Shown here piece after piece: positions 1 to 64,000 of a stretch of 64,000 nucleotides of DNA. This stretch comes from Halomontanus rarus. GTDB taxonomy: Archaea; Halobacteriota; Halobacteria; Halobacteriales; Natrialbaceae. Numbering within the stretch: the first letter of the stretch is position 1; every line of letters begins with the position of its first letter. The notes beneath the pieces are model-generated. The model was not told the origin of the DNA. It worked only from the letters and a program-made list of their open reading frames with translations, and made no database searches. The translations under genes and the position numbers were made by a program. Location of the stretch: positions 3,410,001 to 3,474,000 of the forward strand of contig NZ_CP071597.1 in the NCBI RefSeq assembly GCF_017357405.1. The letters run 5' to 3'.

Positions 1-436
1 GCCCGCGATCACTCGGATCTACGCCCGATCGATAACCCCTGCCTCGCACGGTAACGGACTCGGGATCGGTCTCGCCGACTTCGTCCACCGGGACGTCCTC
101 GAGGAACTCGCCGTCGAGGACATGTACGTCAATATCGTCACCAGCGGCGAGACGAACCGCGCGAAGCTGCCGTTCGTCGTTCCGGACGACGTGACGGCGC
201 TGTTGCTCTCGTGTTCGACGACCGGCGTCGCCGAGCCCGGTGATCTGCGATTCGCCCGCATTCGGAACACGATGCACCCGGACGAACTGGTCGTCTCCGA
301 GCCGGTCGCACGCGAACTCCGAGACCACCCTGACGTCACCGTCGGCGATCTTCGACCGCTCGCGGTGACCGACGGGCGGCTATCCGAGGAGCCGTACGCG
401 GTCGACGGCGAATCGGATCGAGACGACACTGGCTGA
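1..436 (+). CDS. C-terminal part of a LarA-like (lactate racemase / DUF2088-type) protein
   Basis: The reading frame is open from base 2, so the gene begins before the window. The visible ~144 residues contain the run SHGNGLGIGLADF, then VTSGETNRAKLPFV and RFARIRNTMHPDELVVSE. I recall this layout from the C-terminal domain of nickel-dependent lactate racemase LarA and its many uncharacterised relatives. An ATG at 122 opens the same frame but is internal to conserved sequence, so I do not take it as the start. The N-terminal substrate and nickel-pincer residues are outside the window, so activity and substrate cannot be judged. The family call is from memory of motifs only. It ends 24 bp before the convergent gene at 461-724. 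Confidence 0.5.
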   Translation, partial: PAITRIYARSITPASHGNGLGIGLADFVHRDVLEELAVEDMYVNIVTSGETNRAKLPFVVPDDVTALLLSCSTTGVAEPGDLRFARIRNTMHPDELVVSEPVARELRDHPDVTVGDLRPLAVTDGRLSEEPYAVDGESDRDDTG

Positions 437-460
437 CGGTGTGGCTCTCCCCGTCCCCGA

Positions 461-724
461 CTACTCGAAGACCGGCGAATCGTCCTCGAGCGCCTCCACG
501 TCTCGGACGATCTCGCGGACGTCTTCCGGAAAGAGCGCGACCTGCACCTCGTTGCCGTCGTCGTCCTCGAAGACGAGTTTGACTCGCTTGTCGCCGAACT
601 CGCGCGCCTCCGCGTCCTCGACGTCGAAGAGCTTGACCGACGCCGACTTGGTTGGCGGGCCAACGTTCTGGAAGGCGCCGTCTTTGAGCTCGAGCATGAA
701 CTGGTCGATATCCAGTGTGAGCAT
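461..724 (-). CDS. Conserved haloarchaeal small protein, unknown function
   Basis: This 87-residue acidic protein (start MLTLDIDQFMLEL) has predicted alternating beta strands and a short C-terminal helix (FPEDVREIVRDVEAL) and ends in DSPVFE. There is no signal peptide, membrane segment or metal-binding motif. Composition is typical of a soluble haloarchaeal cytoplasmic protein, and the opposite-strand ORFs here are basic and Ser/Arg-rich, as expected of shadows. I do not recognise a functional family. It is convergent with the LarA-like gene and divergent from the hydrolase at 852; the 127-bp gap between them must hold both promoters. Confidence 0.75.
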   Translation of the reverse strand: MLTLDIDQFMLELKDGAFQNVGPPTKSASVKLFDVEDAEAREFGDKRVKLVFEDDDGNEVQVALFPEDVREIVRDVEALEDDSPVFE

Positions 725-851
725 ACCGACTCTTCGAACGGCGGCGATAAAGTTCGTCGGGACCCGCGGAGCGACTGATCGGCCAAAAAACCGGGCAATT
801 CGGCCGGACGACAGTACGTTTTAGTGTCTCACGGGAGTACCTCGACCCTGT

Positions 852-1586
852 ATGCAACTCACCTGGCACGGTCACTCGACGTGGTCAGTTACCGTGGGAG
901 AGACGGACCTGTTGATCGACCCGTTCTTCGACAACCCGAAGACCGACCTCGAGCCCAGCGAGATCGAGACGCCGGATTACGTGTTGCTCACGCACGGGCA
1001 CGCGGATCACATCGCCGATGCGGGTGCCTTCTCGGAGGCGACGCTCGTCGCGACCCCGGAACTCACCTCCTACGCCCAGGAGGAGTTCGGCTACGAGGAC
1101 GCCGTCGGCGGGATGGGAATGAACATCGGCGGGACGGTCGAGTGCGGCGACGCCTACGTCACCATGCACCGCGCCGACCACACCAACGGCATCATGACCG
1201 AGTACGAAAACGGCGCCGGGATGCCCGGCGGCTTCATCATCTCGGATACGGAGCCGGCCGAGGTCGCAACCGAAGGCGAAGACAGCACGACCTTCTACCA
1301 CGCCGGCGACACCGGTCTCATGACCGAGATGATCGACGTCATCGCCTCCTTCCTCGAGCCCGACGCGGCCGCGCTCCCGATCGGCGACCACTTCACGATG
1401 GGGCCGTGGCAGGCCGCCATCGCCGTCGACTGGCTCGACGTCGACCACGCCTTCCCGATGCACTACGATACGTTCCCGCCCATCGAACAGGATCCCGAGG
1501 AGTTCGTCGAGAAGGTCTCGGACGCGGGCAGTGACGCCGACGTCCACGTCCTCGAGGGCGACGAGTCGTTCGAGCTGTCGTCGTAG
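852..1586 (+). CDS. UPF0173-type metal-dependent hydrolase (metallo-beta-lactamase fold)
   Basis: This 244-residue protein has the metallo-beta-lactamase signature THGHADH, with H48, H50, D52 and H53 as the expected metal ligands. Further histidine/aspartate elements follow in family order ([32 protein letters not shown]). The N-terminal WHGHS and the length match the UPF0173 group of small hydrolases related to RNase Z and UlaG. No signal peptide is visible, so it is cytoplasmic. The ATG at 852 begins directly at the conserved MQLTWHGHS, and a T-rich element (gttttagtg) lies about 25 bp upstream, fitting a leaderless transcript. The natural substrate is unknown. Confidence 0.9.
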
Positions 1587-1737
1587 CGCCGTCCGAAATC
1601 GTTCTTCGTGGAGTTCTACTGCCGGCTATCGATCGGACGGGCGAGTCAGCCGAAACGGACCGCGAAGTGAGACCGAGAACACGGCCGGTAGGGCGACATA
1701 TCTGGATGCGAGCGATCACTGTGACTGTGACTGCGCC

Positions 1738-2157
1738 TCACGAGAGCCATCCCCGAAGTCGCTCGAGAAGACCCTGCTTCGTCCGTTCGCTCTCGAGTGT
1801 CCATCCCGCCTTTTCCGCAGCGTCGGTGATGGGGACGAACTCCCAGCCGGTGTGCTCGGCGATCCGTCGATCCTCCGTTCCCGCGCCGACGAACACGTGT
1901 CGCTCCGTCCCGGTCTCCTGTCTGATCTCCGAACTCGCCAACCACTTGTCGCGCCCGCCGAGGTCGAAATCCGGCTCGAGATCGTGTTCTCGAACGTAGG
2001 ATTCGACGGCGTTGGTGTCGTTCGAGATGATGCCGACGTAGCGACTCCACTGGCGGGCGTCCGCGAACACCTCGGCCGGATCCGCGAGTCGATCGAGCGC
2101 CGAGAGTTCGAACGCGAGCGTCATCCCTTCGCCGACCGTGATCCCCGAGTTCGACAT
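1738..2157 (-). CDS. Conserved haloarchaeal protein (possibly DUF7124)
   Basis: This 139-residue soluble acidic protein starts MSNSGITVGEGMTLAF. Conserved-looking blocks are WSRYVGIISNDTNAVESYV and RHVFVGAGTEDRRIAEHTGW, followed by a helical end (AEKAGWTLESERTK). The second block resembles a Rossmann-like strand-loop-helix but no catalytic set is evident. The ending LLERLRGWLS is basic and amphipathic. From memory this matches a haloarchaea-only family numbered near DUF7124, though I am not certain of the number. It is divergent from the OsmC gene at 2327. Confidence 0.75.
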   Translation of the reverse strand: MSNSGITVGEGMTLAFELSALDRLADPAEVFADARQWSRYVGIISNDTNAVESYVREHDLEPDFDLGGRDKWLASSEIRQETGTERHVFVGAGTEDRRIAEHTGWEFVPITDAAEKAGWTLESERTKQGLLERLRGWLS

Positions 2158-2326
2158 ATGGTATCACACCCTGTGGATACTCCGGGATCGACGGCCAAAA
2201 ACACACGGCCGACCTGCTCGGGGGCGTGACGGTCTGGCACGGTGATCGACCCGACCGCGGAGATGCCAGCCAGAATTGTAGCGGTGACCAACGTTTACGC
2301 ACCTCGCCGTGGACGGTCCGAACGCA

Positions 2327-2722
2327 ATGTCGAAGGAAGTCACCACGATCTCCGAGGAGGGATTCAGCGCGACGAACGAGATCCGCGATTTCGAGACGAC
2401 GATCGACGCCACGGGCGAGGAGGCCCCGGACACGCTCGAGGCACTGCTCGCAGCCTACGGCTCCTGTTACGTCCCCGCTCTGCGCGTCGGCGGCCAGCAG
2501 CGCGATGTCGAGGACCTCGGGACGATCGAAATCGACGTCTCGGGCGACCTCAACGACGACGACAAACTCGAGTCGATCAGCTTCGACATCCGCGTCGAGG
2601 CGGACGTCGACGAGGAGAAAGGCCAGGCGATCGTCGACCGCGCGTTCGAACTGTGCAAGGTCCACGACGCGCTGAAGGACAGCTTGCACGCGGACACGAG
2701 CTTCGAAGGCGGCGCCGTGTAG
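2327..2722 (+). CDS. OsmC/Ohr-family protein
   Basis: This 131-residue protein has the OsmC fold pattern. It carries the two redox cysteines expected of the family, C47 in AYGSCYVPALRVGG and C110 in FELCKVHDAL, separated by the central beta/alpha segment. OsmC/Ohr proteins reduce organic hydroperoxides with a cysteine pair, so a role in peroxide defence is likely; the actual substrate is not shown. An in-frame GTG at 2309 exists, but the ATG at 2327 lies about 30 bp behind a T-rich element (gtttacgc), fitting a leaderless start. The closest relatives I recall are haloarchaeal 'OsmC family protein' entries. Confidence 0.88.
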   Translation: MSKEVTTISEEGFSATNEIRDFETTIDATGEEAPDTLEALLAAYGSCYVPALRVGGQQRDVEDLGTIEIDVSGDLNDDDKLESISFDIRVEADVDEEKGQAIVDRAFELCKVHDALKDSLHADTSFEGGAV

Positions 2723-3015
2723 CCACTGAAGATCAGTGTGTGAACCGTTTCAGTCGTTACTAGAGTTCCGGCGTCCGGCGCTGGACCGGGACGATTCACC
2801 CTGTCCATTTTTCCGTTTCGACGGTCACTTCGGCCCTCGTTTCCGGTTTCATCTGATGACTCGAGAGTCGCATGTCTCGTGTGAGGGGTGACGGTGTCGT
2901 CCGACCCGGTGAGACGTTCGGTGGTGTCGCCGGCCGTGTGTCCGGCGACTTCGGGAGAACGGCCGGCGCGTCAGCGAGGACGAAGACGTATGGTCCTCGT
3001 TGACGTATAGCAAGC
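2723..3015. other. Intergenic, no convincing gene
   Basis: A 293-bp gap lies between the OsmC and acyltransferase genes. A minus-strand ORF of 73 codons covers 2796-3017, but it overlaps the next start, lacks halophile-type acidic composition and has no recognisable motif, so I treat it as chance. I see no tRNA-like or strong inverted-repeat structure. The promoter of the gene at 3016 must lie at its right end. Confidence 0.5.
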
Positions 3016-3807
3016 ATGACCGACGAGGGGGAGACGATCGAGTCCGTTCCGCTACAGCGTCGGGGGACTGTCGACTATATGCGAGTGGCCGGCCGGCGCA
3101 GCGTGGTTCACGGACTCGTCGAGTTCGACGTCACCGAGGCCAGACGACGCATTCGAGCTCTGGAAGCGAAGACGGGAGAACAACCCTCGTTCACTGCGTT
3201 CCTCGTCGTCTGTCTGGCACGGGCTCTCGAAGACCATCCTCGCGTTCAGGCCTATCGCGACTGGCGCGGACGGCTCGTCCAGTTCGACGACGTCGACGTG
3301 AACGTCATCGTCGAACGGCAGCGAGACGGCGAGCACGTGGGCGTTCCACACGTTATCAGAGGAGCGAACCGGCGATCGCTCGAGTCGATTCACGACGAAA
3401 TTCGGGCGGCCCAGACGGCTCCAGCGGACAGACGGCAGACTCGAGTGGCGTCTCTGGGACTCCGGCTCCCGGGACCCGTTCGGCGGCTGTTGTGGCGGCT
3501 CCCGCAGGTCTCTCCGCGCCACTGGAAACGCATTGCGGGTACCGTTGCCATAACCTCCGTCGGGATGTTCGGTACCGGTGGCGGCTGGGGGATCAGCCCG
3601 ACGAACTACACGCTCCAGCTGACGGTCGGGGGAATCGATCGGAAGCCCGGTATCGTCGACGAGGAGGTCGAACCTCGAGAGTTCCTCAGCCTCACGGTGA
3701 CGTTCGACCACGACGTCGTCGACGGTGCGCCCGCTGCTCGGTTCGTCCAGCGGTTGAAGGAACTCGTCGAAGCGGGACACGGATTAGAGACCGTGCTCGA
3801 GACGTAG
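3016..3807 (+). CDS. 2-oxoacid dehydrogenase E2-type acyltransferase, catalytic domain only
   Basis: The 263-residue product corresponds to the catalytic (chloramphenicol-acetyltransferase-like) domain of 2-oxoacid dehydrogenase E2 subunits. The C-terminal FDHDVVDGAPAARF at about 230-243 matches the DHRxxDG active-site box, with His232 as the expected catalytic base. SPTNYTLQLTVGGI and the N-terminal block FTAFLVVCLARAL also fit. The lipoyl domain and E1/E3-binding domain of a full E2 are absent, and no E1 or E3 gene is nearby. It is therefore unlikely to act in a classical dehydrogenase complex and may transfer acyl groups from CoA to another acceptor. The substrate is unknown. Confidence 0.8.
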   Translation: MTDEGETIESVPLQRRGTVDYMRVAGRRSVVHGLVEFDVTEARRRIRALEAKTGEQPSFTAFLVVCLARALEDHPRVQAYRDWRGRLVQFDDVDVNVIVERQRDGEHVGVPHVIRGANRRSLESIHDEIRAAQTAPADRRQTRVASLGLRLPGPVRRLLWRLPQVSPRHWKRIAGTVAITSVGMFGTGGGWGISPTNYTLQLTVGGIDRKPGIVDEEVEPREFLSLTVTFDHDVVDGAPAARFVQRLKELVEAGHGLETVLET

Positions 3808-3925
3808 TCTTCGACGGTTATTGCGGGCGACGTCGGGAAGATCCCGGATGAATCGAGCGCGTGTCGTCGAGTTGTCTTCCCGTTCCTCCCAGAAGATACT
3901 TTACAGGTCGGCAAGTGAGCAGAAC

Positions 3926-4510
3926 ATGGAACGACGCTCGTTCCTCCGTGGCGTCACACTTTCGCTCCCCGCCTCGGTCGCAGGGTGTCTCGATGGGACG
4001 GGGCAGACCGACTCGACGGCGTCTCCCGACGACCGGGAGGACAGTTCGGACGACACCTCACCGGCCGCGGAACCGTCTACGGACGACGACTCGGACCGAG
4101 ACCCAACACCGTCGGAACGGTCCGACAGGGATCACTCTCTCTACGTCGAAAATCAAACCGATCGGAGCCGGTGTACGTCCGTCGTCGTCGAGGCGGACGA
4201 GCCCAGCGTAGACGGCTCGTATCTCGTGAACGCCGAAGAAGTACTCGAGTTCGCTGACGTTCTCACCGGAGACAGCGCGACGATTCGTCTCGAAACGGAC
4301 GAATATGATCACCGTATTTCGTGGACGAGCGGTGAGTGTCCCCACGAAGAGAGTTACTATCGATCGGTCGTGGTGCAGCTCACTGAGAACGGAATCGAGT
4401 CCGCTGTTGACCAGTGCGATGCGATTGTCGCGGGGCCGTACGACGACCGAACGGATGCGCCGGATGCGAAACTTTGTGATTCACGGTCCACAGACGAGGA
4501 GGGTGCGTAA
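3926..4510 (+). CDS. Tat-exported lipoprotein, unknown function
   Basis: The 194-residue product starts MERRSFLRGVTLSL and has a lipobox, SVAGC, at about residues 17-21. The RRSFLRG element is a twin-arginine signal, so the protein should be exported folded and lipid-anchored at the cysteine, as is usual in haloarchaea. Residues about 25-70 are an Asp/Ser/Thr-rich linker. The remainder is a small beta-rich domain with cysteines in RSRCTSVVV, SGECPHEE, VDQCDAI and KLCDSR that could form disulfides. The longer ORF opens at 3821, but only the ATG at 3926 places the Tat motif at the N terminus. No ligand or enzyme motif is recognised. Confidence 0.8.
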   Translation: MERRSFLRGVTLSLPASVAGCLDGTGQTDSTASPDDREDSSDDTSPAAEPSTDDDSDRDPTPSERSDRDHSLYVENQTDRSRCTSVVVEADEPSVDGSYLVNAEEVLEFADVLTGDSATIRLETDEYDHRISWTSGECPHEESYYRSVVVQLTENGIESAVDQCDAIVAGPYDDRTDAPDAKLCDSRSTDEEGA

Positions 4511-4742
4511 ACGGGGAGCCGAAGGGAACACGCCGGAAGCAACGCCGTCTCCGACCGATCGACGTGTAGTGGGTATCTTCGATCCGACGGCGGTCTGCGT
4601 GACGTCTCCTTTGTCCTGAACGCGAGTTTCACGGGCAGTTCCGAGTATCGAATCCGTACAACGATCTACTGCACCCGGTCGACTCGCAGACTCCCTCTTC
4701 TCGAGGAAAACGCTGATACCTCCGCTTCGCCAACGATATCGT

Positions 4743-5195
4743 ATGACCGACAACTCGTGGACCGACCGGATCGTCGGCGAGCGGATGACCGTCGATCAGG
4801 AGTTCAACTCCCGGATCGCCAACTCCCGCTTTACGAGCCAGGAGTGGAGTCTCATCATGACCGCCACGGAGTTCGAAATCGAGAATCCGGAGGACCCCGA
4901 GGCGGCCCGCATCGTCGCCAACACCGAGAAGATCGAGCAGATCCTGCCCGAACTCGAGAACGTCCGCTCGCAGGTGGGCGCGATGGGCGGCCAAACCCAC
5001 GACTCGGGGTCCGGGTCGGGCGGCATCGTCGACTCGCTCAAGGGCGCACTCGGCATGGGTGGAGGCGGCGGTTCCTACGACGAGGAGCGCGAGGCCGCCG
5101 AGACCCTCACGCAGGAGTACGCGGAGGAACTCCAGACCAAACTCGAGTCCAACGGGCGCTGGGAGTCGGTTCGGGACGCTGCCGTGGAAAATTGA
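4743..5195 (+). CDS. Conserved haloarchaeal protein (DUF5799-like)
   Basis: This 150-residue acidic soluble protein has a conserved N-terminal half (WTDRIVGERMTVDQEF, then SRFTSQEWSLIMTATEFEIE). A glycine-rich flexible middle follows (about 85-113), and the helical C terminus contains LTQEYAEELQTKLESNGRWE. From memory this pattern is the haloarchaea-only DUF5799 family, whose function is not known. The ATG at 4743 directly precedes the conserved block. The ~140 bp after the stop are low-complexity repeats of short gac/cgg-type words with no gene. Confidence 0.8.
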   Translation: MTDNSWTDRIVGERMTVDQEFNSRIANSRFTSQEWSLIMTATEFEIENPEDPEAARIVANTEKIEQILPELENVRSQVGAMGGQTHDSGSGSGGIVDSLKGALGMGGGGGSYDEEREAAETLTQEYAEELQTKLESNGRWESVRDAAVEN

Positions 5196-5333
5196 GGGGC
5201 GGAAGAGAATGCGGAATACGCCCGCGAGCCGGGCGAATTGGGACCGGAACCGAGATCGAGACCGGAACTGGGACCAGATCCGATATCGGGATCTGAACCG
5301 AGGTCGTGACCCGCTAGCGACCTGCACCCACGC

Positions 5334-5483
5334 TCAATCACCGGCGTGGAACATCGTGTACTCGCTGGCCTCGTAGATATTGATCAGCTCCGTGATGAGC
5401 TCGTCGTACGATTCGTCGTCGACACGGAGCGCATCGAGCCGTTCGACGGTCTCCTCCTCGAGTTCGAGTTCGACCGTGGGCAT
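5334..5483 (-). CDS. Small haloarchaeal protein (DUF7557-like)
   Basis: This 49-residue protein starts MPTVELELEEETVERLD and ends in EYTMFHAGD. The first strand plus helices (VELELEEETVERLDALRV, then DELITELINIYEASE) resemble the ribbon-helix-helix-like small proteins common in haloarchaea, and from memory it matches the DUF7557 group. The frame stays open to 5570, but the upstream part (PDPTTTLDPLSF) is not conserved-looking, and the ATG at 5483 begins at the conserved strand. Function is unknown; DNA binding is possible but unproven. Confidence 0.7.
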   Translation of the reverse strand: MPTVELELEEETVERLDALRVDDESYDELITELINIYEASEYTMFHAGD

Positions 5484-5632
5484 GTGTCTGTGTTCGGTCC
5501 GGATCGCCATAAACGACAGGGGGTCGAGAGTCGTCGTCGGATCTGGATCGCGCCACTCTCCTCTCCTCACCTCCGATCGGCGGCGTCGGCGCGAGTCACA
5601 GCACCTTTAGGGGTTCCCGACCAGATGTGCGT

Positions 5633-5926
5633 ATGGCAGACGACTCCACCGAGACGATCACGTTCACCATCGAATCAGAGACTGGCGACACCGACGAGGT
5701 CACCATTCCGGCGTCGCTCATCGAACTCCTCTCGGAGGGCGATCAGTCGCCGACCGAGGCCGTCGGAGACATCACGCTGCTGTCCTTTGCGAGCCGCGCC
5801 CACCACCTCGTCCACCACGGCGAGGACGTCGACGACGAGGTTGCGGACGCGGAAGCGCGAATCATGGACCTCTTCGAGGAACGATTCGGCGTGACCTTCG
5901 GTGAGGCGACCGGTCACCAGCACTGA
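5633..5926 (+). CDS. Small conserved haloarchaeal protein (DUF7545-like)
   Basis: The 97-residue acidic protein starts MADDSTETITFTIESE. An N-terminal beta region (TFTIESETGDTDEVTIPASLIELL) is followed by helices containing SFASRAHHLVHHGEDVDDEV and a His-rich end (GEATGHQH). The paired histidines (AHHLVHHG) could bind metal, but that is only a possibility. From memory it resembles the DUF7545 group. The start at 5627 (MRMADD) is equally open; 5633 is preferred as the usual MADD-type N terminus. The stop codon runs directly into a 7-bp tandem repeat. Confidence 0.75.
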   Translation: MADDSTETITFTIESETGDTDEVTIPASLIELLSEGDQSPTEAVGDITLLSFASRAHHLVHHGEDVDDEVADAEARIMDLFEERFGVTFGEATGHQH

Positions 5927-5987
5927 GCACCGAGCACCGAGCACTGAGCACCGAGCACCGAGCACTGAGCACCGAGCACTGAGCACC
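5925..5987. repeat. 7-bp tandem repeat, nine copies
   Basis: Nine adjoining copies of the 7-bp unit gagcac(c/t) occupy 5925-5987, with degenerate half-units on both flanks. The variable last base follows the order c c t c c t c t c. The array begins one base inside the TGA stop codon of the preceding gene and does not encode a conserved peptide. It looks like a slippage-prone microsatellite. Confidence 0.95.
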
Positions 5988-6150
5988 GAGCGCGGAAATC
6001 CGACGACAGGAAGCCGAACGAAATCGGACTCGGCACCGGCACTGAAACACGAAGCCCGACGACGATCCCGGCTGTCGCACTCTCAGTCATCCGTTTTTGG
6101 TCGACCGAGTCGAGCTACGCCCTACCGTCGGCTTCGTCAGCGAGTTAGTC

Positions 6151-9100
6151 CTAATCCATCGTCTCCGCCTCCGCTTCCGGCTCCACGATCGACACCGTCG
6201 CCGTCGCACTATCGTCTGCGGTCTCGATCGTCTGCGTCGACGATCCCGCCGCCTCCGTCGGAAGTACGGCACCGAACGTCACCTGGACCGCTTCCCCACC
6301 GGCCAGCGTTACGTCGGTCGACTGTACGAGTCCGCCGTCGACGAAGTACGAAACCGACGACGTCCCCTCGAGGCCGCCTTGATTCTCGATCGTCGCCGTC
6401 ACCGAAATCTCCTCGCCGGGTTCGGCGCTCTCCGGCGCCGAGATATCCGTCACTGCGAAAAACGCGGGTTCGGCGGCCGCCTCGATCGTCACGGGCGTCT
6501 CGTCGCTGTCGTTCTCGCTTGCGACCTCGACGGTGTACTCGCCGGCGTCACCCTCGCTCGTCTCCCCGAACAGCGTCACCGTCTCGCTCTCGCCGGGCTC
6601 GAGGCTCACCGCCGTGCCGTCGACGGGTTCGCCGTCGAGCGCGAACACGATCTCCTGCGAACCACCGGAGCCGCCGACGTTCTCGAGGTCCGCGGTAACC
6701 TCGAGGGTTTCACCCGCCTCGATCGGCGAGTTCGTTCCCGTGATATCGACGGCGAACTCGGCCGGCTCGGTCGGCGCGATCTCGCCCGCAGTGGCGGTCT
6801 CGGCGGAGATCGGCTCGTCGTAGCCGTGGTCCTCGAGGCCGACCTCCCAAACGAGCCGTTCGTCGTCGGCCTCGGGCGTCCAGTCGACGGTGAACGTCTC
6901 CTCGCCGGGCTGGAGCTCCGCGGGCGGCTCGTCGGCGGTCGTCCCCTCGACGAACGCGCTCGAGACGGCCACCGGCGCGTCGTTGGGGTTCTCGTAGGCG
7001 AACATCACGTCGATTCCTCCCTCGCCGTCGTCCGCGGGGGTCGCGTCCACGACGGAGAGTTCCGGCAGTTCGGGTCGGACCTGATCGATGCACTCCTGAC
7101 CGTCGGGGTTGGTGTGCAACTCGCCGAACAGACTCTCCTCGTCCGCGGTCTCGAACTCGACGCCCTGAAGGATCGATTGGGTGCCCGCGTCGGTCGCACC
7201 GAACGAACCCTGATCTGCGATCTGGACGACGCGCGTGCCGTCCTCGCGCTCCCAGGCGTCGTTCTCGGGACCGATCTGCAGTATCGTGGCGTTCTCGCCG
7301 TCTGCGAACTCGTCCCACGGGATCTGGGGTGCCGAGACGGCGTTGCCGAAGCCTTCAGTCGTGTAGAAATCCTGCGTGTACCGGACGCCCGTGACGTCGC
7401 CGGTGATCTCGGCGGCCGTACAGTTGCGGAACTCGACTGCCGGCTCCGCCGGCGGCTCAGGTTCGACGGTCACGACGGCGTCGTCGGCGACCGGCTCGTC
7501 GTCGACGAGAGACGGCTCGTCCGCCGTCCCGCCGCTCTCGACGAACTGGAACATCTCGTCGCCGGTCGTCTCCTCGTGGACGACCGCGACGAGCGTGTGC
7601 TCACCGTCCTCGAGTTCGTCCGCGTCGAATTCTGCGCCCGGCACGGCGTCCGCGTCGAAGAGGTCGACGGTGACGTTCTCGTGTTCGAGACTCTGGTCCT
7701 CGCCCTCACTCTCACCTTCGCCGACCGAGGTCGGATCGAGGTACTCGGAGACGCCGAGGACGGCGTCGGTGGCGTCGGAATCGATGACAGGGACGGGATC
7801 AGTGTCGTCCGCAGCCGCCTCTTCGAGCACGCTGTCGTCGTAGATCGTGACGAAGCCGCCGTCGGGGACGCGGACGGCGTCGACGGTGACGGCGGTTCCG
7901 TTGGACTCCTGGTCTTCGAAGACCACGCTCGCGGGTTCGACATCGGTATCGGCCTCGAGCGTGTACTCGATCGACTCGCTCGCCAGCGGGTCGGTTTCGT
8001 TCCTGGTATCCGCGCCGTCTTCGCCGTCACCGTCGGCCGCCGGCGAGGCGGCGGCCGCTTCGACCGTCACGTCGACGGTCGTGTTCGCCTCGATCGGCGG
8101 TTCGAGGTCCAACGTGTGGTTCTCGACGACCGTACCGGCGTCGAACACTTCGCTCTCGACACGTTCGTCGTCGTACTCGGCGGCGACGACGTAGTCGACC
8201 GAGGCGTTCGCCTCGTCGACTGTGAGCGCGGTTCCGTTACCCGTTTGATCGGTAACGTTCAGTGTGCCTTCCGGCTCCGGTTCAGGTTCGGGTTCGGATT
8301 CTGGTTCGGGGTCGCGCTCGAGCGTATACTCGATCGACTCCGTCACCAGTTCCCCGTCCTCGAGGTCGGTCTCGGCTTCGTCACCGGACGCGACGACCGA
8401 GACGTCGACCGTCGTGTTCGCTTCGATCGGCGGTTCGAGGTTCAGGGTGTGGTTCTCGACGACCGTACCGGCGTCGAACACTTCGCTCTCGACGCGTTCG
8501 TCGTCGTACTCGGCGGCGAGGACGTAGTCGACCGAAGCGTTGACTTCGTCGACCGCGAGCGTGGTTCCGTTACCCGTCTGATCGGCGACGGTGAGGGTGG
8601 CGTCGGGTTCCGGTTCGGGCTCGGGTTCCGGTTCCGGTTCCGGTTCGGCCGCCGGATCGTCCTCGACCGCGTCCTCGAGGGTCACCAACGCGCTATCCGA
8701 AACCGGCACGCCGCCCTCGCCGACGTACAGATCGTCCTCCGTACCGTCGCTCTCGACGTACTGGAACGCCTCGTCGCCGGTCGTGTCGACGTGTGCCATC
8801 GCGACCAGCGTCTCGTTCCCTTCGAGCGGGTCGTCGAGTTCGATCTCGATACCCTCGTGTTCGCCGGGCTCGAGGTACGCCGAGACGCCGCGGACGCTCT
8901 CGAGGGGCTCCCCCTCGAAGATGCCCGAATCGTAGACTGCGACGAACCCGCCCTCGGAGAGCTGGGCGGAATCGACAACGACGGTCTGACCGTCGCTCGC
9001 CTGTTCGTCGAGCGTCACCGTCGCCTCTCCCTCGCGTTCTTCGATTTCCTCGACAGCCTCCGCAGCGTCCTCGCTCGCGTACTCGTCGAGTTCGTCATCG

Positions 9101-10704
9101 ACTTCGCCTTCGTCCTCGACGTCTACCCCCTGTTCGACCGCGTACGCCGTCGTGTCGGCGGCCGTCGACTGGGACAGCTGCTGGAGCTGCGTGACGCTGA
9201 TCCGCTGGTTCTGGACCTGTTTTGCCGTCGCCTGTGAGGACACCTTCCCCGCGGACTGGATCTGCTGCACGGACGCCGACTGGTGCTGGGAGAGCGAGCC
9301 TCGCGCGGCCCCCTCCGCGAGCACCTGCACCTGGACGACGTTGACGATCTGGATCTGGGTCACCGAGCCCTCGCCGGCACCGCGGGCGGCCGCCTGAATC
9401 TGCTCGACGTCGACGACCTGCTCCTGGATCGCCATTCCGACGGCTCCCTTCGCTGCGCCGACGGCCGCGGACTGGGTCTGAACGACCGAAACCTCCTGGG
9501 TCTGGACGAGCACGCCACTCGAACTCCCTTCGGCGGCCGCCTGAATCTGTTCGACCGTCGCCTCCTGGCTCTGGGAGATCGACCCTTTCGCCGCACCGAA
9601 ACAGGCCTCCTGAATCTGCGTGATCGAGATCTTCTGTATCTGGGTGATCGATATTCGCTGGATCTGCCGGAGCGGTCCCTTCGCCGCACCGCGGGCGGCC
9701 GCCTGCGTCTGCTCGACGGTCACTTCTTGGCGCTGCTCGAGCGCCCCGCCGGCGGCGCCCATCGCCGCCTTTTGGACCTGTTTGATCGTCACTCGCTGAT
9801 ACTGCTCGACCTCAACGCGTTGCTCCTGCTCTTGCTCGAGAATCGCGCCGTCGAGCGCGCCCGCGGCGGCCCCAGCCGCCGCGTGTTGGACGTGTACGAT
9901 CGTGATCCGCTGGCGCTGTTCGATAGAGACCTTCTGATACTGTTCGATGACCCCGTAGGCCGCACCCTGTGCGGCTTCCTGAATCTTTCCGACCTTCTTC
10001 GTCTCCTTGACGCCCGCCTCGTGGGCGGCGCCGGCAGCGGCCCCGTTGCTCGCCATCTGGACCTGCTCGACGGTCACCCGCTGTTTCTGCGTCTGGGCGA
10101 TCGCACCGTGGCTCGCGCCCCACGTCGCGCTCTGGAGCTGGGTCGCGTTCGCCGACTGGTGCTGGGACAGCGCGCCGCCGGCCGAGCCGCCGACGGCGGC
10201 CTGAACCTGCGAGACGTTCACGTCCTGGTCCTGAACCAGCGTCCCGTGAGTCGCTCCCGTCACCGCCGCCTGAACCTGTTCGACCTCGGCGTCCTGGTGC
10301 TGGGCGACGCTCGCCAGAGCGCCCTCGACGGCCGCCGCGCGCTGTTCCTGACTGACCTCGACGCCCTGGGACTGGACGAGTTCGATCCCCTCGTCGACCC
10401 CGCGTTCGACCGCGTCTTCGTGAACGTCAGTGATCGAACGGCTCGCCGAGTCGATATCGCCCGGCGACTCGAGTTGCACGAGCGCCTCGTCCGGCGTCTC
10501 AGTCGCCGCCAGAGTCGACGAGGACGCTGCACCGTCCTCACCACCGAATGCGCCGACGCCCCCGCCCGAAAGCAGCGGCACGGCGACGACGCTCGAGACC
10601 ATCGCGACGGCGACGAGCGCCGTCAGCGCGGTTGCACCCCGGTTCATGACACCCGTCCCCGTCTCGGTGTCGATTGCGCCGATCCCACCCGATTCCGCAG
10701 CCAT
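6151..10704 (-). CDS. Giant secreted protein: Gln-rich 23-residue repeats, DUF7282-like domains, CARDB-like domains
   Basis: This 1517-residue acidic protein has a hydrophobic signal or anchor segment at 22-46 (MNRGATALTALVAVAMVSS...). Residues ~124-511 hold about 15 units of a glutamine-rich repeat with consensus AAxGAAxGxLxQxQxVxVxQxQ. Residues ~560-675, 703-796, 813-915 and 926-1080 are four beta domains of the DUF7282 type (motifs ADQTGNGTTLAVDEV, DQESNGTAVTVDAV), separated by EP-repeat linkers at ~687-700 and ~798-812. Residues ~1090-1310 form a domain with two cysteines (FRNCTAAEI, GQECIDQ). Residues ~1315-1408 and ~1413-1505 are two CARDB-like adhesion domains. No PGF-CTERM tail or C-terminal membrane helix is present. 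It is probably a cell-surface or matrix protein, and its function is unknown. An alternative start is the ATG at 10647. Confidence 0.85.
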   Translation of the reverse strand: MAAESGGIGAIDTETGTGVMNRGATALTALVAVAMVSSVVAVPLLSGGGVGAFGGEDGAASSSTLAATETPDEALVQLESPGDIDSASRSITDVHEDAVERGVDEGIELVQSQGVEVSQEQRAAAVEGALASVAQHQDAEVEQVQAAVTGATHGTLVQDQDVNVSQVQAAVGGSAGGALSQHQSANATQLQSATWGASHGAIAQTQKQRVTVEQVQMASNGAAAGAAHEAGVKETKKVGKIQEAAQGAAYGVIEQYQKVSIEQRQRITIVHVQHAAAGAAAGALDGAILEQEQEQRVEVEQYQRVTIKQVQKAAMGAAGGALEQRQEVTVEQTQAAARGAAKGPLRQIQRISITQIQKISITQIQEACFGAAKGSISQSQEATVEQIQAAAEGSSSGVLVQTQEVSVVQTQSAAVGAAKGAVGMAIQEQVVDVEQIQAAARGAGEGSVTQIQIVNVVQVQVLAEGAARGSLSQHQSASVQQIQSAGKVSSQATAKQVQNQRISVTQLQQLSQSTAADTTAYAVEQGVDVEDEGEVDDELDEYASEDAAEAVEEIEEREGEATVTLDEQASDGQTVVVDSAQLSEGGFVAVYDSGIFEGEPLESVRGVSAYLEPGEHEGIEIELDDPLEGNETLVAMAHVDTTGDEAFQYVESDGTEDDLYVGEGGVPVSDSALVTLEDAVEDDPAAEPEPEPEPEPEPEPDATLTVADQTGNGTTLAVDEVNASVDYVLAAEYDDERVESEVFDAGTVVENHTLNLEPPIEANTTVDVSVVASGDEAETDLEDGELVTESIEYTLERDPEPESEPEPEPEPEGTLNVTDQTGNGTALTVDEANASVDYVVAAEYDDERVESEVFDAGTVVENHTLDLEPPIEANTTVDVTVEAAAASPAADGDGEDGADTRNETDPLASESIEYTLEADTDVEPASVVFEDQESNGTAVTVDAVRVPDGGFVTIYDDSVLEEAAADDTDPVPVIDSDATDAVLGVSEYLDPTSVGEGESEGEDQSLEHENVTVDLFDADAVPGAEFDADELEDGEHTLVAVVHEETTGDEMFQFVESGGTADEPSLVDDEPVADDAVVTVEPEPPAEPAVEFRNCTAAEITGDVTGVRYTQDFYTTEGFGNAVSAPQIPWDEFADGENATILQIGPENDAWEREDGTRVVQIADQGSFGATDAGTQSILQGVEFETADEESLFGELHTNPDGQECIDQVRPELPELSVVDATPADDGEGGIDVMFAYENPNDAPVAVSSAFVEGTTADEPPAELQPGEETFTVDWTPEADDERLVWEVGLEDHGYDEPISAETATAGEIAPTEPAEFAVDITGTNSPIEAGETLEVTADLENVGGSGGSQEIVFALDGEPVDGTAVSLEPGESETVTLFGETSEGDAGEYTVEVASENDSDETPVTIEAAAEPAFFAVTDISAPESAEPGEEISVTATIENQGGLEGTSSVSYFVDGGLVQSTDVTLAGGEAVQVTFGAVLPTEAAGSSTQTIETADDSATATVSIVEPEAEAETMD
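9172..10335 (-). repeat. Coding repeat array, ~15 units of 23 residues (curli-like pattern)
   Basis: Within the large secreted protein, residues ~124-511 are built of units mostly 23 residues long: a small-residue half (A-A-x-G-A-A-x-G) and a strand half (QxQxVxVxQxQ). Longer units (31 or 38 residues) contain an extra eight-residue strand such as QIQRISIT. Regular Gln ladders alternating with Val/Ile, and Gly/Ala turns, are what a beta-solenoid or amyloid-type stack would show. The DNA copies have diverged, so this is an old protein-level repeat rather than recent DNA duplication. Confidence 0.85.
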
Positions 10705-11039
10705 CCGAATCCAAAGCTGTCCGGTACCATTCGTTCACGGGTGCCGCGTCGATTCGACGCATAAGCCGTCCGGTCGTTTCGGTTGGGAAAACAGGGATAA
10801 TTAGGGATTAGGGACAGACAATACGCCCGACACACCCTCGGTTCTCGAGTGTGCGTTCTCGTATCCGGCACCTGAACACGTTCTCGAGACGATCAGCCGG
10901 GCCGTCGACGACTAACACGGGAACTGACAGGAAGTGTCGTGTTGCAAACCGTTTTCCTCGAGAACGGCGTGAACGGTTCGACGTGTCGACCGCAACCGTA
11001 AACCGAAGATTCATCGTGGTTTACGAGACACGTCGGAGT
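10705..11039. other. Divergent promoter region between the giant surface protein gene and bioY
   Basis: This 335-bp gap carries promoters for both neighbours. On the minus strand an AT-rich element (gcttatgcg) lies about 50 bp before the ATG at 10704. On the plus strand the right end holds the BirA-type inverted repeat described separately. No gene is seen inside. Confidence 0.6.
10997..11025. promoter_or_regulatory. BirA-type biotin operator upstream of bioY
   Basis: A perfect inverted repeat, CGTAAACC-N13-GGTTTACG, lies 14 bp before the bioY start codon. Half-sites GTAAACC/GGTTTAC are those of the published biotin-repressor (BirA) box TTGTAAACC-N14/15-GGTTTACAA, described in bacteria and archaea. 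Its position over the expected transcription start of a leaderless gene implies repression of bioYMN when biotin is plentiful. The spacer is slightly shorter than the usual consensus. Confidence 0.85.
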
Positions 11040-11630
11040 ATGAAAACGGAGAACGAACACGAATCGGTCGAGCTGGTCGACGGTGCAGTGGTCCGCCAGT
11101 TCGCCCGCGCGGCACTGCTGGCGGCCCTGATGGGTGCCGCCGTGGTCGCAACGATCCCGTATCCGCTGTCACCGGCGCCGGTGACGTTACAGGTACTCGT
11201 CGTCTTCCTCGCCGGACTGTATCTGGGTCCGCTCTGGGGAGCGGCTTCGATCGGCCTCTATCTGGCCGCCGGCGCGGCCGGTGCGCCGGTGTTTTCCGGC
11301 ATGACCGGCGGTCCCGGCGTCCTGCTCTCGGAACCGACCGCGGGTTTCCTCTGGACGTTCCCGATCGCCGCGCTGGTCGTCGGGCTCGTCGTCCACCGCG
11401 GGCTCGCGCTCCGTGATCCCGCCGACGTCCCGCTGGCGACCGTCGTCGCGGGCCTCACCGCCGGGTTGATCCTCACCTACGTCGGCGGTACGAGTTGGTT
11501 CGCCTGGCTCATCGGAACGAGCCTCACCGAGGCGGCCGTCGCCGTCGCGATCCCCTTCGTTCCCGCTGACCTCCTCAAGATGGCCGCCGCGATCGTCATC
11601 GTCAGATCGGGTGCGATCGACACGGTGTGA
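11040..11630 (+). CDS. bioY: Biotin transporter substrate-binding subunit BioY
   Basis: The 196-residue membrane protein has about six hydrophobic segments and the BioY family blocks VTLQVLVVFLAGLYLGPLWG and GAAGAPVFSGMTGGPGVLL, then GYLWT-like FLWTFPIAA. BioY is the S-component that binds biotin in energy-coupling factor (ECF) transporters. The ORF extends upstream to 10851, but the ATG at 11040 gives the normal length and lies right behind the BirA-type operator. It begins a three-gene operon with bioM (7-bp gap) and bioN, so this is a dedicated group I/III ECF biotin importer. Confidence 0.95.
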   Translation: MKTENEHESVELVDGAVVRQFARAALLAALMGAAVVATIPYPLSPAPVTLQVLVVFLAGLYLGPLWGAASIGLYLAAGAAGAPVFSGMTGGPGVLLSEPTAGFLWTFPIAALVVGLVVHRGLALRDPADVPLATVVAGLTAGLILTYVGGTSWFAWLIGTSLTEAAVAVAIPFVPADLLKMAAAIVIVRSGAIDTV

Positions 11631-11637
11631 TCGCCCC

Positions 11638-12357
11638 GTGATCGAGTTCAGATCCGTCACGTACGGGTTCGACGACGTGCCCGTCCTCGCGGACGTCTCC
11701 CTGACGCTCGCCGACGGCGAATTCGTCGTTCTCGCGGGCGCCAACGGCAGCGGGAAGACGACGTTGTTGCGCCACTGCAACGGCCTCTTGGACCCCGATT
11801 CGGGAACCGTGCTGGTCGACGGTCGATCCGTCGCGGAGAACCCCGTCGCTGCCCGCACGAACGTCGGGATGGTGTTCCAGCACCCTCGAGACCAGTTCGT
11901 CGCCGCGACCGTCGGCGCCGACGTCGCCTTCGGTCCCGAGAACCTCGGGCTGGCACGCGAGGAGATCGACCGACGGGTCGAGACCGCTCTCGAGGCGGTG
12001 AACATGACGGGCCGGAACGCCGAGCGGATCGACTCGCTCTCGGGCGGCGAGCAATCGCGAGTCGCGATCGCCGGTGCGCTGGCGATGGATCCTACGCACC
12101 TCGTCCTCGACGAGCCGTTCACCGGACTCGACGAACCCGCTCGGCGGTCCGTCGTCGAGCGACTCGAGGCGCTCTCCCGGTCTGGAACCGGCATCGTCGT
12201 CGCGACCCACGACCTTCGGGACGTCGTGGGGCTGGCCGACCGCGTGATCGCGATGCAGGACGGGCAGGTCGCAGTCGATACACCGCCGGAACAGGGTCTG
12301 GAGGGACTCGAGACGCTGGGTATTCGGGTGCCGGAGGTCGTGAGCGGACTCGAGTGA
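11638..12357 (+). CDS. bioM: Biotin ECF transporter ATPase BioM
   Basis: The 239-residue ABC ATPase has Walker A GANGSGKTT (34-42), a Q-loop in MVFQHPRDQ, signature LSGGEQSRVAIA, Walker B LVLDEPFTGLDE and the switch histidine in VATHDL. This is the organisation of ECF/cobalt-type A-subunits. I chose the GTG at 11638, 7 bp after the bioY stop, because it begins at the conserved IEFRSVTYGF; the longer frame from 11611 overlaps bioY. It energises biotin uptake with BioN and BioY. It was called by context as well as motif: similar ATPases serve Co, Ni or other vitamins. Confidence 0.93.
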   Translation: MIEFRSVTYGFDDVPVLADVSLTLADGEFVVLAGANGSGKTTLLRHCNGLLDPDSGTVLVDGRSVAENPVAARTNVGMVFQHPRDQFVAATVGADVAFGPENLGLAREEIDRRVETALEAVNMTGRNAERIDSLSGGEQSRVAIAGALAMDPTHLVLDEPFTGLDEPARRSVVERLEALSRSGTGIVVATHDLRDVVGLADRVIAMQDGQVAVDTPPEQGLEGLETLGIRVPEVVSGLE

Positions 12358-12390
12358 GCCGAGACGGAGAACGAGAGGACACGGACAGAC

Positions 12391-13095
12391 ATGCTACCCT
12401 ACGAACCTGACGACACGCTCGCTCACCGGCTCGACCCCCGCTCGAAACTCGCCGTTCAGATGGGGTTCGCGATCGCCGCACTCTCGCACACGACGCCGGG
12501 AGCACTGCTCGCGTGTACGCTCCTGACCGGTGCGATTATGGTAACGACGCGCGTCCCGCTGGGACGAACGCTGGCGGCCTACCGCGTCGCGCTCGTCGTG
12601 CTCGTCGCGGGCCCGCTCGTCACGACGCTCTCGCTTGGGTCGCCGTGGCTCGATCCGAGCGAGGGCGTCGGGCCTGCGCTGGCGAGCTATCGGGCCCTGC
12701 TCGTCCTCCTGGTGAGCGCCGCCTACGTTCGCTCGACTCCCGTTCGGGACTCGAGAGCCGCGATTCAGCGGACGATTCCGGGAAAGCCGGGGCGGCTGCT
12801 CGGAGCCGGTATCGCGCTCGTCTTCCGGTTCCTGCCGGTTCTCAGAGCCGACCTGCGGACGATCCGCGAGGCGATGGCCGCGCGGCTTGGAACCGAACGG
12901 TCGGCGCTCGAGCGAGCGAGCACGACCGGCGTCCTGGGACTGTCACGAGCGTTCACGCGCGCGGATCGACTCGCACTCGCGATGCAGGCGCGGTGCTTCT
13001 CGTGGAATCCGACGCTCCCGACGCTCTCGTTCTCGCGAGTCGACGTGCCGGCGTTCGCGCTCGCGGGCGCGCTGGTACTCTCGGTCCTGCTGTAG
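12391..13095 (+). CDS. bioN: Biotin ECF transporter transmembrane subunit BioN (EcfT)
   Basis: The 234-residue protein has five or so membrane helices and the EcfT/CbiQ features: N-terminal HRLDPRSKLAVQMGF and two Ala-Arg-x-type coupling motifs, here MAARLGTERS and MQARCFSW. These short motifs transmit ATP hydrolysis from BioM to the S-component. It starts 33 bp after bioM on the same strand. The chain ends at TAG 13093-13095. Together with bioY and bioM it completes a biotin import system; no biotin synthesis gene is seen in the window. Confidence 0.93.
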   Translation: MLPYEPDDTLAHRLDPRSKLAVQMGFAIAALSHTTPGALLACTLLTGAIMVTTRVPLGRTLAAYRVALVVLVAGPLVTTLSLGSPWLDPSEGVGPALASYRALLVLLVSAAYVRSTPVRDSRAAIQRTIPGKPGRLLGAGIALVFRFLPVLRADLRTIREAMAARLGTERSALERASTTGVLGLSRAFTRADRLALAMQARCFSWNPTLPTLSFSRVDVPAFALAGALVLSVLL

Positions 13096-13264
13096 CACTG
13101 TCTCGATGGCACCTCAGTTCGGTCACAGTTCCAGTTCCGACTTCCGACCGACAGTCCCACTCCCACCCCACCGAACCCGAACACGGTACGTAACCGAGTG
13201 GACGGATTAATTGCTGGCACTATCACCCCCTCCCTTTGGGGGAAATCCCGACCAATTCTGTCCG

Positions 13265-13447
13265 ATGGGAAAGTGCGAAATGGACTCGACCTGTCCGGAG
13301 TACGCCACACGCGGCCTCGAGTTTCGCCACGTCGACAGCGAAGTCACCGTCTCGAGGTACTACTGCGAGGATCACTTTTTCGAAACCAGCGGTGAGTTAC
13401 GGGCCAGCGACTACTACGTGGTCGTCAGCTCGCGGGAACTTTCGTAA
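13265..13447 (+). CDS. Small cysteine-containing protein, possible zinc binder
   Basis: This 60-residue ORF starts MGKCEMDSTCPEYATRGLEF. The cysteines C4 and C10, plus CEDH near residues 34-37, could form a small zinc site (C-x5-C...C-x2-H). It contains acidic and aromatic residues, unlike the shadow ORFs around it, which supports coding. I do not recognise a family. The frame stays open upstream to 13211 (MLALSPPP...), but that part looks non-coding. The nearest neighbour, bioN, ends 170 bp upstream. Confidence 0.5.
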   Translation: MGKCEMDSTCPEYATRGLEFRHVDSEVTVSRYYCEDHFFETSGELRASDYYVVVSSRELS

Positions 13448-13913
13448 ACGGGCGGTCCGATCGGATCGAAGAGTGTTTCGTCGCGTGCCTGCCCCCTCTG
13501 TTTCGCCGGTCGAGAGTCGGTGGCAGTCTCTTCGGACGACCCGAACCGACTGGCCTAGTGGGATCCGCGAGAACGAGACGGTCGCGATACCGATCGCTAT
13601 TGGCGGATGAACATGGCGACTGCTCATCACCATGTCAATCTAGTAACAAGATTGATAACGATCGCCTCTCGAGTATCGACTGGCGGGGGTCGACGTCTGT
13701 CTTGCCAGAGAAGACGTACCGATCCGATCATCGCGATCGAACCCCCGCCATCGATACCTGGGGAGGTGTCGAGCGATCCAGAATCGGACAGCGATAGAGG
13801 CACCCCGCTGGAGGATCATTTCGACGGTTTTTGCGGGTCTTCGAGATCGACACGCATTAGAGCCAGCCCCAGAGCTGGAACGCCGTCGTCACTCGCGGAT
13901 CGGTCGTGACAAC

Positions 13914-13936
13914 GAAGCCGGTGGAAGGTGTGAACC
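13914..13936 (-). repeat. Partial copy of tRNA-Thr 3' end (copy 1)
   Basis: The segment contains gaagccggtggaa followed by gtgaacc, matching in order the acceptor and T-arm region of the tRNA-Thr gene at 14132-14154 with several mismatches. The decamer agccggtgga is identical. Such partial tRNA ends are typically left by integrative elements that use a tRNA as attachment site. Confidence 0.6.
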
Positions 13937-13979
13937 ACGCTCGGAGCAAGCTCCTCGCGTAATGTTCATCGCAGAAGAC

Positions 13980-14004
13980 GAGCCGGTGGAGAGGACTGTG
14001 AACC
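13980..14004 (-). repeat. Partial copy of tRNA-Thr 3' end (copy 2)
   Basis: This is a second degenerate copy of the tRNA-Thr 3' end: gagccggtggag is exact and is followed, after a small insertion, by gtgaacc. The bases before it (cgcagaa) also match those before the true tRNA end, so the similarity extends outside the tRNA. Confidence 0.65.
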
Positions 14005-14030
14005 ACGGTCGCAGCGAAGCTGCTCTCTGA

Positions 14031-14044
14031 TTCAAATCCCTCCA
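14031..14044 (+). repeat. Inverted 14-bp copy of tRNA-Thr T-arm
   Basis: The 14-mer ttcaaatccctcca is an exact reverse complement of 14139-14152, the T-arm/acceptor junction of the tRNA-Thr gene. Its orientation is opposite to that of copies 1 and 2. Confidence 0.65.
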
Positions 14045-14132
14045 GTCGACTTTCACTCCTCACGTCCGTTCGCCGAAGCGGTGAATCGCTTCGAGCCGTC
14101 ACTCACTCTGTTCGTGACGACGTCGCAGAAAG

Positions 14133-14206
14133 AGCCGGTGGAGGGATTTGAACCCTCGACCTAATCCTTACGAAGGATTCGCTCTGCCAGTCTGAGCTAC
14201 ACCGGC
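14133..14206 (-). tRNA. tRNA-Thr (anticodon CGT)
   Basis: The minus strand folds as a 74-nt cloverleaf. The acceptor stem is GCCGGTG/CACCGGC, there is a D-arm with AGCTCAG...CTGGCAGAGC, and the anticodon stem AATCC/GGATT encloses the loop TTCGTAA with anticodon CGT, reading ACG (Thr). The T-arm is GAGGG-TTCAAAT-CCCTC. The discriminator base is U, as known for archaeal tRNA-Thr. CCA is not encoded, and no intron is present in the anticodon loop. The trm5 gene, whose product methylates G37 of tRNAs, lies just downstream at 14310-15407. Confidence 0.97.
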
Positions 14207-14309
14207 ACCCCGCGTCCACTCACACATAGGTTCGAAGCCAGCCATAAGGATTGCGAATCGAGTGCGGGCGTGTGACCGACCGACGTGGCAGTCGCTCGAG
14301 TCCGACTCG

Positions 14310-15407
14310 TCAAGACCGCTCGAGGCGGACGTCAAGACAGACGTTCACCTCGTGTGGAGCGTACGAGCGGACCGTTCGCCTGCGTTCGACGGTGACCTCG
14401 TACGTCGGTTCCGCCGCCTCGCGGATCGCCCGCTCGCCCGGCCCGAACGGATCGTCCTCGTGCTGGATGTCGTAGTAGTGGACGAGGCAGTCCTCGCCCG
14501 CGATCGCGACCGCCGACTCGAGGAACGCGTCGGCGCTGTGTGGAAGGTTCATCACGAGGCGGTCGGCCCAGTTCTCGTACTCAGAGTCGGCGGCGACCTC
14601 GCGGACGTCCGCACGGATCGCCGTCACTCGCTCTTCGACGCCGTTCCGACGGGCGTTCTCGCGGAGGAGCTCGATCGCGCGCTCGTTGACGTCACAGCCG
14701 ACGCACTCGGCGCCGCGCTTCGCGAAGGGGATCACGAACGGACCGACGCCGGCGAACATGTCGAAGGCGTGTTCCCCGGCCTCGACCTGCTCGGCGACGC
14801 GGTGGCGTTCGGTCGCCAGCCGTGGCGAAAAGTACACGTCTGCGAGGTCGAGTGCGAACTCACAGCCGTACTCGCGGTGAACGGTCCGGGTCCCGTCCCC
14901 GACCAGCACGTCCCACTCGCGGATCCGCGTCTCGCCTTTGATCTTCGAAGCCTTGTTGACGACCGTCTCGAGGGGCAGGTCCGAGTCGACGATCGCCTGG
15001 GCGATCTCCATCGCGCGCTCGGGATCGTCCTCGTCTACGATGACGATCTCCCCGAGGCGTTCGTAGGAGGGGTCGAATCCCAGAATGTCCGCGGGTGCGG
15101 TTTGAGTGTCGCGTTCGGGAACCTCGCGGGTGACGATTTCGACCTCCTCCCCGCTCTCGAGTGTCCCTTCCCCTTTCTCCTTCGCTTCTTCTCGCGTTCT
15201 CTCTCTCTCTTCTGCTTTCACTTCCCCTTCGGCCTCGCCTACACCGTCGAGAACCGCCGACACCGCTTCGACGTTCGCCACCGGAATGTAGAGCCAGCCC
15301 TCCTCGACTGCGATCTCGAAGTCCTCGGCGATCAGGTCCGCGTCCGCCAGTACTCGCCGCGTGGCTTCCCCTTCCTCCCGGGGCACGCGGACACACGGCA
15401 CGTCCAT
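14310..15407 (-). CDS. trm5: tRNA (guanine-N1)-methyltransferase Trm5
   Basis: This 365-residue class I SAM methyltransferase has the Trm5 domain order: an N-terminal D1-like domain (MDVPCVRVPREEGEATRRVL), a middle RNA-binding region (YERLGEIVIVD, TRIREWDVLVGDG, YGCEFALDLADVYFSPRL) and a Rossmann domain with FAGVGPFVIPFAKRG. Motif IV is MNLPHSADAFL. Trm5 makes m1G37 in archaeal tRNAs. The ATG at 15407 is chosen because the upstream extension to 15470 is basic and unconserved. A charged insertion (~78-105, rich in E, R and K) interrupts the N-terminal region. Confidence 0.93.
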   Translation of the reverse strand: MDVPCVRVPREEGEATRRVLADADLIAEDFEIAVEEGWLYIPVANVEAVSAVLDGVGEAEGEVKAEERERTREEAKEKGEGTLESGEEVEIVTREVPERDTQTAPADILGFDPSYERLGEIVIVDEDDPERAMEIAQAIVDSDLPLETVVNKASKIKGETRIREWDVLVGDGTRTVHREYGCEFALDLADVYFSPRLATERHRVAEQVEAGEHAFDMFAGVGPFVIPFAKRGAECVGCDVNERAIELLRENARRNGVEERVTAIRADVREVAADSEYENWADRLVMNLPHSADAFLESAVAIAGEDCLVHYYDIQHEDDPFGPGERAIREAAEPTYEVTVERRRTVRSYAPHEVNVCLDVRLERS

Positions 15408-15512
15408 ACCTCGAGTCGCCGCCGACGGGCCGTAACGCTGACGCTTCCGCGGTCGGCGCGCGGTCGCCACAGGGTGGTGGCGTTCCGGCTCGGATCCGGA
15501 GCCGAAACCCGA

Positions 15513-16580
15513 TCACGATCTCGATTCCGATCCCGGTTCCGACCTCGATTCCGATCCTGATCCCGATTCGAACCCACCACCCCCTTCCGACAGGTCGTCC
15601 ACCAGCGGCAGGCCGGCGAGTTGCGTCGCGGCCAGCATCACGCGCGAGTGCTCGAGGCCGTGAGTGAACGACTCGAGGCGCTCCCCGTAGTCCGAAACCG
15701 AACGCATGGTCGCGGTCGTCCCGCGCTCGTCGATCTCGAGAATCGTGTAGGCGTTGGGGTACGGTCCCAGCGAAGGGAGCGTGAACTCCCGGACGCCCCG
15801 CGTCGAGGTGACGGCCGGGAAGTGGAGGTGGCCGGTGAGCACGAGCGGGCCGACGGTCCCGCTCGCAGTTTCCGCCCGCGCACCGTCGGCCCCCTCGAGC
15901 ACGTCCACCAGTTCGTCCGCGTTCTCGAAGTCCGGCGATCCGCCCGAAACGGGCAGTTGCTCGAGCGAGTCCCACAACAAATCTCTGGTCCCGGGAAGGT
16001 TGTGGTGGACGGCGACGAGCGGGTTCGAGACGGTCTCGAGTCGCTCCGCGAGCCACTCGAGCGTCTCTGGCTCGAGTCGGCCGGTGTAGGACTCCGCGAG
16101 CGAATCCCGCGTCGATCGGTTACTGTTCAGCGCCAGCAGGTCGACGCCGCCGATCCGCTGGTGGTAGGGGAGTTCCCCAGGGGTGTACCGCCGTTCGAAC
16201 TCGCTCAGCGACAGCGTCTCCCGCGAGTCGTCGACCAGCAGGTCGTGGTTGCCCGGGACCGCGTAGAACGGCACCTCGAGACCCGCGAGGATCCGATCGA
16301 ACGCCTCGTACTCGGCGCGCGTTCCGCTCTGAACGAGGTCGCCGACGAAGCAGACCGCGTCGAGATCGGCCGTGCGGTTCAGCGACTCGACCGTGGCCTC
16401 GAGGCGGTCCTCGGTGCGGTGTGATACTCGCCAGGTACCCGTCTCCTCGTCGGTGAGATGGAGGTCCGAGAGGACCGCGATTCGGGTGCTGGTCTCGGCC
16501 GTCGGCCGTGCGAATCGCGCCAGAACGGGGTCAATGGAGTCTGCGGGTTCTTCGGCATCTACGGGGTCTGCATCAGCCAT
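15513..16580 (-). CDS. Metallophosphoesterase (calcineurin-like)
   Basis: This 355-residue protein carries the full calcineurin-like motif set: LSDLHLTDE (D39, H41), FVGDLVQSG, PGNHDLLVDD, VHHNLPG and TGHLHFPAV. These bind a dinuclear metal centre and hydrolyse phosphomono- or diesters; the substrate is unknown. It is cytoplasmic (no signal). The C terminus after LVDDLSEGG is a Gly/Ser/Glu/Arg low-complexity tail encoded by a run of short DNA repeats (gattccgatcccggttcc-type, 15513-15580) and is probably dispensable. Transcription is in the same direction as trm5, with a 105-bp gap. Confidence 0.88.
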   Translation of the reverse strand: MADADPVDAEEPADSIDPVLARFARPTAETSTRIAVLSDLHLTDEETGTWRVSHRTEDRLEATVESLNRTADLDAVCFVGDLVQSGTRAEYEAFDRILAGLEVPFYAVPGNHDLLVDDSRETLSLSEFERRYTPGELPYHQRIGGVDLLALNSNRSTRDSLAESYTGRLEPETLEWLAERLETVSNPLVAVHHNLPGTRDLLWDSLEQLPVSGGSPDFENADELVDVLEGADGARAETASGTVGPLVLTGHLHFPAVTSTRGVREFTLPSLGPYPNAYTILEIDERGTTATMRSVSDYGERLESFTHGLEHSRVMLAATQLAGLPLVDDLSEGGGGFESGSGSESRSEPGSESRS

Positions 16581-16748
16581 CTGTCTGTGACTTGGCGAAG
16601 GGAACCATAACTGTTCGGCCGGACCTCTCGCGTCGGTCGGACGAGAGACCGGAGCAACGGGGGGTCAGATCAGCGACGGACCAGCGGGGAGCGAGGCGCG
16701 GAGAGCCATCATCGAAAGCGTATAGCGGCCGGTCGGCCAACGGGCGAT

Positions 16749-17558
16749 ATGCTCACCTTCATCGGCCTCGGTCTCTACGACGAGCGCTCGATCACCGTCG
16801 AGGGCCGGGAGGCCCTCCGCGCCGCCGACCGCGCCTACGCCGAGTTCTACACCAGTCGGCTCATCGGCACCGACGTCGAGTCGCTGGAATCCCACCACGA
16901 CACGCCCATCGAGGTCCGCGACCGCGAGGGCGTCGAACAGCACCCCGGGGATATCCTCGAGGCGGCCGAGCGCGAGGACGTCGCATTCCTCACCGCCGGC
17001 GACACCATGATCTCGACGACCCACGTCGACCTCCGCCTGCGGGCCCACGAGCGCGGCATCGAGACGCGGGTGCTCCACGGCGTGACCGCCCAGACCGCCA
17101 CCAGTTCGCTCACCGGCCTGCAGAACTACCGCTTCGGGAAGGCGACCACGCTTCCCTTCCCCTACGCCCACGGTGCGGACGGCCTCCCCGAGAGCGTCAC
17201 CGAAACGATTGAGGACAACCGCGAGCGCGGCCTCCACACCGTCGTCTACCTCGACATCAAGATCGGTGCGGAGGCTCGCCGCTCGCCCCGCGAGGACGTC
17301 GAGGACGAGGAGTACATGACTGCCGACGTCGGCGCCGAACTCCTCGCCGCCGAGTACCCCGATCTCACGGGCGTCGTCGTCGCCCGCGCGGGCAGTCCCG
17401 ACCCGCAGGTCGCCGCCGGCCGACTCGAGGAACTCGCCACCCGCGACTTCGGCGATCCGCTGCATCTGCTGGTCGTGCCGGGCGAACTCCACCTGCTCGA
17501 GGCCGACGCGTTAGTCGAGTTAGCCGGAGCGAATCGGGAGGACCTCGAGGTTGTATAG
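16749..17558 (+). CDS. dphB: Diphthine synthase
   Basis: The 269-residue protein starts MLTFIGLGLYDERSIT, the typical DphB N terminus, and continues with AEFYTSRLIGTD, FLTAGDTMISTTH, HGVTAQTATSSLTGLQNYRFG and the conserved VVYLDIKIG. It is a SAM-dependent methyltransferase that trimethylates the precursor of diphthamide on translation elongation factor 2. The length is the family norm. Convergent with the presenilin-like gene, 36 bp apart. Confidence 0.96.
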   Translation: MLTFIGLGLYDERSITVEGREALRAADRAYAEFYTSRLIGTDVESLESHHDTPIEVRDREGVEQHPGDILEAAEREDVAFLTAGDTMISTTHVDLRLRAHERGIETRVLHGVTAQTATSSLTGLQNYRFGKATTLPFPYAHGADGLPESVTETIEDNRERGLHTVVYLDIKIGAEARRSPREDVEDEEYMTADVGAELLAAEYPDLTGVVVARAGSPDPQVAAGRLEELATRDFGDPLHLLVVPGELHLLEADALVELAGANREDLEVV

Positions 17559-17594
17559 GATCGAGAGCTGTGAACAGAGGACGTAAACGGTCGA

Positions 17595-18725
17595 TCAGAG
17601 ACCGATCGCCGTCGTGATCGGGATGCCGGCCACGACCGCGCCGAGCAAGTAGCCGCCGAGGACCCCCGCGTTCAGCGGCGGCAGTCCGGCGTGAGCGCCC
17701 TCGAACCGGTGGAGGACGACCACGAGCGCACCCAGTCCGACGACGCCGCCGGCGAGCGCACCCAGCGCCGGCGCGTTGGCGTTCAACGTCGAGACGATCG
17801 TCGGCGCTCCCTCGAGGAAGTGGCCCGCGCTGACGGCGAGCATCCCCGGGATGAGCGCGTCGCCGAGGCCGAGGATCATCGCGGGTTGCTCGCCGCGGTC
17901 GGGAGTCGGGTCGTCCTCGGTGGCGGGGTTCTCGATATCAGTCTCGTTTTCCGCATCCTCGTCCTCGTTCTCGTCCTCGTCCTCGGGACCCAGCCCCAGC
18001 CCCGACTCGCGCAGCGAGTAGCCGCGGGCGGTCGGCACGACGAAGACCATCGGGACCTTCATAGAGCCGGCACCGGCGGCGACGTCCTTCATGTGGCCGG
18101 AGACGTAGACCGAGTACGCGTCGTAGGCCGCCCAGACGACCAACAGGACGACGATCGGGAGCGGGCCGAAACTGATCCCGAGCATCGCGATCGCAGCGGC
18201 CCCCGCGACGACCGCGACGACGTCGAGGACGTACCACTCCGGATAGACCCACAGGACCAGAGCGGTCCCGAGCGTGATCGCGACCGAGAGCGGGCTCGAG
18301 GGGAGGCCCGCGAGCATCGGGTTCTCGGTGAAGACGCTCCCGAAGCCGGTCGCGAGGACGACCGCGGCCGCGACGAGTCCGCCGAAGGCGATCACGAGGA
18401 AGAGCCTGATGAGGTCCATCCCCCTGTCGTACCTGACCGCGGCGACGAAGACGATCGTGAAGCCGACGACCAGCGCGGCGAAGACGCCGACGTTGCCGAC
18501 GTCGTCGGGGTTCTCGAACAGGAGCAGTCCCATCGCGGCGGCCTCGTCGGCGAGCGCCAGCCCGCCGAGGACGGTAACGAGGTAGCAGACGGCGATCCCG
18601 AGATAGGGAAGCACGGACTCGAGATCGATCGTCTTCCCGGCAGAATCGACGTCACTGTCCCGTTCTTTCGCTCCGTCGACGGTGGAAGAACCCGGACTCT
18701 CACTCACGCTGTCCCCTCCATCCAA
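17595..18725 (-). CDS. Presenilin-family intramembrane aspartyl protease (PSH)
   Basis: This 376-residue membrane protein has nine or so hydrophobic segments. The catalytic pair is present: YDAYSVY (Asp202) and GLGDALIPG (Asp289), as in presenilin and the archaeal presenilin homologue PSH. The third element, PAL in presenilins, appears as PPLN at about 349-352. Between the two active-site helices lies a highly acidic loop (~248-280, DEDENEDEDAENE). Haloarchaeal members have about this length. It probably cleaves membrane-spanning segments, with the substrate unknown. The frame starts at ATG 18725 with a soluble acidic N terminus. Confidence 0.9.
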   Translation of the reverse strand: MDGGDSVSESPGSSTVDGAKERDSDVDSAGKTIDLESVLPYLGIAVCYLVTVLGGLALADEAAAMGLLLFENPDDVGNVGVFAALVVGFTIVFVAAVRYDRGMDLIRLFLVIAFGGLVAAAVVLATGFGSVFTENPMLAGLPSSPLSVAITLGTALVLWVYPEWYVLDVVAVVAGAAAIAMLGISFGPLPIVVLLVVWAAYDAYSVYVSGHMKDVAAGAGSMKVPMVFVVPTARGYSLRESGLGLGPEDEDENEDEDAENETDIENPATEDDPTPDRGEQPAMILGLGDALIPGMLAVSAGHFLEGAPTIVSTLNANAPALGALAGGVVGLGALVVVLHRFEGAHAGLPPLNAGVLGGYLLGAVVAGIPITTAIGL

Positions 18726-18850
18726 ATCGTGTCTGGCCGGTTGTCATTACTGGAAGTGCCGAGCAAACGCGTGTAAGTCTTTAGTTCTCGTCTGGCGTTG
18801 ACGACCGATCGCGAACGGAGAACACAGAGCACAGAACGCAGACGGACCGC

Positions 18851-19834
18851 TCAGTCCAGCCGCTCGACGATCGCCGCCGTCACGTCCTCGGTCGACGCGT
18901 CGCCGCCGAGGTCGGGCGTCCGCGGACCGTCCTCGAGGACGCCCTCCACGGCGTCCCGAACCGCCTGCCCCTCCTCGTCGTGGCCGAGGTACTCGAGGAG
19001 CATGGCGGCAGAGATGATCGTCGCGGCGGGGTTGGCGACGCCCTCGCCGGCGATGTCGGGTGCGGAGCCGTGGACCGGTTCGAACAGGCCGCGGTCGGGG
19101 CCGACGTTGGCGCTGGGGAGCATTCCCAGTCCGCCGACGAGTCCCGCCGCGAGGTCCGAGAGGACGTCGCCCGCGAGGTTCGGACAGACGACGACGTCGA
19201 ACTGCGTCGGGTCGAGACAGACGTGGGTCGCGAAGGCGTCCATCAGCACTTCCTCCGTACTGACGCCGCGCTCGTCGGCTACGTCCACGACCGAATCGCG
19301 GAACCGGCCGTCGGTCTCGCGCATCACGTTCGCCTTGTGGGCGACGTGGAAGCCGTCGTACTCGCCCTCGGCGACGAAGTCGCAGGCGAACTCGGCGAGG
19401 CGCTCGGAGGCGGAGGTCGTGACCACGCGCGTCAACGTCGAGAGGTCGTCGCTCAGGCGATCCTCGTGGCCCGAGTAGACGCCCTCGGTGTTCTCACGTA
19501 GGAAGACGAGGTCGGTCTCCGGCCGGAGCGCATCGACGCCCGGGTACGCCTTCGCGGGGCGGACGTTGACGAACGAGTCCACCGCTTCGCGGAGCGGGAG
19601 GATGACGTCCGCCGCCGTCTCGCCCGCCGCGCCGAACAGCGTCGCGTCCGTCGACGCCGCGAGGTCGTAGGTCTCCTCGGGCAACGCCTCGCCCGTCTCC
19701 GCTTTCACGTGGTCGCCCGCCTCGGCCTCGTGGAACTCGAAGTCGACCGTGAGGGCCTCTAAGACCTCCACTGCGGCTGGCGTCACTTCCTGGCCGATCC
19801 CGTCGCCGGGGATAACGGTAATCTCGTGAGTCAT
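18851..19834 (-). CDS. leuB: 3-isopropylmalate dehydrogenase
   Basis: This 327-residue protein belongs to the isocitrate/isopropylmalate dehydrogenase family: [30 protein letters not shown], the catalytic lysine region [27 protein letters not shown] and the NAD-binding [13 protein letters not shown]. It oxidises and decarboxylates 3-isopropylmalate in leucine synthesis. The ATG at 19834 begins at the conserved N terminus; the frame is open upstream only by chance. It is last in the ilv/leu run but is separated from leuD by an oppositely oriented gene. Confidence 0.94.
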
Positions 19835-19987
19835 GCCCCAACCTCTCGGAGCGGACGAAAAGAGGGTATCGATACCGTCCGAATCGAGTACATCTTCGAC
19901 GTCGCACGCTCGAGGGGCGCCGATCGACGACCCGAAGGTTGCCAGTGCCACCCACACGGATTTGGGCGCCACGGTCGAACGGACCCC

Positions 19988-20983
19988 ATGGGTCACGATT
20001 CGCGTACGAGACACGACGACGAAACCGACGACGCGGGACCGCTCGAGTCGGAGACCGGCCGACGAACCGTCTCGAACGTGCGGGACGGACTGCGACGAGC
20101 CGTCGAATCGGGGGCCGTCGCGGGCATCGGCGGTGGCCTGTGTTTGCTCGACGGCCGCCGGGCGTTCCGACGGGGTGACGAAGAGCGCGGCCTCGTCTCG
20201 CTTCTTCTGGGTGGGCTGTTGGTTGCGGTCGCGATCACCCAGCGACGGCCGGTCGACGACGGAATGGAAGAAATCAGTCTCGAGCGGTCGCCTGTCATCG
20301 ACAGTTCCGCCGGCGTTGACGACGCCACCGGTGATTCGACTGGCACTCCCGAGCGAGGCGCGGGAGTGGGAACGGAAGTAGAACCGGAGGAAACCGAAAC
20401 CGAACGCGACGCCGAAATCGAGATCGACAGCGCATCCGAATCCGCAGACGTTGAAAATCCGGCGACCGGCGTTCGCGAGGGGAGCAGATCGGGTGCGGGG
20501 CCGACCGTCGAGAGCGACGCGGACGAACAGGAATCCGAGGAGAGCGAGGACGGAACTGAACGCGAGAGTACCGGTCTCGAGGACTCCTCCGTCGAGCGAA
20601 TTGGGGAGGCGGCGTTCGACCGGCAGAGCGGCCAGATTCCGATCCCCCAGCGGGTGTTCAACAACAACGTCCTCGCGCTCAATTCGGAGGTATTCTGGGG
20701 GATCCGAGAGGTCGACGACGCCGTCGTCGTATCGGGGCTCTTCGACCCGATCCAGGACGAAGACGGGGTCCGGTACGTCGCGAGCACGCAGGTCGACGAC
20801 GATCGGATGCTGACGGTCCCCGACGCCGTGTTGAACCACTGGGACGGGGTCGCGGGCGGCGGCACGGCCGTCGTCTCCGGCGACGGCCTCGTGTTCGGAA
20901 TCGACGAGGGCCTTCGATCGGACGATCAGCTCCTGGTCGTTCCCGCCGCGTGGGCCGACGACCTGCTGGGTGAGGGCGAATAG
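19988..20983 (+). CDS. Membrane protein with acidic linker, unknown function
   Basis: This 331-residue protein starts [16 protein letters not shown] hydrophobic segment ([16 protein letters not shown], about 70-84) follows a short glycine-rich stretch ([12 protein letters not shown]), and an acidic Asp/Glu/Ser/Thr linker spans ~100-205. The C-terminal domain (~208-331) is soluble and conserved-looking, with [22 protein letters not shown] and [18 protein letters not shown]. The layout suggests a membrane-tethered soluble domain. I do not recognise the family. It is the only plus-strand gene inside the ilv/leu cluster and divides leuB from leuD. Confidence 0.8.
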
Positions 20984-21121
20984 TTCTGGATCGACGGGAG
21001 AGAGTGATTTTCACGGAGTCGACGATCGGTGACGGAACGGCTTCCTCGAGGCGTCGGCTCTCGAATGCCTGTGTGGAAACGAAACCGAGAACAGAAACGA
21101 ACCGGTACCGAGAGACTCAGT

Positions 21122-21760
21122 TCAGTCCGCGGCGTCGGGAATCTGGTCGTCTCGAACGTACGGCAGATCCTGCGCCGTCTTCCGCACTTCGCTGGCGTTG
21201 GACTTCATGAGTGCGGTGGTGTCCCAGACGCCGTCGACCAGCGCCTTGCGCTGAGCGTCGTCGACGGTGACGTCGATCGTCTCGCCACCGTAGGTGACCG
21301 TCTCGGCTTCGACGTCGACGTCGATCTCGCCGTCGGGATTCTCGTCGACCCACGCCTGCAGTTCCTGGATCGTCTCGGTGTCCGCCGTGACGGTCGGGAT
21401 GCCGAGCGCCAGGCAGTTGCCCGCGAAGATCGCCGCGAAACTCTCGCCGATGATCGCGTCGATCCCCCAGCGCATCAGCGCCTGCGGGGCGTGTTCACGG
21501 GAGGAGCCGCAGCCGAAGTTCGAGTTGACGACCATGATCGAGGAGTCCTGAAACCGCTGTTCGTTGAACGGGTGCTCCTTGGGCTCGTCGTTCTCGCCGA
21601 ATCGCAGGTCGAAGAACGCGAACTCGCCCAGTCCGTCGAAGGTGACGACCTTCATGAAGCGGGCGGGAATGATCTGGTCGGTGTCGATGTCGTTTCCGCG
21701 GATCGGGATACCGGTCCCGGAGACGTAATCGACTTCCGGAATTTCCACATCGTCACTCAT
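21122..21760 (-). CDS. leuD: 3-isopropylmalate dehydratase, small subunit
   Basis: This 212-residue protein is the swivel-domain subunit of isopropylmalate isomerase. It shows IPARFMKVV, NSNFGCGSSREHAPQAL and GIDAIIGESFAAIFAGNCL, typical LeuD blocks. With LeuC it forms the [4Fe-4S] enzyme converting 2- to 3-isopropylmalate. Its ATG overlaps the stop of a 36-codon linker ORF (ATGA), so its translation is probably coupled to that of the upstream reading frames. Confidence 0.95.
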   Translation of the reverse strand: MSDDVEIPEVDYVSGTGIPIRGNDIDTDQIIPARFMKVVTFDGLGEFAFFDLRFGENDEPKEHPFNEQRFQDSSIMVVNSNFGCGSSREHAPQALMRWGIDAIIGESFAAIFAGNCLALGIPTVTADTETIQELQAWVDENPDGEIDVDVEAETVTYGGETIDVTVDDAQRKALVDGVWDTTALMKSNASEVRKTAQDLPYVRDDQIPDAAD

Positions 21761-21867
21761 GCTCTCACCTCCAGAGCTTCGCTCTTCCGGTGTAGCACTC
21801 GCTCGTGCTCACGGTTCGCTACGCTCTCCGTTCGCATGTCCGAGACGCGTGGCGTCTCGCTTCTCAT
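21757..21867 (-). CDS. 36-residue linker ORF bridging leuC and leuD
   Basis: The ORF ([18 protein letters not shown]...) starts at an ATG that overlaps the leuC stop (ATGA) and stops at a TGA that overlaps the leuD start (ATGA). It thus fills the whole gap in one reading frame, with no untranslated base. Its peptide is charged (R, E, S) without motifs, and the DNA contains short inverted words (gagacgcgtggcgtctc). It may serve only to keep ribosomes moving between the two subunits. Real translation is unproven. Confidence 0.4.
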
Positions 21868-23285
21868 ACCGTGGTCACCTCCTTGAGATCGCGCACGTCA
21901 GTTACCTTCCCTTCGATCGCCGCCGCGGCGACCATCCGGGGGTTCATCAGAACCGTCCGGCCGTCCTTGCTGCCCTGCCGGCCGATAAAGTTCCGATTCG
22001 AAGAGGAGGCGCAGGCCTCGTCGCCCTCGAGTTGGTCCTCGTTCATCCCCAGGCACATCGAACAGCCGGCGTTTCGCCAGTCGAAGCCGGCCTCTTCGAA
22101 CACGTCTTTGAGACCCTCTGCTTCGGCGGTCTTCTGGACGCGCTGGCTGCCGGGGACGACCATCGCGCGGACGTCCTCGTGGACCTGCCGGCCTTCGACG
22201 ATCTCCGCCGCACGGCGGAGGTCGGGCAGGCGAGCGTTCGTACAGGAGCCGAGGAAGGCGACGTCGATCTCGTAGCCCTCCATCGTCTCGCCGGGTTCGA
22301 CGCGCATGTGTTCCTGGGCGCGTCGGGCGGTGTCCTGCTTGTCCGCGGGCAACTCCTCGGGCGACGGAATCGGATCCGAAATGCCGATCCCCTGCCCGGG
22401 CGTGGTTCCCCACGTGACGACCGGCTCGAGCGAACTGCCGTCGATCGTAACGACGTCGTCGTACTCGGCGTCGTCGTCCGAGCGGATCGACTCCCAGTAG
22501 GGTTTGAGCTCCGCGAACTGCTCGGGATTGTTCTGGAAGTAGTCGGTCTCCTCGAGCCACTCGTAGGTGGTCTCGTCGGGGTTGACGTAGCCCGCGCGGG
22601 CGCCACCCTCGATCGACATGTTACAGATCGACATCCGACCTTCCATCCCGAGCGACTCGATGGCCTCGCCGGCGTACTCGTAGACGTAGCCGACGCCGCC
22701 TTCCGTTCCGAGCCGGCGGATGATCTCGAGGATGACGTCCTTCGCCTCGACGCCGTCGCCGAGTTCGCCGGTGACCTCGATCTTGCGGACCTTCTGTTTC
22801 TCCATGGCGACCGTTCCGGTCGCGAGCACGTCCCGGATCTGGCTGGTGCCGATTCCGAACGCGAGCGCGCCGAACGCGCCGTGCGTGGAGGTGTGAGAGT
22901 CCCCACAGACGATCGTTTTGCCGGGCTGGGTGAGTCCCTGCTCCGGGCCGATGACGTGGACGATCCCCTGATTTCCGGACGTGGGGTCCGAGAAGTCGAT
23001 CCCGGCGTCGCGGACGTTCTGCTCTAACTCGGCCATCATCTCCTCGGCCGCGTCCTCCTCGTAGGGCCGGGACTGGTCGGCCGTCGGCACGATGTGGTCG
23101 ACCGTCGCGTGGGTCAGTTCTGGGTATGCGACCTCGAGGTCGCGCTCTCGGAGCATCCCGAACGCCTGCGGGCTCGTCACCTCGTGGATGAGGTGAAGAC
23201 CCACGAACAGCTGATCCTGTCCCGTCGGCAGCGTGGTAACTTTGTGTCGATCCCAGACCTTGTCGTACAGTGTGCTGTCGCTCAT
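21864..23285 (-). CDS. leuC: 3-isopropylmalate dehydratase, large subunit
   Basis: This 473-residue aconitase-family protein has the signatures for binding a [4Fe-4S] cluster: [29 protein letters not shown] and a [11 protein letters not shown] block. The N terminus ([11 protein letters not shown]) and length are normal. It acts with LeuD in leucine synthesis. Its ATG overlaps the TGA of the upstream small gene (23282-23587), and its own stop overlaps the linker ORF, implying one translationally coupled unit. Confidence 0.95.
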
Positions 23286-23587
23286 TCCTCGGATACGTCC
23301 CTTCGTTCGGCCACGCCGCGCGCGAAGACGCGATTGGCGTCCTCGGCGTCGTTCGGTGGGGTGTGGCTGACGTCTTTCATCGTCCGCGTCTCTGTCTCTG
23401 TGTCTGTTCCTGTGCCGTCGTCAGCCGTGTCCTCGTCCATCTCCGCACCCGAGCGGCCACCGTCGGCCGCCACGACCGGCCCCCGCGTGAACAGGTGGCC
23501 GGCGGTCTCTCCCGTGTGGGGATTGGTGTGGCTGACGTCTTTCATCGTTCGTCGGTCGGTCGCGTTCGTGTCGTTCGTCTCGGTCAT
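23282..23587 (-). CDS. Small protein with duplicated TMKDVSHT motif, in the ilv/leu operon
   Basis: The 101-residue protein contains two copies of a ~24-residue module: [15 protein letters not shown]...HLFTRG (13-36) and [15 protein letters not shown]...RVFARG (68-91), joined by an acidic linker. It is soluble and has no metal or nucleotide motif. It sits between ilvC (22 bp upstream) and leuC (ATGA overlap), so it is co-transcribed and probably translated with them. I know no function for it. The duplicated module could be a binding element for a partner or ligand, but that is inference. Confidence 0.75.
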
Positions 23588-23609
23588 TGTCGATTCGCTC
23601 CTCGTCCGT

Positions 23610-24668
23610 TCAGTCGTCCGCCGGAACCTCTGCGGTCTCGTCTTCGTCTTCGTCCTCGCCCTCGCCGTCTTCGGACCACGAGTAGAGGTCGCGAAGCCGT
23701 TCGCCGACCTCCTCGATGTCGTGGTCCTTCTCGGCCTGCCGGATCTGCGTGTAGCTCGGTCGGCCGGCCTGATTCTCGAGGATCCACTCGCGGGCGAACT
23801 CGCCGCTCTGGACCTCCTCGAGGATCTCCTCCATGTTCTCGCGGGCGTTGTCGTCGATGACGCGGTCGCCGCGGGTGAGACCGCCGTACTCCGCGGTGTC
23901 GCTCACGGAGTCCCACATCTCGCTGAGTCCGCCTTCGTACATCAGGTCGACGATCAGCTTCAGCTCGTTCATGCACTCGAAGTACGCCGCCTCGGGGCTG
24001 TAGCCGGCGTCGACCAGCGTCTCGTAGCCGTGTTTTACCAGCGAGGTGACGCCGCCACAGAGGACGACCTGCTCGCCGAAGAGGTCGGTCTCGACCTCCT
24101 CTTGGAACGTCGTCTCGAGGACGCCCGCGCGGGCGCAGCCGATCGCCTTCGCGTAGGCGAGGCCGCGCTGGACCGCGTCGCCGGTCGTGTCCTGATAGAC
24201 GGCCAGCAAGCCGGGCGTCCCCTCGTCGTTGACGTAGTTCCGTCGGACCAGGTGGCCCGGGCTCTTCGGGGCGACCATCGTCACGTCGACGTGCTCCGGC
24301 GGGGTGATCTGGTTGTAGTGGATGTTCAGCCCGTGGGCGAACTGGAGCGTGTCACCCTCCTCGAGGTGGGGTTCGATCTCCTCGTAGACCGCCGGCTGGA
24401 CGGTGTCCGGGACCAGAACGGAGATGACCTCCGCCTGTGCGGCCACTTCGGCGGGCGTGCCGACCTCGAGGCCCTCCTCTTCGGCGGCGTCTCGCGAGGA
24501 TGAATTCTCGCGCAGGCCGACGAGCACGTCGACCCCGCTCTCTTTCATGTTGAGCGCGTGGGCGTGGCCTTGGCTCCCGTAGCCGAGAACGGCAACGGTG
24601 GTATCTTCGAGGTACGATTCGTCTACGTCGTCTTCGTAGTAGATCTGGGTGGTGAATTCGTCAGTCAT
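23610..24668 (-). CDS. ilvC: Ketol-acid reductoisomerase
   Basis: This 352-residue protein has the N-terminal NADPH-binding [14 protein letters not shown], then [13 protein letters not shown], the metal-binding helices in [11 protein letters not shown] and [19 protein letters not shown], and SDTAEYGG. It is the short (class I) form. It converts acetolactate or acetohydroxybutyrate to dihydroxy acids in valine/isoleucine synthesis. The end carries an acidic tail ([12 protein letters not shown]). Its start overlaps the ilvN stop by 8 bp. Confidence 0.96.
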
Positions 24669-25365
24669 CGTCTGATGGTGTTGTCTGAGGGTGTGTAGGT
24701 GTTCCGTCTTCCGTGTACTCGGGCGTCGATTCCGACGCCGGTCCTTTCGTGGCTGCGGTCTCCTCGGTGCCGCGGGCGAGCGCGGTCGTCCCGGTCCGGG
24801 AGATCTCCCGGATACCGAACTGCTCGAACGTCTCGATCGCGGCCTCGATCTTCTGTCGGCTCCCCGTCACCTGAACGGTGACCGTCTCGGGGCTCGCGTC
24901 GACGGTCTGGCCGTCGTACATCCCCGCGACGGCGGCGACCTGATCCGGTCGCGTGGCGTTCACTTTGATCAGCATCAGCTCCCGGCGCATCGCGTCCGGC
25001 GCGAGTTCGCGCACCGAGATGACCGGCACGAGCTTCCGAAGCTGCTTTTTAGCCTGCTCGATGCCGGGCTCGTGTTCTTCGATGACCAGCGTGATGCGGG
25101 CACGGTCGTCGTCTTCCGTCGGCCCGACGGTCAGGCTCTCGATGTTGAACTGTCGCCTCGAGAAGAGTCCCGAGACGTCCGAGAGCACGCCGGGTTCGTG
25201 TTTCACGAGCGCCGAGATCACCGTTCGCCGAGTGTCCGGTTCGGCCTCGACCTCGGGATCGATCCGGATCCCCTGGGCGTTGCGCCGTCCCTGGGGTCGC
25301 GGTCGGTCTTCGGGCGGGGGCCCCTCGAGCCCCTGCGTCGTGGTGTTGGTGTTCTCCTGACTCAT
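24661..25365 (-). CDS. ilvN: Acetolactate synthase regulatory subunit
   Basis: The 234-residue protein has an N-terminal ACT domain ([20 protein letters not shown], residues ~45-65) and a C-terminal IlvN-type domain (LMLIKVNA...GTTALARG). It binds branched-chain amino acids and controls IlvB. N- and C-terminal extensions are Gln/Pro/Glu-rich. The ATG at 25365 lies just 2 bp after the ilvB stop, so the two subunits are coupled. Confidence 0.94.
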
Positions 25366-25367
25366 GG

Positions 25368-27188
25368 CTACAGTTGATCCTCCGAGAGTGCGAACTGTCC
25401 GTTGTCGCCGCCGCTCGGAACCATCGGATAGACGTTGGCCTGCGGATCGACGTGGGCGTCGATCACCGACGGTCCGTCGTAGGCCAGCGCCGCTTCGACG
25501 GTATCTGCGACCTCGTCGTACTCGTCGATCCGGAAGCCTTTGGCACCGAACGCCTCGGCGAGGGTGTCGAACTCGGGACACCAGTGGTACTCCGACGCGG
25601 AGTGTCGGCCCTCGAAGAAGGCGTCCTGCCACTGGCGGACCATTCCGATGTACTCGTTGTTGAGCACGACGATGGTGATGTCTAAGTGCTCGCGCACGGC
25701 GACCGCCAGCTCTTGCATCGTCATCAGGAACGAACCGTCGCCCTCGACGCAGATGACTTCCTGGTCGTCGTCGGCCGCGAGTCGTGCGCCGACGGCGGCC
25801 GGGAAGCCGTAGCCCATCGTTCCGAGCCCGTGACTCGAGACCCACGTCCGAGGTTCGGTGTAGGTCCAGTACTGGCAGGCCCACATCTGGTGTTGGCCGA
25901 CGCCGGTCGTGACGATCGCGCGATCGCTGGTGGCCTCGTCTAACGCTTCGACGACGAACTGCGGCTTGACCGGTTCGTCCTCGGGCGTGTCGTAGGCCAT
26001 CGGGTACTCAGATTTCCACTGCTGGCACTGCGCTCGCCACTTCTTGGCCTGCGGCGAGCGCTCCATCTCCTCGTCTAACTGCTCGACGACGGTCGCGGCG
26101 TCGCCGACCAGCGGGTACTCCGCGTGAATGTTCTTCGAGATCTCCGCGGGGTCGATGTCGATGTGGATCAGTTCCGCGTCGGGCGCGAACGTCTCGATGC
26201 CGCCGGTGAGCCGGTCGTCGAACCGGGTTCCGATTCCAATCAGCGTGTCGCAGTGGGTGATCGCCATGTTGGCGTAGCCGGTACCGTGCATGCCGGCCAT
26301 CTCCATCGAGAGCTCGTGATCCTCGGGGAACGAGCCGATGCCGGGCATCGTCGTCACGACCGGAATTTCGTGTTCGGTCGCGAACTCGCGACACGCTTGC
26401 GAGGCGTCGCCTTTGATGACGCCGCCACCCAGCAGCAAGGCCGGCCGCTGGGAGTCTTCGATCCGCCGCGCGGCCGCGCGAACGACTTCGTCGTCTGCGC
26501 GCTCTTGGACCTCGTAGGTGTCGGGAACTCGAGCCTCGGCCGGCTCGCGGTCGGTCTCCGAGAGCGTAACGTCCTTCGGTAGGTCGACCAGCGTCGGTCC
26601 CGGCCGGCCGGTGTTCGCCAGTGCGAACGCCTCGCCGACGTCGTCGCCGACCGTGTCCGCGTGGGAACTGAAGGTGTTGGCCTTCGTGATCGGCGTCGTG
26701 ACGCCGGTCGTGTCGGTCTCCTGGAAGGCGTCGTTGCCGACCATCTCCGTCGGCACTTGGCCGGTCAGCGCGATCATCGGGTCCGAGTCCATGTCCGCGT
26801 CCGCGATGCCGGTGACGAGGTTCGTCGCGCCCGGCCCCGACGTCGCCAGGCAAACGCCCGGTTCGCCGGAGACGATGCCGTAGGCGTCCGCGGCGTGGGA
26901 CGCTCCCTGTTCGTGGGCCATCGTCACGTGCGTGATGTCGGAATCGTAGAGGGCGTCGTAGACGGGCATGATGGCCCCGCCCTGAACGCCGAAGGCGTAC
27001 TCGACGCCGACGTTCTCTAACGCGCGGATGACCGACTGTGCGCCGGTCGTGACGGGTTCGGGCGTCGATTCGGGTTCCGTTTCGGTGGAGTCCGACGCCG
27101 ACTGTTCTGAGTGTTCGTCTTGCTCCTGTTCGTGTTCGTGTTCCTCGTCCTGCTCGTCCGGAGGGGAAACCGCAGCTCGTTCGCTCAT
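25368..27188 (-). CDS. ilvB: Acetolactate synthase large subunit
   Basis: This 606-residue ThDP-dependent enzyme has the catalytic glutamate region HVTMAHEQGASHAADAYG, the FAD/middle-domain block GIGTRFDDRLTGG and the ThDP motif VEGDGSFLMTMQELA...NNEYIGMV. It condenses two pyruvates, or pyruvate with 2-oxobutyrate, in the first common step of valine and isoleucine synthesis. Residues 1-45 are an acidic Gln/Glu/Ser-rich extension. The gene is preceded by a 170-nt leader that begins with a 26-codon ORF. Confidence 0.96.
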   Translation of the reverse strand: MSERAAVSPPDEQDEEHEHEQEQDEHSEQSASDSTETEPESTPEPVTTGAQSVIRALENVGVEYAFGVQGGAIMPVYDALYDSDITHVTMAHEQGASHAADAYGIVSGEPGVCLATSGPGATNLVTGIADADMDSDPMIALTGQVPTEMVGNDAFQETDTTGVTTPITKANTFSSHADTVGDDVGEAFALANTGRPGPTLVDLPKDVTLSETDREPAEARVPDTYEVQERADDEVVRAAARRIEDSQRPALLLGGGVIKGDASQACREFATEHEIPVVTTMPGIGSFPEDHELSMEMAGMHGTGYANMAITHCDTLIGIGTRFDDRLTGGIETFAPDAELIHIDIDPAEISKNIHAEYPLVGDAATVVEQLDEEMERSPQAKKWRAQCQQWKSEYPMAYDTPEDEPVKPQFVVEALDEATSDRAIVTTGVGQHQMWACQYWTYTEPRTWVSSHGLGTMGYGFPAAVGARLAADDDQEVICVEGDGSFLMTMQELAVAVREHLDITIVVLNNEYIGMVRQWQDAFFEGRHSASEYHWCPEFDTLAEAFGAKGFRIDEYDEVADTVEAALAYDGPSVIDAHVDPQANVYPMVPSGGDNGQFALSEDQL

Positions 27189-27291
27189 CGGATCCCTCCC
27201 GGCACGGTCGTATGCCGTCGGTTGCTCTGTGCTCGAGGTGTTCGGGTTCGGGTTCGTGTTCGTGTCATTGTGTGGCTGTTCGTGCTCCTGT

Positions 27292-27306
27292 CCGGTCTGG
27301 AACCGG
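27292..27306 (-). promoter_or_regulatory. Second small hairpin in the ilvB leader
   Basis: The inverted repeat CCGGT-ctgga-ACCGG lies in the untranslated part of the ilvB leader, between the leader peptide and ilvB. It has a 5-bp GC-rich stem with a 5-nt loop. It may be part of a leader-RNA structure; there is no U-run after it, so it is not an ordinary terminator. Confidence 0.4.
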
Positions 27307-27355
27307 CTCGTCGCTCTGAAAACGATGCGGATTCGAATCGAGAAGGTACTGGTGA

Positions 27356-27373
27356 AGGGGCTAGAAGGCCCCT
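27356..27373 (-). promoter_or_regulatory. Hairpin at the stop codon of the ilvB leader peptide
   Basis: A perfect 6-bp inverted repeat (AGGGGC...GCCCCT, 6-nt loop) lies exactly over the last codons and the TAG stop of the leader ORF. In the RNA the first arm is part of the Val-Gly-Ala codons, so a ribosome there would prevent pairing. No U-tract follows, so intrinsic termination is not obvious. Confidence 0.6.
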
Positions 27374-27441
27374 ACAATAACGAGCGAGGCGAACGCGGCG
27401 CTGCCGGGTTCGGCGGCCGGAGCGGGATCGCGTTCCTTCAT
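27361..27441 (-). CDS. Putative leader peptide of ilvB (26 residues, ends LVIVGAF)
   Basis: This 26-codon ORF begins MKERDPAPAA and ends SLVIVGAF. Its ATG lies 26-34 bp behind a strong TATA box (27467-27475), so it should be the very first codon of a leaderless ilvB mRNA. The Leu-Val-Ile-Val run is just before the stop, and these are the products of the pathway encoded downstream. The composition is halophile-like (acidic, Ala-rich), unlike random frames. Bacterial ilv leaders have the same logic; I know of no described archaeal equivalent. Expression is unproven. Confidence 0.6.
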   Translation of the reverse strand: MKERDPAPAAEPGSAAFASLVIVGAF

Positions 27442-27466
27442 TACTGTCTCCGTAGGACTCCCGAGA

Positions 27467-27475
27467 CATATAATT
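27467..27475 (-). promoter_or_regulatory. TATA box of the ilvB leader transcript
   Basis: On the minus strand the element reads AATTATATG, an archaeal TATA box whose centre is ~26 bp before the expected start site at about 27445. That site is 4 nt before the ATG of the leader ORF. It is among the most AT-rich words in this GC-rich gap. Confidence 0.75.
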
Positions 27476-27558
27476 CTTGTGCGGCTGGCGAACCTTGCAC
27501 GAACCCGGCGAACCCGCCAGCCGGTGCTCACCGCCGGAAGCAAACGAGGCGCGCATAG

Positions 27559-28767
27559 TTAGGCGCGCACCTCCTCCGTCTCGGTCTGCCGCGAGATATC
27601 CTCGTCCTCCGCGAACCGTTCGAGGTCGTTGACCGTGACTTGGCGCTTCTCGGCGCCGAAGTCTTTGACCCGGCGGGTGACCGCGCGGACCTCCTCGTCG
27701 GTCGGGTCGAAGCCGCGATCGCGTAGGCGTTCGCGCACCGAGTGGGTTCCGGTGTGTTTGCCCAGCACGAGTCGACGTTCGGCCCCGACCATTTCGGGGG
27801 TCATGACGCCCGGTTCGAACGTGTCGGCGTTCTCGATGACGCCGGCGGCGTGAATGCCGCTCTCGTGGGAGAACGCGTTCGATCCGACGACCGGCTTGTT
27901 CGACGGCGTCGCGACGCCGCTCTTCTCGGCGACGACCTCGGAGAGTTCCGTGATCCGGGTCGTGTCGATGCCGGTGTCGCCCTGGTAGAGCGACTCGACG
28001 GCCATGACGTACTCCTCGTAGGCGGCGTTGCCCGCGCGCTCGCCGATCGAGTTGACCGAAACCTGTGCCTGATCGGCACCGGCCTCGATTCCCGAGAGCG
28101 CGTTCGCGGTCGCCAGCCCGAAGTCGTCGTGGGTGTGGACGTCGATCCGCGCGTCGGTGTGTGCACAGACCTTCTCGATCAGGTCGTAGAACCGCCGCGG
28201 GGTTGCGACGCCGCAGGTGTCCGGAATGTTGATCCAGTCGGTGCCGGCATCGGAGACCGCTTCGATCACGTCGATCAGGAAGGGCTCGTCCGTCCGCGTC
28301 GCGTCCATGGGCGAGAACATACACTCTACGCCCGCGTCCTTGACGCGTTCGACCGACTCGACTGCGCGCTGTACTACATCCTCTCGAGTCGAGTGCATCG
28401 AGTCTTCGATCTGGACGTCGCTGGTGCTCACGAAGACGTGAACCAGTTCGACGCCGGAATCAAGCGCCGCCTCGATGTCGCCCTCGACCACGCGGGCCAA
28501 TCCGCAGGTGGTCGTGGACGTACTCTCGGCGATATCGCGAACCGCCTCGAACTCCGCGTCGGAGTTGACGGGGAAGCCAGCCTCGATGACGTGGGTCCCC
28601 ATCTCGTCCAAAATCGCGGCGATCTCGCGCTTGTCGTCGTAGGAAAACGACGTTCCGGGCGACTGTTCGCCGTCCCGGAGCGTCGTATCGAAGACACGTG
28701 CAGTCTGGATTTCTTCAGTGGAGTCTAACGTGCCCTGGAAGAACTCGACCGCCCTGAGGGGTCTCAG
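27559..28767 (-). CDS. leuA: 2-isopropylmalate synthase / LeuA-family acyltransferase, start uncertain
   Basis: The protein belongs to the DRE-TIM metallolyase family: VFDTTLRDGEQSPGTSFSY (catalytic Arg/Asp), GFPVNSDAEFEAV, VHTHDDFGLATANALSG (metal-binding His-x-His), GERAGNAAYEEYVMA, and a C-terminal HTGTHSVRERL block. It is probably isopropylmalate synthase, the first step to leucine; citramalate synthase is a close alternative. The start is a problem. The frame is open to an ATG at 28893, but the TATA box at 28816-28824 lies inside that extension. On the predicted mRNA the first in-frame candidate is only a CTG (28767). The ATG at the predicted mRNA start opens another frame. The conserved region VEFFQGTLDSTEE must be translated. 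Confidence 0.85.
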   Translation of the reverse strand: MRPLRAVEFFQGTLDSTEEIQTARVFDTTLRDGEQSPGTSFSYDDKREIAAILDEMGTHVIEAGFPVNSDAEFEAVRDIAESTSTTTCGLARVVEGDIEAALDSGVELVHVFVSTSDVQIEDSMHSTREDVVQRAVESVERVKDAGVECMFSPMDATRTDEPFLIDVIEAVSDAGTDWINIPDTCGVATPRRFYDLIEKVCAHTDARIDVHTHDDFGLATANALSGIEAGADQAQVSVNSIGERAGNAAYEEYVMAVESLYQGDTGIDTTRITELSEVVAEKSGVATPSNKPVVGSNAFSHESGIHAAGVIENADTFEPGVMTPEMVGAERRLVLGKHTGTHSVRERLRDRGFDPTDEEVRAVTRRVKDFGAEKRQVTVNDLERFAEDEDISRQTETEEVRA

Positions 28768-28789
28768 AGCTGTCGTGTGGTGTCGACAT
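28715..28789 (-). CDS. Out-of-frame leaderless ORF overlapping the leuA start (24 residues)
   Basis: This ORF (MSTPHDSSETPQGG...) starts at an ATG 5 nt behind the transcription start predicted from the TATA box at 28816-28824. It stops after 24 codons within leuA. Its first 14 residues have halophile-type composition, whereas the same DNA in the LeuA frame reads CRHHTTALRPLRA, which does not. Either it is a regulatory uORF, or it is the true LeuA N terminus joined by a +1 frameshift (real, programmed, or a base error). Confidence 0.5.
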   Translation of the reverse strand: MSTPHDSSETPQGGRVLPGHVRLH

Positions 28790-28815
28790 TGTATCCAAAT
28801 CGAGGGGCGACGTCG

Positions 28816-28824
28816 TATATAAAA
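28816..28824 (-). promoter_or_regulatory. TATA box of leuA
   Basis: On the minus strand this reads TTTTATATA, a textbook archaeal TATA box. With the usual ~26-bp spacing from its centre, transcription starts near 28794, five bases before an ATG at 28789. This position decides that the long leuA start at 28893 is not used from this promoter. Confidence 0.8.
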
Positions 28825-28916
28825 CTGGCGCTGTCGCGGTGACGATCGACGGCGGCGGACAGAACCGACGATCGCTCGAGCGAAAAACCGCACGACACCA
28901 ACGACCTAAGGGTGAC

Positions 28917-28934
28917 TTGTATCTCCTTATACAA
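28917..28934. promoter_or_regulatory. Palindrome TTGTAT-N6-ATACAA upstream of leuA
   Basis: A perfect 6+6 inverted repeat with 6-bp spacer lies about 100 bp upstream of the leuA TATA box. It could be an operator for either divergent gene. No regulator is assigned, and a chance origin in an AT-richer patch is possible. Confidence 0.35.
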
Positions 28935-29189
28935 TACGAATGGGACCGACGTGTGTGGCCGTTCCGTAACCAACGGTGTCGCAAATATCGACTCGAATCT
29001 GTGGAATTGAACGATCTCCCCGCTCGCGCGCGGTCTCGAGTGGACGTTCGTCGTAACGGGGGCGGACCGACGGGCGTCGGTGAAGGTCGAGGTCGAAGTC
29101 GACTGGACGTACTCGGCAGCCACGACCCCAAATCCGGCCTGCGAACACGCGTATCAGTGTTATACGCGCGGGTGTGGTAGAACGGCTGT

Positions 29190-29645
29190 ATGACGTCCGA
29201 CGAGATCAAAGAGCTCCTGACGAAAGCCTACACCGACGAACACGAGACGGTGATGAACTACATGACCAACGCGATCGTTCTCGACGGCGTCCACGCCGAG
29301 GAGGTCAAAGCGAGCCTCGACGCCGACGTTCAGGAAGAACTCGAGCACGCGCGCATGCTCGGCAACCGGTTGAAGCAACTCGACGAGTCGCCGCCGGGCT
29401 CGGAGGCGTTCGAAGCGCGCCAGACGAGTCTACAGCCCCCCGAGGACACGACCGACGTGCGGTCTGTCATCGACGGCGTCCTCGAGGCCGAGGAGGACGC
29501 GATCGAGACCTACCGGTCGCTGGTCGAGGCCGCCGGGGAGGCCAACGATCCGGTGACCGAGGACGTCGCGGTCACGATTCTGGCGGACGAAGAAGCCCAC
29601 CGGACGGAGTTTCGCGGGTTCCGAAAGGAGTTCCCGCAGGAGTGA
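29190..29645 (+). CDS. Ferritin-like domain protein
   Basis: This 151-residue all-helical protein has the four-helix diiron pattern: EHETVMNYM, ADVQEELEHARMLGNRL, LEAEEDAIETYRSLVEAA and LADEEAHRTEFRGF. The Glu and ExxH residues are those expected for a diiron centre. It resembles bacterioferritin/rubrerythrin relatives without a rubredoxin domain. It may store iron or reduce peroxide; which of these cannot be told from sequence. It is divergent from leuA. Confidence 0.88.
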   Translation: MTSDEIKELLTKAYTDEHETVMNYMTNAIVLDGVHAEEVKASLDADVQEELEHARMLGNRLKQLDESPPGSEAFEARQTSLQPPEDTTDVRSVIDGVLEAEEDAIETYRSLVEAAGEANDPVTEDVAVTILADEEAHRTEFRGFRKEFPQE

Positions 29646-29788
29646 CCGGTGGGAGTGGACCGCCGCGTTCCTGTCTGACGCGGCGTCTCGAGCCGACGCT
29701 CGAGTCCGTCGATCGACGCCGAGCGGAGTCCAGCGACTGACGCTCGGCGAGGCGAACGTTTTTCTCGTCTCGCTTCGACCGACGCCAC

Positions 29789-30079
29789 ATGAGCAAGTTC
29801 GACCTCGATCTCAGGGCGGTCGAGGAACACATCGACGAGGAGACCGACCTCGAGGGCGACATCGTTCTCGGCGTCCTCGACGGAACCACGCCGGACGAAG
29901 AGTGGCTCGAGACGATCGCGGACGGAAACGTGCTCGTCCTCTGCGTCGAGGGCGACGTCAACGAGCGCGCGAGGGGCTTCGCCCGCGATATCAAGGAGTC
30001 GGGGGGCAATCTAGTGCACTTCCGCGGCTTTCTGGTCGTCTCGCCGCCAGGTGTCGAGGTCGACACCGGTCGGCTGTAG
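29789..30079 (+). CDS. Conserved haloarchaeal protein (DUF5779-like)
   Basis: This 96-residue acidic protein starts MSKFDLDLRAVEEHID and alternates strands and helices: GDIVLGVLDGTTPDEEWLE, NVLVLCVEGDVNERARGFA, LVHFRGFLVVSPPG. The pattern is Rossmann- or anticodon-domain-like, but no catalytic motif is seen. From memory it is the haloarchaea-only DUF5779 family. The gene stands alone, 143 bp after the ferritin-like gene. Confidence 0.8.
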   Translation: MSKFDLDLRAVEEHIDEETDLEGDIVLGVLDGTTPDEEWLETIADGNVLVLCVEGDVNERARGFARDIKESGGNLVHFRGFLVVSPPGVEVDTGRL

Positions 30080-30243
30080 GCCCCGCGAGCGTCTCGTTCT
30101 CCGATCGATATCACGAAATCCCGAAATCGCGAGCGTCAGCTCTCTCTCTCGAGATCCGGTCGTCTCGTCCCGTGTCGAACAGCATCGTCCGAAGAGCGAT
30201 ATCTCGAGCGGTTCTGGCGACTCGAGTGGGAGAACCGAGAGGA

Positions 30244-30981
30244 TCAGCGCGTCCCCGCCCGAAACGTCAGGTGGTGGCCGTCCGGATCGCGGACCACAAG
30301 CGTCTCGTCGCGTCGCTCTACGGAGCGTGCACGGTCATCGACCGCCTCCGTGACACCCTCGAGATCGTTCGCCTCGAATCCCAGATCGACGTGGACGCCC
30401 CCGCGGGCGTCGGCGATCCCGAGCTGGGGCTCCCAGAGTTCGAGCGCCATCGGGCCGTTCATACGCACACGCCGGCGCTCGTCGCCGCGGTCGACGGCTT
30501 CGAACCCGAGCGCGGCGTAGAACGCCTCGGCGCGTGCGAGCGACTCGACCTCGAGGACCACCTCGAAGATCCCGTCGATTCCCGGCCCCGCCACGTCGGA
30601 CTGCCCGAGTTCGACGCAGTTCCCGTCCGGGTCGTACAGGTACAGCGATTTCGCCGAGCCGAACTGGAACTCCTCGAGGTCGTGTCCGTACTCCTCTGAC
30701 AGGCGGTTCCACCAGTCGCCGTACTCGCGAGCCGGAATCGAGAACGCGAAGTGGGTGTGGAGGCCGCCGCGCGGGACAGCGGTGGGCCGCCGGCAGACGA
30801 GCTCGGTGTCGCCCGCCTCGAAGGCGACTTCGTTCGCGTTCCGCGTCTCGTCCGCGCTCGCTTCTTCTGCGCTCTCTTTCCCCGCCGAGCGCACTGACAA
30901 CTCGAGTGCATCCTCGTAGAACGACCGCGCAGCGTCGAGCGATTCGACCTCGAGTGCGAGTCGGGACAGGCCGGTGAGCAT
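30244..30981 (-). CDS. VOC (glyoxalase/dioxygenase) family protein with two VOC modules
   Basis: The 245-residue protein starts MLTGLSRLALEVESLDAARSFYEDAL and repeats the pattern at IDGIFEVVLEVESLARAEAFYAALGFEA, so it contains two vicinal-oxygen-chelate domains. Candidate metal ligands are H in LHTHFAFS, E in GNCVELGQ, H in GVHVDLGF and H in DGHHLTFRAG. Each domain ends in the usual DPDGN/DPDGH turn. It is probably a glyoxalase-type or ring-cleaving enzyme, but the substrate is open. The ATG at 30981 is preferred over longer frames. Confidence 0.88.
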   Translation of the reverse strand: MLTGLSRLALEVESLDAARSFYEDALELSVRSAGKESAEEASADETRNANEVAFEAGDTELVCRRPTAVPRGGLHTHFAFSIPAREYGDWWNRLSEEYGHDLEEFQFGSAKSLYLYDPDGNCVELGQSDVAGPGIDGIFEVVLEVESLARAEAFYAALGFEAVDRGDERRRVRMNGPMALELWEPQLGIADARGGVHVDLGFEANDLEGVTEAVDDRARSVERRDETLVVRDPDGHHLTFRAGTR

Positions 30982-31087
30982 GTGTTGTGCGGGTATACTC
31001 GACGAGTAATGATAACGATGCACGTGACCGAGCACCGAGAGACGACACGTGACTGCGTTTATGGGACTCCCAGCCGAAGACCGAACC

Positions 31088-31795
31088 ATGGCACTTCGTG
31101 TCGACGACCGAGCGACCGGCCTCCGAGAGATCGACCGCTTCGAAAACGGCGTCGGCTGGATCGCCCATCCCGAAGAAACGATGCAACGGGCGAGCCACGC
31201 CCTCGAGGTAGACGGCGAGGTCTGGCTCGTCGACCCGGTCGACGCCGACGGACTCGACGACCTGCTCGCAGAGTTCGGCGAGGTCGCGGGCGTCGTCGTC
31301 GCCTTCGCCAACCACAAACGCGACGCCGCGGCGATCGCCGCCCGACACTCCGTCCCGGTCTACCTCCCCGACTGGTTCGACGGCGTCGCCGAGGAGTTAC
31401 CCGACGACACGCCGATCGCCCGCTTCGGCGCCGAACTCTCCGATACCGGCCTCGAGGCTCACGTGGTGAAAAACGGTCGCCTCTGGAAGGAGGTCGCGCT
31501 GTACGATCCCGACCGCGGGACGCTTCTGATCCCCGAGTCTGTCGGAGCGAACGAGTACTTTCTCACCGGCGACGAGCGACTCGGGGTCCACCCGGCACGG
31601 CGAGCGTTCCCGCCGCGCGAGGCGCTCGAGAGGTTCGTGTCGGGACCGGACCTCGATTTCGATCGGATACTGGTCGGCCACGGCCCCGGCGTCCAGACCG
31701 ACGCGCGGGCCGCGCTCCGGGACGCGCTCGAGGGCTCGCGCTCGCGGATGCCGAGGCTGTACGCGGAGGCGCTGTGGATGTTCCGCCCGTTCTGA
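31088..31795 (+). CDS. Degenerate metallo-beta-lactamase-fold protein
   Basis: The 235-residue protein follows the order of MBL-fold proteins: GEVWLVDPVDADGLDDLL, then VVVAFANHKRDAAAIAARHSVPVYLP and the end ILVGHGPGVQTDARAAL. Where active family members have HxHxDH it has NHKRDA, so most metal ligands of the first site are missing. It is either non-catalytic or uses another residue set. The ATG at 31088 fits a leaderless start. It is divergent from the VOC gene. Confidence 0.75.
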   Translation: MALRVDDRATGLREIDRFENGVGWIAHPEETMQRASHALEVDGEVWLVDPVDADGLDDLLAEFGEVAGVVVAFANHKRDAAAIAARHSVPVYLPDWFDGVAEELPDDTPIARFGAELSDTGLEAHVVKNGRLWKEVALYDPDRGTLLIPESVGANEYFLTGDERLGVHPARRAFPPREALERFVSGPDLDFDRILVGHGPGVQTDARAALRDALEGSRSRMPRLYAEALWMFRPF

Positions 31796-31871
31796 AGCCG
31801 CCGGTTCAGCCCGAATCGACGGTGTGATCCGGGGCCGACGGGAATACAGCTAACATCTCGGAGCCCGTACG

Positions 31872-32303
31872 GTGCTCGTGGTCTACGCAACGCGCGGTCT
31901 CGTCGACGTCCTCCTCGGGCTCGCCAGCGACGCGGATCCGAGCGCGGTGACGACCGGGCTCTCGGTCACACCGGCGAGAGAACTGACCGGTGTCGGTGCC
32001 GACGACCTCTCGCCGGAGACGCCGGTGTTCACCGACTTCTTCCTCCCCGATCCTGGCAACTCCGTCAACGCCGTCTTCGGCGTCGACCTCTCGACGCCCG
32101 CTCGTCAGATTCAGGGCCGGTTCGTCTCTCACCCGGTCGGCGAACTCGAGGTATCGAAAAAAGACGACCTCGCGCAGGTCGTCTTCGTCGCCGTCCCACC
32201 CTGGGAACGCGACGAGGACTCGTTCGGTGTCTTCGACCGAGCGGGAACGCGCCAGCCCCTCGAGGTCGTCGACGCGGTGCCGCCCCGGGAGACGCTGTCT
32301 TGA
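31872..32303 (+). CDS. Conserved haloarchaeal protein, unknown function
   Basis: This 143-residue protein opens with a GTG at 31872 (VLVVYATRGLVDVLLGLASD). It contains VTTGLSVTPARELTG, SVNAVFGVDLSTPARQIQGRF and LAQVVFVAVPPWERDEDSF, giving a beta-rich soluble protein with acidic surface. I do not recognise a family. The start is weakly supported: no ATG precedes the conserved region. It is codirectional with the MBL-like gene, 76 bp away. Confidence 0.68.
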   Translation: MLVVYATRGLVDVLLGLASDADPSAVTTGLSVTPARELTGVGADDLSPETPVFTDFFLPDPGNSVNAVFGVDLSTPARQIQGRFVSHPVGELEVSKKDDLAQVVFVAVPPWERDEDSFGVFDRAGTRQPLEVVDAVPPRETLS

Positions 32304-32477
32304 GCGGGTTCGCGCGGAACCTGACCTGACCTGACCTCTGCGTAGGTGGGTCGCGGTTGCGGACTCGGTGAGTGACGAATCCGAACCGGTCGACTCGACG
32401 GACGAAGATGGAGATGGATACGGAAGACGAATGCGGACACGAATATCGACGCGAGATCACCCCGAAAACGGTCGACC

Positions 32478-32687
32478 CTATTCGAGATACCCCAGCCCCT
32501 TCAGTTGCTCGGTGATCTCCTCGAACTCCGCCTCGGTGAGTTCGCCGGTCTTCTGGTGCTGGATGACGATACTCCGCAGAAGGAATCGCACGAGGTCGCT
32601 CGTACTCTGGAAGCTCGTCCCTTCGATCGTCTCTTCGACGCGTGCTGCGAGGTCTTTCGGAATGGAAACCGTGGTATACTCGGTCAT
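32478..32687 (-). CDS. Ribbon-helix-helix DNA-binding protein (CopG-like)
   Basis: This 69-residue protein starts MTEYTTVSIPKDLAARVEET, the classic RHH strand and first helix, followed by the turn and second helix STSDLVRFLLRSIVIQH. The C terminus (GELTEAEFEEITEQLKGLGYLE) is acidic. Such proteins bind DNA as dimers, as CopG/NikR/antitoxin-type regulators. No toxin gene accompanies it. The ATG at 32687 is the only one that begins at the strand; the longer frame is basic. Confidence 0.85.
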   Translation of the reverse strand: MTEYTTVSIPKDLAARVEETIEGTSFQSTSDLVRFLLRSIVIQHQKTGELTEAEFEEITEQLKGLGYLE

Positions 32688-32809
32688 GACCGATACGTAC
32701 GTCGGAAGCCTGATAGGGTTGTCGACGAGTCGTCGGTACCCAGTTTCCAGAACGCGGACTCGAGACGCGTCCGTAGCGACTTTCACGCCGGAATGTCTAC
32801 AACACGCAT

Positions 32810-33139
32810 ATGGGAGTCCGGCCACCATCGAACGGGAACGACGACGAGCCCGACAGTATCGAATTCGGAATCGCCGCCGTCGACGCACGGCTCAAACGAG
32901 CCGACCTCTCGTTTCCTGCCTCGAACGACGACGTCGCGGCCCACTTGGGGACCGAGCAGATTCCCTACAACGTCCACGGGAACACCGTGGCGCTGGGTGA
33001 AATCCTCGCCGAGATCGGTCAGGACCGCTTCGAGAGCCGCCAGGAACTCCTGAACGCGCTCCATCCCGCGTTCGAAGACTACCGAAAACGCCACTCGAAC
33101 GGCGTCGTCCAGCAGGTCCGTTCGTTCTTGCCCTTTTGA
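32810..33139 (+). CDS. DUF5789-like haloarchaeal protein
   Basis: The 109-residue protein has the block SIEFGIAAVDARLKRADLSFP, then IPYNVHGNTVALGEILAEI and FESRQELLNALHPAFEDYRKRH. From memory this is the DUF5789 family, small winged-helix-like haloarchaeal proteins of unknown function. It is divergent from the RHH gene. The 170 bp after the stop are low-complexity repeats of gaacccgaa- and gagcgtcgag-type words. Confidence 0.82.
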   Translation: MGVRPPSNGNDDEPDSIEFGIAAVDARLKRADLSFPASNDDVAAHLGTEQIPYNVHGNTVALGEILAEIGQDRFESRQELLNALHPAFEDYRKRHSNGVVQQVRSFLPF

Positions 33140-33306
33140 CTCCGTGTTTCGAACTCGAACCTGAACCGGAACCCGAAGCCAAACCCGGACCCGGACTCGA
33201 GAACCAAGAGCCGACCGTCGAGCGTCAAGAATCGGGAGTCGAGACTCGAGCGTCGAGCGTCGAGTGCTGAACGATCGAACTGCAATCTCGCGAAACCCGG
33301 TTTCGG

Positions 33307-34404
33307 TTACTCGGACTTCCGTTCGTCATCGTGACCACTGCGTGGTCGTCCGTCCCGACTGTCGTTCTTCTCGCGTTCGCGCTCGTGCTCACGAGTGCCA
33401 GTGCGAGTACGAGTTGACTCCCGGGCGATCCGCTCGAGTCGGCGGCGCTGCTCGCGGTGCAACGAGACGAGCATGTCCGAGAGGACGCCGAACATCAGGA
33501 GTTGGACACCCAGCAGGACGCCGGCCGCCGAAACCAGCGCCATGATTTCGTGGCCCTGGCTGTACCAGATCCACTGCGAGAGGACGTACGCCGCGACGGC
33601 CAGTCCCGACAGAATTCCGACGACGCCGAGACTGCCGAAGTAAAACAGCGGGTTGTTCGTCTTCGCTAGCGTGTACAGCGTCAGCAGGATCGTGCCACCG
33701 TCCCAGACCGGGTGGAGGTTCGTCTCCGAATCGTCCGGGCGCGCGCGATAACTGATCGGGACGACCGTCGTGTCGACGTCGTGTTTGACGCACTCGACGG
33801 CTAGCTCCGTCTCGATCGTAAAGCCGTCCGACGAGAGCGAGAGCCGACGGAACGACTCGGTCGTGAACGCTCGATATCCCGAGAGGATGTCGTCGTAATC
33901 GCTCCCGTGGATGAACCGGAACGCCCCGTTGATCATCCGATTGCCGAATCCGTTGAGCCGGCGCATGGCGTCGTCGTCCATGTCAGCGAAGCGATTCCCG
34001 ATGACGTGTTCGTAGCCCCTCGAGAGCGGCTCGAGCATCCGATCGGCGTCCGCGGGGTCGTAGGTGCCGTCGCCGTCGACCATGAGCACGTAGGGGACGT
34101 CGACGTACTCGAGGGCCTCGCGGACGGCCTGGCCCTTTCCCGACCCCGACTGGGTGAGCACGCGAGCGCCGTGGTCGCGGGCGACTTCGCGCGTGTCGTC
34201 GTCCGAGTCGCCGTCGACGACCAGAACGTTCGTGTAGTCGTAGTCGGCGAATCCGTCGACGACGTCGCCGATCGTCGCCGATTCGTTGAGCGTCGGTACG
34301 AGAATGCAAACCGAAGAGGGGGCGATCTCGCGGGTCTCGTCCTCGAGCGTGACCGCACCGTCGCCTCGGAGGAAGGAGGCCCCGCGAATCGCGTCGTCGT
34401 CCAT
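33307..34404 (-). CDS. aglJ: Dolichyl-phosphate hexose glycosyltransferase AglJ (GT2)
   Basis: This 365-residue GT2 enzyme has a catalytic domain with ILVPTLNESATIGDVV, LVVDGDSDDDT, MVDGDGTYDPADAD (DxD), VIGNRFADMDDDAM and DDILSGYRAFTTES. Two C-terminal membrane helices follow (~260-315). This order and the FGVLSDMLVSLHREQ ending are those of AglJ, which attaches the first hexose of the N-glycan to dolichyl phosphate in Haloferax volcanii. A basic low-complexity tail (~330-365) is extra. It is codirectional with aglM. Confidence 0.9.
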   Translation of the reverse strand: MDDDAIRGASFLRGDGAVTLEDETREIAPSSVCILVPTLNESATIGDVVDGFADYDYTNVLVVDGDSDDDTREVARDHGARVLTQSGSGKGQAVREALEYVDVPYVLMVDGDGTYDPADADRMLEPLSRGYEHVIGNRFADMDDDAMRRLNGFGNRMINGAFRFIHGSDYDDILSGYRAFTTESFRRLSLSSDGFTIETELAVECVKHDVDTTVVPISYRARPDDSETNLHPVWDGGTILLTLYTLAKTNNPLFYFGSLGVVGILSGLAVAAYVLSQWIWYSQGHEIMALVSAAGVLLGVQLLMFGVLSDMLVSLHREQRRRLERIARESTRTRTGTREHEREREKNDSRDGRPRSGHDDERKSE

Positions 34405-34528
34405 CGTCGAGGATATCGACGCCCACCGTGGAAAAGGCTACTGTTCGACTGTGACGGCCGCTATCAACCAGTGGCGACGCGCCACGTTCGATCATCGAGC
34501 GGAGCACTCGGGCCGTCCGCCCCGTCGC

Positions 34529-35830
34529 TCACCAGGTCAGTCCCTCGTACACCTCGAGTGCGTCCTCGTCCTCGTCGACGTCGATCCGCCGGCCGTCCAC
34601 GACGATTCGCCGGGCCATTCCGTCGAAGGAGAGATCGTCGAACGCCGGCCAGTCCGTCGCGACGACCGCCCCGTCGGCTCCCTCGAGGGCTCCCTCCGCG
34701 GAGTCGGCGTACTCGATCCCGAGATTGGGGTACGCCTCGCGAACGTTGTCGATCGCGACCGGGTCGTAGGCGACGACGTCGGCACCGCGCTCGCACAGGG
34801 AGTCGATTACCTCGAGCGCCCGCGACTTGCGGACGTCGTCGGTTCCCGGCTTGAACGAGAGGCCCAGCACCGCGATGCGGGCGCCCTCGAGCTCGACGTG
34901 GTCAGCGAGAAGGGAGACCAGCTGCCGGGGCTGTTTGTCGTTGACGCCGACGACGGCGTCCAGCAGTTCGGGCTCGTATCCCTGTTCTCGGGCGCCGGCG
35001 CGGATCGCGTTGACGTCCTTCGGGAAGCACGAACCGCCCCAGCCCAGTCCCGAGCGGAGGAACCGCTCGGAGATCCGATCGTCGAGGCCGACCGCCTCGA
35101 GCACCTCGTAGGCGTCGGCGCCGTAGGCCTTCGAGACGTTTCCGAGTTCGTTCACCAGCGAGACCTTCGCCGCGAGGAACGCGTTGTTGGCGTACTTGAT
35201 GAGTTCGGCTTCGCGGACGTCGGTCTCGACGAGGTGGGTGTCGGGGTTCTCGAGGATCGGCGCGTAGAGTTCGCGAAGCGTTTCGGCGGCGGCCTCGCTC
35301 GTCGTCCCGAGGACGAGCTTGTCCGGTTCGAGGAAGTCCTGCACTGCGGTGCTCATCCGGAGGAACTCCGGGTTCATGGCCAGCTCGAGGTCCTCGCCGA
35401 CGCGCTTGCCCGAGTGTTCCTCGACGATCGGTCCGACGACCTCTTCGGTGGTTCCGGGGAGGACCGTGCTCTTGACAACCACCAAATGGTCGCCGTCTTT
35501 GGCGGCGAGGGCGTCGCCCAGGGATTCCGACGCCGCGCGCATGATCGCGAGGTCGAGACTGCCGTCCTCGTTCTGTGGCGTCGGGAGACAGAGGAGGGTG
35601 ATATCGGTCTCGAGGACCGCGTCGTAGTCCGTCGTCGCGCGAAGGCGGGTGCCCGCGTGCTCGGCGATGCGCTCCTCGAGGCCGGCCTCGTGGATCGGGG
35701 CCTCGCCCGCGTTGATCGTTTCGACGATACCCTCGTCGATTTCGACGTTGACGACCTCGTGGCCGAGGTCCGCGAGACAGGCCGCGATGGTCGTTCCGAC
35801 GTAGCCGCTGCCGATGATGGAGACGTTCAT
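34529..35830 (-). CDS. aglM: UDP-glucose 6-dehydrogenase AglM
   Basis: The 433-residue protein has an N-terminal NAD motif IGSGYVGTTIAACLADLG, the catalytic cysteine in LGWGGSCFPKDVNAI, the TSEAAAETLRELYAPI segment, and a C-terminal UDP-binding domain (LGLSFKPGTDDVRKSRALEVI). It oxidises UDP-glucose to UDP-glucuronate, which the haloarchaeal N-glycan contains. Homologous to AglM of Haloferax. The start ATG at 35830 is at the conserved MNVSIIGSGY. Confidence 0.93.
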   Translation of the reverse strand: MNVSIIGSGYVGTTIAACLADLGHEVVNVEIDEGIVETINAGEAPIHEAGLEERIAEHAGTRLRATTDYDAVLETDITLLCLPTPQNEDGSLDLAIMRAASESLGDALAAKDGDHLVVVKSTVLPGTTEEVVGPIVEEHSGKRVGEDLELAMNPEFLRMSTAVQDFLEPDKLVLGTTSEAAAETLRELYAPILENPDTHLVETDVREAELIKYANNAFLAAKVSLVNELGNVSKAYGADAYEVLEAVGLDDRISERFLRSGLGWGGSCFPKDVNAIRAGAREQGYEPELLDAVVGVNDKQPRQLVSLLADHVELEGARIAVLGLSFKPGTDDVRKSRALEVIDSLCERGADVVAYDPVAIDNVREAYPNLGIEYADSAEGALEGADGAVVATDWPAFDDLSFDGMARRIVVDGRRIDVDEDEDALEVYEGLTW

Positions 35831-36204
35831 GCGTGCGAAGAGGACGCGTAGGTGTTAGATGGTTTTGGATTTTCGGATGGGTGGGAAGAAGCGGCAGGGA
35901 AGGGGGTCTTCGACTCGAGAAGCGTGCCGAACACCGATGCCGGCGCGACGGCCCCGACGGCAGCTCGCACGCTCGTCCAGTGAGGTGCTATGCAGCAACG
36001 CCGTCCCGTAACGCCGTCCAGCAACGTCGCTCCACAATACCGTCCCGAAACGCGCTCCCGAATCGTGCGGACGAACCGAAAACGCCGGGCGAATCCGCTC
36101 GAGAGTGTCGCCGATACGACTCGTCGAAACGGACCGACCTCGACCGAACCGGCGCCGGACCCGTCCATCGACACGGTCGCTTCGAACCGGGGACCGGAGC
36201 CCGA
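35831..36204. other. Intergenic region upstream of aglM
   Basis: I see no gene in these 374 bp. The plus-strand ORF from 35833 is basic and Ser/Arg-rich. There are several loosely repeated words (cgtcccgtaacgc, cgtccagcaacg). The aglM promoter should lie at its left end. Confidence 0.5.
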
Positions 36205-36342
36205 CTACTGATCCCGTTCGCGCCGTTCGCTGAGGTGTTCCCACACTTCGACGCACCCGCAGCCGTCGGCGACCTCCTCGAGGTGTTCGTCGTCGCGGTC
36301 GTCGTCGCGGTCGTCGTGATCCGTCGATTTCGTCTCGATCAT
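36205..36342 (-). CDS. Small acidic protein ending VWEHLSERRERDQ
   Basis: The 45-residue ORF starts MIETKSTDHDDRDDD and has the conserved-looking block HLEEVADGCGCVEVWEHLSE. I recall this LE-x-V-x-DG-x-GC-x-E-x-WEH-x-SE pattern from many short haloarchaeal proteins of unknown function. Starts at 36369 or 36381 are also possible; the palindrome at 36344-36360 would then be inside the coding region. The two adjacent Cys (GCGC) could bind metal or be redox-active. Confidence 0.6.
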   Translation of the reverse strand: MIETKSTDHDDRDDDRDDEHLEEVADGCGCVEVWEHLSERRERDQ

Positions 36343-36343
36343 A

Positions 36344-36360
36344 TACTCAGGTTCTGAGTA
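36344..36360. promoter_or_regulatory. TrmB-consensus palindrome, site A
   Basis: TACTCA-GGTTC-TGAGTA is a perfect inverted repeat that matches the published Halobacterium TrmB recognition pattern TACT-N7/8-GAGTA. It lies directly upstream of the small acidic gene at 36205-36342. Flanking bases (TA before, AC after) are shared with site B, which is 305 bp away. Confidence 0.75.
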
Positions 36361-36381
36361 ACTGTACATGGAACTCGACAT

Positions 36382-36668
36382 TAAACGTTGTGGGTGGCCC
36401 GGTCGGGCGTCGACCGAACTCCCAAATTGGTGGTGACCAGCGAGTAGAATCGGATACGGGACGGATTTCGATTCCCGAGGAGCCGACCGAAAACGACAGC
36501 CTCGATTTCTGTCTCGAACTCGATTATGTCTACTGATCGTGGGATAGAACAGACGATTGTATTCGCTCCGCTGTGACTGTGACAAAATCTCGGTGAACGC
36601 CGAATCTGGCAGTATCCGTACAGGGAAACCTTTTTCACCGCGGTCGTATACTCACAATCTGAGTAACT
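36382..36668. other. Intergenic region with promoter of the sugar-nucleotide operon
   Basis: These 287 bp lie between the small acidic gene and the SqdB-like gene. They contain no convincing ORF. An A/T-rich element (gggaaaccttttt) sits at 36624-36635 and TrmB-type site B at the right end. Confidence 0.55.
36649..36665. promoter_or_regulatory. TrmB-consensus palindrome, site B
   Basis: TACTCA-CAATC-TGAGTA ends three bases before the ATG at 36669. It is the same palindrome and spacing as site A. It covers the expected transcription start of a leaderless gene, a position at which binding should repress. Confidence 0.8.
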
Positions 36669-37844
36669 ATGTCAGTTATCGTTACGGGTGCGGACGGATA
36701 TCTCGGGTGGCCGACCGCGTTGCGGATCGGATCGCGAACGGACGAACGCGTCGTTCTCGTGGACAACTTCGCACGACGGGAGTGGGTCGAATCGATCGGG
36801 TCGACGAGTGCGGTTCCGATCGCGTCGATCGACGACCGAATCGCGCGTGCGAGCGACGAACTCGGCGTGGAGAACCTCTCGCTCGTCGAAGGGGACCTGA
36901 CCGACAGGGCCTTCGTCGACCGGCTGCTCTCGGTCCACGAACCCGAGACGATCATCCACACCGCCGCACAACCCTCCGCCCCATACTCGCAGATCAACGG
37001 CGAGCGGGCGAACTACACCCAGCACAACAACCTGCAGGCGACCCGGAACCTCCTGTGGGGCCTCCACGAGGGCGGGCTCGAGGACACTCACTTCGTCGAG
37101 ACGACGACGACCGGCGTCTACGGCGCTCCCGAGTTCCCGATCCCCGAAGGCGGGGCCACCATGGAGAATCAGGGGGAGCGAGACGACGTCCCGTTCCCCG
37201 CGATGGCCGGCAGTTGGTACCACCTCACGAAATCCCACGACGCCGCGAACATGCGACTGGCGCACAAACAGTTCGGCATCCCGATCTCGGACGTGCGAAC
37301 CGCCATCGTCTACGGGACCGAGACCGACGAGACGGCGGCCGACCCGCGGCTCGCGACGCGGTTCGACTTCGACTACTACTTCGGCGTCGTCGTCCACCGC
37401 TTCTGCGCGCAGGCCGTCGCCGGCTACCCCATGACCGTCTACGGCCGTGGCGAACAGCGCAAGCCGTTCGTCGCGCTCGAGGACGCCGTCGAGGGGCTGG
37501 CCCGACTCGCTATCAATGGACCGAACGCCCGTCCCGACGACCACGTCGTCTACAACCAGGTGACGCGAGCGATCAGCATCGTCGAGATCGCCGAGACGAT
37601 CGCCGACGTCGCGGGCGAGTTCGGTCTCGACGTCGAGGTTGAACACTTCGAGAACCCCCGCGAGGAGGACGAGACGCACAAGATGGAGATCGAAAACGAC
37701 CGGTACGACGACCTGATCGGCGGCCAGTCGACGACCTTCGAGGAGGGCGTCCGCCAGATACTCGGCACACTCGTCGACCACGAGGAGACGGTCACGACCC
37801 ACGAGGACCGGTTCCTCCCCGGCGTTCTGACCGACGGTGAGTGA
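36669..37844 (+). CDS. UDP-sulfoquinovose synthase-like SDR enzyme
   Basis: The 391-residue NAD-dependent short-chain epimerase/dehydratase starts MSVIVTGADGYLGWPTAL. It has the blocks particular to SQD1/SqdB: HTAAQPSAPYSQIN, YTQHNNLQATRNLL, ETTTTGVYGAPEFPIPEG, FPAMAGSWYHLTKSHDAANM (catalytic YxxxK), TAIVYGTETDE, FDYYFGVVVHRFCAQAVAGYPMTVYG. SQD1 adds sulfite to UDP-glucose to form UDP-sulfoquinovose; Sulfolobus Agl3 makes the sugar for an S-layer glycan. A related reaction is therefore likely here. It is followed by two more SDR genes with overlapping ends and preceded by a TrmB-type site. Confidence 0.82.
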   Translation: MSVIVTGADGYLGWPTALRIGSRTDERVVLVDNFARREWVESIGSTSAVPIASIDDRIARASDELGVENLSLVEGDLTDRAFVDRLLSVHEPETIIHTAAQPSAPYSQINGERANYTQHNNLQATRNLLWGLHEGGLEDTHFVETTTTGVYGAPEFPIPEGGATMENQGERDDVPFPAMAGSWYHLTKSHDAANMRLAHKQFGIPISDVRTAIVYGTETDETAADPRLATRFDFDYYFGVVVHRFCAQAVAGYPMTVYGRGEQRKPFVALEDAVEGLARLAINGPNARPDDHVVYNQVTRAISIVEIAETIADVAGEFGLDVEVEHFENPREEDETHKMEIENDRYDDLIGGQSTTFEEGVRQILGTLVDHEETVTTHEDRFLPGVLTDGE

Positions 37845-37845
37845 G

Positions 37846-38799
37846 ATGCGGGTCCTCGTCACCGGCGGGTGTGGCTACATCGGCAGCGCACTCGTCCCGA
37901 CCCTGCTGGCCGACGAGCGCGTCGACGACGTCGTCGTCCTCGACTCGCTGGCGTCCGGGTCGCCGGCGACCCTCTCCGGGTGCATCGACGAGACGCTCTC
38001 CTTCCGACGCGGCGACGTCCGCGAGTACGGCGACGTCGAGAGCGCGATGCGCGACGTCGACAGCGTGATCCACCTCGCGGCGATCACCGGCGCGGATACG
38101 ACCCACGACCGGCGGGCCGAGACGTTCGCCGTCAACCGCGACGGAACCGAGAACGTCCTCACCGCCGCCGGAAAGCTCGGCGTCGAGACGGTCGTGTTCG
38201 CCTCCTCGTGTAACAACTACGGTCGAGCGGCCAGCACCGACATCGACGAAACGACCGAGCAGGACCCGCTCAACCCCTACGCCGAATCGAAAGTCGAATC
38301 CGAGCAACTGCTCTTCGACGCGATCGACGAATACGAGCTCGAGGGAACGGCGTTGCGCATGAGCACGAACTACGGCTGGTCGCCGGGCGTTCGATTCAAC
38401 CTCGTCGTGAACCACTTCGTCTTCCGCGGGCTGACGAACCGACCGCTGACCGTCTACGGCAACGGCGAGAACTGGCGACCGTTCATCCACGTCGAGGACG
38501 CCGCCCGGGCCTACGCGGACGCCGCGCTCCGACCCGAGGCGTGGTCGAAACCGGTGTACAACGTCGGCTCGAACGAGGAGAACTACCGGATCGCCGAAAT
38601 CGCCGAAATCGTCCGCGACGAACTCGGCTCCGACCTCGAGATCACCTATCTCGAGGACGAACACCCCGGTCCGTCCTACCACGTGAACTTCGATCGGCTG
38701 TCCGAGACCGGCTTCGAACCCGAGTGGACCCTCCGCGAGGGCGTCCGCGACATCGCGGATCGACTGGCTCACGGGAACCCGGAGGTGCTCGAGGCGTGA
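37846..38799 (+). CDS. NAD-dependent sugar epimerase/dehydratase
   Basis: This 317-residue extended SDR enzyme has MRVLVTGGCGYIGSALVP, HLAAITGADTTHDRRAE, SSCNNYGRA and the catalytic YAESK, followed by RMSTNYGWSPGVRFNLVVN and YGNGENWRPFIHVEDAARAY. It belongs with UDP-sugar 4-epimerases and dehydratases acting on nucleotide sugars; the exact sugar is not determined. The ATG at 37846 is 1 nt behind the previous stop (TGAGATG); a GTG at 37837 would overlap it. Confidence 0.85.
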   Translation: MRVLVTGGCGYIGSALVPTLLADERVDDVVVLDSLASGSPATLSGCIDETLSFRRGDVREYGDVESAMRDVDSVIHLAAITGADTTHDRRAETFAVNRDGTENVLTAAGKLGVETVVFASSCNNYGRAASTDIDETTEQDPLNPYAESKVESEQLLFDAIDEYELEGTALRMSTNYGWSPGVRFNLVVNHFVFRGLTNRPLTVYGNGENWRPFIHVEDAARAYADAALRPEAWSKPVYNVGSNEENYRIAEIAEIVRDELGSDLEITYLEDEHPGPSYHVNFDRLSETGFEPEWTLREGVRDIADRLAHGNPEVLEA

Positions 38800-39797
38800 G
38801 CGACCGACGCGTCCCCGACGGCGGCGAGGTCGAGTCACCGACGGTCGCCATCACCGGCGCCGCCGGGTACATCGGCAGCCGCGTCGTCGACCGGTTGCTG
38901 GAGATCCACCCCGACTGGACGATCACCGCCCTCGACAACATGTACCGCGGGCAGGTCGACTCGATCGGCGACGTCGACGTCGACCACGTCGACATCCGGA
39001 ACCGCCGGCGACTCGAGGACGCGCTCGAGGGGGCGGACGTCGTCCTCCACCTCGCGGCGGTGAGCGGAGTCGACGACTGCGAGGACAACGCGGACCTCGC
39101 CTACGAGGTGAACGTCACCGGCACGAACAACGTCGCCTGGTTCTGTCGCCGGACGGGTGCCGCACTCGTCTTCCCGTTCAGCATGGCCGTCCTCGGCGAT
39201 CCGGAGACGTTCCCGATCACCGCGGACCTGCCGCGGGGTCCGATGAACTGGTACGGTCGGACGAAACTCCTCGGCGAACGGGCGATCGAGTCGTTCGCGG
39301 AGGGGGCGTTCCCCGCGTACATGTTCATGAAGTCGAACCTCTACGGCGACCACGTCGTCGGCGAAACGGTGGTGAGCAAGCCGACCGTCACCAACTTCTT
39401 CGCCGATCGCGCCGTCGCCGGCGAGGAACTGACGGTCTACGAACCGGGAACGCAGTCCCGCAACTTCGTCCACGTCAAAGACATCGCGATGGCCTACGTT
39501 CGCGGCACCGAACGACTGCTCGACGCCCTCGAGCGCGGCGACACGGGGACCGAGACGTACGAGATTGCGGGTGAGGAGGATCCGTCCGTGATGTCGGTCG
39601 CCGAGACCGTTCGAGAACTGGCCCGCGAGGAACTCGGCGTCGACGTCGACGTGACGCTCGTCGAGAACCCGCGCGGGAACGAGACGCTGGTCGAGGACTT
39701 CACCGTCGATATCTCGAAGGCGCGGACGGAACTCGACTGGGAACCCCGCCACACGGTCGCGGAGTCGGTCAGGGAATTGCTCCGTCGGCGAGCCTGA
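38796..39797 (+). CDS. NAD-dependent sugar epimerase/dehydratase
   Basis: The 333-residue protein uses a GTG start (38796) that overlaps the preceding TGA. After a 14-residue acidic lead comes TVAITGAAGYIGSRVVDRLL, then HLAAVSGVDDCEDN, FPFSMAVLGD and WYGRTKLLGE (YxxxK), and YEPGTQSRNFVHVKDIAMAY. It is an extended SDR enzyme for nucleotide sugars, paralogous to its two neighbours. Overlaps among the three genes show one translationally coupled operon for a special sugar. Confidence 0.85.
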   Translation: MSDRRVPDGGEVESPTVAITGAAGYIGSRVVDRLLEIHPDWTITALDNMYRGQVDSIGDVDVDHVDIRNRRRLEDALEGADVVLHLAAVSGVDDCEDNADLAYEVNVTGTNNVAWFCRRTGAALVFPFSMAVLGDPETFPITADLPRGPMNWYGRTKLLGERAIESFAEGAFPAYMFMKSNLYGDHVVGETVVSKPTVTNFFADRAVAGEELTVYEPGTQSRNFVHVKDIAMAYVRGTERLLDALERGDTGTETYEIAGEEDPSVMSVAETVRELAREELGVDVDVTLVENPRGNETLVEDFTVDISKARTELDWEPRHTVAESVRELLRRRA

Positions 39798-39927
39798 TCG
39801 TCTCCCGTCGTCTCTGTTTCTGTTTCTATCTCTATCTGCTCCGTTCGATCCGCACCCACCGTCGCGAATCGAGTGCATAACCGCCGACCGAGTGGCTTTA
39901 CAGTCTCCGCACACCAATTGGGAACCG

Positions 39928-40782
39928 ATGGGCACGCGAACCGGATCGACGGACCTCCTTCAGCAACTCGAGCTCAGAGAGTACGAGGCGACGGCGCTCG
40001 CGTTTCTATTGAGCGCCGGACGGACGACCGCGCCGGACATCTCGGCGGCGACCGACATCCCGAAAGCGCGCGTGTACGGCGTTCTCGACTCGCTGGCCGA
40101 CGACGGCTTCGTCAAGGTGATCCCCGGCCGACCGAAACACTACCAGCCCAAATCGCCCGAGGAAATTCTAGCGCGTGCGAAGGAGAACCAGCGACAGGAG
40201 TTCGAAGACTACTGCAGCGAGATCGAGGCCCTCCGAACGGAGTTTCTCGAGGAGTTCGGCCCGCTGTACGAACACGCCGACGAGGACGTCTCCCCGACTG
40301 CCGAACTGTTCCACGTCGTCGATGTCGGCGACCCGAGCGAGACGGAGACCCGACAGCTGTACCAGGTCGCAGACGAGTCGGTGTACGTGATCACGAACAG
40401 CTTCGCGTACTTCGACGGGGTCGAACCCGCCGTCTCCGGCGCGCTCGAGGACGGACTCGACGTCTCGGTGCTCTTTCTCGACCCGCGCAATCTGCCCGCG
40501 GAGAAGGCGGCGACGCAGGCCGACATCGTCGAATCACTCTCGAAGACGTATCCGGCGATCGACTACCGGTTCAGCGAGGAGGTCCTCCCCTGGCGCGGGA
40601 CGTTCGTCGATCCGAGCATGGACTACGACTCCGGGAAGGCCATCTTTCTGGTCGAAGAGACCGACGTGCCGAACCACCGCCGGCAGGCCGCGATCACCGA
40701 GAACGGCTCGTTCGTCGCCGGCATGAAACGGTACTTCGATCTGATCTGGGAGTACGAGAGTCTCGAGGAGCGACGATTGTAG
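39928..40782 (+). CDS. TrmB-family transcription regulator
   Basis: The 284-residue protein has an N-terminal winged helix-turn-helix of TrmB type (LLQQLELREYEATALAFLL, DIPKARVYGVLDSLADDGFVKVIPGRPKHYQP). A short coiled-coil follows (EEILARAKENQRQEFEDYC), then a C-terminal ligand-binding domain (VYVITNSFAYFDGVEPA, VSVLFLDPRNLP). TrmB proteins sense sugars and bind palindromic sites. It is the fourth gene behind the TrmB-type site B. A T-rich element (gctttacag) ~28 bp before the ATG at 39928 suggests it also has its own promoter. Confidence 0.88.
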   Translation: MGTRTGSTDLLQQLELREYEATALAFLLSAGRTTAPDISAATDIPKARVYGVLDSLADDGFVKVIPGRPKHYQPKSPEEILARAKENQRQEFEDYCSEIEALRTEFLEEFGPLYEHADEDVSPTAELFHVVDVGDPSETETRQLYQVADESVYVITNSFAYFDGVEPAVSGALEDGLDVSVLFLDPRNLPAEKAATQADIVESLSKTYPAIDYRFSEEVLPWRGTFVDPSMDYDSGKAIFLVEETDVPNHRRQAAITENGSFVAGMKRYFDLIWEYESLEERRL

Positions 40783-41148
40783 CACTTCGATACCAAACCA
40801 AATTTGAGGCATAGAGATGTCAGTTTAATATAATTAATTGAGATCAACATCATATATAATATATAAATTAATTACATAAAACGCGAATAATCACTGAGCG
40901 TTAACATACATCCACCTGCACGGCAACCGTTCGATCATGGTGTTTCTCCTTCCAATTGAAACTATAGCAGCTTCCACTCAACCCGGAGATACTCTCAATC
41001 TTGGTAACTATTGAGTTTCTAAAGCAAGGAGTTGTTGTGCGGCCATTAACATTAAGCACTCTGCTCCCTCACATACCATAAATAATCATTAGAAGGATAA
41101 TGAGTAACGAATCGAAGTGGAAAATATTATTGAGAGAAGATACACAAA
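40783..41148. other. AT-rich intergenic region
   Basis: This 366-bp stretch is strikingly AT-rich (for example the run of ataattaatt/atatataatatata words at 40825-40880), in sharp contrast to the flanking GC-rich genes. No ORF with halophile composition is present. Its right end carries the promoter of the FkbM gene (aaaatatta about 25 bp before 41149). It looks like a recombination or insertion boundary. Confidence 0.7.
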
Positions 41149-41955
41149 ATGACCTTTGTAGACTGGGCTAGGTTTTCTGTAGACGAAATACGGAGTGAAG
41201 GTATCGATGGAGCGCGAACAGCAGCCATTGAGTTTTATTTTGGCGCTCGAGATAAATTAAGTTTTTTACATAAATTCGCTAACAACGTTAAAACGATACG
41301 TGTGAACGAGACGACTGCTCAACTCCGAAATGATACAGAGACGGAGTTCACTCACTTTAGAAATTTCCATAATGAGCGACATATTGTTGAGGACATTCTC
41401 CAGAGCGTCGAGCCGACGGACACATTCTGGGATGTCGGTGGAAACATTGGAACGTACGCCTGCTTAGTTGGACAACTCGTCGATGAAATAGTCGTATTTG
41501 AACCGTTTCCAGAAAATGCTGCCAAAATACGTCGGAACCTTGAGTTGAACGGACTGCCACCTGACGCGGTTCGAGAAGTGGCACTCACCGACCGTATTGG
41601 GACAGAAACGTTCTACGTGGATCCGCGGGCAGAAGCCGGTGCAGGTCAGGGATCAATCGTCCCGAAGGACGAGAAAACGACGATGAACGTCGAATGCACC
41701 ACTGGAGAAGAAATGGTGACAAACGGTGCTGTTGCACCTGATGTAATGAAGATCGACGTCGAAGGGGCAGAGTTGGACGTTCTGACTGGAATGGAAGACA
41801 TTCTCTCATGTGGAGACTGCCAACTTGTATACTGCGAGATTCACGACACCGATTGGTGTAATGTCCAGAACCTTTTAGAGCGTCACGGCTTCTCCGTCGC
41901 GGTAATCCATGAGAGTACAACACAAGCATTTCTTCGAGCTCATCGGTCGTTCTGA
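41149..41955 (+). CDS. FkbM-family methyltransferase
   Basis: The 268-residue protein has a SAM-binding FWDVGGNIGTYACLVGQ, VVFEPFPENAAKIRRNLELNG, and the late motif MKIDVEGAELDVLTGMEDIL of the FkbM group. These methylate hydroxyls, often of sugars, so a role in glycan modification fits the neighbourhood. The base composition and less acidic protein differ from neighbours and suggest recent transfer. The start ATG has a TATA box at the leaderless distance. It is convergent with the GT4 gene (41985). Confidence 0.88.
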   Translation: MTFVDWARFSVDEIRSEGIDGARTAAIEFYFGARDKLSFLHKFANNVKTIRVNETTAQLRNDTETEFTHFRNFHNERHIVEDILQSVEPTDTFWDVGGNIGTYACLVGQLVDEIVVFEPFPENAAKIRRNLELNGLPPDAVREVALTDRIGTETFYVDPRAEAGAGQGSIVPKDEKTTMNVECTTGEEMVTNGAVAPDVMKIDVEGAELDVLTGMEDILSCGDCQLVYCEIHDTDWCNVQNLLERHGFSVAVIHESTTQAFLRAHRSF

Positions 41956-41984
41956 TCCGTATCTGAACACCATTCCGCTTACGA

Positions 41985-43106
41985 TTACTGGAGGTTCTCG
42001 TAGATCTCTGCGAGCGATTCACAGACGTGTATCGCGTCGAACGTATCCGCGTTCGATCGAGCGACAGCCGTCATTTCCTCGAGATTCGTCAGTGCATTCG
42101 AAATCGCATCTGCGAGTGCACTCGGCGTCCGCGGCCAAAAGGTCTCTGCCGTACCGGCCGGTGCGTACTCGTTTATTCCGGGTGCGTCGGTAATCACGAC
42201 CGGCGTTCCGCATGCGAGCGCCTCTATTTGCGTGTTTGGTCCCGCCGTTTCGTCGATCGAGGGGACGACGAGTAGGTCGGCAGAGCGATAGATTTCGTGT
42301 AATTCGGATCTGTCGACGAATCCATCGTGCGTTACAATGTGTTCTAAATCGAGAGCGGAGAGCAACTCGTAATCCGGTTCGTTGCCTCCAACGATACGAC
42401 CGCGTACTGATTCATCGATCATCTCGATAGCTTCGAGGAACAGATCGTATCCTTTGTGTGCTGATAGATCACCGACGTACAACACTTCCGGTGGTTCGTT
42501 ACGACGAGACGATCGAGATGAGAATGTCGAATCGACACCCGCTTCGAGCACGGATATCCGGCTACGTTCGATCCCGAGCAATTCGAGCATCTCGCGATGA
42601 TACTCGCTAAATGCGATCACGTGTGACGCACGACTCGCTCTGACGAGTTGTCTCCTGAGCTCGAACTTTCCGCGGAGACGAAGCGAATCGGCCGTCCCGT
42701 CGATCCACAACTCCTCTCGGCGGTTCGGGAACCAGCCACCCACGTTCGGGCCGAGCACGATCGGGGCGTTCGCCGCCGCCGCAACGGTCGGCGTGAGGAT
42801 TCCACCGACGGTAATAACGTGAACGATGTCCGCTTTAGAGCGGCGTAGATCACGCGCGAGACGAGGTGTGTTGAGGGCGAAAGCGACGTTATTTTTCGGG
42901 CTGGCCCAGAGGTCGTCACCGTCGCCCAACAGTTCGGTGGGCCGCGAAACGAGCGTTCCGTCCGGTTTGGTCGCCGTCATCGCGTGAACTTCGAACGTAA
43001 AGGGTGGGTCGTCCGCATCACGGAGAGCGTGAACCCAGTCGTGAAACCGGCCGAAACGACCGTCCATTTGACCGGTGTAGAAGGGGGTAACGTACGCAAC
43101 GTGCAT
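41985..43106 (-). CDS. Glycosyltransferase family 4
   Basis: The 373-residue protein is a GT-B fold retaining glycosyltransferase. N-terminal MHVAYVTPFYTGQMDGRFG, mid GPNVGGWFPNRREELW, and the C-terminal nucleotide-sugar block VLYVGDLSAHKGYDLFLEAI and DLLVVPSIDETAGPNTQIEALACGTPVV with the EX7E-type acid pair. It is cytoplasmic or peripheral. It probably adds a hexose to the lipid-linked glycan; donor and acceptor are unknown. Confidence 0.9.
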   Translation of the reverse strand: MHVAYVTPFYTGQMDGRFGRFHDWVHALRDADDPPFTFEVHAMTATKPDGTLVSRPTELLGDGDDLWASPKNNVAFALNTPRLARDLRRSKADIVHVITVGGILTPTVAAAANAPIVLGPNVGGWFPNRREELWIDGTADSLRLRGKFELRRQLVRASRASHVIAFSEYHREMLELLGIERSRISVLEAGVDSTFSSRSSRRNEPPEVLYVGDLSAHKGYDLFLEAIEMIDESVRGRIVGGNEPDYELLSALDLEHIVTHDGFVDRSELHEIYRSADLLVVPSIDETAGPNTQIEALACGTPVVITDAPGINEYAPAGTAETFWPRTPSALADAISNALTNLEEMTAVARSNADTFDAIHVCESLAEIYENLQ

Positions 43107-43407
43107 TTGTCTGCCCGAACGTAAGAGGGACGTTCCTCTATCGTTTTCGATGGTATTCCGTCACAAATTCACAACCTCACGTATTCCGTTCACACGCCCA
43201 CGTATCGAATCCGTTCTCACCGAGGTCCCACGCGGCTCGATAACGGAAGGGACACCGACAGAGTGAACGAGACGTCGATTCGAGAGAGACGACCCGAAAA
43301 TCAGCTCTTCTCGGATTCGGTTGTCCCTTCTCACGACGGGGACAGGTTCGACCTCCGTTCACGAGGATGATCGATACTTCCTTGGGACACTATCTGGTAT
43401 CGTAACT
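43107..43407. other. Divergent intergenic region
   Basis: The 301 bp between the GT4 gene and the alkaline-phosphatase-superfamily gene contain no gene that I can support. The frame of the right-hand gene is open to 43321 but that part is not conserved-looking. No clear repeat is seen. Confidence 0.5.
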
Positions 43408-44277
43408 ATGATCAGCCTCTTCGATTCTACCGCCTGGAAACAACGGCTCGAGTACTACCTATTGGGATCGTACTACCGGAGACAATCGAACGAGGGTATC
43501 GACATAATGGCTGAAGACTGGGACTCGCTGATTATTCTCGACGCCTGTCGGTACGACACGATGTGCGAAGTCCTCCCGACGGAGTGGCCATCTCCGAAGA
43601 AAGTAATCAGTCGGGCGGGAAACACGCACGATTTCTATCACGCGAACTTCGACGACGGACCGTACCACGATACCGTCGTCGTCTCGGCGAATCCGCGCCC
43701 GTCCCAGTTTCGCCCGAACGCGTTCTACGAAATCGTCGACTGCTGGGATCGCTGCTGGAACGAGGAGTACGGAACCGTGCTCCCGGACGTCATGGCGCGC
43801 GAAACGCGTCGAGCGCACGAGGAATTCCCGAACAAACGCGTCCTCGCCCACTGGATACAACCGCACTATCCGTTCATCGGCGGCGAGGGTGAACTCGCGG
43901 ACTACCCTGCAGATCAGGAATCGATCTGGCACGATCTCCACCGTAACCGTATCGATCCGGACGACGCGTACGCGGCGTATCGCGACACCCTCGAGACGAC
44001 GATTCCGCACGTCCAATCCGTCCTCGAGGAGATCGACGGGAAAGCCGTCGTAACCTCAGACCACGGAAACGCGTTCGGCGAAGGACCGTGGTGGTACCCG
44101 TTTCCGGTGTACGGACACCCGCGAAACGTTCGAACGCCGGAAACGGTCGAAGTGCCGTGGCTCGAGTTCGACTGCGGTCCCCGTCGGTCCATCTCCGTGG
44201 GCGAACCGATCGCCGATCGTGATGCGGTGGCGGGCGAGACAGTCGAGTCTCGCCTCGAAGATCTCGGCTACGTCTGA
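43408..44277 (+). CDS. Alkaline-phosphatase-superfamily protein (sulfatase-like), LEDLGY tail
   Basis: This 289-residue protein has the superfamily pattern: SLIILDACRYDTMCEVL with the first metal-binding Asp and a downstream ISRAGNTHDFYH block, then VLAHWIQPHYPFIG and KAVVTSDHGNAFGEG, the late Asp-His pair. The usual nucleophile Ser/Thr/Cys is not plain. It ends in RLEDLGYV, as do its two neighbours of the same superfamily. It probably adds or removes a phosphate- or sulfate-bearing group on the surface glycan. No signal peptide was seen. The stop abuts the next convergent stop. Confidence 0.8.
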   Translation: MISLFDSTAWKQRLEYYLLGSYYRRQSNEGIDIMAEDWDSLIILDACRYDTMCEVLPTEWPSPKKVISRAGNTHDFYHANFDDGPYHDTVVVSANPRPSQFRPNAFYEIVDCWDRCWNEEYGTVLPDVMARETRRAHEEFPNKRVLAHWIQPHYPFIGGEGELADYPADQESIWHDLHRNRIDPDDAYAAYRDTLETTIPHVQSVLEEIDGKAVVTSDHGNAFGEGPWWYPFPVYGHPRNVRTPETVEVPWLEFDCGPRRSISVGEPIADRDAVAGETVESRLEDLGYV

Positions 44278-45252
44278 TCACATGTACCCGAGGTCCTCGA
44301 GGCGGCTTCGAACGTGATCGCGATCCCCGTTCCCGCTTCGGTCCCACTCTCGGGCCCGACTACGGTGATCGTGGTTCTCGAGTAGCGCTTCGATGGCCGC
44401 CCTGACGTCGAGGACGGAGTCGATCGAATCGACGAGGTCGGCATCGGTGCTCGCGACCATCGCTTCGTGCGTGTGGACGCCGTCTTGCAGTCCGTGATCG
44501 CTCACCAGCACTAACTCGTCACCCTCCTCGAGATCACCGCGTAATTCACCGACGAACTCGTCTACTTCGTCGTACGCTGTGGCCTGCATCTCCGGGCTAT
44601 CGTAGGTGACGTGGCCGACGAGGTCCAGCCCGCTGGTGTATCCGAACACGAGTTCGTATCGACCGCTTCTGAGCGCGCGACGCGTTCTCGCGAGTCGGAT
44701 CATCGTCATCTCTAGACAGTGCTCGTAGAACGTTTCCGGATCCGAACTCCTGTGCCCGCCCGTGGCGTCCGGATCGCGTTCGAAGAGATCACCCATCCGC
44801 CGGCGAAGCTGGTGCTCGCGATCCTCCTCGTCGGGATCGGTGACGTAGTTCGGAACGCCGATCGCGAGCGCCTCGCGGTCGTCGAAGACCGTCTCGAGGT
44901 CGTTCTCCGCGTAGTACGTTGCCGGCGTCCGAAAGGCGTCGGCCTCGGTATTCGTGAGCAGCCACGCCCCGATTCGGGACTGGACGCCGTCCGGAAGCGT
45001 ATACTCGGCGACTCGACTTCCGACCTGCAGTACGGGATTCTCCCACGCGACGCCGTCGTCCAGTTGTAACCCGTGTTCGTCGGGCGTGAGGCCGGTGATG
45101 ATCGTCGGCCACAGTTCGTGCGTACTCGGCTCACCAGCAGAACTCGAGATCGTCTCGATACGGCGGTGAGCGTCGAGTGAGAGGTTCGGGTGGGCGTTCG
45201 GGTCGACGAGATCGGGATCGAGAGCGTCGAGACCGACGACAACGACGGTCAT
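44278..45252 (-). CDS. Alkaline-phosphatase-superfamily phosphodiesterase, LEDLGYM tail
   Basis: The 324-residue protein starts MTVVVVGLDALDPDLVDPN and has the Thr-containing block ELWPTIITGLTPDEHG expected for a nucleotide pyrophosphatase/phosphodiesterase nucleophile. The metal-binding residues are in GYTSGLDLVGHVTYD and LVLVSDHGLQDGVHTHEA. It resembles small archaeal type I phosphodiesterases. The C-terminal LEDLGYM tail is shared with both neighbours. The stop is adjacent to that of the convergent gene at 43408-44277. Confidence 0.85.
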   Translation of the reverse strand: MTVVVVGLDALDPDLVDPNAHPNLSLDAHRRIETISSSAGEPSTHELWPTIITGLTPDEHGLQLDDGVAWENPVLQVGSRVAEYTLPDGVQSRIGAWLLTNTEADAFRTPATYYAENDLETVFDDREALAIGVPNYVTDPDEEDREHQLRRRMGDLFERDPDATGGHRSSDPETFYEHCLEMTMIRLARTRRALRSGRYELVFGYTSGLDLVGHVTYDSPEMQATAYDEVDEFVGELRGDLEEGDELVLVSDHGLQDGVHTHEAMVASTDADLVDSIDSVLDVRAAIEALLENHDHRSRAREWDRSGNGDRDHVRSRLEDLGYM

Positions 45253-45368
45253 TCGTCAGGATACACACGCTACGGTCGTAAACCTGTTTTCGTTCGATTC
45301 GGTGACTCTACCGAGGTGCCGTCATGAAAGTAGAAACCATCATTGGGCTGGGGGAAGACGATAGACCA

Positions 45369-46793
45369 ATGAGCGACTTGCCGAACGTAGTGTGGGTAAC
45401 GCTCGACAGCGTTCGGACAGACCACACGACCATGTCAGGATATCGACGGGATACGACGCCGAATCTGGCTCGTATCGCGGCGGACGGAGACGGCCGACAG
45501 TTCTCGAATTGCTTTTCTCACGGCATCTGGACCCTCGCCTCGAGCGCTTCGATCCTGACCGGAACGTATCCGTCACGCCACGACGTCGGCCTCGGAAGCA
45601 GCAAACTCTCTCCGAAGCTCTCGACTGCAGGTGAACTGTTCTCCGAACAGGGGTATCGAACAGCCTGTCTCTCGTGTAACTCACACATCAGCGATGCGAC
45701 CGACCTTAGTCGCGGTTTCGACCGATTCGAGTGGCTCTCCTCGTCGACACTGTTGCAAGCTGCTGGCCTCAAGACGACGCTCGAGTACGGACTCAACATC
45801 CGAAAACACTCGGCCGGGTTCACGACCGATCCGAACAAGCACTCGACGCCATTTCTGATGAACGAGATCGCGACTCGGTGGCTCGACTCGCTGGCCGACG
45901 AAGAACCGTTCTTCTTCTACCTTCACTACAACGAACCCCACCGTCCGTACTATCCGCCACGACCCTACCTCGACCGCTACACCGACGACATCGACGCGTC
46001 ACCACAGGAGGCGGTCGACACCGCAATGCGCGTCCACGAGAACCTGTACGAAATCGTCGCGAACGGCTGCCAGCTCTCGACGCGCGAGTGGGAGTCACTT
46101 CGGGCGATGTACGACGCCGAGATCGCGTACACAGACGAGATGATCGGACAGTTGTTCGATCACGTCCGCTCTCGCGACCTCGAAGACACGATTTTCGTCA
46201 TCACGGCAGACCACGGGGAACTCTTCGGCGAGTACGGGTTGCTCGCACACAAGCTCTGTCTGCACGACGGCGTCATCAACGTCCCACTGGTCGTCCACGG
46301 TCTCGAGGCGCTGTCTTCCGACATCGACGAAGACACCCTCGGCGCCGTCACCGACGAAAACGCCCTCGTCCAGCACGCCGACGTCATGCAGACGCTGGTC
46401 ACCCGTGCGGGTGGACGAACCGACGATATGCAAGGCATCGATATCCGGACGGCGGAGCGCGAGCACGCTATCGCTCAACGCGGCACTGCCGAGTACGAGC
46501 CCTTCCTCGAGCACAACTCCGAGTTCGAGACCGATCGGTACCACGACTCGATGCTGACCTGCCTTCGAACGAACGATTTCAAGTACTGTTACAGCGAGGA
46601 TCGGACCGAACTGTTCGATCTCCCGGACGAAGAGACGGACGTATCCAGTGAATACCCCGACCGCGTCGAGCAGTTCGACCAAACGCTAACGGAGTGGCTC
46701 GAGACCGACGGACAACCGATCGACGCGACGCTCGAAGCGGAGTTTACGGATGCGATGGAACAACAACTGAAGGATCTCGGGTATATCGAGTAA
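45369..46793 (+). CDS. Sulfatase-like hydrolase/transferase
   Basis: This 474-residue member of the sulfatase family has PNVVWVTLDSVRTDHTTMSGY, HGIWTLASSASILTGTYPSRH, FFYLHYNEPHRPYYPP and FVITADHGELFGEYG. At the place where sulfatases have C/S-x-P-x-R it reads WTLASSA, so the formylglycine cysteine is missing and Thr may be the nucleophile. That pattern is common in archaeal sulfatase-like proteins and points to phosphate-group transfer as an alternative. It ends QLKDLGYIE. The ATG at 45369 begins at the conserved strand, and the stop overlaps the flippase start. Confidence 0.88.
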   Translation: MSDLPNVVWVTLDSVRTDHTTMSGYRRDTTPNLARIAADGDGRQFSNCFSHGIWTLASSASILTGTYPSRHDVGLGSSKLSPKLSTAGELFSEQGYRTACLSCNSHISDATDLSRGFDRFEWLSSSTLLQAAGLKTTLEYGLNIRKHSAGFTTDPNKHSTPFLMNEIATRWLDSLADEEPFFFYLHYNEPHRPYYPPRPYLDRYTDDIDASPQEAVDTAMRVHENLYEIVANGCQLSTREWESLRAMYDAEIAYTDEMIGQLFDHVRSRDLEDTIFVITADHGELFGEYGLLAHKLCLHDGVINVPLVVHGLEALSSDIDEDTLGAVTDENALVQHADVMQTLVTRAGGRTDDMQGIDIRTAEREHAIAQRGTAEYEPFLEHNSEFETDRYHDSMLTCLRTNDFKYCYSEDRTELFDLPDEETDVSSEYPDRVEQFDQTLTEWLETDGQPIDATLEAEFTDAMEQQLKDLGYIE

Positions 46794-48217
46794 TGCGTCT
46801 CGGTCGGACAACGCTGATTCACTTCAGTTCGCAGGTGGCCATCTCGGTCTCGGGATTCGTCGCGACGTTGTTTATCGCTCGCGAACTCGGCTCCGCGACC
46901 CTTGGGGTGTACGCCACGGTGGTCGCACTGTTGTTCTGGACGACGATTCCGTCGAGTGCTGTTGGGAGTGCAATTACCAAACGTCTCAGTGAGGGACACG
47001 ATCAGGGTGCATATTGCGTCGCCGGAGTCGTGACGACGATGATACTCGTCGGATCGGTTGCGCTTCTGGCTGTGACGTACGGACCGTGGATCGACGTCTA
47101 CGTCGGTGCACCAGTTACCGATCTGTTCGTATTACTGCTCGTCGGTACCGGCCTATTCAACACGACGTTAGCGATACTAAACGGCCAGAAGAAGGTCGCT
47201 TATTCGGGGCTCACACAGGCGAGCGACCGTGTCATTCGAACTACATTACAGGTCCTTCTCGTCATCGTCGGATACGAACTCGTTGGACTTCTCGTCGGAC
47301 ACGTCGTCGCGCTCGTCTGTGCGAGCGTACTCGCCCTCTTCTTTTTCGACGTTACGCCGTCGCGACCGACGCGCACACATTTTCGAAGCATCTACGAATA
47401 CGCTCGCTACTCTTGGCTCGGAACGCTGCAATCGCGTGCGTTCGGCTGGATGGATACGATCGTTCTCGCCTTTTTCGTCGCGCCGAGTTTCATCGGCATC
47501 TACGAGGTCTCGTGGAACCTCGCATCGATGCTCGCGCTGGTTAGCACCTCGATCCAACAAACGCTGTTCCCCGAACTGAGTGAACTCAGCACGGCGGACA
47601 GTTACGACCGGATCAGACACTACCTCGAGGAAGGACTGGTGTTTACCGGTGTGTTCGCGATACCCGGTCTGTTCGGTGCGGCCGTACTCGGGCCACAGAT
47701 CCTGAAGATATACAGTCCGGAGTTCCAGCAGGGGGCACAGATCCTGTTGTTGCTCATCATCGCTCGAACGATCGCGGCGTTCGGCGATCAGTTCCTCAGC
47801 GCGATCAATGCAGTCGACCGGCCGGACATCGCATTTCGCGTCAATCTCGCGTTCGTCGCCGCGAACATCGTCTTGAACGTAATCCTTATCTGGCAGTTCG
47901 GCTGGTACGGCGCGGCGGTCGCGACGTTGCTATCTGCACTGCTCTCACTGGTGCTCGGTTACTACTCGCTCGCTTCCCTGATCGGTACTCCTCCGGTCCC
48001 TGCCATCGAGATCGGCCGGGAGATGATTGCTGCGTCGATGATGGCCGTCGTCGTCTTCGCTCTCGAACGGGCTGTTCCCGAGAATCACTACGTCACCATC
48101 GCGCTCGTGTTCGTCGGTGCACTCGTCTATACGATCTGTCTGCTAGCGCTTTCGAAACGCGTCCGGGTGAAAGCCTGGGGACTGCTTCCCGCGCCGATCC
48201 GCGGACGGGTCGCGTAA
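46793..48217 (+). CDS. Polysaccharide/lipid-linked oligosaccharide flippase (Wzx/AglR-like)
   Basis: The 474-residue protein has 12-14 membrane helices. It starts MRLGRTTLIHFSSQVAISVSG and continues with the MOP-superfamily N-terminal domain (LFIARELGSATLGVYATV) and the C-terminal polysaccharide-synthesis block (FLSAINAVDRPDIAFRVNL). Proteins of this kind move lipid-linked sugars across the membrane; AglR has this suggested role in Haloferax. Its ATG shares one base with the sulfatase-like stop (TAATG), so the two are coupled. Confidence 0.88.
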   Translation: MRLGRTTLIHFSSQVAISVSGFVATLFIARELGSATLGVYATVVALLFWTTIPSSAVGSAITKRLSEGHDQGAYCVAGVVTTMILVGSVALLAVTYGPWIDVYVGAPVTDLFVLLLVGTGLFNTTLAILNGQKKVAYSGLTQASDRVIRTTLQVLLVIVGYELVGLLVGHVVALVCASVLALFFFDVTPSRPTRTHFRSIYEYARYSWLGTLQSRAFGWMDTIVLAFFVAPSFIGIYEVSWNLASMLALVSTSIQQTLFPELSELSTADSYDRIRHYLEEGLVFTGVFAIPGLFGAAVLGPQILKIYSPEFQQGAQILLLLIIARTIAAFGDQFLSAINAVDRPDIAFRVNLAFVAANIVLNVILIWQFGWYGAAVATLLSALLSLVLGYYSLASLIGTPPVPAIEIGREMIAASMMAVVVFALERAVPENHYVTIALVFVGALVYTICLLALSKRVRVKAWGLLPAPIRGRVA

Positions 48218-48221
48218 TCGC

Positions 48222-49370
48222 TTACTCGAGATCAGCGAGGATGTTCTCGTAGCGGCCGAGTGACGCTCGAAAACTGAACTCTTGCTCTACCAGTTCGCGA
48301 GAGCTCCCACTCATCCTCTCCGGAGTGTAACGATCCTGCTCGAGAACCGACCGAATCCACTCCAAAATCACTCGCGGCTCCATTTGGTCCATCAACATTC
48401 CCGTCTCACCCTCTTTTACGACGTCAGGCACACCCGAAACCGGCGTCGCGTACACCGGCGTCCCGCACGCCATCGCCTCGAGGATCGTCGTCGGCAATCC
48501 TTCGGTCGGTTGCGAGGGCATCACGAGCAGCCGCAACCGGTTCAGTTCGGCGGGCACGTCGTCGTGGTCGACCCAGCCGGTCACCTCTGTGGCACCGCGA
48601 TCGATCTCGTCGGCGAGTTCCTCCTCGAGCCACCCTCGCAGTGGCCCGTCTCCGACGAATCGAAACGTAATCTCGTCGGGGAGTTGCTTCGCCACCTCCG
48701 CCAACTCGCGAATCCCCTTCTCCTCGTCGAGGCGACCGACGAATCCCACCGTATTCGGCCGCTCCTCGAACGGGACCGTCGGCCGAAAGCGATCCGTGTC
48801 GACGTACCGCGCCCCGTTCGGATACAGTTTGTGAGAGAACCGCTCGAGTCCCAGTTCGCTGGCCATTCCGGGCGTGTAGGTGACGATCGCGTTCGCGGCC
48901 GCGTAGCTCGCCCACTCGAGACACCGGACGGGAGTCGCGAGCGCCCGCGCTAGCGGCGACGGCAGTTGCTGCTCCCAGTTCAACCTGAGCGTCAGGGGGA
49001 CGTCCCCGCGGGGTTCGACGACGACGGTCTTGCCGATGGCGCGCGCGAAGAGTACTGGCAGCAGGTACGACGTCGCCCCGAAGAAGAGCACCACGTCCTC
49101 GTCTCGACGGGCGATTTCCCGGCACATCCGGAGTTGATTGAGCGCGAACCGGAGCGCAGCGACCGCGACGGTCGACTGGCCCGCACCTTTCGACGTCAGT
49201 TCGACGACCTCGTGGCGGTCCCGTATCGCCGACGTCGACGGGAGATCCGCCGTGATCAGCGAGACGTCGGTGAGGTCGCCGAGGATTTCGAGCAGCGTCC
49301 GCGTCGCGTTTTCACCCGCGGAGCCGAGCGGATGCGTGACGACGCAGACGCCGGGGAGCTCGTCGGACAC
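48222..49370 (-). CDS. Glycosyltransferase family 4
   Basis: The 382-residue GT-B enzyme starts with a GTG at 49370 (VSDELPGVCVVTHPLG). The nucleotide-sugar domain contains TVGFVGRLDEEKGIRELAEV and LLVMPSQPTEGLPTTILEAMACGTPVYA. The start follows the preceding gene's stop by 2 bp, so it is coupled to the GT2 gene. Donor and acceptor are unknown. Convergent with the flippase gene, 4 bp apart. Confidence 0.9.
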   Translation of the reverse strand: MSDELPGVCVVTHPLGSAGENATRTLLEILGDLTDVSLITADLPSTSAIRDRHEVVELTSKGAGQSTVAVAALRFALNQLRMCREIARRDEDVVLFFGATSYLLPVLFARAIGKTVVVEPRGDVPLTLRLNWEQQLPSPLARALATPVRCLEWASYAAANAIVTYTPGMASELGLERFSHKLYPNGARYVDTDRFRPTVPFEERPNTVGFVGRLDEEKGIRELAEVAKQLPDEITFRFVGDGPLRGWLEEELADEIDRGATEVTGWVDHDDVPAELNRLRLLVMPSQPTEGLPTTILEAMACGTPVYATPVSGVPDVVKEGETGMLMDQMEPRVILEWIRSVLEQDRYTPERMSGSSRELVEQEFSFRASLGRYENILADLE

Positions 49371-49372
49371 GG

Positions 49373-50293
49373 TTATCGCCACCGCGTCAGTCCGTAGAGG
49401 TAGCCGAAGCCGACGGTAACCGTCAGGAGACAGAGCGTGAGCAGTTGCCGTCCCTGACGGCGCGTCTCGCCGTCGACCGTGGCGCGAACGCGAGCGGGAA
49501 CGGAGTCGAAGAGTAACTGACCCAGGAAGTCGCCTTCCTCGTCGCTCGAGTCCGGAACCAGTACCTCCATGGCTCGCTTCGAGTATCCCTGCCAGAACGC
49601 GCGCTCGAGGAGCCACCGGAAGTCGGTTCGGTACTCGAAGACTTTGTGTCCGACTTCGGCCTCCGGGACGTACCAGACGCCGCGGCCGTACGCCCGCTGC
49701 ATTCGAGCGCAGAGTTCCGTTTCCCCGCCCTGGAGGTTCGAATCGCCTTTTCGGCCGCCGATGTCCGTATCGAACCCGCCGAGTTCCAGAAAGACGTCTC
49801 GTCGAAAGGAGATGTTCGAACCGAACGTGTTTCGAACCTCTCCCGATCCGTCCGCGAATCCGCGGTGGGTGACGCCCACGAGCCAGTAGAACTCCGCCGG
49901 GAGAAAGTCGGGCTTTCCGGCGACCCACAGCGGCGTCATCGTCCCGCCGGCGGCGATCGCGTTCTCCTCCTCGTAGGCGGCGACCAGCGACTCGAGCCAC
50001 CGTTCGTCCGCGACCGCATCGTCGTCGATGAACGCCACGATATCGCCGGATGCGAGTTCGGCGCCGCGGTTTCTACTCTCGAGAAGGCCGCGGTTTTCGT
50101 CGTTACAGTGGAGCACGACGTCGGGGCGGTCACCGAAGTCCTCGCGAACGCGCTCGTAGACCTCCTCCGTTCCGTCGACGATCAAGACGAGTTCGACGCC
50201 GTCGTGCGTCTGCGAGAGGATACTTTCCGCGGCTTCACAACAGTCTTCGTAGAGATCGGGTGAGTACGTGCACAGTACGACCGAGACGTCCAT
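49373..50293 (-). CDS. aglG: Glycosyltransferase family 2, AglG-like (hexuronosyltransferase)
   Basis: This 306-residue GT2 enzyme has MDVSVVLCTYSPDLYEDC, VLIVDGTEEVYERV, LHCNDENRGLLESRNRGAEL and the DxD motif AFIDDDAVADERWLE. GGTMTPLWVAGKPDFLPAEF and EFYWLVG are typical of AglG, the enzyme that adds glucuronate to the dolichyl-linked hexose in Haloferax volcanii. A C-terminal hydrophobic segment (LLTLCLLTVTVGFGYLYGL) tethers it to the membrane. It stands next to aglB and with AglJ and AglM fits the first steps of the N-glycan. The symbol is by similarity. Confidence 0.8.
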   Translation of the reverse strand: MDVSVVLCTYSPDLYEDCCEAAESILSQTHDGVELVLIVDGTEEVYERVREDFGDRPDVVLHCNDENRGLLESRNRGAELASGDIVAFIDDDAVADERWLESLVAAYEEENAIAAGGTMTPLWVAGKPDFLPAEFYWLVGVTHRGFADGSGEVRNTFGSNISFRRDVFLELGGFDTDIGGRKGDSNLQGGETELCARMQRAYGRGVWYVPEAEVGHKVFEYRTDFRWLLERAFWQGYSKRAMEVLVPDSSDEEGDFLGQLLFDSVPARVRATVDGETRRQGRQLLTLCLLTVTVGFGYLYGLTRWR

Positions 50294-50518
50294 TGGTAGT
50301 GACCGCCGATTGGGCGTGAACGACCGTTAGTGTACCGGGTTTCGCCGTGACAGTGACCCGGATCTCGTCGTGGTCGACGTCCAGTTCCGGGACTCTCGGA
50401 ACCGCGGCTCGTCAATCGGCGCGAAGCGCTGATTCCGAACGGTGGGTCGTCCTCTGAACCGAAACGACTCGCACGAAGATGGGAAAGCTTATTTTTGGCA
50501 TCCGTCTGAGGCAAGCTA

Positions 50519-53497
50519 ATGAGCACTGACACCGAGCACGTCGACGAGGGGGCCGAAACGTCCGTCCTCGAGACGTGGAAACGGTGGTATCACATCCCCA
50601 TTATCGGGGTCGTGATGCTGTTTATGCTGTTGTCACGGGTTCGGTCGTACGACCGGTTCGCCTCGAGCGACGGGACGCCCGCGCTCCAGGCGATCGACTC
50701 GTGGTATCACTGGCGGATGGTGCAGTGGACGGCGGAGAACTATCCGCACACGATGCCGTTCGAAGTCTGGACCGGATTCCCGACGGGACAGTACTCCGGT
50801 CAGTTCGGGACCCTGTTCGACCAGATTGTCGTCACCGCCGCGATGATCGTCGGCCTCGGTGATCCGTCGCCCGAAACGCTGTACACCGTTTCGCTGCTCG
50901 CCGTCCCCGTGATGGCCACCCTCGTCGCGATTCCGGTCTTCTACATCGGTCGTCGTCTCGGGGGGACACTCGGCGGCGTCGTCTCGGTCCTGTTGCTCGC
51001 ACTCGCACCGGGGACGTTCTTCTACCGGTCGACCACCGGACAGCTCGATCATCACATCGGCGAAGTCCTGTTCATGGCGATTGCGGTGCTCGCGATGATG
51101 GTCGCACTGCGCGTCGCGGAACGCGAGAAACCGATCTACGAACTCCTCCTCGACGGGGACCGCGACGGGCTCAAAACGCCAGCGCTGTACAGCGTTCTCG
51201 CCGGCGTGGCGCTGTCGCTGTACATCTGGGTGTGGCCAGCGGGAGTCGTCCTCATCGGGATTTTCGGCGTCTTCTTCGCCGTGCAACTCTGTCTGGACTA
51301 CGTTCGCGGGGTCTCGCCCGACCACGTCGCGTTCGTCGGCGCCGTCAGCCTCGGCGTGACCGGCGTCATCACCGTTTTGCTCATGGAAGGCGGTGGTACC
51401 GGGACGGGCGTTACGAGTTTCGGCTATCTTCAACCCATTACGGCATTTCTCGTCGCGTTCGGTTGCGTCTTCATGGCGTGGCTCGCGCGCCAGTGGAACG
51501 GCTTCGATATCGACCGCCGGTCCTATCCGGCCGCGATCGGCGGACTCATCGTCGCCACGTTCCTCGTGATGGCGCTCGCCCTCCCCGACCTTTACAGTAC
51601 GCTCGTCGGAAACCTCACCGGTCGACTCATCCCCATCAATGCCTCCGAGACGGGACTGACGGTCGCCGAAGTCCAGCCGCCGGACAACTTCACACAGCAC
51701 GTCGTCGACGAGTTCGGCATGGCCTTCTACACGATGGTCGCGGGCCTCGTCCTCCTCGTCCTCTGCCCGTTCGTCGGGTCCCTCGAGCGAGACTATCGCG
51801 CGGAGTACACGTTGATCATCGTCTGGTCGCTGTTCCTGACCAGTATGGCGGCGACACAGACGCGATTCGCCTACTACCTCGTCCTCGCCGTCGCCGTCGT
51901 CAACGCCGTGTTCGTCGCCGATATCGTTCGACTGTTCGACCTCGGGGGAAGCGTCGAACAACTTCGATCGATCGAAACCTATCAGGTCATCGTCGTCATC
52001 ATGGTCGCCTTGCTCCTGTTCGCGCCGCTGCTCCCGCCGATTGCCAACGTGACGGCCTGGGACCGCGGCGATCAAGCCTACCCGAGCGACGACGCGATGG
52101 CCTGGGAAGAAGCGAACCACTGGCTCGAGGGCAACAGCCCCGAACCGGGTGACTGGGCCGGCGCCGGACACGAGGACGAACTCGAGTACTACGGCACCTA
52201 CGAGTATCCCGAGGGCGGCGACTTCGACTACCCCGAAGGGTCCTACGGCGTCCTTTCGTGGTGGGACTACGGGCACCTGATAACGGTGCAGGGAGAACGG
52301 ATCCCGCACTCGAACCCGTTCCAGCAGCACGCGCGCTCGTCCTCGGCGTTCCTCACGGCCCAGTCCGAAGAGCGGGGCGAACTGCTCCTCGACGGGATCG
52401 CCGCCGAGGGCGAGTCGGTCTACGACATGTCCGACGACGAACTCGAGTCGGTCGTCGGAAACGGCACCGACTCGAACGAGGAGATGCGGTACGTGATGAT
52501 CGATCACAAGATGGCCGGCGGGAAGTTCGGTGCGATCACGCAGTGGGCCGGACCGGGCTACGGGACCTACGTCAATCAGGAGCAGTACACGATCGGAGAG
52601 AACGAGGCTGGACTGCAGTCACCGAGCGGGAACTACGACGAGACGATGCTCGCGTCGCTGTATCTCGAGGACGCGACCGAACTCGAGCACTATCGGCTGG
52701 TCCACGAGAACGACGACTACGCGGTCGTCGGTGGCTTCGGGAGGTCGACTCCGCGAGGAATCTCCGACGACCCGTTCGAGTCGTTCCGGCTGGAGCGGCT
52801 GGGTATGTCCGGGTCGTGGTCGAACCAGACCCAGAACTTCCAGACCCAGCTCGATCAGTCCCGAATGCTCGGGCAGATCGCCCCCCTCAGCCAGTCGCAG
52901 TTCCTCTACGACGCCCACGTCGCCTCGTCGGTGAAGACGTTCGAGCGCGTCGAAGGAGCGACGATCACCGGTTCGGTCGACGACGAGAGCCTCGCCGACG
53001 AGAACGCGTCCGTCTACGCGTCGGTCGACCTCGAGACCGAACCGGGACGGACCTTCACCTACGGACAGCAGGTCGACCTCGCGGCGGACGGCACCTTCGA
53101 GGTGACGGTGCCCTACGCCACGAACGACGAGCTCGGAACCGAGGACGGCTACACGAACAGTAGCGTCCTGGCGACCGGCGACTACTCCGTCTTCGTTGGA
53201 ACGCCCGGCGAGAACGGCAGCGTCGACGTCCACTACGACGGGGAAACGGAAGTCTCCGAGACGGCCGTGGTCAACGGCGAGTCGGTCGACGTGACACTCG
53301 AGGAGGCCGACGGTGAGTCGGCGGATCCGACCGACGCCGAAGACGGAGCGAGCGGCGCGGGTGAGGGGACGGCCGAAAACGAGAGTGAGAGCGACAGTGG
53401 AACCGATTCGAGCACGGACTCGGATTCGAACACGACCGACACGGACAACGCGACCGAATCGATCGAGCGGTCGTCTGCCGTTTCGGTCGTCGGCTAA
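50519..53497 (+). CDS. aglB: Dolichyl-diphospho-oligosaccharide--protein glycosyltransferase AglB
   Basis: The 992-residue oligosaccharyltransferase has about 13 membrane helices in its first 500 residues. The first external loop carries the catalytic acids (AIDSWYHWRMVQW), TGQLDHHIGEV follows, and the signature WWDYG is at ~581-585 (LSWWDYGHLIT), which binds the +2 Ser/Thr of the sequon. A C-terminal beta-rich external domain ends in a Glu/Ser/Thr/Asp-rich low-complexity tail (~930-980). It moves the finished glycan to Asn of surface proteins. T-rich gcttattttt lies ~30 bp before the ATG. Followed by DUF368. Confidence 0.96.
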   Translation: MSTDTEHVDEGAETSVLETWKRWYHIPIIGVVMLFMLLSRVRSYDRFASSDGTPALQAIDSWYHWRMVQWTAENYPHTMPFEVWTGFPTGQYSGQFGTLFDQIVVTAAMIVGLGDPSPETLYTVSLLAVPVMATLVAIPVFYIGRRLGGTLGGVVSVLLLALAPGTFFYRSTTGQLDHHIGEVLFMAIAVLAMMVALRVAEREKPIYELLLDGDRDGLKTPALYSVLAGVALSLYIWVWPAGVVLIGIFGVFFAVQLCLDYVRGVSPDHVAFVGAVSLGVTGVITVLLMEGGGTGTGVTSFGYLQPITAFLVAFGCVFMAWLARQWNGFDIDRRSYPAAIGGLIVATFLVMALALPDLYSTLVGNLTGRLIPINASETGLTVAEVQPPDNFTQHVVDEFGMAFYTMVAGLVLLVLCPFVGSLERDYRAEYTLIIVWSLFLTSMAATQTRFAYYLVLAVAVVNAVFVADIVRLFDLGGSVEQLRSIETYQVIVVIMVALLLFAPLLPPIANVTAWDRGDQAYPSDDAMAWEEANHWLEGNSPEPGDWAGAGHEDELEYYGTYEYPEGGDFDYPEGSYGVLSWWDYGHLITVQGERIPHSNPFQQHARSSSAFLTAQSEERGELLLDGIAAEGESVYDMSDDELESVVGNGTDSNEEMRYVMIDHKMAGGKFGAITQWAGPGYGTYVNQEQYTIGENEAGLQSPSGNYDETMLASLYLEDATELEHYRLVHENDDYAVVGGFGRSTPRGISDDPFESFRLERLGMSGSWSNQTQNFQTQLDQSRMLGQIAPLSQSQFLYDAHVASSVKTFERVEGATITGSVDDESLADENASVYASVDLETEPGRTFTYGQQVDLAADGTFEVTVPYATNDELGTEDGYTNSSVLATGDYSVFVGTPGENGSVDVHYDGETEVSETAVVNGESVDVTLEEADGESADPTDAEDGASGAGEGTAENESESDSGTDSSTDSDSNTTDTDNATESIERSSAVSVVG

Positions 53498-53572
53498 CGG
53501 GTCGGCCACTGTCTGTCGACGCTCGCCGAAGGTGAGAACGCTTTTATCGGCACCCGGAATACACGTGCAGCG

Positions 53573-54508
53573 ATGCGAGAGCTTCTCGTCGTGTACTGTA
53601 AGGGGTTCTCGATGGGTGCAGCCGACGTCGTTCCGGGCGTCTCCGGGGCGACGATCGCACTCATCGTCGGGATCTACGACCGGTTGATTCGAGCCATCAC
53701 GGCACTGGATCCGCGCGAACTGCAGCCGGCGCTTCGGATTCACGAGGCCGATGGGCGCGCAGCACTGGTGGACGCACTCGAGCGGATGGACGTCCCCTTT
53801 CTGATCGCACTCGGCCTCGGCGTCGTCTCGGCGATCGTCGTCCTCTCGCGACTCATGCACGGGGCGGTGACGACGTATCCGGTGCCGACCTACGGGTTCT
53901 TTTTCGGGTTGATCGCTGCGTCCGCGATCGTCCTCTACATGGAGATTCCCGTGTGGTCGCCTCGTCGGGTCGCCATCGGTATCGCCGGCGCGGCGGTCGC
54001 GTTTCTGATCACGGGTGCGACGGCGACGGCCGCGTCCCACGGACCGCTGATGATCTTCGTCGCGGGGGCGGTCGCGATCTGTGCGATGGTGCTCCCCGGC
54101 GTTTCGGGGGCGTTCTTCCTGCTCGTCCTCGGCCAGTACGAGTACCTCACGGGTGCGCTAAGCGAATTCGTCGACGGGGCGCTCGCCGTCGTCAACGGCG
54201 GCTCGGTGACACCGGTGATCGAGTCGGGAACGACGGTCGGGGTCTTTTGCACCGGTGCCGTCCTCGGTTTGTTCACCATGGCACACCTCGTGAGTCGAGC
54301 ACTGGACCGATACCGCGGAGCGACGCTCGTCTTCCTCGTGAGCCTGATGGTCGGGGCCCTTCGACTCCCGGTCGTCGAAATCGTCGGGAACCTCGGCGAG
54401 ACCGCGGGCGGGTCGCTCGAGGCTGCCGTCGTCACCGGTACCGTCGGTTGTGCCGCGGTACTGGTCGTCAACCGCTATACGGAGGATCTCGAATATACGA
54501 CGGAGTAG
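53573..54508 (+). CDS. DUF368-family membrane protein, candidate polyprenyl-phosphate transporter
   Basis: This 311-residue protein has 8-10 membrane helices and the paired DUF368 motifs, KGFSMGAADVVPGVSGATIAL and MVLPGVSGAFFLLVLGQY. Bacterial DUF368 proteins (PopT) were recently shown to return undecaprenyl phosphate across the membrane. Its position 75 bp behind aglB, the step that frees dolichyl phosphate, suggests the archaeal equivalent. This is an inference from context and family. Confidence 0.87.
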   Translation: MRELLVVYCKGFSMGAADVVPGVSGATIALIVGIYDRLIRAITALDPRELQPALRIHEADGRAALVDALERMDVPFLIALGLGVVSAIVVLSRLMHGAVTTYPVPTYGFFFGLIAASAIVLYMEIPVWSPRRVAIGIAGAAVAFLITGATATAASHGPLMIFVAGAVAICAMVLPGVSGAFFLLVLGQYEYLTGALSEFVDGALAVVNGGSVTPVIESGTTVGVFCTGAVLGLFTMAHLVSRALDRYRGATLVFLVSLMVGALRLPVVEIVGNLGETAGGSLEAAVVTGTVGCAAVLVVNRYTEDLEYTTE

Positions 54509-54668
54509 TCACCCAAAATTTTAAGGCGATTCGTTCTTCCCTTAACGTGAGGACGTACGATTCGAGATAGGTTGGCTAAGTCGTAACAAGAATATATACA
54601 ATTATAATACAATATCTCAGGAATCTTTAGATAGACTAATAACCATTGGCAATAATCATTATGTTGTG

Positions 54669-54806
54669 ATGGCAGATAAAGACGACGTCAAGAACTTCCT
54701 CGCATCGCACCCACGACTGCTCGGCGGAATTTTCATGATCATGCTGCTACTGGGCCAGGCAGGAACGGTTGCCGGTGGCTGTCAGTGCTCGCGAGTGGGT
54801 CCCTAA
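54669..54806 (+). CDS. DUF7503-like 45-residue membrane peptide
   Basis: This 45-codon ORF starts MADKDDVKNFLASHPRLLG. One hydrophobic helix (GGIFMIMLLLGQAGTVAGG, ~19-37) is followed by CQCSRVGP. I recall the layout 'charged start, HPRLxG, one helix, short tail' from the DUF7503 family of tiny haloarchaeal proteins. Function is unknown. The upstream DNA (54575-54668) is AT-rich with several TATA-like words, and a strong terminator follows. It may be signal-peptide-like or membrane-bound. Confidence 0.75.
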   Translation: MADKDDVKNFLASHPRLLGGIFMIMLLLGQAGTVAGGCQCSRVGP

Positions 54807-55128
54807 ACCCACAAAACGGGATCAAACAACGATTCTAACGAATCGAAACGGATCGTCAACGTGAGAGAGTTGACCTCTCTCCGTTTTTTCGGCACGTACA
54901 GTGGACGACAGAGCAGAGTTCTGGTGCATAACTCTCCGCCGAGATGAACTCGGGTCGTACGCCGAGACACTCGGCTTGTTCCGCCTGAGAATCGCCTAAC
55001 ACGATAAGCACACCGGCCGTACAGTCGTCTGATCGGATGTGTGCCGACTATCTGTAACCACTGTCTGGCCTACGCCACAGGCGAATCGAAGGATACCGCG
55101 AACTGAATTGTCCAGCAGTTCGATGGAC
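54807..55128. other. Intergenic region with terminator, otherwise empty
   Basis: Of the 322 bp, the first third holds the terminator at 54863-54889. The rest has no ORF of halophile composition, no tRNA-like structure and no long repeat that I can see. Confidence 0.55.
54863..54889 (+). terminator. Hairpin terminator with T6 run
   Basis: A perfect 7-bp stem GAGAGAG/CTCTCTC with a 5-nt loop is followed two bases later by TTTTTT. It lies 57 bp behind the DUF7503-like stop. Haloarchaea usually end transcripts at U-runs alone, so such a hairpin plus U-tract is distinct. Confidence 0.8.
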
Positions 55129-57147
55129 TCAGTCGAAAGTTGCAGGGCCGAATCCGTCATTCCAGATGATGGATCCGTTTTGAAGGATCGGACCTTTGGT
55201 CCACGTCATGTACGTATCCAGTTCAGCGTGATCCAAATCGTCGACGATCGTCTTTCCAGGCGATAATTTATTCTGAGTACCGGACTGGACGTTCGGATCG
55301 CTGATCGTTCCGACTCTGAACTCTTTCGTGGGATACGACCAGAGGGTGAGTTGATAATCGTGTCTCAGTCGATCGATCTCTAAGACAGATGGGACCCCGC
55401 CATCGGACTGTGCGATATCCGCGGATCCGTCCCCGACGATGAGATACTGATCTCCGAGAACCGTCGTCTCTCGAGCGAGTTCGAGCGCGGCTCGTAACGG
55501 GAAGCCGAGATTCAATAGCCGAGCCATCGTCTCGCCGGTCTCGACGGCGTACTCGTTGACGATATCACCGAGAGTACCGACACCGCCGAACGCGCCGCGG
55601 CGAGCCATCGCGAGTCCCTGCTCGTAGGACTGGCACGCGTTGAGGAAGAACACCCCGAGATCGACCGACGAGAGCGAACGCACGTCGAGATGGCCGTCCG
55701 AGCACTCGAGTCCGTCCGGCGTCGCGTGGCCGATGTAGTGGAGAAAGTCGTAGCCACCCTCGGTCAGGAGGGTCGCGAGCTGGTCGGTCGAGACGCCGAA
55801 CTCCGAGTGGACATCGAAGGGCAGCGTCTCTCGAGTCCCGTAAGCTTCGTCGAGGACGTCGTGCTCGTCGATCATTCGCGCGTCGTTACAGATCAGCAGG
55901 ATCTCGATCGACTCGTTTCGTGCGCGTCGGGACAACTGGTTCTGGTAGGCTTCGATCGTCGCTTTCGACGCGCCGTGGGGGACTTGGCTCCCGAACCAGG
56001 CGTGTTCGATCGACTCGTCGTCGACGGCAGGTTCGACGAAATTCAAGTCGTCGTCACCGTCTCCGGGAGAGAATACGGGGGCACGACGAACGTCCGCAGA
56101 GCGGACGAATTGAGCCTCACCGGACCCGGATCCGGATTCGGCGGACTGCTGGTGTGCGCCATTGATATCGATCTGCTCTCCGCGGGGCTCTCGGACGATT
56201 CCGAGTTCGTTGACGATAAACGGTAACAGCTCGACACCATCGGGCGTCGACGGGACGTGCGCCGTCAGCGGCCAGCGCGGAACGTGCGGTTCGACGAGAT
56301 CGAACGACACGGAGAGGTATCGCTCGAGTTGTGCCGACAGCGAGGTGTGGTAGGTCTCCCAGAGATTGAACGGCAGTGCGCTCTCGAGTTCCGATCGCTC
56401 GTTGAGTTCGTCTCGATAGAGTCCCTCCGTCCGGACGAGACAGTCCAGCAGAAAAATATGCTTGAGTATGCGCGCGACGTCGTCCTCGAGTCGCGTTCCG
56501 ACCGCGAGATCGTACGTCGCGAGATCGGTGACGATCGCCGGGTCCGGCCCGGAACGAATCTCGGCACCGAGGTAGAACGCAAGCGGCGAGACGGCGTAGA
56601 CGTCCTTGTAGGTCGGTGGGATTTCGATCGCGATATCCGTCTCCGGTTCGTCTAGTTCGGACGGAATCTCGAGGTCCGAACCGCGTTCGATCAACGGTGG
56701 GTGGCCGCGCAAGGACGGCCACGCACGCTCCGGCGTGGTCGTCTTGAGCGCCGAGGACATCGCCGAGACGGCCTGCATCATCGCGTCGGGGTCGTCGGGC
56801 GTCCGGATCGTCGCCGCCGGCTGTTCGTGTAACGACCGGGCGCCGATCGCGACGGTCGTCGGTTCGTCGAACGTGATGTGAATCGAGTTGATTCCTGTCT
56901 CGATCCGTCCCGGAGCGGTAATGCGACAGTAGACCCTGATCGGGCCGCACAGACCGATGAATCGAGTCTCTCCCTCGAACGTCGCCGTCTCGCCGGCCTC
57001 GAGACTCCGGTTGGATTGCCCACTTTCGTCGTGAATGTCGACGAAGTATCGCTGGTCGAAAACGAGCGAATCGGTCTCGATCGAACACGCGGTATCGATC
57101 GGAAAGCAGAACTGATCGTCCGTCACCGGTTTCGGAGACACCGGCAC
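55129..57147 (-). CDS. CHAT-domain (caspase-like) protease, 5' end frameshifted
   Basis: The 672-residue product has a beta/helical N-terminal region (~1-370) and a C-terminal CHAT domain, a relative of separase/caspase. The catalytic dyad is likely His of LHYIGHATPDG (~473) and Cys of FFLNACQSYEQG (~504). Known CHAT proteins act in cell-suicide or separase-type systems; no partner gene such as a TPR or gasdermin is adjacent. The frame here begins at a GTG (57147), PVSPKPVTDDQF, but 57123-57236 encodes in another frame what looks like the real N terminus (MAIEFDGTTDPTG...). The gene therefore seems to lack one base. Confidence 0.85.
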   Translation of the reverse strand: MPVSPKPVTDDQFCFPIDTACSIETDSLVFDQRYFVDIHDESGQSNRSLEAGETATFEGETRFIGLCGPIRVYCRITAPGRIETGINSIHITFDEPTTVAIGARSLHEQPAATIRTPDDPDAMMQAVSAMSSALKTTTPERAWPSLRGHPPLIERGSDLEIPSELDEPETDIAIEIPPTYKDVYAVSPLAFYLGAEIRSGPDPAIVTDLATYDLAVGTRLEDDVARILKHIFLLDCLVRTEGLYRDELNERSELESALPFNLWETYHTSLSAQLERYLSVSFDLVEPHVPRWPLTAHVPSTPDGVELLPFIVNELGIVREPRGEQIDINGAHQQSAESGSGSGEAQFVRSADVRRAPVFSPGDGDDDLNFVEPAVDDESIEHAWFGSQVPHGASKATIEAYQNQLSRRARNESIEILLICNDARMIDEHDVLDEAYGTRETLPFDVHSEFGVSTDQLATLLTEGGYDFLHYIGHATPDGLECSDGHLDVRSLSSVDLGVFFLNACQSYEQGLAMARRGAFGGVGTLGDIVNEYAVETGETMARLLNLGFPLRAALELARETTVLGDQYLIVGDGSADIAQSDGGVPSVLEIDRLRHDYQLTLWSYPTKEFRVGTISDPNVQSGTQNKLSPGKTIVDDLDHAELDTYMTWTKGPILQNGSIIWNDGFGPATFD

Positions 57148-57236
57148 CGGCGTGCGACGTGCAGTCGCCGCTGCTCGATCGGATCGTACATCTCGAGTCC
57201 TGTGGGGTCCGTCGTCCCGTCAAATTCGATAGCCAT
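57123..57236 (-). pseudogene. Detached N-terminal fragment of the CHAT protease gene
   Basis: The ATG at 57236 opens 37 codons, MAIEFDGTTDPTGLEMYDPI... in halophile-type acidic composition up to about 57156, after which the frame becomes arginine-rich and stops. Adding one base near 57155 joins it to the CHAT frame, giving ...RRLHV-x-TPVPVSPKP. The translated N terminus fits what I remember of haloarchaeal CHAT proteins. Confidence 0.55.
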
Positions 57237-57437
57237 TCCTCGGTCCCTTGGTATCACTGCTATTCGTTCCTACCACCAAAAACTAACCGAACATTACCGT
57301 AGTGCATACGAAACTGTGCGTTTCTAGTTATCGGTCGTTAAATTATATATTCCACCACAGATCGGGGTGTGCGGATATCCGTAAACGATCGTCGCGGCCG
57401 ATTTACAGAACGATTCGACACCGACTATTAATCATCA

Positions 57438-58826
57438 TCACTGCTGGACGTCACTGTCCGCCACTAACGCAGCCTCGAGGACCTCCAGTGGATGTCGGAT
57501 CTCGTAGCCGGTGCCGTGTTCCATCTGCATCGCACAGGTCGGACACTCGGTGAGGCCGGTCTCGGCGTCGGCGCTGTCCATGTGCTGGAACATCTCCTCG
57601 CCGATCGCCATCGACGTCTCGTAGTGTTCGTTCTTCCAGCCGTACGTGCCGGAGATACCCGAACACGAGTCGCCGACGTCGTGGGCCGCGACGCCGTCGA
57701 TCGCGGCGACGACCTCGAGAGTCTGTCCGTCGAGGCCCTGATTGCGCGCGTGACAGGGTGTGTGGTAGGCGAAGTCCGGAGTCTCGACGTCCGAATCGGC
57801 GAGTTCGCGATCGAGATCTTCGTGGATCCGCAGGTACTCGAGGGCCTCGTAGGTGTTCGCCGCCACGGTTTCGGTCCCCTCGAAGTCGAACAGTTCGGGG
57901 TACTCCTGGCGAAGCGCCATCGAACAGGAGGTACACGAGCAGATCACGTCGTACCCGTCGTCGACGAGCTCGCGGAAGGTGTCGACGTTGAACTTCGCGG
58001 CGCGGCGCGCGTCGTCGAGCATCCCGTTGGCGAACATCGGCGTTCCCGAGCATCGCTGGTCCGGGACGCACACCTCGTATCCGAACGCCTCGAACACGCG
58101 GACCATGGCCTTCGCGACCTCGGGAGTGTTGTAGTTGGCGTAGTCGCCGTGGAAGTAGGCGACGCGTTTGTCCTCGCCTTCGTCTTCGCCCTCGCTCTCA
58201 CTCTCGCTCGCCGCTCGCGCCTTCCGCGCTCGCTCTCTCGAGGCCTGCCCGCCACCTCGCTCGTCCCACCACTCCCGAAACGTCTCGGTCGCGAACTCCG
58301 GGAACTCCCGTTCGCTCGTGATCCCCAGCACGCGGTCGTTGACCCACTTCGTCACCGACAGGCCCATCACGAAGTTGGTCAACCGTGGCACTTTGCTCCC
58401 GATGCGCGCCATCGTCCCGTAGTTCGAGAGGATTCGGTTCCGGACGTACTCGCGGGAGAGTTTGTCCACGTGCTCCTCGACGTACTCGCCGCGTGCGGTG
58501 TTGTGCATCTGCGAGAGTGGGACCTCCGAGGGACAGGCGTGATCGCAGCGCATGCAGTTCGAGCACTTCTCGATCGAGGGGTCGATATCGGTGTCCTCGC
58601 CGCGTTTCAATCGCCACTGCTCTGGGCCCTGGAACTTCGGTCCGGGGAACTCGTCGTCGACCTCGGCGACGGGACAGTTGGTATCGCAGGTCGAGCACTT
58701 GTAGCAGTTGTCCGCGCCCGGCCGCAGGTCCATCTCCTCGGCCTCGGGGAACACCTGGATCGGCTCGAACTCGTCGTCGCCCGGTACGTGGTCGTCCGTC
58801 GGTCGGTCTGCATCACTATCACTCAT
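57438..58826 (-). CDS. glpC: Anaerobic glycerol-3-phosphate dehydrogenase subunit C
   Basis: The 462-residue iron-sulfur protein has two ferredoxin-type clusters, CYKCSTCDTNCP (41-52) and CSNCMRCDHACP (88-99). A C-terminal pair of CCG-type domains contains CSCTSCSM and CHARNQGL, ending with CPTCAMQMEHGT. GlpC anchors the GlpAB dehydrogenase and passes electrons to the quinone pool. The chosen ATG (58826) begins MSDSDADRPTDD; upstream sequence is a DRDDRDD repeat encoded by tcggtcgtc-type DNA repeats. A charged insert (~215-240) is low-complexity. Confidence 0.94.
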   Translation of the reverse strand: MSDSDADRPTDDHVPGDDEFEPIQVFPEAEEMDLRPGADNCYKCSTCDTNCPVAEVDDEFPGPKFQGPEQWRLKRGEDTDIDPSIEKCSNCMRCDHACPSEVPLSQMHNTARGEYVEEHVDKLSREYVRNRILSNYGTMARIGSKVPRLTNFVMGLSVTKWVNDRVLGITSEREFPEFATETFREWWDERGGGQASRERARKARAASESESEGEDEGEDKRVAYFHGDYANYNTPEVAKAMVRVFEAFGYEVCVPDQRCSGTPMFANGMLDDARRAAKFNVDTFRELVDDGYDVICSCTSCSMALRQEYPELFDFEGTETVAANTYEALEYLRIHEDLDRELADSDVETPDFAYHTPCHARNQGLDGQTLEVVAAIDGVAAHDVGDSCSGISGTYGWKNEHYETSMAIGEEMFQHMDSADAETGLTECPTCAMQMEHGTGYEIRHPLEVLEAALVADSDVQQ

Positions 58827-58917
58827 CGAATCACCTCGAGCGTCTCGGTCGTCTCGGTCGTCCCGGTCGTCCCGGTCGTCCTGACCGTCCCATTGATCGA
58901 TTGCCGGTCGTGGTCGC

Positions 58918-60297
58918 TCATTTCCCCACCTCCGCGCCGGCCCGGCGACCAGCGGCGTAGCCCGTCGCCAACGAGACGCCGCTCCCGGACTTCTCGGCCG
59001 CGAAGTCGGCACCACCTACGACGCCTCCCGCCGCCCGCAGGTTCTCGAACTCCGGCTCTTCGCGGGCGTCCAGCGGTCGCAACTCGTGGTCGACCGCGAC
59101 GCCGAACCGCGCGAACGGCTGGTCGCCGAAGGCGTCGTCGACGAACCAGTCGTAGCGGTCCTCCGGGTGAGGAACGTGACAGTCGAAGATCGGTTCGGTA
59201 ACGCCATCGCGCGAGGAGCGGACGCCCTTCCCGACGAGTCCACCCGTCGCGAGGACGTACTCGTCGGCGCGATACGGAACCTCCTGTCCTTTCCGATCGA
59301 CGAGGACGTGATCGACCCGCCGACCGCCGTCGCTCGCCTCGTGGTCGACGACGGGAACGCCGGTCGTCACCCGGACGCCGTACTCCTCGAGCGCGCCGTA
59401 CAGCAGGTCCTCGAGTCGCATCCCCGGAAGACTCGGCGGCCCCGTCGGAACCTCGAAGACGTCGACGCCGAGCCGTTCTTCGAGGTCGCGCCGGATGACG
59501 CCGGGGTGCTCCTCGCCGAGGACTGCCGGGAGTCCGAGTCGAGCCTCGCGCTCGAGGTGCGGACGAATCGTCTCCGCGAGGACGGCGCGTGCGGGGGCGT
59601 CGCCGGCACCGGTCCCGGTATCGACGGACTCGTCCCAGTCGAGGACGTGGGCGTAGCGCGTGCGTTTGGCGTCGTCGCGCAGCTCGCCGGGGAAGGGGAT
59701 CGTCGCGCCGCGCACGGGGAAGGGAACGTCCGCGGCTCGCAGATGGGCCGCCGACAGCGGGGCGTCGAACGCCGGCATCGTCTCGAAGCCGACCAGCAGC
59801 GTCGGTCGGGAGTCGCTGGCCAGTCCGTGTGCCACGCTCGCGGGGTAGCGCGCGGTCGGTTTCACCGTCCCGCCGACGGTCGGTACGAGCGCGTTAGCCG
59901 CGGTGTGGCCTCCCTCGTAGGCGTCGCCGACGATCGAATCGAAGAAGAGCAGGGCTTCGCGGACCCGCTCGAGGCCGACGCGCTCGTAGGGGTGGCCCGC
60001 CGGGAGGCCGGGAATCGCGTCGAACGGGTCGACCAGCAGACCGTCTCTCCGCTCTTCTCCGTCACCGTTGCTCTCTCCCGTTCCGTCTCCGTTTCCACTT
60101 CCATCTCCGTCTCCGTCTCCACTTTCACACCCGCCGGGCGCGTAGCCGAGCACGTCGATCAGGCCGCTGGCGTGTCGAAGCGTGCTCTGTTTGTACGAGA
60201 GCAGGCGAACGCGGTCGCCGTATTCCGCCGCCGCCAGCGCCGCCGTGACGCCGGCGAGTCCGCCGCCGATCACGAGCACGTCGTCTTCAATCGCCAT
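58918..60297 (-). CDS. glpB: Anaerobic glycerol-3-phosphate dehydrogenase subunit B
   Basis: The 459-residue flavoprotein starts [21 protein letters not shown] with the FAD Rossmann motif, and has [40 protein letters not shown] and the closing [12 protein letters not shown]. GlpB is the FMN/FAD subunit with GlpA. A Gly/Asp/Ser/Asn low-complexity insertion (~55-83) looks like a slippage-derived loop. The ATG at 60297 overlaps glpA by 11 bp. The gap to glpC is 91 bp. Confidence 0.93.
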
Positions 60298-62095
60298 TTG
60301 TGCCTCCGTTTCGTCGTCTCGAGTTCGAGTTCGAATCTCGATTCGCACGCGACCCGCCGTCGGTCGCTCGGCCCGCTGGCGAACCGGCGGAGCGTCCTCG
60401 TCCGGCGTCGAACGCGCCGTAGTCGATCGATTCGACCGTTTCGGTCTCGTCTCCGCTGCCGCTCGAGCGCGCCGCCGGATCCCGGTCGCGGTTCATCGTC
60501 GTCGCGTGCAGCGCGTAGTTCAGCATCGCCTGCGAGAGCTGTTCGCCCCAGAGGGCGTGGCGTTCGCCCTTCCAGCGCTCCTGGAACAGTTCGTCGAGGG
60601 CCGCTCGAACGGCGGGCTCCTCGTACTCGGGAGCCAGTTCGTTGGCCATCACGTGACAGCAGAAGCCACCCTGACAGTTGCCCATCGACGCCCGCGTACG
60701 GATGCGGACGCCGTTGAGGTCCGTACCGGACTGCGAGATCGCGTCCCGAATCTCCGCGCGCGTGACACCCTCGCAGGCGCAGATCACCGGGTTCGGCTCG
60801 TCGGTCTCGAGTACCGCTTGGGAGCGGCTCCCCAGCCGCTTCGCGCTCCGTCGAGCGACGGGCGACCGAAGGCCGAAGTCGTCCATTCCCGCCAGCAGGG
60901 TCTCGAGGTTCTCGCTGCCCGGCAGCGGTTCCTCGGCCGTCGTACAGGAACTTCGGACCCCGAGTTTCTCGCAGACGTGATCGGAGATCTTCTCGGCCAT
61001 CAGCCGGTAGGTCGTGAACTTGCCGCCGACGATGCTCGTCATCCCGCCGACGCCGTCGCGTTCGGCGTGGTCGAGCAGGAAGAAATCGCGCGTGATGTCC
61101 GTCGGATCCTCGGTCCCGGTGCCGGGCGGTTCGTACAGCGGACGGACGCCCCAGAACGAGCGGATGGTTCGCGCGTCCTTCAAAATCGGCACGAGTTCCG
61201 AGAGCGTGTCGATCAACGCGTCGACCTCCCACCCCTCTTCGGGATAGTCGTCGGGGTCGTCGACCTCGTCGTCCGTGGTCCCGAGGATGGCCGTCGTCTC
61301 GTGGGGGACGACGATGTCCGCGTCGCCCTTCGGCCGACAGCGGTTGATCACCGTATCGACCTGCCGGACGTTCATGATCGTCATGACGCCCTTCGAGGGG
61401 CGGACGGCGATCTCGAGGTCGGCCATCGAACCGATCTGGCCGGCCCAGGCGCCGGTCGCGTTGACGACGTGGTCGGCGGTGATCTCTTCGGTGGTCCCCG
61501 GCCGAGCGTGTGACTGCTTTCCCGGGCCGGTCTCGTGGCGAACGACCGCGCCGTAAACGTCGTCGCCCTCGCGCAGCAGGTCGATCACTTCGGCGTGGGT
61601 CTCGATTCGCGCACCGTGTCGCTCGGCGTCGATGGCGTTGGCGACGCAGAGGCGGAACGGATCGACCGCGCCGTCGGGGACGGAGATCGCGCGCTCGACG
61701 TCTTTCGTGAGGTAGGGTTCGACCTCGCGGGCCTCCGCTCCCGAGAGGACTGTCGCCGGGATGTCGCACTCCCGACACCCCCGTAGCTTCTCCCGAAAGT
61801 ACTCGTCGGGGTCCTCGGGACGTTGGACGAACAGCCCGCCGGTCTCCTCGACGCAGTGACCCGCGATCTCCCGGAGGACGCGATTCTCCTCGATGCACTC
61901 TCTCGCACTGGCCTGATCCGACACCGCGTAGCGCCCACCGCTGTGTAACAGGCCGTGCATCCGCCCGGTCGTACCGTGGGTGAGGTTCCCGCGTTCGAGA
62001 AGCGTCACCTCGAGGCCGCGGGTCGCCAGATCGCGGGCGATACCGCAGCCGGTCGAGCCGCCGCCGAGGACGAGGACCTCCGTGTCGTGTGCCAT
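60287..62095 (-). CDS. glpA: Anaerobic glycerol-3-phosphate dehydrogenase subunit A
   Basis: The 602-residue FAD protein has [21 protein letters not shown] and the substrate-domain blocks [16 protein letters not shown] and [15 protein letters not shown]. The C-terminal BFD-like [2Fe-2S] domain shows [13 protein letters not shown] and [10 protein letters not shown]. It oxidises sn-glycerol 3-phosphate to dihydroxyacetone phosphate. First gene of the minus-strand glpABC operon, divergent from glpK across 141 bp. Confidence 0.96.
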
Positions 62096-62236
62096 TCCGT
62101 TATCCGGAGTGACGGGAGCGCGGACCTTTACGCTGTCGTCGGGGATCGTATCGTTTTCCCGCCATCATCCGGCGTCCAGCAGACGACCACATCGTCACCA
62201 ACGCTTATGGCGGTTTTTGCAGTAGTAGGGACCGAT

Positions 62237-63826
62237 ATGGTCGCCAGCGAAGACCGTTCGTCAGCGAGGAGAGCGGGTGAGACCGTGACCGATCCCACCT
62301 ACGTCGGCGCGATCGACCAGGGGACGACTGGCACCCGCTTCATGGTCTTCGACCACGACGGACAGGTCGTCTCGAGCGCCTACGAAACGCACGAACAGAT
62401 CTACCCCGAACCCGGATGGGTCGAACACGATCCGGTCGAGATCTGGGAGAACACGAAATCGGTGATCGCGACGGCGCTCGCCGAGGGCGACGTCGACCCG
62501 ACCCAGCTCGAGGCCATCGGCGTCACCAACCAGCGCGAGACGACGGTATTGTGGGACGCTGCCTCGGGAACGCCGGTCTACAACGCCATCGTCTGGCAGG
62601 ACCGGCGGACGACCGACCGCGTCGAGGAACTCGAGGCCGACGGACTCGACGAGTTCATCCGCGAGAAGACGGGGCTTCAGCCCGACGCCTACTTCGCGGC
62701 GACGAAAGCCGAGTGGCTGCTCGACAACGCGGACCCGATCAAACTCGAGCGCAGCCGGCCGGACGACGTCCGGACCCGCGCCGAGAAGGGGGAGATCCTG
62801 TTCGGGACGATCGACAGCTGGCTGATCTACAACCTCACCGGCGAGCACGTCACGGAGGTCACCAACGCCTCGCGGACGATGCTGTACGACATCCACGACC
62901 TCGAGTGGGACGAGGACCTGCTCGCGGAGTTCTCGATTCCGCGAGCGATGCTTCCGGAGGTGCGTCCCTCGAGCGACGAGGCGACCTACGGGAGCACCGA
63001 TCCCGACGGCTTCCTCGGCGCCGAGGTCCCCGTCGCGGGCGCACTCGGCGACCAGCAGGCCGCACTCTTCGGTCAGGCGTGTTTCGACCCCGGGAGCGCG
63101 AAGAACACGTACGGGACCGGGAGCTTCGTCCTGTTGAACACCGGTGAGGAGGCCGTCGAGAGCGACCACGGCCTCCTGACGACGATCGGCTTCCAGCGTT
63201 CCGGTGAACCCGTTCGATACGCCCTCGAGGGCTCGATCTTCGTCACCGGCGCGGCGATCGAGTGGCTCGAGGACGTGACGCTGATCGACGACCCCGCCGA
63301 GACGGAGGCGCTCGCCCGCAGCGTCGACTCGACGGACGGCGTCTACGTGGTGCCGGCCTTCACGGGTCTGGGCGCACCGCACTGGGATCAGCGCGCCCGC
63401 GGGACCATCGTCGGGATGACCCGCGGCACGCGCCGAGAGCACATCGTCCGGGCGACCCTCGAGGCGATCGCCTACCAGACCAGAGACGTCGCCGAGGCGA
63501 TGGAGGCCGATTCGGGAATCGAGATCAGCAGTTTGAGAGTCGACGGCGGCGCGGTGAAGAACAACTTCCTGTGTCAACTGCAGTCGGATATTCTCGGCAG
63601 CGAGATCGTCCGTCCGGAGGTCGACGAGACCACCGCGCTCGGCTCGGCCTACGCTGCTGGGCTGGCCGTGGGGTACTGGGACGACCTCGGGGAGTTACGG
63701 GCGAACTGGCAGGTGGATCGGGAGTTCGAACCCGAGATGGACGCCGACCGAGCGGATCGGAAGTACGACCGGTGGGCCGAGGCCGTCGAGTGTTCGCTCG
63801 GGTGGGCTCGAGACGACGAGGCGTGA
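62237..63826 (+). CDS. glpK: Glycerol kinase
   Basis: The 529-residue FGGY-family kinase has YVGAIDQGTTGTRFMVFDHDG, GWVEHDPVEIWENT, ITNQRETTVLWD-like VTNQRETTVLWDAASG, WLIYNLTGEHVTEVTNASRT, ALGDQQAALFGQ, and ATP-binding VDGGAVKNNFLCQLQSDIL. It makes glycerol 3-phosphate for GlpABC; glycerol is a main carbon source for haloarchaea. T-rich gcttatgg lies ~30 bp before the ATG at 62237, so I prefer it to the ATG at 62207; a GTG at 62285 would give a shorter N terminus. Confidence 0.95.
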   Translation: MVASEDRSSARRAGETVTDPTYVGAIDQGTTGTRFMVFDHDGQVVSSAYETHEQIYPEPGWVEHDPVEIWENTKSVIATALAEGDVDPTQLEAIGVTNQRETTVLWDAASGTPVYNAIVWQDRRTTDRVEELEADGLDEFIREKTGLQPDAYFAATKAEWLLDNADPIKLERSRPDDVRTRAEKGEILFGTIDSWLIYNLTGEHVTEVTNASRTMLYDIHDLEWDEDLLAEFSIPRAMLPEVRPSSDEATYGSTDPDGFLGAEVPVAGALGDQQAALFGQACFDPGSAKNTYGTGSFVLLNTGEEAVESDHGLLTTIGFQRSGEPVRYALEGSIFVTGAAIEWLEDVTLIDDPAETEALARSVDSTDGVYVVPAFTGLGAPHWDQRARGTIVGMTRGTRREHIVRATLEAIAYQTRDVAEAMEADSGIEISSLRVDGGAVKNNFLCQLQSDILGSEIVRPEVDETTALGSAYAAGLAVGYWDDLGELRANWQVDREFEPEMDADRADRKYDRWAEAVECSLGWARDDEA

Positions 63827-63944
63827 GGCGAGGCGAACGCCGGGCTCGAGAGGTGTTATCGCGAGGAGAAAGGGAGAAAGCCGCGCCGGCCGCGATTCGA
63901 ACGTAGTCGTAGTCGTTTAGGACGCCGGGACCGAACCCGCGGAC

Positions 63945-64000
63945 ATGACCGCCACCGCCAGCGACGACCCGCCCCTGATCCTCGACATCGACGGCACGCT
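63945..64000 (+). CDS. HAD-superfamily hydrolase, N-terminal fragment
   Basis: The frame starts MTATASDDPPLILDIDGTL and runs off the window. LILDIDGTL is motif I of HAD phosphatases (DxDGT). The family is firm; the subfamily and substrate cannot be told. It is codirectional with glpK, 118 bp away. Confidence 0.75.
   Translation, partial: MTATASDDPPLILDIDGT

Follow-up and report, generated by a model that had tools for sequence, protein, structure and literature searches.

The stretch of DNA analysed here, referred to as the window, comprises 64,000 nucleotides of Halomontanus rarus (positions 3,410,001 to 3,474,000 of contig NZ_CP071597.1). A leader region is located between leuA and ilvB on its minus strand, and ilvB is followed by ORFs which, by reading, resemble ilvN and ilvC. 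The leader comprises a TATA-like box, a short near-leaderless ORF (uORF1) with the C-terminal end SLVIVGAF, a perfect 6-bp hairpin (stem A-GGGGC/GCCCC-U, 6-nt loop) enclosing the last uORF1 codons and its TAG stop codon, and a second small ORF (uORF2) which ends on the ilvB start codon (Table 1). The ilvB ATG lies 172 nt past the uORF1 stop codon. The original prediction, made from the sequence of the window, had described the 26-codon ORF with this C-terminus, a TATA box upstream of it, the 6-bp hairpin over the last codons and the stop, and an ilvB start about 170 nt downstream; each of these was recovered, whereas the conserved uORF2 had been overlooked. The pattern ATYGTAGGGG-N(1-12)-CCCC has a single occurrence in the 5.17-Mb genome, and the looser GTAGGGG-N(1-12)-CCCC occurs twice in the window versus 0.19 expected.

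Table 1. Positions of the leader elements and adjoining genes in the window.
Feature	Position	Strand	Basis or remark
TATA-like box GAATTATATG, promoter of the ilvB leader	27467..27476	-	sequence and A+T profile over uORF1-bearing loci
uORF1, near-leaderless leader peptide MKERDPAPAAEPGSAAFASLVIVGAF and stop, 26 codons	27361..27441	-	counterpart ORF in 109/110 ilvB loci
Regulatory codons CTC-GTT-ATT-GTA (Leu-Val-Ile-Val)	27373..27384	-	codon statistics and conservation
Conserved core ATT-GTA of the uORF1 regulatory codons	27378-27373	-	
Hairpin AGGGGC-CUUCUA-GCCCCU over the uORF1 stop codon	27356..27373	-	folding and stem counts
G-free C/U/A tract, begins at the hairpin 3' arm	27350..27360	-	11 nt here
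uORF2, basic 27-aa ORF MTRTRTRTRTPRAQSNRRHTTVPGGIR and stop, TGA overlaps the ilvB ATG (ATGA)	27185..27268	-	
ilvB, acetolactate synthase large subunit	25368..27188	-	
leuA-start ORF, near-leaderless, MSTPHDSSETPQGGRVLPGHVRLH and stop	28789-28715	-	overlaps the leuA start

Conservation of uORF1 across Halobacteria

A total of 110 ilvB loci were collected as sets of 80 and 30, with organisms overlapping between the sets and the window's own locus among the 30. For folding and pairing, sets of 94-97 sequences were used from which loci with a uORF1 of fewer than 17 codons or a leader above 400 nt, as well as duplicates, had been removed; similarity clustering at 0.72 yielded 39 groups. A short ATG ORF ending in Ile-Val-Gly-Ala/Val was present upstream of ilvB in 109 of the 110 haloarchaeal loci. 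The same proportion carried the motif AT(T/C)-GTA-GGGG...CCCC with a hairpin at the stop codon, situated in these 109 loci 87-423 nt upstream of the aligned ilvB match and in frame with the upstream ATG. The Ile codon was ATT in 98 and ATC in 11 of them, and the 110th locus (L108) has GTC-GTA-GGGG instead of the Ile codon form. The uORF1 stop codon lies one (27 loci), two (69) or six (13) codons beyond GGG; it is TAG in 97, TAA in 10 and TGA in two loci, the three kinds exchanging in frame with loops of differing length.

In a sample of the class Halobacteria the motif was matched in 280 of 292 genomes, a count of motif matches, the leader ORF itself having been inspected in the 110 loci, as well as in 27 of 30 motif loci returned for this sample. 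In the remaining three of these 30 (L133, L135 and L140) the copies of ATTGTAGGGG are not followed by ilvB; L133 was removed from the hairpin counts, of which L135 and L140 were never part. Twelve genomes lacked the motif: eight have a variant leader, three have none and one (G203, locus L153) is cut by a contig end and was left out of the leader verdict. The variants are GTA-GTA (G062, G075), GTC-GTC-GTA with a GTG start (G190), CTC-GTT-CTC-GTA (G027), a GGGCC/GGCCC stem (G199), ATT-CGC-GTA-CGGGCC (G046, G234) and a GGGG/CTCCC stem (G147). The three genomes without a leader within 480 nt upstream of ilvB (G032, G034 and G297; loci L151, L150 and L152) belong to two other families; by reading, a leuA-like gene ends in that upstream stretch.

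At the level of the phylum, the motif was found in 76 of 81 Halobacteria versus 47 of 311 other genomes, with 26 of 311 for a reversed-pattern control (rows read by eye). The one match inspected among those 47 (G610) has the motif on contig C2 and ilvB on contig C40, with no leader in the 480 nt shown upstream of its ilvB. From the family of G498 (f19), which we take to be the Methanosarcinaceae, 24 of 25 fetched loci were read and none had a comparable ilvB leader; in many of these loci the upstream stretch reads as the end of a leuA/cimA-like gene. The leader was found in all seven Haloferax relatives examined.

Regarding the residue before GTA, the 109 loci have Ile. L108 shares Val with three other genomes, a single genome has Leu, and two have Arg, both Arg cases being ATT-CGC-GTA, in which Arg comes after the Ile codon. 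The codons seen before GTA were ATT, ATC, GTC, GTA and CTC, so the identity is mostly still branched-chain where the DNA changes. Among the 39 group representatives, Ile, Leu and Val make up 54% of the residues at uORF1 codons -3 to -1 versus 16% at its other codons. The codon GTA, which the motif search pattern itself demanded, is present in 110 of 110 leaders, including the single locus that failed the pattern, whereas ilvB itself uses GTA for 8 of 1740 Val codons (coding sequences of the 39 group representatives); ATT is present in 98 of 109 leaders versus 80 of 881 Ile codons in ilvB. The conserved regulatory run consists of two codons only. The run Leu-Val-Ile-Val, at first proposed as the regulatory stretch, is present in the window as the local form of a near-universal core, Ile-Val(GTA).

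Codon-position bias in the N-terminal part of uORF1 is weak (499/589/683 changes), and the open uORF1 frame is no argument alone, because in this GC-rich DNA another of the two remaining frames is open too (39 of 39). Across the uORF1-bearing loci the A+T content peaks at -37/-36 and -32 to -27 from the uORF1 ATG, which puts a TATA box about 30 nt ahead of the ATG, where a near-leaderless start would have it; the RNA start would therefore lie within a few nt of the ATG. Comparison of the haloarchaeal ilvB upstream regions showed the ORF, the branched-chain codons, the hairpin and the near-leaderless promoter to be conserved class-wide, so that the lack of conservation which would have refuted the original prediction was not observed.

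Hairpin, spacer and uORF2

For the 28-nt hairpin segment the folding energy is -12.1 kcal/mol (z = -2.5 versus dinucleotide shuffles), whereas over its full 283 nt the leader is about as stable as shuffled sequence (z = -0.45). Stems of 5-9 bp were found in 115 of 115 distinct sequences, to be read against a weak control in which a shuffled C-rich 3' side gives at least 5 bp in 54% of trials. The median pairing probability of the hairpin in 94 folded leaders was 1.00. The hairpin core yields little covariation because G4/C4 hardly varies; the stem pair next to it exchanges among C-G (93), T-G (7) and T-A (5), and one stem pair is swapped in G199. A second hairpin, proposed at 27292-27306, was found, by reading, among 36 aligned group representatives only in the nearest relative of the window (L001). 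Membership in the T-box or another Rfam family was rejected: the window gives only a tRNA elsewhere at gathering score, and the ilvB leader only sub-threshold hits. Five of 30 pheS loci compared with the Rfam covariance models also gave sub-threshold hits only.

The spacer between the hairpin and uORF2 was analysed in 37 group representatives (spacers shorter than 30 nt or without uORF2 left out). The G content of the first 15 nt past the hairpin is 3-4% versus 33% in ilvB, and a G-free run of at least 12 nt occurs in 28 of the 37 spacers versus 0.4% of positions in the ilvB coding sequence. The G-free tract which begins at the hairpin 3' arm has a median length of 20 nt. TTTT was found in 15 of 37 spacers (3.0 expected), mostly well downstream of the hairpin, and TTTTT in four (0.7 expected). 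A spacer so depleted of G and bearing such U-runs leaves room for a transcriptional output. As a candidate anti-Shine-Dalgarno sequence the C/U tract past the hairpin was rejected, its excess being only about -1.3 kcal/mol and matching composition. In the aligned ilvB leaders a second conserved spacer element with the consensus CGCACCG(UUUUC) lies about 25-40 nt past the hairpin; pairing of this element with the Shine-Dalgarno/start region of ilvB is possible in Natrialbaceae.

In 103 of 109 loci the ilvB start codon shares nucleotides with the TGA of a small upstream ORF (ATGA or GTGA). Past the uORF1 stop codon, the first ATG encountered opens this frame in 102 of the 109, three loci having no such ATG and four ending elsewhere. 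In the 36 of the 39 group representatives that have uORF2, it is 9-79 codons long and separated from uORF1 by 50-208 nt (median 74). The encoded peptide is basic (K+R 18%, D+E 7%), a composition odd for a haloarchaeal protein, which is why uORF2 is taken as a device that brings ribosomes to ilvB. Passages of a study on Haloferax volcanii report termination-reinitiation coupling which fades at 30-40 nt spacing (PMC12548453), and uORF1 is thus too distant for direct coupling.

When a ribosome stall was simulated by keeping the covered segment unpaired, 32 of 94 leaders showed better access to the ilvB start and six showed poorer access, an effect that goes back to complementarity between this start and the codons immediately preceding Ile-Val. 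Access to the uORF2 start was hardly altered (more open in 10 of 94, less in five). A two-dimensional scan of every second of the 94 sequences and of the 39 group representatives placed the duplex-energy minimum at the ilvB start. The helix is kept in 38-55 of 55 aligned Natrialbaceae sequences per pair, and the pairing is strong in part of the Natrialbaceae and in Haloferax. As a universal mechanism it was rejected, with z below -1.5 in only 11 of 39 groups and a permutation P of 0.17; the true ilvB-start partner was better than average in 20 of 39 groups, and significant covariation was not found. Against a synonymous-codon null, z was -0.44 +/- 0.20 with the leader randomised and +0.24 +/- 0.21 with ilvB randomised. 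The search for mutually exclusive leader structures yielded this pairing only, a candidate structure restricted to certain lineages.

Leaders at other genes

Upstream regions of further genes were surveyed with a common filter (a TATA-preceded ATG ORF of 14-45 aa). Leaders enriched in the cognate residue were found at ilvB (branched-chain residues, 25 of 30 loci), pheS (Phe, 18 of 30) and trpS (Trp, 8 of 30), and the other combinations of gene and residue gave 0-4 loci each. Cognate-residue ORFs under this filter numbered 0 of 30 at trpE, 2 of 25 at hisG, 2 of 25 at leuS and 1 of 25 at ileS, with no peptide shared between species; at leuS the survey covers the true upstream region in 10 of the 25 loci (L297-L306), which start where the gene does, the other 15 having matched the C-terminal part.

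By pattern, 22 of 30 pheS loci have a leader whose C-terminus is a variant of GFGFFFAR, and looser forms occur in L156 and L179. An exploratory comparison of these 22 aligned leaders showed possible base pairing between their Phe codons and a conserved element ahead of the pheS start. In the pheS loci (L155-L184; own-genome copy L173) a T-rich promoter element is present, and the leader lies 132-177 nt before pheS in seven of eight loci measured. Of 30 trpS loci, 12 have a leader with Trp-x-Trp; all 12 belong to the 15 full-length matches (L241-L255), taken for one trpS paralogue. An (S)R/GADSV stretch mostly comes after Trp-x-Trp (own-genome copy L248).

At leuA, a conserved ATG ORF one nucleotide out of frame with the gene was found in 75 of 76 loci, the other one (L068) being cut near a contig end and left out of the count; in 65 of these 75, leuA is without an in-frame ATG, GTG or TTG within 75 nt. 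The arrangement makes haloarchaeal leuA a candidate for +1 ribosomal slippage. Slippage was already suspected for HVO_1510 of H. volcanii (PMC8305020), and the present data extend that suspicion across the class.

Proposed mechanism and comparison with known systems

The ilvB leader is interpreted as a sensor of branched-chain amino acids which probably controls ilvBNC through the position of the ribosome; the sensing step by itself is considered more probable still. That the speed of the ribosome at the Leu-Val-Ile-Val codons could control ilvBNC had been suggested in the original prediction, and the class-wide conservation of the ORF, the branched-chain codons and the hairpin argues for such a role. 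Also in its favour are the rarity of the codons, the in-frame exchange of stop codons, the exchanges at stem pairs, the promoter position, the uORF2 overlap, the cognate leaders at pheS and trpS, and the transcription-translation coupling and termination-reinitiation reported in H. volcanii; the shortness of the two-codon run, the weak codon-position bias of the N-terminal part, the weak stem control and the small effect of the simulated stall on uORF2 count against it. The ilvBNC mRNA would start at or just before the uORF1 ATG, and a ribosome would load at the 5' end of the RNA. The end of uORF1 has rare Ile/Val(/Leu) codons, situated at the base of the hairpin which holds its stop codon. 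With ample amino acids the ribosome would reach this stop codon and depart, and the hairpin would re-form; under shortage it would wait on the Ile/Val codons, sit over the 5' arm together with the codons adjoining it upstream, and keep the RNA open. Since a waiting ribosome would cover the 5' arm and a finished one would free it, the hairpin would read the supply of branched-chain aminoacyl-tRNA. The signal would be received by uORF2, which probably delivers ribosomes to ilvB by termination-reinitiation, a coupling suggested by the conserved ATGA overlap.

Control of ilvB translation is the preferred output, given about even chances of being the actual one; it is a preference and not a result, because the leader/ilvB-start helix is not significant over the 39 groups, and passages of the H. 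volcanii start-site paper, which judge translational control by structured leaders to be untypical of haloarchaea (PMC4983044), count against it. The main rival retains the sensor and assigns the output to transcription: after the ribosome leaves uORF1, the naked G-poor C/U tract and the U-runs would terminate the polymerase, at a U-tract or by FttA/aCPSF1. Transcription-translation coupling has been reported in H. volcanii (PMC8576121, in part), so such an output is equally possible in principle; sections of two further papers describe archaeal termination at poly(U) and by aCPSF1/FttA (PMC8116511) and name FttA as the likely cause of polarity (PMC12548453), and the G depletion and the excess of TTTT and TTTTT in the spacer agree with this reading. 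Transcription attenuation is nevertheless given less than even chances: the U-runs are short and present in under half of the groups, a conserved terminator is absent, a stalled leading ribosome alone would favour termination, which is the wrong sign unless RNA folding overrides it, and the conserved uORF2 overlap is left unexplained.

Three further readings were considered. Both uORFs might merely deliver ribosomes to ilvB constitutively, a role that short uORFs can have by themselves according to part of PMC12548453 and with which the frequent uORF2 overlap agrees; the branched-chain codons, their rarity and the hairpin would then be unexplained, and uORF1 ends beyond the coupling range reported for H. 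volcanii, which makes this reading unlikely. That the hairpin is the binding site of a regulatory protein on RNA or DNA, with the ORF incidental, would account for the almost invariant nucleotides of ATYGTAGGGG and for GUA being retained even where it is unpaired. Such a site would have to be reconciled with the preserved ATG frame, the mostly branched-chain identity and an in-frame stop codon of three kinds kept while the loop length varies, with its location at the end of a near-leaderless ORF, and with cognate leaders of unrelated sequence at pheS and trpS; it is considered very unlikely, and its form as a DNA operator was rejected since the loop length varies. Slightly less credit still is given to a functional microprotein or an arrest peptide acting via its chain and not via tRNA charging. 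The conserved C-terminus IVGA/V speaks for it; however, the hairpin 5' arm takes in the Gly codon and the first part of the codon after it, the residues beyond vary, with 13 of 109 ORFs reaching six codons past GGG (e.g., LSPHF, PTPRL, SSPHL), and the N-terminal part of uORF1 is poorly conserved.

Returning to the ribosome-position sensor, it appears fairly probable that haloarchaea possess a whole class of amino-acid-sensing leader peptides (at ilvBNC, pheS, a trpS paralogue and perhaps, via slippage, leuA). This would be a first archaeal case of leader-peptide attenuation, one with a leader in two parts, uORF1 and uORF2, and with an output that does not resemble the terminator switch of bacteria. 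If so, a class-wide leader, obvious from the sequence, would add a regulatory layer to archaeal amino-acid metabolism, its presence in Haloferax relatives would make archaeal amino-acid sensing directly testable, the further leaders at pheS and trpS would suggest a general strategy, and the question of convergence with ivbL of Escherichia coli would be raised.

Leader-peptide attenuation is a textbook bacterial mechanism which depends on a link between ribosome and polymerase. It involves a short ORF upstream on the same transcript, here present in 109 of 110 loci with the shared transcript suggested by the position of the promoter, and codons for the pathway's own amino acids, which are enriched at the regulatory position of uORF1. 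An intrinsic terminator (hairpin and U-tract) after uORF1 was not found, the hairpin being followed by a C/A/U tract; the original prediction had likewise seen no U-tract terminator at this place, and none of the bacterial type was present in the ilvB leaders, so that, as the original prediction had suspected, the output step would differ. The E. coli leader peptide IvbL (MTTSMLNAKLLPTAPSAAVVVVRVVVVVGNAP) is also encoded by a short ORF upstream of ilvB, has branched-chain codons near its C-terminal end, and shows Gly and, one residue on, Ala before the stop. It differs in its longer Val run, and the E. coli ilvBN leader has an intrinsic terminator and an antiterminator. The haloarchaeal leader, in contrast, is near-leaderless; a single branched-chain/Val pair can be all that stands at the hairpin over its stop codon, and the leader lacks a bacterial-type terminator and has a second, overlapping uORF. 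In translational attenuation of the ermC type, stalling of the leader ribosome is drug-induced; there, as in the sensor proposed here, a start site further downstream would become free once that ribosome stalls, sequestration of that site at haloarchaeal ilvB being a candidate only.

The ilvBNC attenuators of actinobacteria and Corynebacterium likewise combine a leader peptide with hairpins before an ilvBNC operon and differ in being bacterial transcription attenuators, as described in parts of PMC11857589 and PMC1262725. Among the uORFs in long 5'-UTRs of H. volcanii, the table of PMC4983044 includes one of 26 aa before pheS and one of 23 aa before Trp-tRNA ligase, which are likely the same as the leaders described here (the table gives no sequences); ilvB is absent from the listed entries, and the passages concerned offer no amino-acid-sensing interpretation. 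In agreement with the original prediction, which knew of no archaeal precedent, no report of leader-peptide attenuation in archaea was found in searches of the open-licence literature. Neither 'attenuat' nor 'leader peptide' occurs in the text of PMC8116511. In the relevant passages of three other papers, attenuation figures only as a bacterial case (PMC8576121), is cited only for the E. coli tryptophan operon (PMC12482152), or concerns the E. coli thr leader (PMC11481537).

Because the defining bacterial terminator is absent, the haloarchaeal leader is not filed as a classical attenuator, although on the sensing side it would work like one. Its closest analogue, by position and by branched-chain codons near Gly and Ala, is ivbL, in the sense of analogy and not of homology.
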